Below, piece by piece: positions 1 to 34,203 of a stretch of DNA of 34,203 nt. The translations under genes and the position numbers were made by a program. The stretch is taken from contig JAEEOY010000280.1 in NCBI GenBank assembly GCA_016284515.1, positions 1 to 34,203 on the forward strand, read 5' to 3'. Each line of letters begins with the position of its first letter. Position 1 is the stretch's first letter. This stretch comes from Kiritimatiellia bacterium. GTDB lineage: Bacteria; Verrucomicrobiota; Kiritimatiellia; RFP12; UBA1067. The notes under the pieces are model-generated. The model saw nothing but the letters and a program-made list of their open reading frames with translations, had not been told where the DNA came from and searched no databases.

Positions 1-981
1 GCCAAGGGCGTGGAGGAAATTCGTGTTCTTGACATAGCCGACTTCGACTATCCCGAGAAGGGCGAGAGCTGGCTCAAGTTCACGCTCGGGGATGTCCGCG
101 ATGTCGCGGCTGTCGAGAAGTGCGTCGAGGGATGCGACGTCGTCGTGCACTGCGCGGCGGCGCTTCCGCTGTACTCCGAGCACGACATTTTCACTACCGA
201 GGTCGACGGATGCCGCAACGTGCTCGCCGCGTGCCGCAAGTTCGGCTGCGACCGCATGGTGCAGATTTCCTCGACGGCGGTCTACGGAGTCCCTAAGAAG
301 CATCCGATCTACGAGACCGATCCCCTCATTGGCGTCGGGCCCTATGGCCAGGCTAAGATCGACGCGGAGGACATTTGCCGCGAGGCGATCAAGGAAGGGT
401 ACTGCGTCTCGATCATCCGTCCGAAGAGCTTCATAGGTCCCGAGCGCCTCGGCGTCTTCGCGCTTTTCTACGACTGGGCGTACACGGGGCACGGCTTCCC
501 GATGATCGGCAGCGGCAACAACCGCTACCAGCTCATGGACGTCGACGATCTCGACCACGCCATCTGGAACGCGATGACGTATCCGAAGGACAAGGTCGCG
601 ACCGAGTTCAACATCGGCGCGAAGGAGTTCACGACGATGAAGGAGGACTACCAGGCTGTCCTCGACCATGCGGGCCATGGGAAGAAGATTCGCGGCACGC
701 CGGTGAAGCCGATTGTCTTCATCCTCCGCATCCTCGAGAAGCTCCATCTCTCGCCCCTCTATCCGTGGGTCTACGAGACGGCCTCGACCGACTCGTTCGT
801 CTCGATCGAGAAGGCGGAGAGGATACTCGACTTCAAGCCGCAGCACTCCAACAAGCAGGCGCTCATCCGCAACTACGACTGGTATGTAGCGCACCTTGAC
901 GAGTTCAAGGGCAAGTCCGGCGTCTCGCACCGCGTCCCCTGGAAGCAGGGCCTCCTCGCCTGCGCCAAGTGGTTCTTCTGA
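1..981 (+). CDS. NAD-dependent epimerase/dehydratase family protein (5' partial)
   Basis: This is an extended short-chain dehydrogenase/reductase, the family of sugar-nucleotide epimerases and 3-beta-HSD-like enzymes. The frame is open from base 1, and the glycine-rich Rossmann motif expected in the first 15 residues is missing, so the true start lies outside the window; the GTG at 10 is not the start. Visible family signatures are VVHCAA (after strand 4), the serine strand SSTAVYG, and the catalytic pair in YGQAK (Tyr-x-x-x-Lys), followed by IIRPKSFIGP. A C-terminal substrate domain follows, giving 326 visible residues. The substrate cannot be told from sequence. It ends 35 bp before polA, which has its own promoter. 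Family assignment is secure, specific function is not. Confidence 0.85.
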   Translation, partial: AKGVEEIRVLDIADFDYPEKGESWLKFTLGDVRDVAAVEKCVEGCDVVVHCAAALPLYSEHDIFTTEVDGCRNVLAACRKFGCDRMVQISSTAVYGVPKKHPIYETDPLIGVGPYGQAKIDAEDICREAIKEGYCVSIIRPKSFIGPERLGVFALFYDWAYTGHGFPMIGSGNNRYQLMDVDDLDHAIWNAMTYPKDKVATEFNIGAKEFTTMKEDYQAVLDHAGHGKKIRGTPVKPIVFILRILEKLHLSPLYPWVYETASTDSFVSIEKAERILDFKPQHSNKQALIRNYDWYVAHLDEFKGKSGVSHRVPWKQGLLACAKWFF

Positions 982-1006
982 CCGACCGGCGGATTTTTGC
1001 TATACT
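978..1006 (+). promoter_or_regulatory. polA promoter with extended -10
   Basis: CTGACC (978-983), a 17-nt spacer and TATACT (1001-1006), preceded by TGC, giving an extended -10. Only 10 nt separate the -10 from the polA ATG at 1017, and no Shine-Dalgarno lies between, so transcription should begin within a few bases of the start codon. Confidence 0.65.
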
Positions 1007-1016
1007 ATAGCCCTGT

Positions 1017-3761
1017 ATGGGCAAGCTATTCATCATCGACATGATGCCCTTTCTCTACAAAGGGCATTTCGTTTTTCTGAGAAACCCGCGCATGACGTCG
1101 ACGGGGATCAACACCTCCGCGCTGTTAGGGCTCGCCTCGGGGCTTCAGTCGATCCTCAAGCGCGAGAAGCCGACTCACGCCGTCCTCGCGATGGACCCCG
1201 GCGGCCCGACGTTCCGCCACAGGGCGTACGCGCCCTACAAGGCGCAACGCCAGAAGATGCCCGAGGACCTTGCGGCGTCCATCCCGTACGCCTTCGAGCT
1301 CGCCGAGGCGCTGAGGATCCCCGTCGTGCGCGTCGAAGACTTCGAGGCGGACGACGTGATGGGCACGCTCGCAGTGAAGGGAGCGGCCGCGGGTTTCGAC
1401 GTCTACATGGCGACGCCCGACAAGGACGCCGCGCAGCTCGTGCGCCCCGGCGTGAAGCTCTACCGCCCCGCGCACGCGGGCGACGCCGCGGAGATATACG
1501 ACGAGGCGAAGGTGTGCGAGCACTGGCACCTGCGCGAGCCCCGCCAGATGATCGACTACCTCGCGCTCGCCGGCGACGCGTCCGACAACATCCCCGGGAT
1601 CCGCGGCGTCGGTGAGAAGACCGCCGCGGATCTCCTCTCGCGCTTCGGCGACGTCGAGGGGATCATCGCGAACGCGGCGTCCCTCAAGGGCAAGCTCGCG
1701 GAGAAGGTCGCGAACGGAAAGGACGACGCGACGATCTCGAAGTTCCTCACGACGATCCGCACGGACGTCCCGATCGAGCCCGACTGGGATGCCTACCGCC
1801 TCGACGGAATCGACCGCGGCAAACTCGCCGCGGTGTGCGCGAAGTTCGAGCTCAACCGCCTCGCGAAGGAGCTGCTCGGCGATGACGCCGGTTCTGCGGC
1901 GAAGAGCGCGCAGGAAGGCGCCGCCGCGTCTCCCGTCTCGAGTCTCTCGTCCATAGCGGACGTTCCCCACGAATACCGCCACGTCACGACCGAGGCGGAG
2001 GCGCAGGAGCTTTTCGCGGAGCTGATGAAGCGCGAGCGCATCGCGTTCGACACCGAGACCGCCGCGCGCGAGCCGGGGATGAGCGCGACGGACGCGAAGA
2101 CGTGCCGGCTTCTCGGCTTCTCGCTATGCGCCGAGCCGGGGAAGGCGTGGTACATAGACGCCGGACTCGTCGACATCTTCCGTTCGCTCTTCGCCGACCC
2201 TTCGAAGACGCTCGTCGGACACAACGTCAAGTTCGACCGCACCGTCCTCCACCGCTACGGAATCGGCTTCGCGTCCGTCCCGCACGACACGATGCTCGCG
2301 CACTACTGCATGGACGCCGCTGCGCGGCACGGACTCAAGGAGCTCTCAGAGCAGATCCTCGGCTACAGGATGATCCGCTTCGAGGACGTCGCGGGCGAGC
2401 AGGAGCGCGGCAAGCCCGAGCCCACGCTCGAGGGGAAGGACGAGAAGCTCGTCACCGACTACGCCGCGGAAGACGCCGACGTCACGCTGCGACTGGAGGA
2501 TGCGCTCCGTCCGAAGGTGCCCGTCGCCGCGCCGCCGCTTCCCAATGCGCTTGCGGACGTCGAGGAGCCGCTTGTGAAGATCCTCATCGACATGGAGCGC
2601 GAGGGCGTGCGGATCGACGTCGAGGCGCTGAAGGCGTATGGACGCGAGCTCGACCGCGAGATACTCGGCATCACGCAGCAGATACTTTCCCATTCCGGCC
2701 CCGACTTCAACCCGGACAGCCCCAAGCAGCTCGGCGAACTCCTCTTCGGAAAGCTCGGGCTCGCCGGCGGGAAGAAGACGGCGAGCGGACAGTTCTCGAC
2801 GGACGAGAAGACGCTTTCGAAGCTCGCGGGGGAGCATCCGATAATACCGCTGATCCTCGAGTACCGTGCCTGCACGAAGCTGAAGTCCACGTACGTCGAC
2901 AAGTTGCCGACGCTCATTGACGAGAACGGACGCGTCCACACGACCTACGCGCAGGCGTTCACCGAGACGGGGCGCCTCAGCTCGTCCGATCCGAACCTGC
3001 AGAACATCCCGATCCGCACCGAGCGCGGCAAGCTCATCCGCAAGGCGTTCGTGGCGCGCGACGCGAAGCACGTCCTCATCTCTGCCGACTACTCGCAGAT
3101 CGAGCTGAGGCTCATGGCGGCGATGTCCGGCGACGCGGCGATGCTCGAGGCGTTCCGCCGCGGGGAGGACATCCACCGCGACACGGCGAGCCGCGTGTAC
3201 GACGTGATGCCCGCGTTCGTGACGCCCGAGCAGCGCGCGAAGTGCAAGATGGTCAACTTCGGCATCATTTACGGCATCTCGGCGTTCGGACTCTCCCAGC
3301 GGCTGAAGGTGCCGCGCAAGGAGGCGGCGGACTTGATCGAGGCGTACTTCAAGCTGTATCCGAAGGTGCGGGACTACATGGAGTCGTCCGTCGCGAAGGC
3401 TCGCGAGAAGGGCTATGCGGAGACTGTGCTCGGCAGGCGGCGCACGCTGCGGGACATCAACTCCCGCAACGCGACCGCCCGCCAGGCGGCGGAGCGCGAC
3501 GCGATGAACACGCCGATACAGGGCTCCGCCGCGGACCTCATCAAGGTCGCGATGGTGAAAGTCGACCGCGCGCTGAGGACCGAGGGGCTGCGCACGAAGA
3601 TGGTGCTCCAGATCCACGACGAACTCGTCTTCGACGTGCCGCGCGAGGAGGTGGAGAGGGTGAAGGAAATCGTGACGCGCGAGATGACGACGGCTCTCGA
3701 CTTCGGCGTTCCGCTCGAGGTCGGCATTGGCGTGGGCGACAACTGGCTTGAGGCGCACTGA
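1017..3761 (+). CDS. polA: DNA polymerase I
   Basis: This is a full three-domain Pol I (914 residues, close to the 928 of E. coli) for Okazaki-fragment maturation and repair synthesis in the cytoplasm. The N-terminal 5' nuclease (about 1-290) shows EADDVMG, TPDKDAAQLV and GDASDNIPGIRGVGEKTA. The 3'-5' proofreading domain (about 315-500) appears active: DTET (Exo I), GHNVKFDR (Exo II) and YAAEDADV (Exo III). The polymerase domain has motif A DYSQIELRLMA, motif B KMVNFGIIYG and motif C QIHDELVFDV. The start is fixed because IIDMMPFLY just after Met1 aligns with the metal-binding beginning of the nuclease. There is no Shine-Dalgarno, and the promoter -10 is 10 nt upstream, so the message is probably leaderless. 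Confidence 0.97.
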   Translation: MGKLFIIDMMPFLYKGHFVFLRNPRMTSTGINTSALLGLASGLQSILKREKPTHAVLAMDPGGPTFRHRAYAPYKAQRQKMPEDLAASIPYAFELAEALRIPVVRVEDFEADDVMGTLAVKGAAAGFDVYMATPDKDAAQLVRPGVKLYRPAHAGDAAEIYDEAKVCEHWHLREPRQMIDYLALAGDASDNIPGIRGVGEKTAADLLSRFGDVEGIIANAASLKGKLAEKVANGKDDATISKFLTTIRTDVPIEPDWDAYRLDGIDRGKLAAVCAKFELNRLAKELLGDDAGSAAKSAQEGAAASPVSSLSSIADVPHEYRHVTTEAEAQELFAELMKRERIAFDTETAAREPGMSATDAKTCRLLGFSLCAEPGKAWYIDAGLVDIFRSLFADPSKTLVGHNVKFDRTVLHRYGIGFASVPHDTMLAHYCMDAAARHGLKELSEQILGYRMIRFEDVAGEQERGKPEPTLEGKDEKLVTDYAAEDADVTLRLEDALRPKVPVAAPPLPNALADVEEPLVKILIDMEREGVRIDVEALKAYGRELDREILGITQQILSHSGPDFNPDSPKQLGELLFGKLGLAGGKKTASGQFSTDEKTLSKLAGEHPIIPLILEYRACTKLKSTYVDKLPTLIDENGRVHTTYAQAFTETGRLSSSDPNLQNIPIRTERGKLIRKAFVARDAKHVLISADYSQIELRLMAAMSGDAAMLEAFRRGEDIHRDTASRVYDVMPAFVTPEQRAKCKMVNFGIIYGISAFGLSQRLKVPRKEAADLIEAYFKLYPKVRDYMESSVAKAREKGYAETVLGRRRTLRDINSRNATARQAAERDAMNTPIQGSAADLIKVAMVKVDRALRTEGLRTKMVLQIHDELVFDVPREEVERVKEIVTREMTTALDFGVPLEVGIGVGDNWLEAH

Positions 3762-3797
3762 CGCTGCGTCTTGCCAGGTCTTCCGGCTTCCCCGGCT

Positions 3798-3827
3798 TTT
3801 GCATGCCGAGGTCATTGCTTTGCATGC
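3798..3827 (+). repeat. TTTGCATGC direct repeat, 21-bp phasing, upstream of dxr promoter
   Basis: TTTGCATGC occurs at 3798-3806 and again at 3819-3827, exactly 21 bp apart (two helical turns). The downstream copy ends 24 bp before the extended -10 of dxr. The GCATGC core is itself palindromic. Position and phasing suit a regulator binding site; no regulator is identified. Confidence 0.5.
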
Positions 3828-3851
3828 ACAGCGGCGGTGGCCGTGCGAATA

Positions 3852-3860
3852 TGGTATAAT
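3852..3860 (+). promoter_or_regulatory. dxr promoter, extended -10
   Basis: TGG followed by a perfect TATAAT (3855-3860). No convincing -35 hexamer is present at the right spacing, as expected for extended -10 promoters. Transcription would start near 3867, giving a leader of about 54 nt that opens with a short hairpin, GCGGC (3871-3875) pairing with GCCGC (3881-3885). Confidence 0.65.
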
Positions 3861-3920
3861 TTTCAAGAAAGCGGCGCTGTGCCGCATACGGGAAGAAAAT
3901 TTGAAACGCGAAGGCAATTG

Positions 3921-4988
3921 ATGAGCAGGCGGATTGTGATTCTGGGCGCTACGGGGTCGATCGGGATGAACGCGATCGACGTCGTGCGTTCGCATTCGGA
4001 CGAATTCAGCGTCGCGGCGGTTGCCGCGCACCGGTCGAGGGAGAAGTGCGAGGCGCTGGCCCGCGAGCTCGGCTGCCGTTCGTATGTGGGCGAGGACGCG
4101 GCGCTGCGCGCGGTCGAGGAGAGCGACGCGGACATCTGCCTCGTGGCGACCGTCGGGATGTCCGGGCTCAAGCCGACGCTTGCGGCGATCGAGAAGGGCA
4201 TGGACGTCGCTCTCGCGACCAAGGAGGTCATGGTGATGGCGGGCGAGTTCGTGACGCGGCGCGCGAGAGAGAAGGGTGTGCGCATGCTCCCGGTCGACAG
4301 CGAGCACTCGGCTATATTCCAGTGCCTCCAGGGCTCGCCGCGCGAGTCGGTCGAGCGTCTCGTCCTAACGGCGTCAGGAGGTCCGTTCCTCGACGGCCCC
4401 GCGGACCTCTCGTCCGTCACTGTCGAGCAGGCTCTCAACCATCCGCGCTGGAGCATGGGCCCCAAGGTGACGGTCGACTCGTCGACGATGATGAACAAGG
4501 GCTTTGAGATCCTGGAGGCGCGCTGGCTCTTCGACGTGCCCGTGGAGAAGATAGACGTCGTTGTGCATCCCGAGTCGATAGTCCATTCGCTCGTCACGTT
4601 CTCGGACGGCGCGACGCTCGCGCAGCTCTCGCCGCCGGACATGCGCGTGGCGATACAGTACGCGCTGACGTGGCCTGGGCGGCTCGCCTCGGAGCGCGCG
4701 GCGCTGGATCTTGCCGCGCTCGGCGCGCTCACGTTTCGCAGGCCGGACCCGGTGAGGTTTCCGTGCCTGCGCCTCGTGAAGGAGGCGTGCGCGCGCGGCG
4801 GATGTGCCGCGGCCGTTCTCGCGGCGGCGGACGAGTGGGCGGTGGGCGCGTTCCTCAAGGGACGCATCGGATACACCGACATCGCGAAAACGGTCGAGGA
4901 GTGCCTTGATGCCGCGCCGGAGATCCCTTGCGACTCGCTCGACGCGGTCTGGGAGGCGAACGACTGGGTGTGGCGCCGTCTCGGGTAA
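3921..4988 (+). CDS. dxr: 1-deoxy-D-xylulose 5-phosphate reductoisomerase
   Basis: This is the second enzyme of the MEP isoprenoid pathway, converting DXP to MEP with NADPH and a divalent metal. The 355-residue product has the NADPH motif GATGSIG near the start, a KE pair in LATKEVMVMAG (usually ANKE), the metal/substrate segment PVDSEHSAIFQCL, ASGGPF, HPRWSMGPKVTVDSSTMMNK and VVHPESIVHS. Length is slightly below the usual 380-400. The start at 3921 is chosen because GAAGG (3910-3914) lies 6 nt upstream and the Rossmann motif follows at once; a longer open frame to 3771 would run through the promoter. It stands alone with its own extended -10 promoter. Confidence 0.95.
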   Translation: MSRRIVILGATGSIGMNAIDVVRSHSDEFSVAAVAAHRSREKCEALARELGCRSYVGEDAALRAVEESDADICLVATVGMSGLKPTLAAIEKGMDVALATKEVMVMAGEFVTRRAREKGVRMLPVDSEHSAIFQCLQGSPRESVERLVLTASGGPFLDGPADLSSVTVEQALNHPRWSMGPKVTVDSSTMMNKGFEILEARWLFDVPVEKIDVVVHPESIVHSLVTFSDGATLAQLSPPDMRVAIQYALTWPGRLASERAALDLAALGALTFRRPDPVRFPCLRLVKEACARGGCAAAVLAAADEWAVGAFLKGRIGYTDIAKTVEECLDAAPEIPCDSLDAVWEANDWVWRRLG

Positions 4989-5023
4989 AGGGTCCGGGGA
5001 CGGTGGTCCGCTTGTCGGATTTT

Positions 5024-5032
5024 TGGTATAAT
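5024..5032 (+). promoter_or_regulatory. Cyclophilin promoter, extended -10
   Basis: TGG followed by a perfect TATAAT (5027-5032), ending 7 nt before the ATG at 5040. Transcription should begin at or next to the start codon; there is no Shine-Dalgarno. Confidence 0.65.
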
Positions 5033-5039
5033 ACGCTGC

Positions 5040-5534
5040 ATGAAAGCGACAATTGAGACTTCGAAGGGGACCATAACCCTCGAGCTTGACGAAAAGAGGG
5101 CGCCGAAGACGGTGGCCAACTTCGCGGAATACGCGCGGGGCGGCTTCTACGACGGCACCATCTTCCACCGTGTCATCGACGGATTCATGATCCAGGGCGG
5201 GGGCTTCACCCGTGACATGAACCAGAAGGAGACGCGCGACGCCATAGCGATCGAGTCCATGAACGGGCTCAGCAACGCGCGCGGCACCATCGCGATGGCC
5301 CGCACGATGGATCCCAACTCGGCGACGAGCCAGTTCTTCATCAACCTCGTAGACAACAACTTCCTCGACTTCACCTCGCCCACCGTCCGCGGATACGGCT
5401 ATGCCGTGTTCGGGCACGTTACTGACGGCATGGAAGTGGTCGACGCGATCGCGAAGGTCCGCACCGGCTCGGTCGGTCCGTACGAAAACGTCCCGTCCGA
5501 GGCGGTGCTCATCCGAAAAATATCCGTCGCCTGA
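5040..5534 (+). CDS. Cyclophilin-type peptidyl-prolyl cis-trans isomerase
   Basis: A compact single-domain cyclophilin (164 residues) that catalyses proline cis-trans isomerisation. Hallmarks are FHRVIDGFMIQGGGFT with the catalytic Arg after FH, then GTIAMARTMDPNSATSQFFI and the later FGHVTDGMEVVD. It has no signal peptide, so it is probably cytoplasmic. The ATG follows the -10 element by 7 nt without a ribosome binding site, which suggests a leaderless message. The start is supported because MKATIETSKGTITLEL aligns with the normal cyclophilin N terminus. The next gene has a separate promoter. Confidence 0.95.
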   Translation: MKATIETSKGTITLELDEKRAPKTVANFAEYARGGFYDGTIFHRVIDGFMIQGGGFTRDMNQKETRDAIAIESMNGLSNARGTIAMARTMDPNSATSQFFINLVDNNFLDFTSPTVRGYGYAVFGHVTDGMEVVDAIAKVRTGSVGPYENVPSEAVLIRKISVA

Positions 5535-5537
5535 CGG

Positions 5538-5566
5538 TTGCCAAATCGCCGAGAAAAGCATATAAT
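5538..5566 (+). promoter_or_regulatory. Promoter of the 14-residue-repeat protein operon
   Basis: TTGCCA (5538-5543), a 17-nt spacer and a perfect TATAAT (5561-5566). This is the best classical sigma70 match in the window and lacks the TGn extension. The leader is about 28 nt and contains AGGAG (5587-5591) 9 nt before the ATG. Confidence 0.75.
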
Positions 5567-5600
5567 AGTCATCACATAAACAACTCAGGAGTCTAAATCC

Positions 5601-6197
5601 ATGAAGAAACTGTTCCCCCTGGCGCTCGTCGCCGCGTTTGCCGTCCCGCTCTGCGCGGCCACTGCCGCTTCGGATGCCGAAACCGACGAACTGGACATAG
5701 AAGAAGACAACGAGCTTGCGGTCAAGGTCGACGCGCCCCGCAAGAACGCGGCGACGTGGCCTGCGTTCATCGGAGTGTGGGAGTTCCCCGAGACGCCCGA
5801 TCTCGTCGGCGTCAGGCTCACGATTCCGTGGTCCACGAAGCAGGAGAACGTCACCGGTGTCGACGTCGGCTTCTGGGGTAGGTCCGAGTACTTCGAGGGC
5901 TTCCAGTTCAACATCCTCAGGAACGACGTCAAGGATTCCTGCGCGGGCGTTCAGTGCGGCGTGTACAACTCCGTCGCGCGCGGCGACCTGTTCGGCATCC
6001 AGGTCGGCTTCTGGAACGAGTCGCTCAGCCACCGCGGCATCCAGTTCGGATTCATCAACGTGTCCGGCGACTCGCAGGGCTTCCAGGTCGGCCTCATCAA
6101 CCGCAGCGAGACGATGTACGGCTTCCAGCTCGGTCTCATCAACATCATCCGCGACGCGGAGTTCCAGTTCATGCCGGTGCTCAACGTCGGCTTCTGA
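5601..6197 (+). CDS. Secreted 14-residue-repeat protein, LA_2272-like
   Basis: A 198-residue protein with a clear signal peptide (MKKLFPLALVAAFAVPLCAA, cleavage around residue 21-23) and an acidic linker. A repetitive domain fills the second half. From about residue 90 the chain is a series of G-[FIV]-Q-x-G-[FLV]-[IWY]-N units; the best run, GIQVGFWNESLSHR, GIQFGFINVSGDSQ and GFQVGLINRSETMY, has an exact 14-residue period. The pattern resembles the LA_2272-type surface-repeat proteins of Leptospira and should fold as a regular beta structure, probably at the outer membrane or in the periplasm. Function is unknown. It leads an apparent operon with the DUF1015 and DUF2062 genes (9-nt gap, then overlap). 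Confidence 0.75.
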   Translation: MKKLFPLALVAAFAVPLCAATAASDAETDELDIEEDNELAVKVDAPRKNAATWPAFIGVWEFPETPDLVGVRLTIPWSTKQENVTGVDVGFWGRSEYFEGFQFNILRNDVKDSCAGVQCGVYNSVARGDLFGIQVGFWNESLSHRGIQFGFINVSGDSQGFQVGLINRSETMYGFQLGLINIIRDAEFQFMPVLNVGF

Positions 6198-6206
6198 CAC
6201 AACAAG

Positions 6207-7400
6207 ATGAACATCCATCCATTCGCGGCCGTGAGGCCGAACAAGAAGGACGCGGCTCTGGTCGCGTCCGTTCCTTATGACGTCGTCGACACGGCGGAGG
6301 CGAAGGCCCTCGCCGCCGGCAACCCCAAGAGCTTCCTGCACGTGTCGCGTCCGGAGATAGACCTCGCGGACGGCACTGACTGCTCCTCGCCCGAGGCGTA
6401 CGCCCAGGCGAAGAAGGCGCTCGACGCGCTTGTCGCGGACGGCACGCTCGTCAGGGACTCCGAGCCGAAGTTCTACGCGTACCGCCAGACTATGGGCTCG
6501 CACAGCCAGACCGGCATCGTCGCGACCTTCGACACGCAGGACTACCTCGCGGGCGTCCTCAAGCAGCACGAGAAGACGCGCAAGGACAAGGAAGACGACC
6601 GCACGCGCCACATCGAGACGCTGCAGGCGCACACGGGCCCCGCGTTCCTCACCTACCGCGACGACAAGGCGATCGACGAGATCGTCGCCGACGCGTGCAG
6701 GCGCGAGCCGCTCTACGACTTCGTCGCGGACGACGGCATCGGCCACACGGTGTGGGAGATCGCGTCCGCCTCGTCCTGCATGGGCGACGAGCTCCAGGAG
6801 CTCTTCGCGCGCATCCCCGTCGCCTACATCGCGGACGGACACCACCGCAGCGCGGCGGCGTCGCGCTACGCGAAGGAGCGCGGCTTCGAAGGCGAGAGCC
6901 GCTGGTTCCTCGCCGTCGCGTTCCCCGCGAGCCAGCTGAAGATCCTCGCGTACAACCGCCTCGTCGCGGACCTCAACGGCCTCTCCGACTACGAGTTCAT
7001 GTCCCGCGTGAGCGAGAACTTCACGATCGGGCAGAAGGGCGCGCGCAACTGCCGCATGTACTTCCGCGGGAAGTGGATCGACCTCTCGTGGGACATCCCC
7101 GCGGGATCGGACGTCGTCTCGTCGCTCGACGTGAGCTATCTGCAGGACAAGCTTCTCGCGCCCGTGCTCGGCATAGGCGATCCGCGCACCGACAAGCGCA
7201 TCTCGTTCATGGGCGGAATCCGCGGAGACGCCGCGCTTGCCGCCAAGGTCGACTCCGGCGAGAACGCCGTCGCGTTCGCGATGGAGCCGGTCACGGTCGA
7301 GGAGATGATGGCCATAGCGGACGCCGGGGCGATCATGCCGCCGAAGTCCACGTGGTTCGAGCCCAAGCTCAGGTCCGGACTCTTCGTGCACACGGTCTAG
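6207..7400 (+). CDS. DUF1015 family protein
   Basis: A 397-residue protein of the DUF1015 family, recognised by the N terminus (HPFAAVRPNKKDAALVASVPYDVV), the segment LKQHEKTRKDKEDDRTRHIE, and IADGHHRSAAASRYAKERG, whose GHHR core is a family hallmark. The biochemical role is not established; a conserved cluster of His, Arg and Asp suggests an enzyme. There is no signal peptide or membrane segment. It begins 9 nt after the preceding stop without a strong Shine-Dalgarno, and its stop codon overlaps the next gene's GTG, so it is probably cotranscribed with both neighbours. Confidence 0.88.
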   Translation: MNIHPFAAVRPNKKDAALVASVPYDVVDTAEAKALAAGNPKSFLHVSRPEIDLADGTDCSSPEAYAQAKKALDALVADGTLVRDSEPKFYAYRQTMGSHSQTGIVATFDTQDYLAGVLKQHEKTRKDKEDDRTRHIETLQAHTGPAFLTYRDDKAIDEIVADACRREPLYDFVADDGIGHTVWEIASASSCMGDELQELFARIPVAYIADGHHRSAAASRYAKERGFEGESRWFLAVAFPASQLKILAYNRLVADLNGLSDYEFMSRVSENFTIGQKGARNCRMYFRGKWIDLSWDIPAGSDVVSSLDVSYLQDKLLAPVLGIGDPRTDKRISFMGGIRGDAALAAKVDSGENAVAFAMEPVTVEEMMAIADAGAIMPPKSTWFEPKLRSGLFVHTV

Positions 7401-7888
7401 TGGCGGGGTTCGGCGAGTACTGGCGCAGGCTCAAGACCAGGATGGTCAAGGAGCAGCTTCCGCCCGAGGACATCGCGGCGGGATGGGCCCTCGGCGTGTT
7501 CGTCGGCTGCGCAGTGCCGTTTGGGCTTCAGCTCATAATATCGATACCGCTGGCGATGATGATGCGCGTCTCCAAGGTCGGCGCGACCTTGGGGACGTTC
7601 ATCACGAACCCGGTGTCGATATTCTTCATCTATCCGGCCCAGACCTTCGTTGTAAACAGGCTTCTCTTCAGAGGCTCGCTCACGTACGCGAAGCTCGCCG
7701 GGACGGAATGGACCTGGGTCGCAGTCAGACGGCTCGGCGCGGAGGTGATGGCGTCGTTCTTCCTCGGAGGATTCCTCCTTGCGATCGTGCTCACTCCGCT
7801 TGCCTATTTCTCCGTTAAGCGCATTGTGATTCGCGCCCGCGCCCTGCGCGAGCGGCGCGCTCGCAGGAAGAGGCTTGCTGGCGCATAG
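7400..7888 (+). CDS. DUF2062 domain membrane protein
   Basis: A 162-residue membrane protein of the DUF2062 family. It shows the amphipathic entry QLPPEDIAAGWALGVFVGCA, a first hydrophobic hairpin (about residues 27-55), the family signature TFITNPVSIFFIYPAQT, and a second hydrophobic pair (about 113-136) before a strongly basic tail (RARALRERRARRKRL). The start is GTG at 7400, inside TAGTG, so stop and start overlap by one base and translation is coupled to the DUF1015 gene. No function is established; related proteins are inner-membrane and often sit near envelope genes. Confidence 0.85.
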   Translation: MAGFGEYWRRLKTRMVKEQLPPEDIAAGWALGVFVGCAVPFGLQLIISIPLAMMMRVSKVGATLGTFITNPVSIFFIYPAQTFVVNRLLFRGSLTYAKLAGTEWTWVAVRRLGAEVMASFFLGGFLLAIVLTPLAYFSVKRIVIRARALRERRARRKRLAGA

Positions 7889-7889
7889 C

Positions 7890-7907
7890 CCCCCACGGGG
7901 GTGGGGG
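7890..7907 (+). terminator. GC-rich hairpin after the DUF2062 gene
   Basis: CCCCCAC (7890-7896) pairs perfectly with GTGGGGG (7901-7907) around a GGGG loop, 2 nt after the stop codon. No U-tract follows, so if it terminates transcription it would need Rho or act only as a 3'-end stabiliser. Confidence 0.4.
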
Positions 7908-7927
7908 TGGCGCTCCCCGCTCATGCA

Positions 7928-7936
7928 TGATACAAT
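7928..7936 (+). promoter_or_regulatory. Promoter of the GH43/GH36 operon, extended -10
   Basis: TGA followed by TACAAT (7931-7936), with no clear -35 hexamer. The leader to the ATG at 7967 would be about 24 nt and has no recognisable Shine-Dalgarno. Confidence 0.5.
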
Positions 7937-7966
7937 GTTGGCATAAGATTTAGCAACAACCAGAAC

Positions 7967-9412
7967 ATGTCAAAAGTCATGCAAGTACAAATCGCTCTTA
8001 TGTCTGCGGCACTGGCGCTGCCGGTCTTCGCCGGTCCGTCCACTTTCTGCAATCCGCTCTCGATTCCCGGCATGCCGATAGGCGCATACTGCCGCGGACA
8101 CGAGAACGGCACCGAATTCCCGAAGGACGCGTGGAGCCAGCGCTTCTGGAACGCCGGCATCTGCAACGGCGGGACGATGAAGCAGCACCGCGAGATCGCC
8201 GACCCCGTCACGTACGTCGAGGGGAACACATGGTACCTCTATCCGAGCCTCGGCCTTCTCTGGAAGAGCGAGAACTGCGGCGGAACATGGGAGCGCGTCG
8301 ACGTGAGCGACAGGAACGACTACGCGCCTGCCGTCGCGAAGCTCGGCTCGCGCTACTACCTCTGCACTTCGTTCGGCAACATCCGCGTCGGCGACTCTCC
8401 GACTGGCCCGTTCACCGACCTCGGTCCGTTCGACATGTCGAGCTTCGGCCCCGAGCAGATGCCAGGCACGGGCGATCCCGCGCTGCTGGCGGACGAAGGG
8501 AGGCTCTACCTCTACTGGGGCTGCTGCGCCGCGCCGAAGGCGCTGTGGGTCGTCGAGCTCGATCCCGAGAACCCCGTGAAGGGCAAGGGCAACGCGAAGT
8601 GCCTCATGGAGTACGACGAGGCGAAGTATCCGTGGCTCAACGAGCTCATCGAGGGCGTGTGGGCCTTCCGCCGCGGCGACACATACTACCTCTGCTACGC
8701 CACCGGAAACACGATCAACCCCGACTACGTCTGGTGCTGCTCGAAGAGCTCCTCGCCTATGGGTCCGTTCACGCCGCAGAAGAGGAATCCGTTCTTCGCG
8801 ACGACGAAGGGTCTCGTCACGGGAACTTCCCACGGCTCCATCTGGAGCGACAAGGACGGCGACTGGTGGATCAACTACTGCATCGCCGTGAGCGCCTACC
8901 ACGGCTTCGAGCGCATGATCGGACAGGACAGGCTCTTCTTCGACGAGGACGGAGACATCTCCGTCGGTTCCGCGACCTCCACCCCGCAGTGGCTGCCGTC
9001 TTCCGGAAAGAAGGGCGACACCGGCTGGAAGCGCATCGAGGTCGTCCGCACTGACGCCTGGGCGGCGTGCGACGACGCGATCCGCAGCTGGTGGGCGATG
9101 CCGCGCGAGAAGCGCGAGGCGGCGTTCTTCTTCGGACGCGAGGCGACGGTCCGCGCGTTCCGCGTCATCTGGCGCGACCTCGGACTCGACATCGAGCGCG
9201 GCGTGAAGCCGGGCGCATACCAGTACAGGATCGACCGCCGCGAGGGCGGGGAATGGAAGACATGGCTTGACGCGACGGACAACTCCACGGACCTCACGGT
9301 CGACTACCGCGAGGCTCCGGAGGCGAAGGCGGACGCCGTGCGCATCACTGTCGTCGGCGCTCCGGAGGGCATAACGCCCGCGCTCGCCGACTTCGCCGTG
9401 TTCGGGAACTGA
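7967..9412 (+). CDS. Secreted GH43-type beta-propeller glycoside hydrolase
   Basis: A 481-residue exported enzyme (signal peptide about 1-22, ending LPVFA) of the GH43-like five-bladed propeller fold, whose members cleave arabinosyl, xylosyl or galactosyl linkages. The three expected acidic residues are visible: Asp79 in EIADPVTYV (base), Asp170 in GTGDPALLAD (pKa modulator) and Glu229 in LIEGVWAFRR (acid). The GHGS-type segment appears as GTSHGSIW. A C-terminal piece (about 385-481) looks like a small beta-sandwich of carbohydrate-binding style. The start may be 7967 or the in-frame ATG at 7979; neither has a Shine-Dalgarno. The next gene follows after 28 nt. Substrate and subfamily cannot be assigned by eye. 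Confidence 0.82.
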   Translation: MSKVMQVQIALMSAALALPVFAGPSTFCNPLSIPGMPIGAYCRGHENGTEFPKDAWSQRFWNAGICNGGTMKQHREIADPVTYVEGNTWYLYPSLGLLWKSENCGGTWERVDVSDRNDYAPAVAKLGSRYYLCTSFGNIRVGDSPTGPFTDLGPFDMSSFGPEQMPGTGDPALLADEGRLYLYWGCCAAPKALWVVELDPENPVKGKGNAKCLMEYDEAKYPWLNELIEGVWAFRRGDTYYLCYATGNTINPDYVWCCSKSSSPMGPFTPQKRNPFFATTKGLVTGTSHGSIWSDKDGDWWINYCIAVSAYHGFERMIGQDRLFFDEDGDISVGSATSTPQWLPSSGKKGDTGWKRIEVVRTDAWAACDDAIRSWWAMPREKREAAFFFGREATVRAFRVIWRDLGLDIERGVKPGAYQYRIDRREGGEWKTWLDATDNSTDLTVDYREAPEAKADAVRITVVGAPEGITPALADFAVFGN

Positions 9413-9440
9413 ACAACCTTAAAAATGAAGGGGAGATGAA

Positions 9441-12400
9441 ATGACGGGAATGCTGTTGATAGCGGCGGCTCTGCTGAATCCAACGGTGGAGCTGGAGTGC
9501 AGGGACCGCGGAGAGTGGAAACTATCCGTAGAGGAGAGGGAGGCTGAGCCGGGCGTCCGCATCGTGAAGGTGTCGGCACGCGCCCCGAAGGCGGCGCCTG
9601 TTCCGCGTTTCCGCGTGGCGGTGCATGTTCCGGCGGTCGGATGCGACAACGCGTGGAATCCCAACTTCGGCTGCGGCGAGAACATCACGCTCCTTCCCTG
9701 GTGGGGCAAGGTCTTCAACATCGCGCGCACCCAGCCGCTGCGCGTTCTGTTCGACAGGGCCGGCACCAACTGCATGGCGCTCGCCGTCGGCGAGCTCAGG
9801 CGCACGGTCACGTTCGACACATGGTTCGACGAGGGTCCGTTCGCCTGCTCGACGGCCGTCAATTTCTTCACCGAGCCTTCCGAGCCCCTTGACTCGTACG
9901 AGACGGAGATCAGGCTCGACATGCGCGGCGTTCCGTTCTGCGACGCAGTCCGCGCAGCCGCCCGCTGGCAGTCCGCGCGCGCAGGCAAGGCCGCCCGTCC
10001 GCCGGAAGCCGCGTACGAGGCGCTTTACTCGACGTGGTACGGATTCCACAAGGACCTCCGCGCGGACGTCATCGAGGATGAATGCCGCCGTGCGGCCGCG
10101 CTCGGCATGAAGACGATAATCCTAGACGACGGCTGGCAGTGCGACGACACGGACGGAGGCTACGCATCCTGCGGCGACTGGAGGATTTCGACGAAGCGCT
10201 TCCCCGACATGCGCGGACACGTCGCGCGCGTGCACTCGCTCGGAATGAAGTACGTCGTCTGGTTCTCGATGCCGTTCGTCGGCGAGGAGACCGAAGCCTA
10301 CCCGAAGTTCAAGGACATGATGCTCCGCCGCGCGGACGACCTGGGCGCGTGGGTGCTCGATCCGCGCTTCCCCGAGGTGCGCGCGTACCTGCGCGACGTC
10401 TACCTCCGCTGCCTGCGCGAATGGGACATCGACGGCTTCAAGCTCGACTTCGTCGACTCGTTCGGGCTCGAGGGCGGGAAGGATCCGGCCGTGGAGCAGA
10501 ACTACGCCGGACGCGACTGCCGCTCGATTCCCGACGGAGTGGAGAAGCTGCTGAAGGAAGTGACGGACGCTCTTCGCGCCGAGAAGCCGGATGTACTGCT
10601 GGAATTCCGCCAGGCGTATGTCGGACCCGAGATACGCCGCTACGGGAACATGGTGCGCGTCGGCGACTGCCCCGGCTCTCCCATCCGCAACCGCGTCCAC
10701 ATCGCGAACCTCCGACTCCTCTGCGAGGGAACGGCTGTGCACGCCGACATGCTTCGCTGGAACGACGCCGACACGCTGGAGAACGCGCAGTGGCTCGTCC
10801 TCAACTCCATCTTCGGCGTCGTCCAGTATTCCGTCGTCCTCTCGAAGGCATCCGAAGAAGAGCGGGAGATGCTCGCGCGCTGGATCCGCTTCGCAGCCGA
10901 GCACCGCGAGGCGCTGCTTAAGGGACGCCTCACCGCGCACCGCCCCGAGCTCAACTACCCGGTCATCGAGTCGGAGTCCGATTCGGAGCGCATCGTCGTC
11001 ATATACGATCCGACCGTCGCCTTTGACCTCGGCCCTGTCACCAAGCCGACGTATGTCATCGACGCGACGACGGGAGAGATATCCGTCGTCGGCAAAGCCG
11101 ATGCGGACGGAAAATGCCGATTCACCTGGGAGCGCAAGCTCGAGGGATGGGATTCCGACACGTACGTCATGCTTCCCGCCGCGGCCTATGACGGAAACCG
11201 CGCCTTCGTGCACATTGCGCCCCCGGAAGGCGACTACGGCGCGTGGTATCGTCCGTCTGACTTCGGAAGCGGCAAGTGCCCCTATACGATGCACGAGAAG
11301 ATCCCCGCGCTCGCGCCTGACAACTCAGGCGTGCTCGAGGGCTCGTCCGGTGATCTCGCCGCGCCTTGCGCGGCGTTCTTTTTCCCGAAGGCGAAGAAGG
11401 GCGCGATCATTTGGTTCCAGCCGCAGGTGAAGGGACGCGACGCGGGCTACAGACTTGAGAACGGGGTTTTCCGCGTCGAGTATCCCGCGCGGCGCAAGGA
11501 GCTCCTCTTCAAGGCTTCCGACGAGGTCGATCCGCCGATCGCGTGCGCGCCGGGCGAAACGCTCCGCGCGCGCTGCCGCGTGGACGAGTTCGCGTGCGAG
11601 GACGTCGCGGGACTGTACGCCGAGTACTACCGCCGCCGCAGGTCGTTCGTTTCCGGCGAGCGCGCTGCGACGCCTCCGGCGGATGAGCGCCGCCGTCTCG
11701 CGAACCTCGTCGCCGGAAGCATGGTGAAGGGGTCGATACGCGAAGTCCCCGACCAGGGGAGGACGTGGTCCAGCGGATGGTGCGGTGGCCCCATGAATGT
11801 CGCCGCGCTCGTGGCCGTCGGCTGGCCGGACGCCGGGAAAATCGCAGCTTCGACACTGGACTTCATGGCGGACACGATCGAGCCGTGCGGATTCTTCCGT
11901 GGGCTGAGCCGCGACGGAAAGCCGATGCGCGAACGCTTCGCCCTTGAGTCGAGCGAAGGGCTTCTTCTTACGAGGCGCGCGGCGGACGGACTTTTCTGGG
12001 CGGAGCAGATTCTCGATGCGGCGGCGAAGGCGCCAGGCAGCGACGAAGCGCGGCAGATGCGCCGCGAAAAGGCGCTGAAGCGCTGCGCGGACGCTTTCTG
12101 CGAACTCTTCGACAGATGCGGCGAGCTGCCGCAGTACATCGACCGCGTGACGGGCGAGAGCCGCATCGCGGGATCGACTTCCGCAGCCATGGCGCCTGCC
12201 GCGCTCGTTCGCATGTATGTGCGTTTCGGTGACAGGAGGCATCTCGACTATGCCGCGAAGATCGCGGACCAGATGTGCAGGGACTATCTCTCGCGCGGAC
12301 TTTCCTTCGGCGGACCTGGGGACGCGGCGGACGCGTGCGACTCGGAGAGCATCTACGCGCTTCTCGAGAGCTGCGTGTCGCTTGCGGAGCGTCATCCCGA

Positions 12401-12860
12401 CCGCGCGAAGTGGATTGCCCGCGCAAAGGACGCGGCAAATCTCCTCTCGACCTGGGTCGTCCCGTACGCCTACGAGTTCCCCGCGGATTCGGAGTACGGC
12501 AGGCGCGGTGTGAACACCGTTGGGTCTGTAATCGCTAACCTCCAGAACCGCCATGCCGCGCCCGGCTTCTGCACTGCCTCGGGCGACGCGCTTTCGCGAC
12601 TCGCGGCGCTTTCAGGGGACATGGCGTATCTTGAGATGTTCAAGGACGTGATAGCGTTCTTTCCGCAGGTCATTGCGACGCCCGAGCGTCCGATCCGCGC
12701 GACACTCTGGACCGATGAGCCGCGCAATCTCGAGCCGGGCTGGATAAACGAGCGCGTGAACATGAGCGGATGGGAAGGGCTCAAGGGCGTTGGCGAGGTC
12801 TTTCCCGGCCCGTGCTGGAGCGACCTCTCCTTCCTGCTCTCGCCGGGGCTCGTCGACTAG
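9441..12860 (+). CDS. GH36-type alpha-galactosidase-like protein with C-terminal helical-toroid-like region
   Basis: A 1139-residue protein. Residues about 20-190 form a beta-rich N-terminal domain. Residues about 190-500 are a (beta/alpha)8 barrel of the GH36/GH27 clan, with LDDGWQCDD, the nucleophile Asp336 in DGFKLDFVDS and the likely acid/base Asp409 in RVGDCPGSP. A beta-sandwich follows. Residues about 740-1139 are unlike a normal GH36 and read as helical hairpins with repeated aromatic/Gly motifs (SSGWCGGPMN, ALVRMYVRFGDRRHLDYA, NMSGWEGLKG), as in (alpha/alpha)6 glycan-processing enzymes. Usual GH36 enzymes are about 700 residues. The N terminus is hydrophobic but lacks basic residues, so export is uncertain. 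AAGGGGAG lies just before the ATG. It is the second gene of the GH43 operon. Confidence 0.8.
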   Translation: MTGMLLIAAALLNPTVELECRDRGEWKLSVEEREAEPGVRIVKVSARAPKAAPVPRFRVAVHVPAVGCDNAWNPNFGCGENITLLPWWGKVFNIARTQPLRVLFDRAGTNCMALAVGELRRTVTFDTWFDEGPFACSTAVNFFTEPSEPLDSYETEIRLDMRGVPFCDAVRAAARWQSARAGKAARPPEAAYEALYSTWYGFHKDLRADVIEDECRRAAALGMKTIILDDGWQCDDTDGGYASCGDWRISTKRFPDMRGHVARVHSLGMKYVVWFSMPFVGEETEAYPKFKDMMLRRADDLGAWVLDPRFPEVRAYLRDVYLRCLREWDIDGFKLDFVDSFGLEGGKDPAVEQNYAGRDCRSIPDGVEKLLKEVTDALRAEKPDVLLEFRQAYVGPEIRRYGNMVRVGDCPGSPIRNRVHIANLRLLCEGTAVHADMLRWNDADTLENAQWLVLNSIFGVVQYSVVLSKASEEEREMLARWIRFAAEHREALLKGRLTAHRPELNYPVIESESDSERIVVIYDPTVAFDLGPVTKPTYVIDATTGEISVVGKADADGKCRFTWERKLEGWDSDTYVMLPAAAYDGNRAFVHIAPPEGDYGAWYRPSDFGSGKCPYTMHEKIPALAPDNSGVLEGSSGDLAAPCAAFFFPKAKKGAIIWFQPQVKGRDAGYRLENGVFRVEYPARRKELLFKASDEVDPPIACAPGETLRARCRVDEFACEDVAGLYAEYYRRRRSFVSGERAATPPADERRRLANLVAGSMVKGSIREVPDQGRTWSSGWCGGPMNVAALVAVGWPDAGKIAASTLDFMADTIEPCGFFRGLSRDGKPMRERFALESSEGLLLTRRAADGLFWAEQILDAAAKAPGSDEARQMRREKALKRCADAFCELFDRCGELPQYIDRVTGESRIAGSTSAAMAPAALVRMYVRFGDRRHLDYAAKIADQMCRDYLSRGLSFGGPGDAADACDSESIYALLESCVSLAERHPDRAKWIARAKDAANLLSTWVVPYAYEFPADSEYGRRGVNTVGSVIANLQNRHAAPGFCTASGDALSRLAALSGDMAYLEMFKDVIAFFPQVIATPERPIRATLWTDEPRNLEPGWINERVNMSGWEGLKGVGEVFPGPCWSDLSFLLSPGLVD

Positions 12861-12866
12861 TCCAGG

Positions 12867-13544
12867 TCAGGCCAACGCGGCGATTGCCTCGCCGAGGTCG
12901 CGGCAGACGGTGCACATCGCGCGTATCTCGTCCGTCGGCTGGCGGAGGTCCGGAATCATCACCGCCTTCATTCCGGCTGCGTTCGCGCCTCTGATTCCGC
13001 TGAAGGCGTCCTCGAACACGCAGCAGCGCGCGGGCGCGACTCCTATGCGCCGCGCGGCGAGCAGGAAGATGTCCGGCGCGGGCTTGGAGTTCTCCACCTC
13101 GTCGCCTGTCGCGACGGCGTCGAAGTACTCGCGCACGCCTGCGGCGCGGAGGTTGTGCTCCACGACGTTGCGCGGCGAGCTGCTCGCGACGGCGGTTCTG
13201 ATTCCGTGCGCGCGGCAGAACTCGAGCATGTTGTCCAGTCCGGGCTTCTTTTCAGGCACACCTGCGAGCTGCCTGCCCCACGCGAGCTCGACGGCCTTGT
13301 TGCAGAAGCGCTCGATGTCGAGCTCCGGATGCTCCGCGGCCGCCATTTTGGCGATTAGCCCGCGTCCGACGCCGCAGAATCTGCGAGGGAAGGACGGATC
13401 CATGTCGACGCCCTGAAGGCGCGCGGACTCAAGCCAGCATTCCTGGTATATCCTCTCCGTGTCGAAGAGAAGTCCGTCCTGGTCGAATATCGCGCCGAGG
13501 ATGCCATTTGGCGTGTCCGTGCCGCCGCCTTTACTGTCTTTCAT
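12867..13544 (-). CDS. HAD-superfamily phosphatase, beta-phosphoglucomutase-like
   Basis: The only minus-strand gene: a 225-residue HAD hydrolase with a helical cap (about 35-100). Motif I is FDQDGLLFDTE (nucleophile Asp21, acid/base Asp23), motif II is the ASSS segment, motif III is the Lys in ENSKPAPDIF, and motif IV is FEDAFSG. This matches the subgroup of beta-phosphoglucomutases and small sugar-phosphate phosphatases; whether it is a mutase or a phosphatase cannot be decided. It converges on the GH36 gene with 6 bp between stop codons, so the two messages would overlap. GGCGG precedes the ATG, and TATAAT lies 37 nt upstream. Confidence 0.9.
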   Translation of the reverse strand: MKDSKGGGTDTPNGILGAIFDQDGLLFDTERIYQECWLESARLQGVDMDPSFPRRFCGVGRGLIAKMAAAEHPELDIERFCNKAVELAWGRQLAGVPEKKPGLDNMLEFCRAHGIRTAVASSSPRNVVEHNLRAAGVREYFDAVATGDEVENSKPAPDIFLLAARRIGVAPARCCVFEDAFSGIRGANAAGMKAVMIPDLRQPTDEIRAMCTVCRDLGEAIAALA

Positions 13545-13581
13545 CGATTGCCGCCTTTCACTTTTTGCCGTCAGGGCGCAT

Positions 13582-13610
13582 ATTATAGTATATTTTGAGG
13601 CAGATGTGGA
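13582..13610 (-). promoter_or_regulatory. Promoter of the HAD phosphatase gene
   Basis: Read on the minus strand: TCCACA (13610-13605), a 17-nt spacer and TATAAT (13587-13582), giving a leader of about 31 nt. An overlapping TATACT lies 5 bp further upstream. It is divergent from the adhE promoter, with less than 70 bp between the two -10 elements. Confidence 0.55.
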
Positions 13611-13649
13611 AGGGTCGGAGGCAGATGCAACATTTCCACAAATAGATAC

Positions 13650-13678
13650 TTGATTATCAATAAGAAAATTGTTATACT
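13650..13678 (+). promoter_or_regulatory. adhE promoter
   Basis: TTGATT (13650-13655), a 17-nt spacer and TATACT (13673-13678), preceded by TGT, so both a -35 and an extended -10 are present. Transcription would start near 13685. Confidence 0.7.
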
Positions 13679-13689
13679 ATCTCCCCGAA

Positions 13690-13709
13690 CGTCGGAGAAG
13701 TGTCCGACG
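13690..13709 (+). repeat. 5'-leader hairpin of adhE
   Basis: CGTCGGA (13690-13696) pairs perfectly with TCCGACG (13703-13709) around a 6-nt loop. It lies at the predicted 5' end of the adhE message, 27 nt before the ATG. It could be an mRNA-stabilising 5' stem-loop or an operator. It does not match the Rex consensus. Confidence 0.5.
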
Positions 13710-13736
13710 CAACGAAAAACACAGGAAAAGGAAAGT

Positions 13737-16379
13737 ATGGAAAGCGCAGAAACATTGGCGGCGCCGGCGGTAGACCCCGGCATCGCGGAACTCGAGGCGA
13801 CGATCGCGCGCGTGAGGGCGGCGCAGAAGGCCTATGCCACGTTCTCCCAGGAGAAGGTGGACTCTATATTCAGGGCCGCCGCGCTTGCCGCGAACCGGCT
13901 GCGCATCCCGCTCGCCAAGATGGCGGTCGAGGAGACGGGCATGGGCATCGTCGAGGACAAGATCATCAAGAACCACTACGCGGCCGAGTACATCTACAAC
14001 ACGTACAAGGACACGAAGACCTGCGGCGTCGTCGAGGAAGACGAGGCGGCCGGCATCATGAAGGTCGCGGAGCCGATCGGCGTGATCGGCGCGGTCATCC
14101 CGACGACGAACCCGACCTCCACGGCGATCTTCAAGACGCTCCTCGCGCTCAAGACGAGGAACGGAATCGTCATCAGCCCCCATCCGCGCGCGAAGAACTG
14201 CACGATGGCGGCGGCGAAGGCTGTTCTCGACGCTGCGGTCGCGGCGGGAGCTCCGGCTGACATCATCTCCTGGATCGAGGCGCCGAGCCTGCCGAAGACG
14301 AACCTCCTCATGAAGGAGTCGGACATCATCCTCGCGACCGGCGGTCCCGGCATGGTGAAGGCTGCGTACTCGAGCGGCACCCCGGCGCTCGGCGTCGGTG
14401 CCGGCAACGCGGCGGCGATCCTCGACCCGAGCTGCGACCTCGTCAACGCCGTCAACTCGATCATCCACTCGAAGACGTTCGACAACGGCATGATCTGCGC
14501 TACGGAGCAGACGGTCATTGCGGACGAGCTCATCTACGACGAGGTCAAGGACGAGTTCAAGCGCCGCGGATGCTACTTCCTGAACAAGGAGGAGGCGGAC
14601 AAGATCCGCGCGACGATGCTCATCAACGGCGCGCTCAACGCGAAGATCGTCGGACAGCGTCCGGTGACGATCGCGAAGATGGCGGGCTTCGAGGTTCCGG
14701 AGTCCACGAAGGTGCTCATCGGCGAGGCGACCTCCACCGACAGCTCCGAGGCGTTCGGGCACGAGAAGCTCACGACGATACTCGGCATGTACAAGAGCCG
14801 CGACTTCGACAACGCCCTCGACATCGCCGAGGCGCTGCTCGTCAACAACGGCGGGCTCGGCCACACGTCGTCGCTCTGGATCGACGAGCTCGGCGAGCGC
14901 GAGAAGCTCGCCAAGTTCGCGGACCGCATGAACGCGTGCCGCCTGCTGGTCAACACTCCGTCGAGCCTCGGCGGAATAGGCGACATCTACAACTTCAGCT
15001 TCCCGCCGTCGCTGACGCTCGGCTGCGGCAGCTGGGGCGGCAATTCCGTGTCCGAGAACGTCGGCGTCAAACATCTTTTGAACATCAAGACCGTGGCAAT
15101 GAGAAGGGAAAACATGCTGTGGTTCCGCGCGCCCGAGAAGGTGTACCAGAAGAAGGGGTGCCTCGCGGTGGCGCTCCGCGAACTCGGCGAGGAGCTCGGG
15201 AAGAAGAAGGCGTTCATCGTCACCGACTCGTTCCTCTACGCGAACGGATACACCAAGGCGATCGAGCGCTCGCTCGAGAAGCAGGGCATCATGTTCACGA
15301 CGTTCTCGAACGTCGCGCCTGATCCGACCCTCGCCTGCGCCAAGGAGGGCGCGAAGTTGATGGCCGGGTTCAAGCCGGACGTCATCATCGCCGTCGGCGG
15401 TGGCTCCGCTATGGACGCCGCCAAGATCATGTGGGTCCTCTACGAGCACCCCGAGGTCGACTTCCAGGACATGGCGATGCGCTTCATGGACATCCGCAAG
15501 CGCGTCTACAAGTTCCCGAAGATGGGCGAGAAGGCGTACTTCGTGTGCGTCCCGACCTCGGCCGGAACGGGCTCGGAGGTCACTCCGTTCGCCGTCATCA
15601 CCGACGAGCAGACGGGCGTGAAGTATCCGCTCGCCGACTACGCGCTCATGCCGAACATGGCGATCGTCGACGCTGACATGCAGATGATGGCACCGCCCGG
15701 ACTCACCAGCGCGTCGGGAATCGACGCGGTGTCGCACGCGCTCGAGGCGTATGCCTCGATGATGGCGACGGACTACACCGACGGACTCGCCATCCGCGCG
15801 CTCCAGACGATCTTCAAGTGGCTGCCGGCGTGCTACGACGCGGCGGTCGCGAAGAAGGCGAACCCCGCCGCTCGCGAGAAGATGGCGAACGCCGCCACGA
15901 TGGCCGGCATGGCCTTCGCGAACGCGTTCCTCGGCGTGATGCACTCGATGGCGCACAAGCTCGGCGCGTTCCACCACATCCCGCACGGAATCGCCAACGC
16001 GCTGATGATGGAGGAGGTCCTCCGCTTCAACGCCGACCCCGTTCCGCGCAAGATGGGCACGTTCCCGCAGTACGACCATCCGCACACCCTCGAGCGCTAC
16101 CTCGAGATCGCCGACGCGCTCGGCATCAAGGGCAAGTCGAAGGGCGAGCAGTTCAACAACCTCTGCAAGGCGATCCGCGAGCTGCAGGCGAGGATCGGCA
16201 TCAAGCCGACGATCCGCGACTACGTTCCGGACGAGAAGGACTTCCTCGCTCGCCTCGACGCGATGGTGGAGCAGGCCTTCGACGACCAGTGCACCGGCGC
16301 GAACCCGCGCTATCCGCTGATGTCGGAGATCAAGCAGATGTACCTCAACGCCTACTACGGCAAGCACGAGGTGGTCTGA
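13737..16379 (+). CDS. adhE: Bifunctional acetaldehyde-CoA/alcohol dehydrogenase
   Basis: AdhE reduces acetyl-CoA to acetaldehyde and then to ethanol with two NADH, regenerating NAD+ in fermentation; the family forms cytoplasmic spirosomes. The 880-residue product (E. coli 891) has an N-terminal aldehyde dehydrogenase domain (about 1-440) with catalytic Cys254 in GMICATEQ. A linker leads to an iron-dependent ADH domain (about 455-870) with GGGSAMDAAK from 554 and iron ligands Asp663, His667, His736 and His750. The open frame extends to 13650, but that would cover the promoter. ATG 13737 follows an AAAGGA-type Shine-Dalgarno and aligns with known N termini. Proximity to the hydrogenases fits a shared role in reductant disposal. 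Confidence 0.96.
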   Translation: MESAETLAAPAVDPGIAELEATIARVRAAQKAYATFSQEKVDSIFRAAALAANRLRIPLAKMAVEETGMGIVEDKIIKNHYAAEYIYNTYKDTKTCGVVEEDEAAGIMKVAEPIGVIGAVIPTTNPTSTAIFKTLLALKTRNGIVISPHPRAKNCTMAAAKAVLDAAVAAGAPADIISWIEAPSLPKTNLLMKESDIILATGGPGMVKAAYSSGTPALGVGAGNAAAILDPSCDLVNAVNSIIHSKTFDNGMICATEQTVIADELIYDEVKDEFKRRGCYFLNKEEADKIRATMLINGALNAKIVGQRPVTIAKMAGFEVPESTKVLIGEATSTDSSEAFGHEKLTTILGMYKSRDFDNALDIAEALLVNNGGLGHTSSLWIDELGEREKLAKFADRMNACRLLVNTPSSLGGIGDIYNFSFPPSLTLGCGSWGGNSVSENVGVKHLLNIKTVAMRRENMLWFRAPEKVYQKKGCLAVALRELGEELGKKKAFIVTDSFLYANGYTKAIERSLEKQGIMFTTFSNVAPDPTLACAKEGAKLMAGFKPDVIIAVGGGSAMDAAKIMWVLYEHPEVDFQDMAMRFMDIRKRVYKFPKMGEKAYFVCVPTSAGTGSEVTPFAVITDEQTGVKYPLADYALMPNMAIVDADMQMMAPPGLTSASGIDAVSHALEAYASMMATDYTDGLAIRALQTIFKWLPACYDAAVAKKANPAAREKMANAATMAGMAFANAFLGVMHSMAHKLGAFHHIPHGIANALMMEEVLRFNADPVPRKMGTFPQYDHPHTLERYLEIADALGIKGKSKGEQFNNLCKAIRELQARIGIKPTIRDYVPDEKDFLARLDAMVEQAFDDQCTGANPRYPLMSEIKQMYLNAYYGKHEVV

Positions 16380-16380
16380 G

Positions 16381-16411
16381 TTGAAAGTTCAAAGTTTGAA
16401 GTTGAAAGTTT
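16381..16411 (+). repeat. TTGAAAGTT direct repeats between adhE and the kinase-like gene
   Basis: An AT-rich simple-sequence spacer. TTGAAAGTT occurs at 16381-16389 and 16402-16410, exactly 21 bp apart, with a related AAAGTTTGAA between them. It also contains the inverted pair TTGAA/TTCAA (16381-16392). It starts 1 nt after the adhE stop and ends at the Shine-Dalgarno of the next gene. Confidence 0.6.
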
Positions 16412-16423
16412 AGGAGTTTGAAA

Positions 16424-17224
16424 ATGAAGAAAACTACAGCGAAGAAGGTTCCGGCGAAGCGCGGACGTCCGAGCAGGCAGGACAGTGTTCTGCTCGAGCG
16501 CACCGACAAGGTCGTGACGAAGGACAAGGGCACTGTGCTCAAGATCTTCGGGCCGAGCTACAAGGTGAGCGCGATCCTGAACGAGGCGATGAACGAGGCG
16601 CGCGCCGCGGAGACGGGTCTTCCCGTCGCCAAGGTGCTCGAGGTCCTCAAGATCCGCGACCACTGGTGCATCCGCCGCGAGTGGGTCGAGGGCGAGACGC
16701 TCGCCGACGTGATGGCGAAGGACAAGAAGAACCTCGTCAAGTACCTGAAGCAGTTCGTGGCGATCCAGTGCCAGGTGTTCGCGAAGACGTCCGAGCGCAT
16801 GGGCAACCTCGCCGACAAGCTCGACAAGCAGATATCGGCGTCGCCGCTCCCCAAGGAGACGCGCTACGACCTGCACATGAAGCTGCAGAGCTTTCCGCGC
16901 GGGAAGTCGCTGTGCCACGGGGACTTCAACCCCACGAACGTGATCATCACGCCGAAGGGCGACTGGCGCGTCATCGACTGGAGCCACGTGCGCCTTGGCG
17001 ATCCGCTCGCGGACGTCGCGCGCACGTACCTGCTGTTCTGGCTTTCCGGACACGTCGCGGCGGCGGAGAAGTACATGGCCCTCGCGTGCGAGGCGCTCAA
17101 GGTGAAGCTTCCCGACGTGCAGAAGTGGCTTCCGATCGTCGCCGCGGCGGAATCGTCGCGCGACCAGACGCCGAAGAACCACGAGCTCCTCCTCCACTGG
17201 GCGAGCGTCGTCGACATCGAGTAG
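16424..17224 (+). CDS. APH/choline-kinase-fold phosphotransferase-like protein with basic N-terminal tail
   Basis: A 266-residue protein of the aminoglycoside phosphotransferase/choline kinase fold. The catalytic loop reads LCHGDFNPTNVII (Brenner HGDxxxxN) and is followed by the metal-binding VIDWSHVRLGDPLADVART. The N lobe is short, with no clear glycine loop. Residues 2-20 are lysine-rich and contain RGRP, the core of an AT-hook. Members of this fold phosphorylate small molecules or sometimes proteins; the substrate is unknown, and antibiotic resistance should not be assumed. Start ATG 16424 is preceded by AGGAG (16412-16416) with 7-nt spacing. It may be read from the adhE promoter, since only 44 nt separate them and no new promoter is visible. 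Confidence 0.8.
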   Translation: MKKTTAKKVPAKRGRPSRQDSVLLERTDKVVTKDKGTVLKIFGPSYKVSAILNEAMNEARAAETGLPVAKVLEVLKIRDHWCIRREWVEGETLADVMAKDKKNLVKYLKQFVAIQCQVFAKTSERMGNLADKLDKQISASPLPKETRYDLHMKLQSFPRGKSLCHGDFNPTNVIITPKGDWRVIDWSHVRLGDPLADVARTYLLFWLSGHVAAAEKYMALACEALKVKLPDVQKWLPIVAAAESSRDQTPKNHELLLHWASVVDIE

Positions 17225-17251
17225 TCCTTCCGGCCTAGTGAAGGCACGCGA

Positions 17252-17294
17252 CGTGACGGGGTTGGCGCTGGATGACGGCACCGGCCCCGTCACG
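17252..17294 (+). repeat. 10-bp inverted repeat after the kinase-like gene
   Basis: CGTGACGGGG (17252-17261) is perfectly complementary to CCCCGTCACG (17285-17294) with a 23-nt loop. It lies 27 bp after the stop codon and 24 bp before the -35 of the hydrogenase operon. No U-tract follows. It could be a Rho-assisted 3' end or an operator. Confidence 0.5.
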
Positions 17295-17317
17295 CATGTT
17301 ATGACGCATACTTATAC

Positions 17318-17346
17318 TTGCCTAAGTTGCATGGATTTGAGATAAT
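17318..17346 (+). promoter_or_regulatory. Promoter of the sensory hydrogenase operon
   Basis: TTGCCT (17318-17323), a 17-nt spacer and GATAAT (17341-17346) preceded by TGA. The -10 ends 9 nt before the ATG at 17356 and there is no Shine-Dalgarno. An alternative TATACT lies at 17313-17318 but has a poor -35. Confidence 0.6.
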
Positions 17347-17355
17347 AATAGCGAT

Positions 17356-17613
17356 ATGGCAAAACCCAACATTGTAATCTGCATGGGCAGTTCCTGCTTC
17401 GCGCGCGGGAACGAGAAGACCGTCGAGGCGTGCGAAAGCTTTCTCGCGGAGCGCGGGCTGAAGGACGAGGTCGACGTCGATCTCGGCGCGAGCCTGTGCA
17501 CCGGGCACTGCGCGGAGGGTCCGGTCGTGGTGGTGGACGGGAAGGTCTACACCCGCGTCGATCCGCTCGTCATGCGCGACATCCTCGAAAACCTCTTTCC
17601 GAAGAAGGGATAG
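17356..17613 (+). CDS. NuoE-like [2Fe-2S] thioredoxin-fold protein (first copy)
   Basis: An 85-residue stand-alone [2Fe-2S] protein of the NuoE/thioredoxin-like ferredoxin family, the fold used as an electron-transfer module beside NADH-linked hydrogenases. The four ligands follow the family pattern: CMGSSC (Cys-x4-Cys) near the N terminus and CTGHC (Cys-x3-Cys) near residue 50. It lacks the N-terminal helical domain of full NuoE. It is the first gene of the sensory hydrogenase operon, ending 3 nt before the next ATG. It probably exchanges electrons with the hydrogenase encoded next to it. The start directly follows the promoter, suggesting a leaderless message. Confidence 0.88.
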   Translation: MAKPNIVICMGSSCFARGNEKTVEACESFLAERGLKDEVDVDLGASLCTGHCAEGPVVVVDGKVYTRVDPLVMRDILENLFPKKG

Positions 17614-17616
17614 AAT

Positions 17617-19365
17617 ATGCTCTCGAGTCCAGTTTACACTACGGAAAACGAGTGCCAGGACTGCTATAAGTGCGTCCGGCATTGTCCCGTGAAGGCGATC
17701 CGCATCGTCGACGGCAAGGCGAGCGTGATCCCCGAATCGTGCGTCGCCTGCGGAGAGTGCGTCAAGGTCTGCCCCGCGCACGCGAAGAAGATTAGGAGCG
17801 ACCTCGCGCGATTGCAGGAGCTCGTTGCGTCCGGCGCGACGCTGTACGCGTCCGTCGCGCCGAGCTTCGCCGGCTACTTCAAGGGCGTGACGATCGGGCA
17901 GCTCGCCGCGGCGCTCAAGGCCGCGGGATTCGCGGGCGTTAGCGAGACGGCGCACGGCGCGGAATCCGTGAGCGCGCACGTCTCGAAGCTCCTCGACGAG
18001 ACGGACTCACCGCTCGTCATCTCGTCCGCCTGTCCGGCGGCGGTGGACATGGTTCGCAAGTACCTGCCCGGCTACGCCGAGTTCATCTCGCCGCTGCCCT
18101 CGCCCGTGCGCGCGCACTGTAGGCTCATCAAGGAGAAGTACGGACACAACGCGAAGGTCGTCTTCTTCGGACCGTGCGCCGCGAAGAAGAACGAGTCCGA
18201 CGCGCATCCCGACGAGCTTGCGCTCGCCGTCATCTTCCCCGCGCTTGAGCAGTTCCTCGCGGAGAAGGGCATCGCGTTCGGCGAGGAGGCGGAGCTCGCG
18301 CTCGGTCCCGCCGAGGAAGGGCGCTTCTACTCCGTCGAAGGCGGAATGAACGACACGCTGCGCGACGGAAAGAACGACGTCAGATATGTCTCCGTCTCGG
18401 GGCTTGAGGATTTCCGCAGGATGCTCGAGGACTTCGACCCCGCGGAGTTCAAGCTGCATCCGGAGAAGTTCACGCGCAAGCTGTTCGTCGAGGTGCTGGC
18501 GTGTCCGGGCGGATGCGTCAACGGACCCGCCATGCCGCGCGGCGCGTCGGGACTTGCGACCTTGTTCGCGACGGACGCCACCGCGCCAATTCGCGCGTCC
18601 TCTTCGCGCTGCTACTCGCACTGCGGGACGTCCGCATATCCCGCCGCGGCGGTTGTGGACGACGAGCCGGACGAGGCGGCGATCGCCGGCGCGCTCGCGC
18701 GCGTCGGGAAGACGACGAAGGCGGACGAGATCAACTGCGGCGCGTGCGGATACAACTCGTGCCGCGAGTTCGCGAAGGCGCTCCTCGCCGGGAAGGCGGA
18801 GGAGGCGATGTGCCACATCTACCTCAAGAAGAACTTCCAGCGCACGTCGAACGCGCTCATCAAGTACATCCCCGCGGGCGTAGTGATGGTCGACGCGAAG
18901 GGGCTCATCGTCGAGTGCAACCGCCTCTTCGCGGAGATGGCGGGCGCGCTCGGGGAGTACGACGCGCTCGGCAACCTCGACGGACTCGGCGTTGACGCCT
19001 TCATGCCCGACTTCACGGAGCTCTTCGCGGGCGCGGTGGAGCACGGCAGCGAAATCGTCAAGTACCGGCAGCAGTGGAACGGACGCATCGTGACGATAAG
19101 CGTGTTCCCGATCAGCGTCGGAAAGTTCGCGGGCGCGGTCGTTCAGGACGTCACGAAGAACGAGGGACGCCGCGAGGAGATCGCCGCGAAGGCGCGTGAC
19201 GTCATCCGCAAGAACGTCTACACAGTCCAGCAGGTGGCGCGCCTTTTCGGCGAGCACATCGCGGAGACGGAGATCATGCTCAACGAGATCGCGGGCGCGT
19301 ACGAGTCGCAGACCGTCGGCAAGCGTCTGCGCCAAGGCGGAAGCGAGGAGTACCTGAATGGCTGA
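17617..19365 (+). CDS. PAS-containing sensory-type [FeFe] hydrogenase (HydS-like)
   Basis: A 582-residue modular [FeFe] hydrogenase. Residues about 8-55 carry two [4Fe-4S] ferredoxin motifs (CQDCYKCVRHCP, CVACGECVKVCP). The H-cluster domain (about 65-310) keeps the four cubane ligands: Cys139 in L1 (SSACPA), Cys187 in L2 (GPCAAKKNE), and Cys296 and Cys300 in L3 (ACPGGC). The Cys before Cys139, which relays protons in catalytic enzymes, is Ala138. Residues about 374-396 form a further Fe-S domain (CGACGYNSC), and about 405-520 a PAS domain. This build matches putative sensory (group C, HydS) hydrogenases, including Thermotoga maritima HydS with the same Cys-to-Ala change. An AAGGGA Shine-Dalgarno is 6 nt upstream, and the gene overlaps the phosphatase gene by 8 nt. 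Confidence 0.9.
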   Translation: MLSSPVYTTENECQDCYKCVRHCPVKAIRIVDGKASVIPESCVACGECVKVCPAHAKKIRSDLARLQELVASGATLYASVAPSFAGYFKGVTIGQLAAALKAAGFAGVSETAHGAESVSAHVSKLLDETDSPLVISSACPAAVDMVRKYLPGYAEFISPLPSPVRAHCRLIKEKYGHNAKVVFFGPCAAKKNESDAHPDELALAVIFPALEQFLAEKGIAFGEEAELALGPAEEGRFYSVEGGMNDTLRDGKNDVRYVSVSGLEDFRRMLEDFDPAEFKLHPEKFTRKLFVEVLACPGGCVNGPAMPRGASGLATLFATDATAPIRASSSRCYSHCGTSAYPAAAVVDDEPDEAAIAGALARVGKTTKADEINCGACGYNSCREFAKALLAGKAEEAMCHIYLKKNFQRTSNALIKYIPAGVVMVDAKGLIVECNRLFAEMAGALGEYDALGNLDGLGVDAFMPDFTELFAGAVEHGSEIVKYRQQWNGRIVTISVFPISVGKFAGAVVQDVTKNEGRREEIAAKARDVIRKNVYTVQQVARLFGEHIAETEIMLNEIAGAYESQTVGKRLRQGGSEEYLNG

Positions 19366-20545
19366 CGACCTCTTCATCGAGATGGAGGCCGCCCAGTACA
19401 CCAAGACCGGGCAGGGCGCGTGCGGAGACGACGTCAGGTTCATGACCGTCGAGAAGGAGAACCGGCACCTCGTGGCACTCTCCGACGGACTCGGCAGCGG
19501 CGTCAAGGCGAACGTGCTCGCGACGATGACGACCTCGATGGCGATCAAGTTCCTCGAGTCGAACGTCCCGATGCTCGAGGCGGTCGAGATCATCATGGAC
19601 TCGCTTCCGATATGCGAGGTCAGGAAGATCGGCTACGCGACGTTCTCGCTCTTCGACTTCCGCCTCGGCGGAAAGGCGCGCATCAGCGAGATGGGCAACC
19701 CCGGCTACATCCACCTCCGGGGCACGGAGGAGATCGCGCCGCTCAAGGACGAGCAGATCGCCTCCTCTCACTGGCCCGACCGTGAGGTGAGGGAGTGCGA
19801 GGCCGACTTCCGCGCGGGAGACCGCATCATCATGTGCTCCGACGGCGTCACGCAGTCGGGACTTGGCGTCCGCAAGGACATGAAGTTCGGCTGGCGTCGC
19901 TCGGGCGTCCTCAAGTTCGCGCAGGAGAAGATCGCCGCCGACCCCGACATCTCGGCGCGCGACCTGAGCGCGGCGATCGCGCGCGAGGCGCTCTTCCTAA
20001 CGCCGGGCGGATGCAAGGACGACATCAGCTGCGTCGTCTGCTACCTGCGGCGTCCGCGCGTCATGCGCGTCCTGACGGGTCCGCCGTTCTACAAGGACCA
20101 CGACGCGGACTACGCGCGCAAGGCGACGCTCGGATTCGACCACGTCGTGATCTGCGGCGGAACGACCGCGAACATCATGGAGCGTGAGCTCGGCGTCAAG
20201 GTGAAGGTGAAGCTCTCGGACATGAAGTCGTCCGGCGGGCTCCCGCCCGTCGGGACGATGGAGGGCGTCGGAATAGCGACGGAGGGCATCCTCACGCTTG
20301 GACGCGTCCTCTCGGCGCTCGAGCAGATGCGCCCCCCGGAGCGCGAGCCCGCGGCCGCGCGCGCGATTCTCGAGCGAATGATGCGGCACGACCGCATCGA
20401 GTTCGTAATCGGCACGAAGGTGAACGAGTCGCACCAGGACCCGAACATTCCGCAGGACCTGGAGCTCCGCCGCTCCGTCGTCAAGCGCATGTGCGCCGCG
20501 CTCGAGAAGAACTACCGCAAGAAAGTCACCGTAGATTACTACTGA
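19358..20545 (+). CDS. SpoIIE/PP2C-type protein phosphatase, hydrogenase-linked
   Basis: A 395-residue protein. Residues about 5-230 are a PP2C-like SpoIIE phosphatase domain, which dephosphorylates Ser/Thr-phosphoproteins with two metal ions. Metal-binding Asp residues are visible in CGDDVRF (Asp25), LSDGLGSG (Asp43), MCSDGVT and CKDDISCVV. Residues about 240-395 form an extra domain I do not recognise, including VLTGPPFYKDHDADYARKA and HVVICGGTTANIMERELG; GGTTAN suggests a nucleotide- or anion-binding loop. No transmembrane or sensor domain is fused, so the signal should come from the preceding hydrogenase, whose gene it overlaps by 8 nt. No substrate or opposing anti-sigma kinase is apparent in the window. 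Confidence 0.88.
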   Translation: MADDLFIEMEAAQYTKTGQGACGDDVRFMTVEKENRHLVALSDGLGSGVKANVLATMTTSMAIKFLESNVPMLEAVEIIMDSLPICEVRKIGYATFSLFDFRLGGKARISEMGNPGYIHLRGTEEIAPLKDEQIASSHWPDREVRECEADFRAGDRIIMCSDGVTQSGLGVRKDMKFGWRRSGVLKFAQEKIAADPDISARDLSAAIAREALFLTPGGCKDDISCVVCYLRRPRVMRVLTGPPFYKDHDADYARKATLGFDHVVICGGTTANIMERELGVKVKVKLSDMKSSGGLPPVGTMEGVGIATEGILTLGRVLSALEQMRPPEREPAAARAILERMMRHDRIEFVIGTKVNESHQDPNIPQDLELRRSVVKRMCAALEKNYRKKVTVDYY

Positions 20546-20566
20546 TTTCCCCGTTGCGGCGGGATA

Positions 20567-20575
20567 TGGTATAAT
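20567..20575 (+). promoter_or_regulatory. Promoter of the second hydrogenase unit, extended -10
   Basis: TGG followed by a perfect TATAAT (20570-20575), 22 nt after the phosphatase stop. No -35 hexamer is at normal spacing. The leader is short and carries TAGGAG (20595-20600) 5 nt before the ATG, so this unit can be expressed independently of the sensory operon. Confidence 0.65.
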
Positions 20576-20605
20576 ATCAGGATAAGTCACAGATTAGGAG
20601 ACATC

Positions 20606-20869
20606 ATGGACAAGATCAAAGTCGAGGTTTGCTGCGGGACGGCGTGCTATCTGCTTGGCGCCGCCAATCTCATGTCGCTTGAGGACATGCTGCCCGAGAA
20701 CTGCCGTGGCAGGGTCGAGGTCGAGGCGAAGACGTGTCTCGAGCTCTGCGAGAAGGAGAACCTCGGCGGCGCGCCGTACGTGAGGTTCAACGACACCGAG
20801 ATCATGGCGCAGGCGACTCCCGAGAAGGTGCTCGCGCGCATCTCGGAACTAGTGGAAGGGGTTGCCTGA
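20606..20869 (+). CDS. NuoE-like [2Fe-2S] thioredoxin-fold protein (second copy)
   Basis: An 87-residue [2Fe-2S] protein of the same family as the product encoded at 17356. The ligand pattern is CCGTAC (with an additional Cys at the first position) and CLELC. Apart from the fold and ligands the two copies differ clearly, so they are not a recent duplication. It has a strong Shine-Dalgarno and its own extended -10 promoter. Its stop is one base before the ATG of the hydrogenase gene, so the pair is translationally coupled. The likely role is an electron-transfer partner for that hydrogenase. Confidence 0.86.
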   Translation: MDKIKVEVCCGTACYLLGAANLMSLEDMLPENCRGRVEVEAKTCLELCEKENLGGAPYVRFNDTEIMAQATPEKVLARISELVEGVA

Positions 20870-20870
20870 C

Positions 20871-22265
20871 ATGCTCAACGGCTCGACCTTCATCCGCCGC
20901 GAACTGATGATTCGCATCGTGCGCGCCTTCGACGACGGCACGCTGGAGACGGAGCTCGACAAGATTCCGGTCAAGCTCAGGCCCAAGAACTCCATCTCCT
21001 CGCGTTGCTGCGTCTACCACGACCGCGCGATACTCAAGTACCGCCTGATGGCGCTACTTGGCGTTTCGGTGGAGGACGAGACCGACGAGACGAAGGCTCT
21101 TTCGGCCTACTACGCCGAGAAGGCGTGGGGCGGCGGCACGAACGAGACGAAGCCCAAGACGCCGCTTAGCGTCTGCGGTCCCGCGTGCAGCGGCTGCCCG
21201 GACGCGAAGGTAGTCTCCACGCCGAACTGCCGCGGATGCTTTGCGCGCCCGTGCGTCTATAACTGCCCTAAGAAGGCGATCTCCATCGTCGGCGGTCAGT
21301 CGGTGATCGACCAGTCGCTCTGCATCAAGTGCGGCAAGTGCATCACCGCATGCCCGTACCACGCGATCGTGAAGACGTCCGTCCCGTGCGAGGAGGCGTG
21401 CCCCGTGGGGGCGATCCGCAAGAACGAGCACGGCGTCGCGGAGATCGACTTCGCGCGGTGCATCTTCTGCGGGAAGTGCTTTGCGGCGTGTCCGTTTGCG
21501 GCCGTCATGGAGCGCTCCCAGCTCGTTGACGTGCTCGCGGCGATGAAGCGCGGCGAGAAGCTCGTCGCGATGATAGCGCCCGCCGCGGAGAAGCAGTTCC
21601 CCGGCAAGATCGAGCAGCTTCTCGCCGCCTGCGCGAAGGCCGGCTTCAAGGACGTCATGGAGGTCGCGCTCGGCGCGGAGAAGACGACCGAGCATGAGAC
21701 GGCTGAGTTCATAGAGCGCATGGAGAAGGACCAGAAGACGTTCATGACGACGTCGTGCTGCCCCGCGTGGGTGAACCTCGTCGGCAAGCACATGCCCGAC
21801 CTCATCGACCACGTTTCGCTCACGCCGAGTCCGATGATCTACGCGCGCGAGCTCGTGAAGGCGAAGGATCCGGACGCGAAGACGGTCTTCATCGGACCCT
21901 GCGTCGCGAAGCGCAGCGAGGCGCGCCGAAAGGACGTCGACTACGTGCTGTCCTTCGAGGAGCTCGGCGCGATACTCGCCGGACGCAAGATCGACGTCAT
22001 AGCGTGCGAGCCGTGGCCGGTGGAGCGTCCCGCGAACCCGACCGCGCGCAACTACGCGCGGAGCTGCGGCGTGACGGACGCGGTTCTCGACGAGGCGACA
22101 TCGAAGATCCCGGGCTTCAAGCTGAACGCGAAGCAGATCAACGGCATCGACAGGAAGACCTGCACCATGGTGAAGCTCCATGCCTCAGGGAAGATTCCCG
22201 TGAACTTCCTCGAGGTTATGGCCTGCCCCGGCGGATGCCAGAACGGGCCATGCTCGCTTTCGTAA
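20871..22265 (+). CDS. [FeFe] hydrogenase, group B-like, catalytic type
   Basis: A 464-residue [FeFe] hydrogenase. The N-terminal segment FIRRELMIRIVRAFDDGTLE and CCVYHDRAILKYR is typical of group B enzymes. Three or more Cys clusters follow (CGPACSGCPD, CIKCGKCITACP, CIFCGKCFAACP), then the H-cluster domain. L1 is TTSCCPAW with the proton-relay Cys296 present beside ligand Cys297. L2 is GPCVAKRSE (Cys344), and L3 is MACPGGC (Cys452, Cys456). It should therefore turn over H2. The ATG at 20871 is preferred over TTG 20862 because AAGGGG (20856-20861) lies 9 nt upstream. The chain ends only 8 residues after the last ligand, which is short (see findings). It is cytoplasmic with no signal peptide. 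Confidence 0.92.
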   Translation: MLNGSTFIRRELMIRIVRAFDDGTLETELDKIPVKLRPKNSISSRCCVYHDRAILKYRLMALLGVSVEDETDETKALSAYYAEKAWGGGTNETKPKTPLSVCGPACSGCPDAKVVSTPNCRGCFARPCVYNCPKKAISIVGGQSVIDQSLCIKCGKCITACPYHAIVKTSVPCEEACPVGAIRKNEHGVAEIDFARCIFCGKCFAACPFAAVMERSQLVDVLAAMKRGEKLVAMIAPAAEKQFPGKIEQLLAACAKAGFKDVMEVALGAEKTTEHETAEFIERMEKDQKTFMTTSCCPAWVNLVGKHMPDLIDHVSLTPSPMIYARELVKAKDPDAKTVFIGPCVAKRSEARRKDVDYVLSFEELGAILAGRKIDVIACEPWPVERPANPTARNYARSCGVTDAVLDEATSKIPGFKLNAKQINGIDRKTCTMVKLHASGKIPVNFLEVMACPGGCQNGPCSLS

Positions 22266-22330
22266 AAGGCGCTGCGCCACGCGCGACCACGAACGCCTGA
22301 TTCGCTGGATAAATTGCCTGGCGCGCTCGA

Positions 22331-22372
22331 TTGCGCCGTTTTCCCGCCGTGCTTTTGCACGGCGCGGCGCAA
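22331..22372 (+). repeat. Nested inverted repeat overlapping the yidC promoter
   Basis: TTGCGCCG (22331-22338) pairs with CGGCGCAA (22365-22372). Inside it CGCCGTGC (22345-22352) pairs with GCACGGCG (22357-22364) around a TTTT loop. All 16 pairs are perfect, with one 6-nt bulge. It ends 6 bp before the -10 and contains the -35. It may serve as the 3' end of the hydrogenase message, an operator, or both. Confidence 0.65.
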
Positions 22373-22384
22373 ATATGATAAAAT
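22355..22384 (+). promoter_or_regulatory. yidC promoter
   Basis: TTGCAC (22355-22360), an 18-nt spacer and TAAAAT (22379-22384) preceded by TGA. The -10 ends 9 nt before the ATG at 22394, and no Shine-Dalgarno is present. The -35 lies in the loop and right arm of a strong inverted repeat. Confidence 0.6.
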
Positions 22385-22393
22385 ATACCTTCT

Positions 22394-24136
22394 ATGAACA
22401 AGACAGAAAAGATTATTTGCCTTCTCCTCGGCGCGGTTCTCGCATGGTATGTGTGGACCGAAATGGGACGCGCCAAGGAGCGTCAGAAATACTTGGCCGA
22501 GCAGGCTGCAATCGCCGCCACAAACCAGGTTGCCGAAGCCGAGTCGCCATCCGCGGCCGACCCGGCCGCTCAGCCGGCCGCCGCTGAAGGCGCCAACGCC
22601 CCGGCGGAGCAGACCGCGCCTGCCCCCAAGCTGCCCAGCACCCCGGAGCGCATTGTCGCGCTCGAGAACGACGACGTCAAGCTCGAGCTCTCGACCTGGG
22701 GCGCGGTCGTCAAGAAGGTGACATTGAAGAAGTACGCGAAGAACCGCGGGCCGGTCTCGGAGGAGAATCCGCCCGTTGTGTTCGACTTCGCCGACTCCCC
22801 GCTCGGCTCGGGCTCGTCCGTCGAGGCGTACGAAGTTGCCGAGGAGAATGCTGGTTCCGTGAAGTTCACCTGCGGCGCGAAGAGCCGCGTCATCACGCTC
22901 GGGGAGAACTACCGCATCGAGCTTGAGGACGACGGAATCGGCGGGCCCATCTCTCTCGGCCTCATGCGCATGGGCGACTCGAAGAACGACCTACTCTCCG
23001 TCGACAGCTGGGCGATGGACGCCGGGAAGGGCAAGGAAGGCGTGCTACACCACTGCGAGGGCGACTCTCCGCTCAAGGGATATCTCGTCGGCGGACTTTC
23101 CGGCGGGTGCAGCGGATCCAAGAGCGCTGCCGGCATGCCCGAGCGCGCGGCGGTTCCGTTCCCTGGCGCGCAGAAGTGGGTTGCCGTCAAGAACCGTTTC
23201 TTCGTGACCGCTCTCTGCTCGTCCAGCGCTACGAACACCGGCTTCGAGACGACCGTTGTGCGGGACATGGGCGCGGCGAACTACCGTCCGGCGTCCGTCT
23301 CCGCGCGCGTCTCGCTCGCCGACGACGCGGCGAAGCGCACGAGCGTCTTCTACGTGGGCCCCAAGAAGCAGGCGTTCCTCTGGGACCTCGGCATGAAGGA
23401 CGTGATGGAGTTCGGCATGTGGAGGTGGCTCTGCTATCCGCTCGTCTGGGTGCTCAACTTCTTCCACAACCTCGTCCCGAACTACGGCGTCGCGATCATC
23501 CTGCTCACGATCCTCGTCAGGCTTCTCTTCTGGCCGCTCACGCACAAGTCGACGGTCGGCATGAAGAAGATGCAGGAGCTTCAGCCGAAGATGAAGGAGA
23601 TCCAGGCTAAGTTCAAGGACAATCCGCAGCGGCTCCAGCAGGAGACTTGGGCGCTCTACCGCGAGGCGAAGGTGAACCCGATGAGCTCGTGCCTGCCGAT
23701 GCTCATCCAGATCCCGGTGTTCATCGCGCTCTTCAACGTGCTCAGGTCGGCTGTCGAGCTCAGGTACGCGCCGTTCCTCTGGATCGGCGACCTCTCCGAG
23801 CCGGAAGGGCTCTTCGCGAGCTGGTTCCCGTTCGGCGGACTCAACATACTGCCTATCCTGATGGCGGTCTCCACCGGACTCCAGAGCGCGTTCACGCCTT
23901 CCTCGGGCGACAAGAACCAGCAGCGCATGATGATGGTCTTCATGCCGATCATGATGCTCTTCATGTTCTACTCGTTCCCGTCCGCCCTGTCGCTCTACTG
24001 GTTCCTCTCCAACCTCTTCTCGATCGTGCAGATGTGGGTCATCCGCCGTCAGACGGCCGCGAAGTCGAAGGACGCCGCCGTCATGCCCGAGGTGATCGAT
24101 CCTCCGGTGACGCGGCAGATGCGCCGCCACGGGTGA
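22394..24136 (+). CDS. yidC: Membrane protein insertase YidC
   Basis: YidC/Oxa1-family insertase that places proteins in the inner membrane with or without SecYEG. The 580-residue product has the Gram-negative architecture: a first membrane segment (about 8-21), an Ala/Pro-rich linker, and a large periplasmic beta domain (about 80-330). The conserved C-terminal core contains WPLTHKSTVGMKKMQELQPK, NPMSSCLPMLIQIPVFIALF and SALSLYWFLSNLFSIVQMW. The presence of the periplasmic domain argues for a diderm cell. The start is directly downstream of the promoter and has no Shine-Dalgarno, so the message is probably leaderless. The methyltransferase gene begins 4 nt after the stop. Confidence 0.96.
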   Translation: MNKTEKIICLLLGAVLAWYVWTEMGRAKERQKYLAEQAAIAATNQVAEAESPSAADPAAQPAAAEGANAPAEQTAPAPKLPSTPERIVALENDDVKLELSTWGAVVKKVTLKKYAKNRGPVSEENPPVVFDFADSPLGSGSSVEAYEVAEENAGSVKFTCGAKSRVITLGENYRIELEDDGIGGPISLGLMRMGDSKNDLLSVDSWAMDAGKGKEGVLHHCEGDSPLKGYLVGGLSGGCSGSKSAAGMPERAAVPFPGAQKWVAVKNRFFVTALCSSSATNTGFETTVVRDMGAANYRPASVSARVSLADDAAKRTSVFYVGPKKQAFLWDLGMKDVMEFGMWRWLCYPLVWVLNFFHNLVPNYGVAIILLTILVRLLFWPLTHKSTVGMKKMQELQPKMKEIQAKFKDNPQRLQQETWALYREAKVNPMSSCLPMLIQIPVFIALFNVLRSAVELRYAPFLWIGDLSEPEGLFASWFPFGGLNILPILMAVSTGLQSAFTPSSGDKNQQRMMMVFMPIMMLFMFYSFPSALSLYWFLSNLFSIVQMWVIRRQTAAKSKDAAVMPEVIDPPVTRQMRRHG

Positions 24137-24140
24137 GGCC

Positions 24141-25367
24141 ATGGAAAAATACGAACTTGAGGATTCGCTGAAGGAGGAGATCCGCGCCAGGGTTCTTGGC
24201 GACGGATTCATGAAGCTCGTCCAGACCGTTCGTCGCGGCGGCGGGAACTTCAGGATTTCTATGCGCCCCGTCGAGATCGGCGGCGTCCGGAAGTACCAGG
24301 CCGAGATGGCCGAGGGACGCGACGTGCAGGTGAAGAACTTCGACGCGAACGGCGCTGCGGAGGGGCTTGAGGAGATCATCGCGCAGAGAGGCGCGCGTGA
24401 CCTGCATCTCATGACCGCGAAGGGCGATCTCCACGTGCGCGTCACGAAGAAGGGACATGTGCTCGTCTCGCGTTCCGCCGAGATGGACCGCGTCGCCGTC
24501 GTGAAGCCGCACGACCGCGTGAAGAACGTGCCGCTTGCGCAGTTCGACTCCGCGTTGCTGCTCAAGGTGATAGGCCTTGCGGACGGCGAGGGGAAGGTGC
24601 GTGCATCGATGCGCGGCAAGTACGACCAGGTGAACGAGTTCCTCAAGGTCGTCGGCGAAACTGTGTCAGTTCCCGCGAAACTCGACTTCCCGTTCACCGT
24701 CGTGGACTGCGGATGCGGCAAGGCGTACCTCACGATCGCGCTCTGGTACTATCTCACGGAGGTGATGAAGATTCCTGAGGTCAGGGTCGTCGGAATCGAC
24801 CGCCGTGCAGATGTCGTCGCGGCCGCGCGCAAGATGTCCGCGCAGCTCGACCTCTCCGGCAAGGTCGAGTTCATCGAGGCGGACCTTTCGTCGCTTGCGG
24901 AGCTTCCGTCCGAGTCGAAGCATGTCGACATGGTCGTATCCCTCCATGCGTGCGACACGGCTACGGACGAGGCCCTCGCGAAGGGCGTCGAGTGGAAGGC
25001 CCGCTACATCCTCTCCGCTCCGTGCTGCCAGCACGAGCTCCAGAAGACAATCGGCCCTAACTCCTCGCGCGAGTTCGCGGGGCTCCTGAGGCAGGGAATC
25101 CTGCGCGAGAGGCTGTGCGACCTGCTGACGGACTCCTTCCGCGCGATGATTCTGCGCATGCTCGGCTTCAAGGTGCAGGTGATCGAGTTTGTCTCGAGCG
25201 AGGCGACGGCGCGCAACGTGATGCTCAAGTGCGAATACGGCGTCAAGCCCGGGCAGGGCGGTCCGATCGGCGAGTATCTCGAGCTTCGCGACTACTGGAA
25301 GGTCACTCCGTGGCTCGAGACGAGGCTTGCCGGACTTCTTTCACGTCACCTTGAGCGGTACGCGTAG
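24141..25367 (+). CDS. Class I SAM-dependent methyltransferase (Methyltransf_32-like)
   Basis: A 408-residue protein with an N-terminal domain of unknown role (about 1-150) and a class I methyltransferase domain. The SAM-binding motif is VVDCGCGKAYLT (Asp189), followed by VVGIDRRADVV and the segment VSLHACDTATDEAL, then SAPCCQHEL. DxGCGK, HACDTATD and PCCQHE together are typical of the Methyltransf_32 (METTL25-like) group, whose bacterial substrates are not settled; RNA or protein is plausible. It begins 4 nt after the yidC stop with TGAGG upstream, so it is cotranscribed. It is cytoplasmic, with no membrane segment. Confidence 0.85.
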   Translation: MEKYELEDSLKEEIRARVLGDGFMKLVQTVRRGGGNFRISMRPVEIGGVRKYQAEMAEGRDVQVKNFDANGAAEGLEEIIAQRGARDLHLMTAKGDLHVRVTKKGHVLVSRSAEMDRVAVVKPHDRVKNVPLAQFDSALLLKVIGLADGEGKVRASMRGKYDQVNEFLKVVGETVSVPAKLDFPFTVVDCGCGKAYLTIALWYYLTEVMKIPEVRVVGIDRRADVVAAARKMSAQLDLSGKVEFIEADLSSLAELPSESKHVDMVVSLHACDTATDEALAKGVEWKARYILSAPCCQHELQKTIGPNSSREFAGLLRQGILRERLCDLLTDSFRAMILRMLGFKVQVIEFVSSEATARNVMLKCEYGVKPGQGGPIGEYLELRDYWKVTPWLETRLAGLLSRHLERYA

Positions 25368-25421
25368 CTCCGCGCTACTTCAGGTCGACCGCGAACGACG
25401 CGACTTCTACGGGTGCGCTTT

Positions 25422-25450
25422 TTGCATCTCAGATACGCATTCGTTATACT
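25422..25450 (+). promoter_or_regulatory. Upstream promoter P1 of the giant secreted protein gene
   Basis: TTGCAT (25422-25427), a 17-nt spacer and TATACT (25445-25450). It is a good sigma70-type match without TGn, about 67 nt before the ATG. Confidence 0.5.
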
Positions 25451-25475
25451 TTTTTGCCCCTCCGGTGCTAAAATA

Positions 25476-25484
25476 TGATATAAT
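25476..25484 (+). promoter_or_regulatory. Downstream promoter P2 of the giant secreted protein gene
   Basis: TGA followed by a perfect TATAAT (25479-25484), without a -35 hexamer. It lies 34 bp after the -10 of P1, so the gene seems to have tandem promoters. GAGGGGG (25510-25516) lies 7 nt before the ATG. Confidence 0.6.
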
Positions 25485-25523
25485 TAAATAAATATCTAAT
25501 AAAAGGTTTGAGGGGGAATGTAG

Positions 25524-28500
25524 ATGGCGAAGTTCAAGATACTTCTGTCGCGTGCTGTCATTGCGGGGGCGATGGCTATGTGCGCGGGTATGGTCTGGTC
25601 TGCGGACGAGGCGACGTGGATTGGCCCGACGGCCGAAGGAGGGACTTCCTCCTCTGCAGGCGCGAACTGGAATGTGGGCGAGTTCCCGTCGAAGCGGGCA
25701 TATTTCTTCGGCGGCACGGATGGCAAGACGATCGTCTTTGATCAGGCGCATCAGCTTACCGAAACTTCAATTGGTGTTGTAGTCGGCTCGAAGGACACGG
25801 CGTCCACGAACGTAGGTATCGTCGTCTGGCAGGCATCGCAGCCGGATTTCGGAATTTCGGTGCCTACGGTTACTGATCATCCCAACGGTCTTTCCTGGGG
25901 GCTTGCAATCGCTCCCGGGTGGGATTGCCAGTCGGGCTCGCTCCGCATTGTAAGCGGTACATATTCCTTCGCCGGCATCCATCTTGGCTGGGGTGCGCCG
26001 TCCCTGCTCGACATAACCGGCGGAACGGTGGTGTGTACTGAAGACCTGTTCGTAGCAAAGCAGAAGCCGGGAGAAGTCATTGTCGAAGGGCAAGGCCAGC
26101 TTAATGTTTCTCCAGAAAAATGCCTCTATGTAGCCAACGGGCTCTATGACGATGCGACCTCCGTTCTGCGTGTAAAGACGGGCGGTGTTGTATTGGCAAG
26201 CTTCATCGGCGTGGACAACTTCAGCAAGTCAGCGGTCATTCTCGACGGCGGAACGATTGTCAAGAACGGCCTGAACAGCTGGGTTGCGGGTAATGCCGAT
26301 GTACGCAACACGCTGGTGGGCAACTGGTACGGCAACTACGGCGCGGAGGATTTCACTGTTCAGATCACGGAGAACGGCGGTACGCTGCAGTGCGACTACC
26401 CGATTGATTTCGTGGCGAAGCTGTCCGGCTCGGGCGTACTTACGAAGACGGGATCCGAATATCTTGCGCTCAAATGTGCGGTCGACGACACGATCGGCCT
26501 AAACGTGCAGAACGGCACCTTGAAGGTTCCCGCGGGCGCGCAGTTCGCGTCGTTGGCGATTGCCGCCGACGGACGCGTTGAGATCGACTGCTCGACGGAG
26601 GCGAGTCCGTACTCAATAGTGAAGACGGGCGGCACCCTCTCCGTTCCATACGGGACGGATCCCGCGACCCTCATCACGCTTACGGGCACATGTGCCGGAA
26701 ATTACGTGCTGGCGTTCGACGAATCTGACGGCGTATGTACGGGTATCCGAGTTGTCGCCAAGCCCGAAACGGCGATTTGGGACGGTCCTGCTGCGGGAGA
26801 AGGCGTGACTGACGCCATGTGCGCGGTGTCGGTTGCGGCTAACTGGAATCCCGACGGAACGCCGACCAAGGTTTGGCGCTTTGAAGGCGGGAGCGCCGGG
26901 AAGGTTGTCGCCTTCGACAGTGCCGTGACTATGACGGCGTGGCCTAAAATCAATTGCAATGTCCAAGTAGGCGATCCTTCCGAGTCGGGATTCACAGAAC
27001 CTGTCGTCTGGCGTGCGACCGGCGAGGGGTACGGTTTCGCCGATCTCTCGGGCGGTGTATACATTGCGGACGGGACAGATCAGTCCGACCAGCAGCTTAA
27101 GTCGGGCTGGCTCCGCATCGAGAGCGGATCCTACACTGCCGGCGGCAACGGCAACGGCGAGCCGAAGGGACTAGCCGTCGGCAAGTACGGTTCGGCTAAG
27201 TTCGACCTTGTCGGAGGCACGTTCAGTTCGCTGGGCGACGTCAACCTCGCGGGCGACGCGGGCGGCGTGGCGACGGTCGGCTCCAATGAAGAGGGCGCAG
27301 CCCCGGCTCACCTCGAAGTGGCTGGCAACAAATGGCTGTTCGTTTCCGCATCGGGTTCGGCGCCCGGATCGCTGACGGTGCATAAATCAGGCAAAGTCAG
27401 CGCGAGCTACATCAAGTTCTCGAAGTTCGACGGATCCAAACTTATCCTCGACGGCGGCACGCTCGTCAAGAACGGAAACACGGACAGCAACTATTACTAC
27501 GGTTCGCGCGAGGTTCCACTGCAGCTGACCGCGAACGGCGGCACGCTGCAGGCGGACAGCAAGTGCGTCATGTCTGCGGACATTGTTGACGCCGATACCG
27601 AAAGCGTGCAGAAGGGGACGTTCGTAAAGACAGGCGCGCAGGATCTCGTCTTCACGGCCCAGAAGGGCTACACGGGGGCGACGGAGGTGCGCGAAGGCCG
27701 CCTCGTCATTCCCGCCGGCGTTCACGTCGGTTCAGGACTCACGATGTCCGCCGGCACGAAGCTTGTGATAGACTTCTCCGGGTTCGCGGTGGACGGAGAA
27801 GTCGAATACACGCTTGTTTCCGATGGCGGAACGGTAGTTCTGCCGGACGGCACATCGCCTTCTGATATGGTCGAGTTCGCCAACGCCGGTTCCTTTGATC
27901 TTACGGCTGAAGTGACGACAGGCGGCAATGTGGTGATCCGTGGACAGGTCAAGGATGCCTTCGCCGTCGCTCGCATAGACTCGGTGAATTATGCGACGCT
28001 CGGCGGAGCCATGGCGGCGGCGAAGAATGGCGAGACCGTGGTCCTGCTCAAGGATGTCCTCCTGGAGAAAGATACAACAGCCGCGGCCGAGCTCACGCTC
28101 GACCTCAACGGCCACGTTGTCACGCGCCTCTATCTCAATCCGTGCCTTTCGTTCCCATACGGCGGAACGCTTATGAACGGCACGCTGGCGGTTGACGCGT
28201 CGCTCGGCGCCAATCCGGGCGGAGGAACGACGGACAGAGCCTCCCTTGTGTCGGTTGGCGAAGGCAAGACGCTCACAGTGACGAACGTGAACACGGGCGA
28301 TGCGAACGGGCACGAACCGTTCAGCATGTTCTATCTGCGAAAGAAGTCGCGCATCGAGGTGACGGGAGGCACATGGCACGCTGCGACGCTTATGTCGTGC
28401 TATTTCACCGGTAACGATACTGGGAACCTTGTCATATCGGGAGGACGGTTCTACATCCGAGGCTGGCACATACACTATTCGGACGGATCGTCCGAATATC

Positions 28501-31500
28501 AGAATGCCGAGCCGGTAATCTCCGGCGGATCCTTCTCGCTTCCGCCCAAGGCCCAGTGGCTTGCCAATGGCTATGTCATCCTCCATGACGTGACCGACAC
28601 GGAGACGCCGTATCATGTCGTGCCCGAGGCCTCCGCGCCCTATACCGAGGCGGGCTGGCGCTACCGTTATGCGGACGGGGAGTCGGCGGTGAGGGCACGT
28701 GTCGCGAAGCGTACGACCGGAGACGGCGAAAAGTTCTATACATCCCTTGCGGACGCCGTTGGGGCCGCGCAGTCCGGTGAGACGGTGAGCCTTGTGTCCG
28801 ACATTACCGCGCTTGACTCGAACGTGGCGGTCGCAGAAGGCAAGACGCTCACGATTAACGGCAACGGGCACCTTGTGAAGGTCAGGAATCCGTTCGTCTC
28901 CGAATCCGGCTACGTCGCTACCGACTTTACGCTGGAGTTCCGTCAGATGTTCTACGTGTGGAACGGATGCGACGTCACGCTGCGCAACATGCAGCTCATG
29001 GGCGGCGGCATCACCAAGGCATCGGACAACAACAACGGCAGCTACGCCGTGGAGAACGTCGGTACGCTTCTCTTGGACAACGTGACGATAACCCGCTCGA
29101 ACGGGGCTGTCATGAACCAGGGAGGGGCTCGGCTCTTCGTCAATAACTGCCGCCTCGTGCGAAACTGCCGCTTCTGCGCCGGCGGTATCTTCAACTACGG
29201 TTTCGCCGTTCTCAATCGCTCCAGTCTTTCCGAGAACCGTTCGCTCAGCACGGGCGGCGGCGGCGGCGCGACGGAGAACGGCGGCGCGATGTACATAAAC
29301 AACTGCGTGATCTGCAACAACTCCTCCACCGAGATCGGAGGGGCGATAAACAACTACCACACCGGAAACGTGGTCAGCCTCTACATGATGAACACGACGG
29401 TTTCCGGCAACTTCAGCGCGGCGAACAGCTGGGACAACGGTGGCGGGGTCGGGCTGCGTTCTCCCGTCCAGGCCTCGTTCTTCTCGGTGAACAACCTCTT
29501 CTGCAACAACTACCAGATTCAGCTGAACGCCGAAGGCGGCCCCGTGCTGCGTGAATCGGACATTAAGGCGCTGGACTACTCGCTGAAGGCAGGAAGCATG
29601 ACGAACGAGCTTTACTATACCGTTTACTGCGCGTACAACGACATTGGCGACGGATGCCATGTCTCCGAGCACAACCGCTACGTCGAGGCGAATAGTACCA
29701 GCGTATTTAGCGGCTACTATGCCACCACCCGCATCTATCAGAACAACATCGGCACGACGATGCCTGTTAACGGAGCTCGTCTCGTTTCGAAGGACGACGG
29801 TTCGCTCAACGCCGACCTCGCACGCTACGCGCCGATTCTTCGCACCGTGAACGGCGCGGAAGAGACCTACGGCCAGGCTGTGCTGGGAGCCGACGGAGTG
29901 TACACGTACTTCGACGCGTCGGGATGGAAGAACGGCGTCGTCAAGATGTCCTACGCGACTGTTCAGGACGGCGCGCGCATCGGAGAGCGCGACAAGGCTG
30001 GTGCGATTGTCGCCCTCGGCGATCTCCAGCCCGCCGACGCAGAGCACATGGTGACGGACTACTACGAGCTCGCCGGAGCCCGCTCCTTCGGGGTGGCGGG
30101 TGCGTCCGGGTGGTCCGAGGATGAGAAAGTCTACCACACGATCAGGCTTGCGGGCGAGGTAGTCCACGGCACCGTCACGGGCATAACGCTCTACGGCGAC
30201 ACTTATGAAGAGGGTACGGCTGTCACTCTGACGGCGACGCCAGGGGTTGCGCGCACGTTCCTCGGCTGGTTTGTGCCCGGCGAGGAGACTTCGCGCTCGA
30301 CGGACACCGTATGGAATCTCACCGTCGTGGAGGACCTCGTGCTAGAGCCGCGCTTCTCCGAGGTGTCCGAGATGTTCACGCCTTCGCCCAAGGTGCACGT
30401 GAAGATGCAGGGAGCTGCGGAAGCGCCGCTCTTCCCGATCACGGTGACGACGGCGTGGATGCTGCAGCGGTATCCTGACATCGAGGATCGGCTTTCGGGA
30501 AAGACGACTCAAGAGCAGGAGTCGATTCTCACCAGACTCCTCGAGGTCGTCGATGCAGACACGGGGCTTAAGCTCTGGCAGGACTATGTGCTCGGCATTA
30601 CGCCCGGCTCCAAGAACGCGGCTCTCTGGATTGATTCGCCGCAGTACAGGTCCGTCGGCGGCAACATCATCCGCTTCAAGATGAACGACCTTGCGCCAGT
30701 GAGCGGATCCGGCTTCGATGTTCGCTACCGTCTCGACAAGAAGCTTGGCACTGCAGTGGAGTTCGTGCGCGACGTGGTCAACGCGACCGGCGTCTTCGAC
30801 GTGAACGTCGCGACGGATCCCACGGGGCTCTATGTCATTGACCTGCTGTTCGTCCCGACGGGCGAGGCGACTTCGGAGGAGTTTGTGACGACGGTCAACA
30901 CGGCTGGCGTCCTCCGCGTCGCGACGGCGGCCGAACGCGCCGCGCTTTCTGTGCCGTGGACGAAGCTTGCGCCGTCAGGCTCCGCTCACGTTGAAGCCGT
31001 GGACCTCGTGAAGACGATGAACCTTACGACGGGCGACAGGCTGTTCGTCTACGACGGCTCGCAGAAGAGCTACAGGGCGTTCCAGCTTCGTGACAGCGGC
31101 ACGTGGGAGGCTCTTGCGGTATATTCGATCAGCGAGAGCGGTGGCGTCGACTGGACTGCCGCGGCGGCCGCGAAGGATTCCTCCGTTGCGCGTGGAGCCG
31201 GTTTCTGGCTCGAGCGCCAGAACACTGAAGGTTTCGTCTACCTCGTCGGACAGGTCGATGCGACGTCCGACGCTGTGACGACGCCGCTTTCGGCGGGATG
31301 GAACCTTGTCGGCAGCCCGGCGACTTCGGAGTTCGACTTCTCCGAACTCCAGCCTACGGAAGGCGACAGGATCGTCGTACCTACGGCGGGCGAGCCGAAG
31401 AACCTGACGTGGCAGAACGAAAGCTGGGGATACTACAAGAACACGGTCTTCGAGACTGCAAGCGGACGCAAATACGTGAAGCCCGTATGGACTACGACGG

Positions 31501-31592
31501 ACAACGTAGTGCCCGTCGGTACAGCATTCTGGTACATAAGGGAAAATTCTGGCGAAGTCAGCATAAATTGGTCGACAAAGGAGGTCCACTGA
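25524..31592 (+). CDS. Giant secreted mosaic surface protein (autotransporter-type strand repeats, beta-helix, InlB-like repeat)
   Basis: A 2022-residue exported protein (signal peptide about 1-27, ending VWSA). Two long homologous units follow (about 30-410 and 417-810), each opening with W-x-GP...ANWN and closing with autotransporter-associated strand motifs (GVLTKTGSEYLAL, GATEVREGRLVIPAG). Two YxxLxxAxxxAxxGETVxL modules start near 822 and 1072. Residues about 1145-1340 look like a parallel beta-helix with GGAI and NN motifs as in chlamydial Pmp proteins. A TVTLTATP/FLGWF bacterial repeat sits at about 1538-1620, and a terminal domain with AGWNLVGSPA near 1923. No outer-membrane barrel or sorting tail is visible. 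Its stop overlaps the PEP-CTERM gene. Likely a surface or matrix protein; ligand unknown. Confidence 0.85.
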   Translation: MAKFKILLSRAVIAGAMAMCAGMVWSADEATWIGPTAEGGTSSSAGANWNVGEFPSKRAYFFGGTDGKTIVFDQAHQLTETSIGVVVGSKDTASTNVGIVVWQASQPDFGISVPTVTDHPNGLSWGLAIAPGWDCQSGSLRIVSGTYSFAGIHLGWGAPSLLDITGGTVVCTEDLFVAKQKPGEVIVEGQGQLNVSPEKCLYVANGLYDDATSVLRVKTGGVVLASFIGVDNFSKSAVILDGGTIVKNGLNSWVAGNADVRNTLVGNWYGNYGAEDFTVQITENGGTLQCDYPIDFVAKLSGSGVLTKTGSEYLALKCAVDDTIGLNVQNGTLKVPAGAQFASLAIAADGRVEIDCSTEASPYSIVKTGGTLSVPYGTDPATLITLTGTCAGNYVLAFDESDGVCTGIRVVAKPETAIWDGPAAGEGVTDAMCAVSVAANWNPDGTPTKVWRFEGGSAGKVVAFDSAVTMTAWPKINCNVQVGDPSESGFTEPVVWRATGEGYGFADLSGGVYIADGTDQSDQQLKSGWLRIESGSYTAGGNGNGEPKGLAVGKYGSAKFDLVGGTFSSLGDVNLAGDAGGVATVGSNEEGAAPAHLEVAGNKWLFVSASGSAPGSLTVHKSGKVSASYIKFSKFDGSKLILDGGTLVKNGNTDSNYYYGSREVPLQLTANGGTLQADSKCVMSADIVDADTESVQKGTFVKTGAQDLVFTAQKGYTGATEVREGRLVIPAGVHVGSGLTMSAGTKLVIDFSGFAVDGEVEYTLVSDGGTVVLPDGTSPSDMVEFANAGSFDLTAEVTTGGNVVIRGQVKDAFAVARIDSVNYATLGGAMAAAKNGETVVLLKDVLLEKDTTAAAELTLDLNGHVVTRLYLNPCLSFPYGGTLMNGTLAVDASLGANPGGGTTDRASLVSVGEGKTLTVTNVNTGDANGHEPFSMFYLRKKSRIEVTGGTWHAATLMSCYFTGNDTGNLVISGGRFYIRGWHIHYSDGSSEYQNAEPVISGGSFSLPPKAQWLANGYVILHDVTDTETPYHVVPEASAPYTEAGWRYRYADGESAVRARVAKRTTGDGEKFYTSLADAVGAAQSGETVSLVSDITALDSNVAVAEGKTLTINGNGHLVKVRNPFVSESGYVATDFTLEFRQMFYVWNGCDVTLRNMQLMGGGITKASDNNNGSYAVENVGTLLLDNVTITRSNGAVMNQGGARLFVNNCRLVRNCRFCAGGIFNYGFAVLNRSSLSENRSLSTGGGGGATENGGAMYINNCVICNNSSTEIGGAINNYHTGNVVSLYMMNTTVSGNFSAANSWDNGGGVGLRSPVQASFFSVNNLFCNNYQIQLNAEGGPVLRESDIKALDYSLKAGSMTNELYYTVYCAYNDIGDGCHVSEHNRYVEANSTSVFSGYYATTRIYQNNIGTTMPVNGARLVSKDDGSLNADLARYAPILRTVNGAEETYGQAVLGADGVYTYFDASGWKNGVVKMSYATVQDGARIGERDKAGAIVALGDLQPADAEHMVTDYYELAGARSFGVAGASGWSEDEKVYHTIRLAGEVVHGTVTGITLYGDTYEEGTAVTLTATPGVARTFLGWFVPGEETSRSTDTVWNLTVVEDLVLEPRFSEVSEMFTPSPKVHVKMQGAAEAPLFPITVTTAWMLQRYPDIEDRLSGKTTQEQESILTRLLEVVDADTGLKLWQDYVLGITPGSKNAALWIDSPQYRSVGGNIIRFKMNDLAPVSGSGFDVRYRLDKKLGTAVEFVRDVVNATGVFDVNVATDPTGLYVIDLLFVPTGEATSEEFVTTVNTAGVLRVATAAERAALSVPWTKLAPSGSAHVEAVDLVKTMNLTTGDRLFVYDGSQKSYRAFQLRDSGTWEALAVYSISESGGVDWTAAAAAKDSSVARGAGFWLERQNTEGFVYLVGQVDATSDAVTTPLSAGWNLVGSPATSEFDFSELQPTEGDRIVVPTAGEPKNLTWQNESWGYYKNTVFETASGRKYVKPVWTTTDNVVPVGTAFWYIRENSGEVSINWSTKEVH

Positions 31593-32107
31593 TGAAGTAC
31601 TTATTTGCAATCGCCGCCTTCGTCTGTAGCTGCGCGGCCAATGCCGGGTACCTGTACTGGATGGTCGATCAGTCCGGCGTCTCGGATCCCGTTGAATTCT
31701 CCTTCGTTAGAATCGCGGTGAAGGGGCCTGGAGTCGCGGATGGAACATATCTCACTGTCGCGGGCACAGACGTAGTGGATGTCTCGCATCCCCAATATCC
31801 AGAGGGCGCCGGACTTCTCACCAATCCGTCATACTCGGACATCGGATCTTACGGCACAGGCGAATACAGCTTCATTGCGGAACTCTACCTGGAGTCCGAA
31901 GGCGACAAGCTTGTGGGTGTGAGCGATGTGGTGAGCTATGCCGCGCTGAAGGATAAATTCATCTATGCGAACATGAGCCAGTCAGGAATTGACCCATATG
32001 CGTTCAGTTCCTTCCATTCCGTCCCCGAGCCGACAAGCGGGCTTATGGTCCTTTTCGGCCTTGGCATCCTGGCCCTGCGCCGTAGGTCATTTCGCGCTAC
32101 AGCGTGA
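31592..32107 (+). CDS. Small PEP-CTERM sorted secreted protein
   Basis: A 171-residue protein with an N-terminal signal peptide (about 1-18, ending AANA) and a complete PEP-CTERM tail: VPEP at 144-147, a hydrophobic stretch (about 150-163) and RRR (164-166). Such tails are processed by an exosortase/EpsH-type transpeptidase in Gram-negatives with extracellular polysaccharide systems; no exosortase gene is in the window. The middle region has no domain I recognise. The ATG overlaps the giant gene's TGA by one base and has a near-perfect Shine-Dalgarno, AAAGGAGGT, 6 nt upstream, which would allow independent high initiation. The products are likely made together. Confidence 0.85.
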   Translation: MKYLFAIAAFVCSCAANAGYLYWMVDQSGVSDPVEFSFVRIAVKGPGVADGTYLTVAGTDVVDVSHPQYPEGAGLLTNPSYSDIGSYGTGEYSFIAELYLESEGDKLVGVSDVVSYAALKDKFIYANMSQSGIDPYAFSSFHSVPEPTSGLMVLFGLGILALRRRSFRATA

Positions 32108-32132
32108 CGCTGTTGGAGGCGTTAGGGTTTTC

Positions 32133-32169
32133 AATTTGTAAAACAGACTAAAAAAAATTTGCAAAACAG
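32133..32169 (+). repeat. 14-bp direct repeat upstream of the SGNH hydrolase promoter
   Basis: AATTTGTAAAACAG (32133-32146) and AATTTGCAAAACAG (32156-32169) differ at one base and are 23 bp apart in register, about two helical turns. The proximal copy ends 11 bp before the -35. This geometry resembles direct-repeat sites of AraC-type activators. Confidence 0.55.
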
Positions 32170-32198
32170 GCGGCACGGACTTGATGTTTCGTGCCGTC
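32169..32198 (+). repeat. Inverted repeat overlapping the SGNH promoter
   Basis: GGCGGCACG (32169-32177) pairs with CGTGCCGTC (32190-32198), 9 bp with one G-U in RNA, around a 12-nt loop that holds the -35 TTGATG. It may be an operator, or the 3' hairpin of the PEP-CTERM message. Confidence 0.5.
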
Positions 32199-32209
32199 TG
32201 TGCTAGAAT
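32181..32209 (+). promoter_or_regulatory. Promoter of the SGNH hydrolase operon
   Basis: TTGATG (32181-32186), a 17-nt spacer and TAGAAT (32204-32209) preceded by TGC. It combines a fair -35, an extended -10, and operator-like repeats upstream and across it. The leader is about 70 nt, with AAAGGGG (32272-32278) before the ATG. Confidence 0.65.
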
Positions 32210-32285
32210 TGCATCAGAAAATGCGAGAGGTGGTGTCGGGCCACGGTGGCGAGACGCCAACCTAGCGCGTCAAAGGGGCAATTCG

Positions 32286-33524
32286 ATGAAAAAGACGCTG
32301 ACGGTACTTGCCGCGATGTTGATTGCGGCCGCATATGCAAAAGAGGCATCCTTCGCAGATTTCGACGCAAGGGCCAAGAGGGGCGAGAAGCTGTCGGTCG
32401 TCTTCTTCGGCGGCTCGCTGACCTTCAGCGCGAACGCGAGCGACCCGGCGGTGACGGGAGTGCGCGGGCTTCTCGCGAAGTACCTCGTCGAGCGCTATCC
32501 GGAGGCGCGCTTCTCGTTCCACGACGCCGCGATCGGCGGCACGGGTTCGCTCCTCGGCGCGTTCCGCCTCGAGCGCGACGTCCTTTCGCACAAGCCTGAC
32601 CTCGTGTTCCTGGACTTCCTCTGCAACGACGGGACGGACAACGACCTTCCGGACGCGACGTGCGCGTACGAGTATCTCCTGCGCGAGATGATCGGGCGCG
32701 GCATCCCGGTCGAGCAGATGTTCTTCACGTTCCGCTTCTGGGCCGGAAAGGGCTTCGAGCCCGTGAAGTCGCTTCCGCGCCGCAACATCTACCGCGAGCT
32801 CGCGAAGGTGTACGGAACGCCCGACGGCGACGTGCAGCTCTCCTCCCTCGCGCAGGACCTCGAGAGCGGCAAGACGACGCTCGACGAGGTGTGGCCGATC
32901 GACGGGGCGCATCCGGGCGACTTCGGCTACCGTTATTTCTTCGAGGCGGTGCGCGAGGGCTTCGAGCGCGGCGTGCGCGAAGGCGCGGTGTGTCGCGTGC
33001 CCGAGAAGCCGGTCTTCGGAACGATGAAGGACGTCCGCCGCCATGTTGTGGTCGACGGGAAGCTTCCTTGCGGATGGACCCGCTCGCTCACGTATCGCAC
33101 GTCGATGTGGTATGACGGACTCTCCTCGCGCTGGATGGGCGACGTCGCGTCCGCGAAGGGCTGCGCCGCTCCGCTCGAGGTTTCCGCGGAATGCAACTTC
33201 GTCGGCATCTTCGGCGAAGGCGACGAGAACGGTCTCAAGTTCGAGGTCAAGGCGGACGGCGAGCCGTTCGCCGAGTTCGGGTCCTCTCCCGGCCCCGGGC
33301 GTCTTTTCTTCTACCGCGTCAAGGCCTTCCCGGAATGGTGGAACGGCGCCGCGAAGCACACGTTTGCGATTTCGCCCGTGGCCGCCGAGAAGGGCGAGCT
33401 GCATATCGAGTCCGTCATGACCACCACGCTCGTCCCGGCAGATCCCGCGGACGCGGCGCGCAGGGTGCGCGTGATCGAGGACAAGATGGAGGCGCTTGAC
33501 CACGGACGAGGGAAGAAAGACTAA
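32286..33524 (+). CDS. Secreted SGNH/GDSL-type hydrolase
   Basis: A 412-residue exported hydrolase (signal peptide about 1-18). Residues about 35-235 are an SGNH domain with all blocks visible: nucleophile Ser44 in FFGGSLTF, Gly84 in AIGGTGS, Asn114 in FLCND, and Asp206/His209 in DGAHPGD. SGNH enzymes in this setting usually remove acetyl or other ester groups from polysaccharides; the exact ester is unknown. The C-terminal 170 residues form a beta-rich region, probably a carbohydrate-binding or accessory jelly-roll domain. The start at 32286 is chosen for the signal peptide and the AAAGGGG Shine-Dalgarno 7 nt upstream. The next secreted gene follows after 33 nt. Confidence 0.87.
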   Translation: MKKTLTVLAAMLIAAAYAKEASFADFDARAKRGEKLSVVFFGGSLTFSANASDPAVTGVRGLLAKYLVERYPEARFSFHDAAIGGTGSLLGAFRLERDVLSHKPDLVFLDFLCNDGTDNDLPDATCAYEYLLREMIGRGIPVEQMFFTFRFWAGKGFEPVKSLPRRNIYRELAKVYGTPDGDVQLSSLAQDLESGKTTLDEVWPIDGAHPGDFGYRYFFEAVREGFERGVREGAVCRVPEKPVFGTMKDVRRHVVVDGKLPCGWTRSLTYRTSMWYDGLSSRWMGDVASAKGCAAPLEVSAECNFVGIFGEGDENGLKFEVKADGEPFAEFGSSPGPGRLFFYRVKAFPEWWNGAAKHTFAISPVAAEKGELHIESVMTTTLVPADPADAARRVRVIEDKMEALDHGRGKKD

Positions 33525-33557
33525 TAAAAACAAACAGCCGGCAGGGGAACACCGACA

Positions 33558-34203
33558 ATGAAGAAAATGATAATCGCGCTCGCGGCGGGGGCCGCGGCGC
33601 TCTGCGCGGGGGCGCAGGAAAACGAAAGACGCGACCGCACTGCGGATTACCGCGGCGCAGTCGAGACGTCCGTAGCGGACGACATGATAGACGTCGACTC
33701 GTGCTCCGAATGGTACGACGGCGTGCTGAAGCCGTGCCCGAAGGCCAGGGACCTCGTGGTTGCGAAGGGGCGTCAGTCCGGCATAGTGTACGGGATGTCC
33801 TTCGGCGTGGGGCCAAAGGCCGGCGCGAGGCACCTGCGAATCGCCTTCCGCCAGGATGTCCCAGTGGGGGCGGTCTTCCTCAACAGCGGCAAAGTGTCCG
33901 TCTCGGTGCTCAAGGATTCCGCGTCCTGTCCGGGCGATCCCTCCAACGAGGAGCTCTGGCAGCCACTCTCGTGCCTCCAGGGCGACAAGAAGCCGACGCG
34001 CGTAGCGGCGGAGCGCGGATGCTCGTTCTGGTACGGTCCGAAAGAGCTTGCGACGAGGGCGATCAGGATCACCGCAAAGGTCGCGGATACCGATGCGGTC
34101 GACGACGCGGGAAACCGCCGCGGCTCCCTGTCCTCCATCTATGTGCTCAAGGACCAGCTCTTCAACATCTCGCCGTATGCGGTGCCGGATGCTACTGACA
34201 ACG
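33558..34203 (+). CDS. Secreted protein of unknown function (3' partial)
   Basis: An open frame that runs off the right edge with 215 complete codons and no stop. It begins with a signal peptide (MKKMIIALAAGAAALCAGAQ, cleavage near residue 19) and a Shine-Dalgarno AGGGG (33543-33547) 10 nt upstream. The visible chain is soluble and rich in beta-type segments, for example SEWYDGVLKPCPKARDLVV and CSFWYGPKELATRAIRITA. I do not recognise a domain; the visible part could be an N-terminal beta-sandwich of a larger carbohydrate-active protein, which would fit the preceding SGNH hydrolase and the shared promoter. Confidence 0.75.
   Translation, partial: MKKMIIALAAGAAALCAGAQENERRDRTADYRGAVETSVADDMIDVDSCSEWYDGVLKPCPKARDLVVAKGRQSGIVYGMSFGVGPKAGARHLRIAFRQDVPVGAVFLNSGKVSVSVLKDSASCPGDPSNEELWQPLSCLQGDKKPTRVAAERGCSFWYGPKELATRAIRITAKVADTDAVDDAGNRRGSLSSIYVLKDQLFNISPYAVPDATDN

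Follow-up and report, generated by a model that had tools for sequence, protein, structure and literature searches.

A PAS-Containing, Phosphatase-Linked Putative H2-Sensing [FeFe] Hydrogenase beside a Group B Hydrogenase in Kiritimatiellia and Related Bacteria

In this study, we believe that HydS, the first of two neighbouring [FeFe] hydrogenases in a Kiritimatiellia contig of 34,203 nucleotides (the window, meaning the whole stretch analysed), is probably a PAS-containing, phosphatase-linked H2 sensor, which would balance H2 against ethanol through the adjoining PP2C phosphatase, the second hydrogenase HydB and AdhE. By analogy with characterised enzymes, HydS probably has low activity and serves to sense H2, not to produce it. 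The model of HydS is built on residues, domains, gene order and conservation, all of which were observed directly and are described below.

Results

Genome and operon

The genome assembly comprises 3.86 Mb in 292 contigs. Its closest relatives with a name are MAGs from the rumen that carry the label Lentisphaerae/Kiritimatiellae. The genome encodes three PF02906 proteins in total as well as the maturase HydG (423 bits against a cutoff of 312), so the H-cluster can probably be made. The genes around HydS are arranged in the order adhE, APH-like phosphotransferase, NuoE1, HydS, PP2C, NuoE2 and HydB (Table 1).

Table 1. Features of the adhE–HydS–HydB region (positions in the window).
Feature	Position	Strand	Basis
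adhE, bifunctional acetaldehyde-CoA/alcohol dehydrogenase	13650..16379	+	NF010378 1320 bits, cutoff 951; likely start ATG 13737
APH-like phosphotransferase, between adhE and the operon	16418..17224	+	PF01636 E 1.3e-15; likely ATG 16424
Inverted repeat 3' of the APH gene, 17-bp arms	17252..17294	.	82% complementary arms, 9-nt loop
Weak promoter-like site 5' of NuoE1-HydS-PP2C	17318..17346	+	TTGCCT-17-GATAAT with TG
NuoE1, thioredoxin-like [2Fe-2S] protein, 85 aa	17356..17613	+	PF01257 E 1.4e-12
HydS, Group C-type putative sensory [FeFe] hydrogenase, 582 aa	17617..19365	+	Pfam, model
Ala138 codon GCC, CpI Cys299 relay position	18028..18030	+	Translation, alignments
L2 Gly185-Pro-Cys187, Gly at the CpI Met353 position, same in HydB	18169..18177	+	
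L3 Leu294-Ala-Cys296...Cys300, Leu294 at the CpI Met497 position	18496..18516	+	Alignment
SpoIIE/RsbU-type PP2C phosphatase (P0003), start overlaps HydS end	19358..20545	+	PF07228 E 4.5e-14
NuoE2, small [2Fe-2S] thioredoxin-like, directly before HydB	20606..20869	+	PF01257 E 3.3e-4, under curated cutoff
HydB (P0004), group B1 [FeFe] hydrogenase	20871..22265	+	TIGR04105 503.9 bits, cutoff 450; likely ATG 20871

Promoter-like sites similar to that before NuoE1 were present in the nearest relatives (L036-L039). The inverted repeat upstream of this site is a possible transcription end, and the terminator scan did not flag it. The APH-like gene occupied the position between adhE and the operon in nearer relatives only, and its membership in the HydS system is uncertain; it could be a kinase opposing the PP2C phosphatase.

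In the phosphatase alignment, which left out one locus with a stop, the metal-site aspartates D24, D43, D162, D221 and D222 of PP2C were invariant, and the best Foldseek match of the PP2C model was SpoIIE (5mqh, E 2.3e-15). The C-terminal domain of the phosphatase (about residues 233-395; 20054-20542) was conserved and well predicted, and no Pfam or NCBIfam name was found for it. Three STAS proteins in the genome are candidate PP2C substrates, none of them linked to the HydS operon. Further downstream, the window contains a 2022-residue open frame (25524-31592) with weak repeat-domain matches (Flg_new_2, PATR), which is probably a large surface protein.

Domains and class of HydS

HydS consists of two [4Fe-4S] clusters (7-58), an H-cluster domain (76-304; PF02906, E 3.2e-39), a C-terminal FeS domain (372-399), a PAS fold (about 418-511) and C-terminal helices. 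The C-terminal [4Fe-4S] domain PF04060 scored 39.2 bits against a cutoff of 23 in the window HydS and was present in all 30 diverse members. PAS_8 scored just under its cutoff in the window HydS (21.7 against 21.8 bits; E 1.8e-4), matched 13 of the 30 diverse members and exceeded the cutoff in one relative (L099). The AlphaFold2 model of HydS had a mean pLDDT of 75 and a pTM of 0.64, with low confidence in the C-terminal helices, and residues of about 421-511 were arranged as strand-strand-helices-three-strands, which is the order of a PAS domain. The VIA-align list was filled by matches to the hydrogenase domain: the first 348 residues matched CpI and others, and 337 residues were aligned to CpI (4xdc) with a Z of 35.3 and an rmsd of 3.0.

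The H-cluster domain with its four cysteines, the C-terminal FeS domain and the PAS domain after it are all traits of Group C hydrogenases. HydS also has the usual Group C combination of a non-Cys relay residue and a small residue at the M353 position (Ala138 and Gly185), of which Gly185 is not specific. Group D enzymes have no PAS domain, whereas a PAS-like C-terminal domain is present in HydS. HydS is thus described here as a putative Group C-type hydrogenase, placed by domains and motifs and not by a tree.

As a side observation, one sequence (L118:51-1985) encodes an [FeFe] hydrogenase-like protein of another kind, in which SSACPTV is present, L2 reads SPC and the M497 position is occupied by Asn. 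It has Ala at the relay position without a phosphatase match and a C-terminal FeS domain, and no PAS domain was found in it.

Relay position and cubane ligands

Positions 18022-18042 translate as S136-S137-A138-C139-P140-A141-A142, and both the GCC codon and the alignment to solved enzymes bore out the preliminary description, which had placed an alanine in SSACPA where catalytic [FeFe] hydrogenases have the proton-relay cysteine. Its statements that the four cubane ligands are retained and that the neighbouring hydrogenase keeps TSCCP were equally correct: Cys139, 187, 296 and 300 of HydS are all present and were invariant in relatives down to 45% identity, and TSCCP occupies residues 297-301 of HydB, with the relay Cys codon at 21756-21758.

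Among the HydS relatives fetched from genomes, Ala filled the relay column in 63 of the 65 rows of the alignment; of the remaining two, one is gapped and one is an artefact at a fragment edge. Ala was found in all complete HydS sequences (57/57) and in all members of the diverse alignment down to 45% identity (30/30), while HydB had Cys at this position in 43/43. Many of the aligned HydS sequences are close relatives, and independent support comes from the spread over classes and not from the raw count; Ala138 was seen across Kiritimatiellia, Lentisphaeria, Planctomycetia and Spirochaetes. Two bases have to change to turn Cys into Ala (TGY to GCY); because of this, and because Ala recurs in the relatives, Ala138 is not due to chance or sequencing error.

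Candidates for a substitute relay were also considered. The preliminary description had named another Cys filling the relay position as an outcome that would speak against it; none was found in the Ala138 column when HydS was aligned with the solved [FeFe] hydrogenases (HDCR HydA2, T. kivui HydA1 and D. desulfuricans). Cys142 lies four residues past the relay column and occurs in 17 of 65 rows, not including the window HydS. Glu241 and Arg236 are kept in near relatives, though not across the wider phosphatase-linked set.

Proton path and active-site pocket

CpI positions were assigned with a group A-like hydrogenase from the same genome (L001; TSCCP, MPC, EVMAC) as the ruler. HydB retained the path residues in 43/43 sequences (E279 as E, E282 as E, R286 as R/K, C299 as C and S319 as S). 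In HydS (n=57), the E279 position was mostly V/T, the E282 position mostly L/F (Glu in 2), the R286 position mostly T and the C299 position always A, and Ser was found at the S319 position in 34 alone. In the window HydS, E279 corresponds to Val, E282 to Leu and R286 to Thr; the E279-R286 stretch is gapped in HydS, which makes single-column matches less certain, and no conserved Glu is left in it. Judged from these alignments, the Group A proton path is gone from HydS and intact in HydB, so that the pair offers a clean natural comparison of two neighbours with the path absent and present.

The preliminary description had also taken the start of L2, GPC rather than MPC, as a mark of the sensor. 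GPC is indeed present (185-187), but it does not separate the two hydrogenases because it is invariant in both HydS and HydB. At the M497 position, by contrast, all HydS have Leu and HydB has Met; as aligned, Leu294 is a second clean difference between HydS and HydB, one that the preliminary description did not contain. The F417 position was Tyr in all HydS of the 57-sequence set (Tyr238 in the window) and Tyr or Phe in HydB.

Conservation of gene order

Synteny was counted at loci with enough flank to test. PP2C lay directly 3' of HydS at all 54 testable loci, and NuoE1 lay 5' of HydS at 56/58. HydB was just downstream at 42/49 and missing from there at 7/49; in L086-L088 and L095 it was located upstream instead, and in L043, L049, L055, L059, L065 and L096 PP2C stayed with HydS where HydB was absent nearby. 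AdhE was encoded within 3 kb upstream at 18/35 testable loci and at 10 short-flank loci, and it was not found within this distance at 17/35. Because adhE was not found within 3 kb at some loci and HydB is missing downstream at others, their co-regulation with HydS is not universal.

No operator shared by adhE and the HydS operon was found by eye. In several Kiritimatiellia relatives (L043, L045, L055, L094), the -35 region of the adhE promoter is spanned by an inverted repeat resembling ATATCG-N12-CGATAT, with a weaker version at 13640-13680 in the window, and many Lentisphaeria adhE promoters contain repeated GATGATAA. Judged by eye, these repeats are possible operators.

Discussion

The pair of a likely slow sensor and a likely fast catalyst suggested in the preliminary description holds up in part, and on other grounds than those first given. 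The GPC contrast and Ala138 as the cause of slowness drop out of the argument, and the PAS-like and C-terminal FeS domains, the SpoIIE phosphatase, the loss and retention of the proton path and the synteny make the pair well supported at the level of sequence. HydB is the probable HfsD-like catalytic partner of HydS.

We propose that H2 would bind the H-cluster of HydS and be turned over slowly, the Group A proton path being lost and Leu294 lying in the pocket. A redox or conformational change could then travel via the FeS clusters into the PAS domain and the C-terminal helices of HydS, and the signal would alter how active the neighbouring SpoIIE-type phosphatase is. The phosphatase may in turn dephosphorylate its target, for which a STAS anti-anti-sigma protein is a candidate; as a result the expression or activity of the group B hydrogenase and AdhE would be adjusted, and H2 and ethanol balanced. 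In this scheme, H2 sensing, low turnover and the link to ethanol are putative and come from the named relatives discussed below.

Other roles of HydS were considered. HydS might form a complex with HydB and the NuoE-like proteins as a subunit that catalyses slowly or transfers electrons, and its PAS domain would then only hold the complex together. That HydB and two [2Fe-2S] proteins are encoded in one tight operon with HydS fits such a complex, and a 2026 paper has raised HfsABC as a possible functional hydrogenase without HfsD (PMC13277313). We consider this role quite improbable, given that the proton path is lost in HydS and wholly kept in HydB, and that PP2C accompanies HydS even without HydB nearby. 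Moreover, the deletion of hfsA or hfsB in Thermoanaerobacterium increased ethanol yield and adhE expression (PMC5707799); the authors read the hfsB result as regulatory, and it speaks against a subunit role. The idea that HydS is a degenerate former hydrogenase on its way to loss could explain why the relay Cys and other proton-path residues have disappeared, but it is contradicted by cubane ligands and many second-shell residues that are invariant to 45% identity, by frames of HydS that are intact across many genomes and by the conserved operon, and we give it almost no credence.

It is less improbable, though still unlikely, that HydS senses the redox state of ferredoxin or NADH through its FeS clusters and NuoE1, with H2 as just one means of setting this state. 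The two N-terminal FeS clusters, the C-terminal one and the adjoining NuoE-like protein are all conserved, as this role would predict. Against it stand the four H-cluster cysteines: because all four are invariant, we argue that the H-cluster itself is needed. A finding in PMC13104023 is stated there to challenge earlier signalling ideas, and we also counted it against a redox sensor.

One study found that Ala accounts for about 43% of sensory enzymes at the relay position and Cys for 17% only, that Gly accounts for about 51% at the M353 position, and that the A131C variant of TmHydS is less active than the wild type (PMC10055695). Because Ala is the commonest residue in sensory enzymes and A131C lowered activity, Ala138 was not read as the cause of slowness; by analogy it is a family mark, normal for the sensory type. 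For the same kind of reason by analogy, fast catalysis is not expected to return in an Ala138Cys variant of HydS.

The relay residue might carry information on the output module. Further phosphatase-linked HydS from class-level relatives had Ala in 11/11, whereas the histidine-kinase-type HydS (n=8, L110-L117) had Thr in 7 and Ser in 1, together with an altered L3 (LACQGC, LCCNGC), which may affect how the last two cubane cysteines are spaced; both sets were picked by similarity to the window HydS, and the counts ignore relatedness. The kinase type was recognised by HisKA and HATPase_c in Pfam in three sequences and by motifs read by eye in the rest, one of which is truncated. At F417, most phosphatase-linked HydS have Tyr and the kinase-fused ones Phe; at M497, the phosphatase-linked ones have Leu. 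These sequences hint that, within the class, the relay residue is matched to the signalling output, Ala with a phosphatase and Thr/Ser with a histidine kinase, a tentative idea that we consider rather unlikely. If true, the H-cluster pocket would be adapted to the output or the range of H2, and not merely freed from selection for speed.

HydS and its counterparts in the rumen Kiritimatiellia and their relatives belong to a known type, the phosphatase-linked Group C putative H2 sensor. Our literature search, with subscription papers mostly outside its scope, found no description of the module in Kiritimatiellia, Lentisphaeria, Planctomycetia or Spirochaetes. These results place a full hfs-like module, with its putative H2 sensing and balancing of ethanol and H2, in rumen/gut Kiritimatiellia, Lentisphaeria, Planctomycetia and some Spirochaetes, and the way fermenting bacteria sense H2 is relevant to methane in the rumen.

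Among the known systems, the window locus was filed with the hfs and R. albus type because the same parts are present. In the hfs operon, HfsB is a PAS hydrogenase, HfsC a serine phosphatase and HfsD a catalytic hydrogenase (PMC11837493); HfsD has been termed group B, and the sensory role is putative even in the characterised relatives (PMC8924675). The hfsABCD genes of Thermoanaerobacterium resemble the window locus in the order of their three parts (PAS hydrogenase, then serine phosphatase, then catalytic hydrogenase) and in the link to adhE. They differ in that two NuoE-like genes are present here, whereas HfsA is described otherwise in the literature, and in that adhE lies directly upstream in many relatives of the window locus. 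The hydS-hydA2-adhE region of Ruminococcus albus, also a rumen bacterium, shares the PAS sensor, the phosphatase, the ferredoxin-type hydrogenase and adhE. Its eight-gene cluster, in which a bifunctional alcohol/aldehyde dehydrogenase is encoded along with a group C and a ferredoxin hydrogenase, was down 111-fold when an H2 consumer was grown alongside, and its catalytic partner is called group A1 (PMC6776011), in contrast to group B1 by TIGR04105 here.

Among single enzymes, TmHydS is similar to HydS in its relay Ala (A131), in G177 at the M353 position, in Y223 at the F417 position and in its PAS domain and C-terminal FeS. It differs in having Ser267 where HydS has Leu294. The correspondence between the two enzymes is taken from the text of the paper and from motif spacing. 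The fixed Leu294 touches on a question about the M497 position that the TmHydS authors left open. TamHydS of Thermoanaerobacter mathranii (Group D) likewise has Ala at the relay position (A137) and a C-terminal FeS cluster; unlike HydS, it has no PAS domain, and its relay Glu252 appears, from motif spacing only, to correspond to Val260 here.
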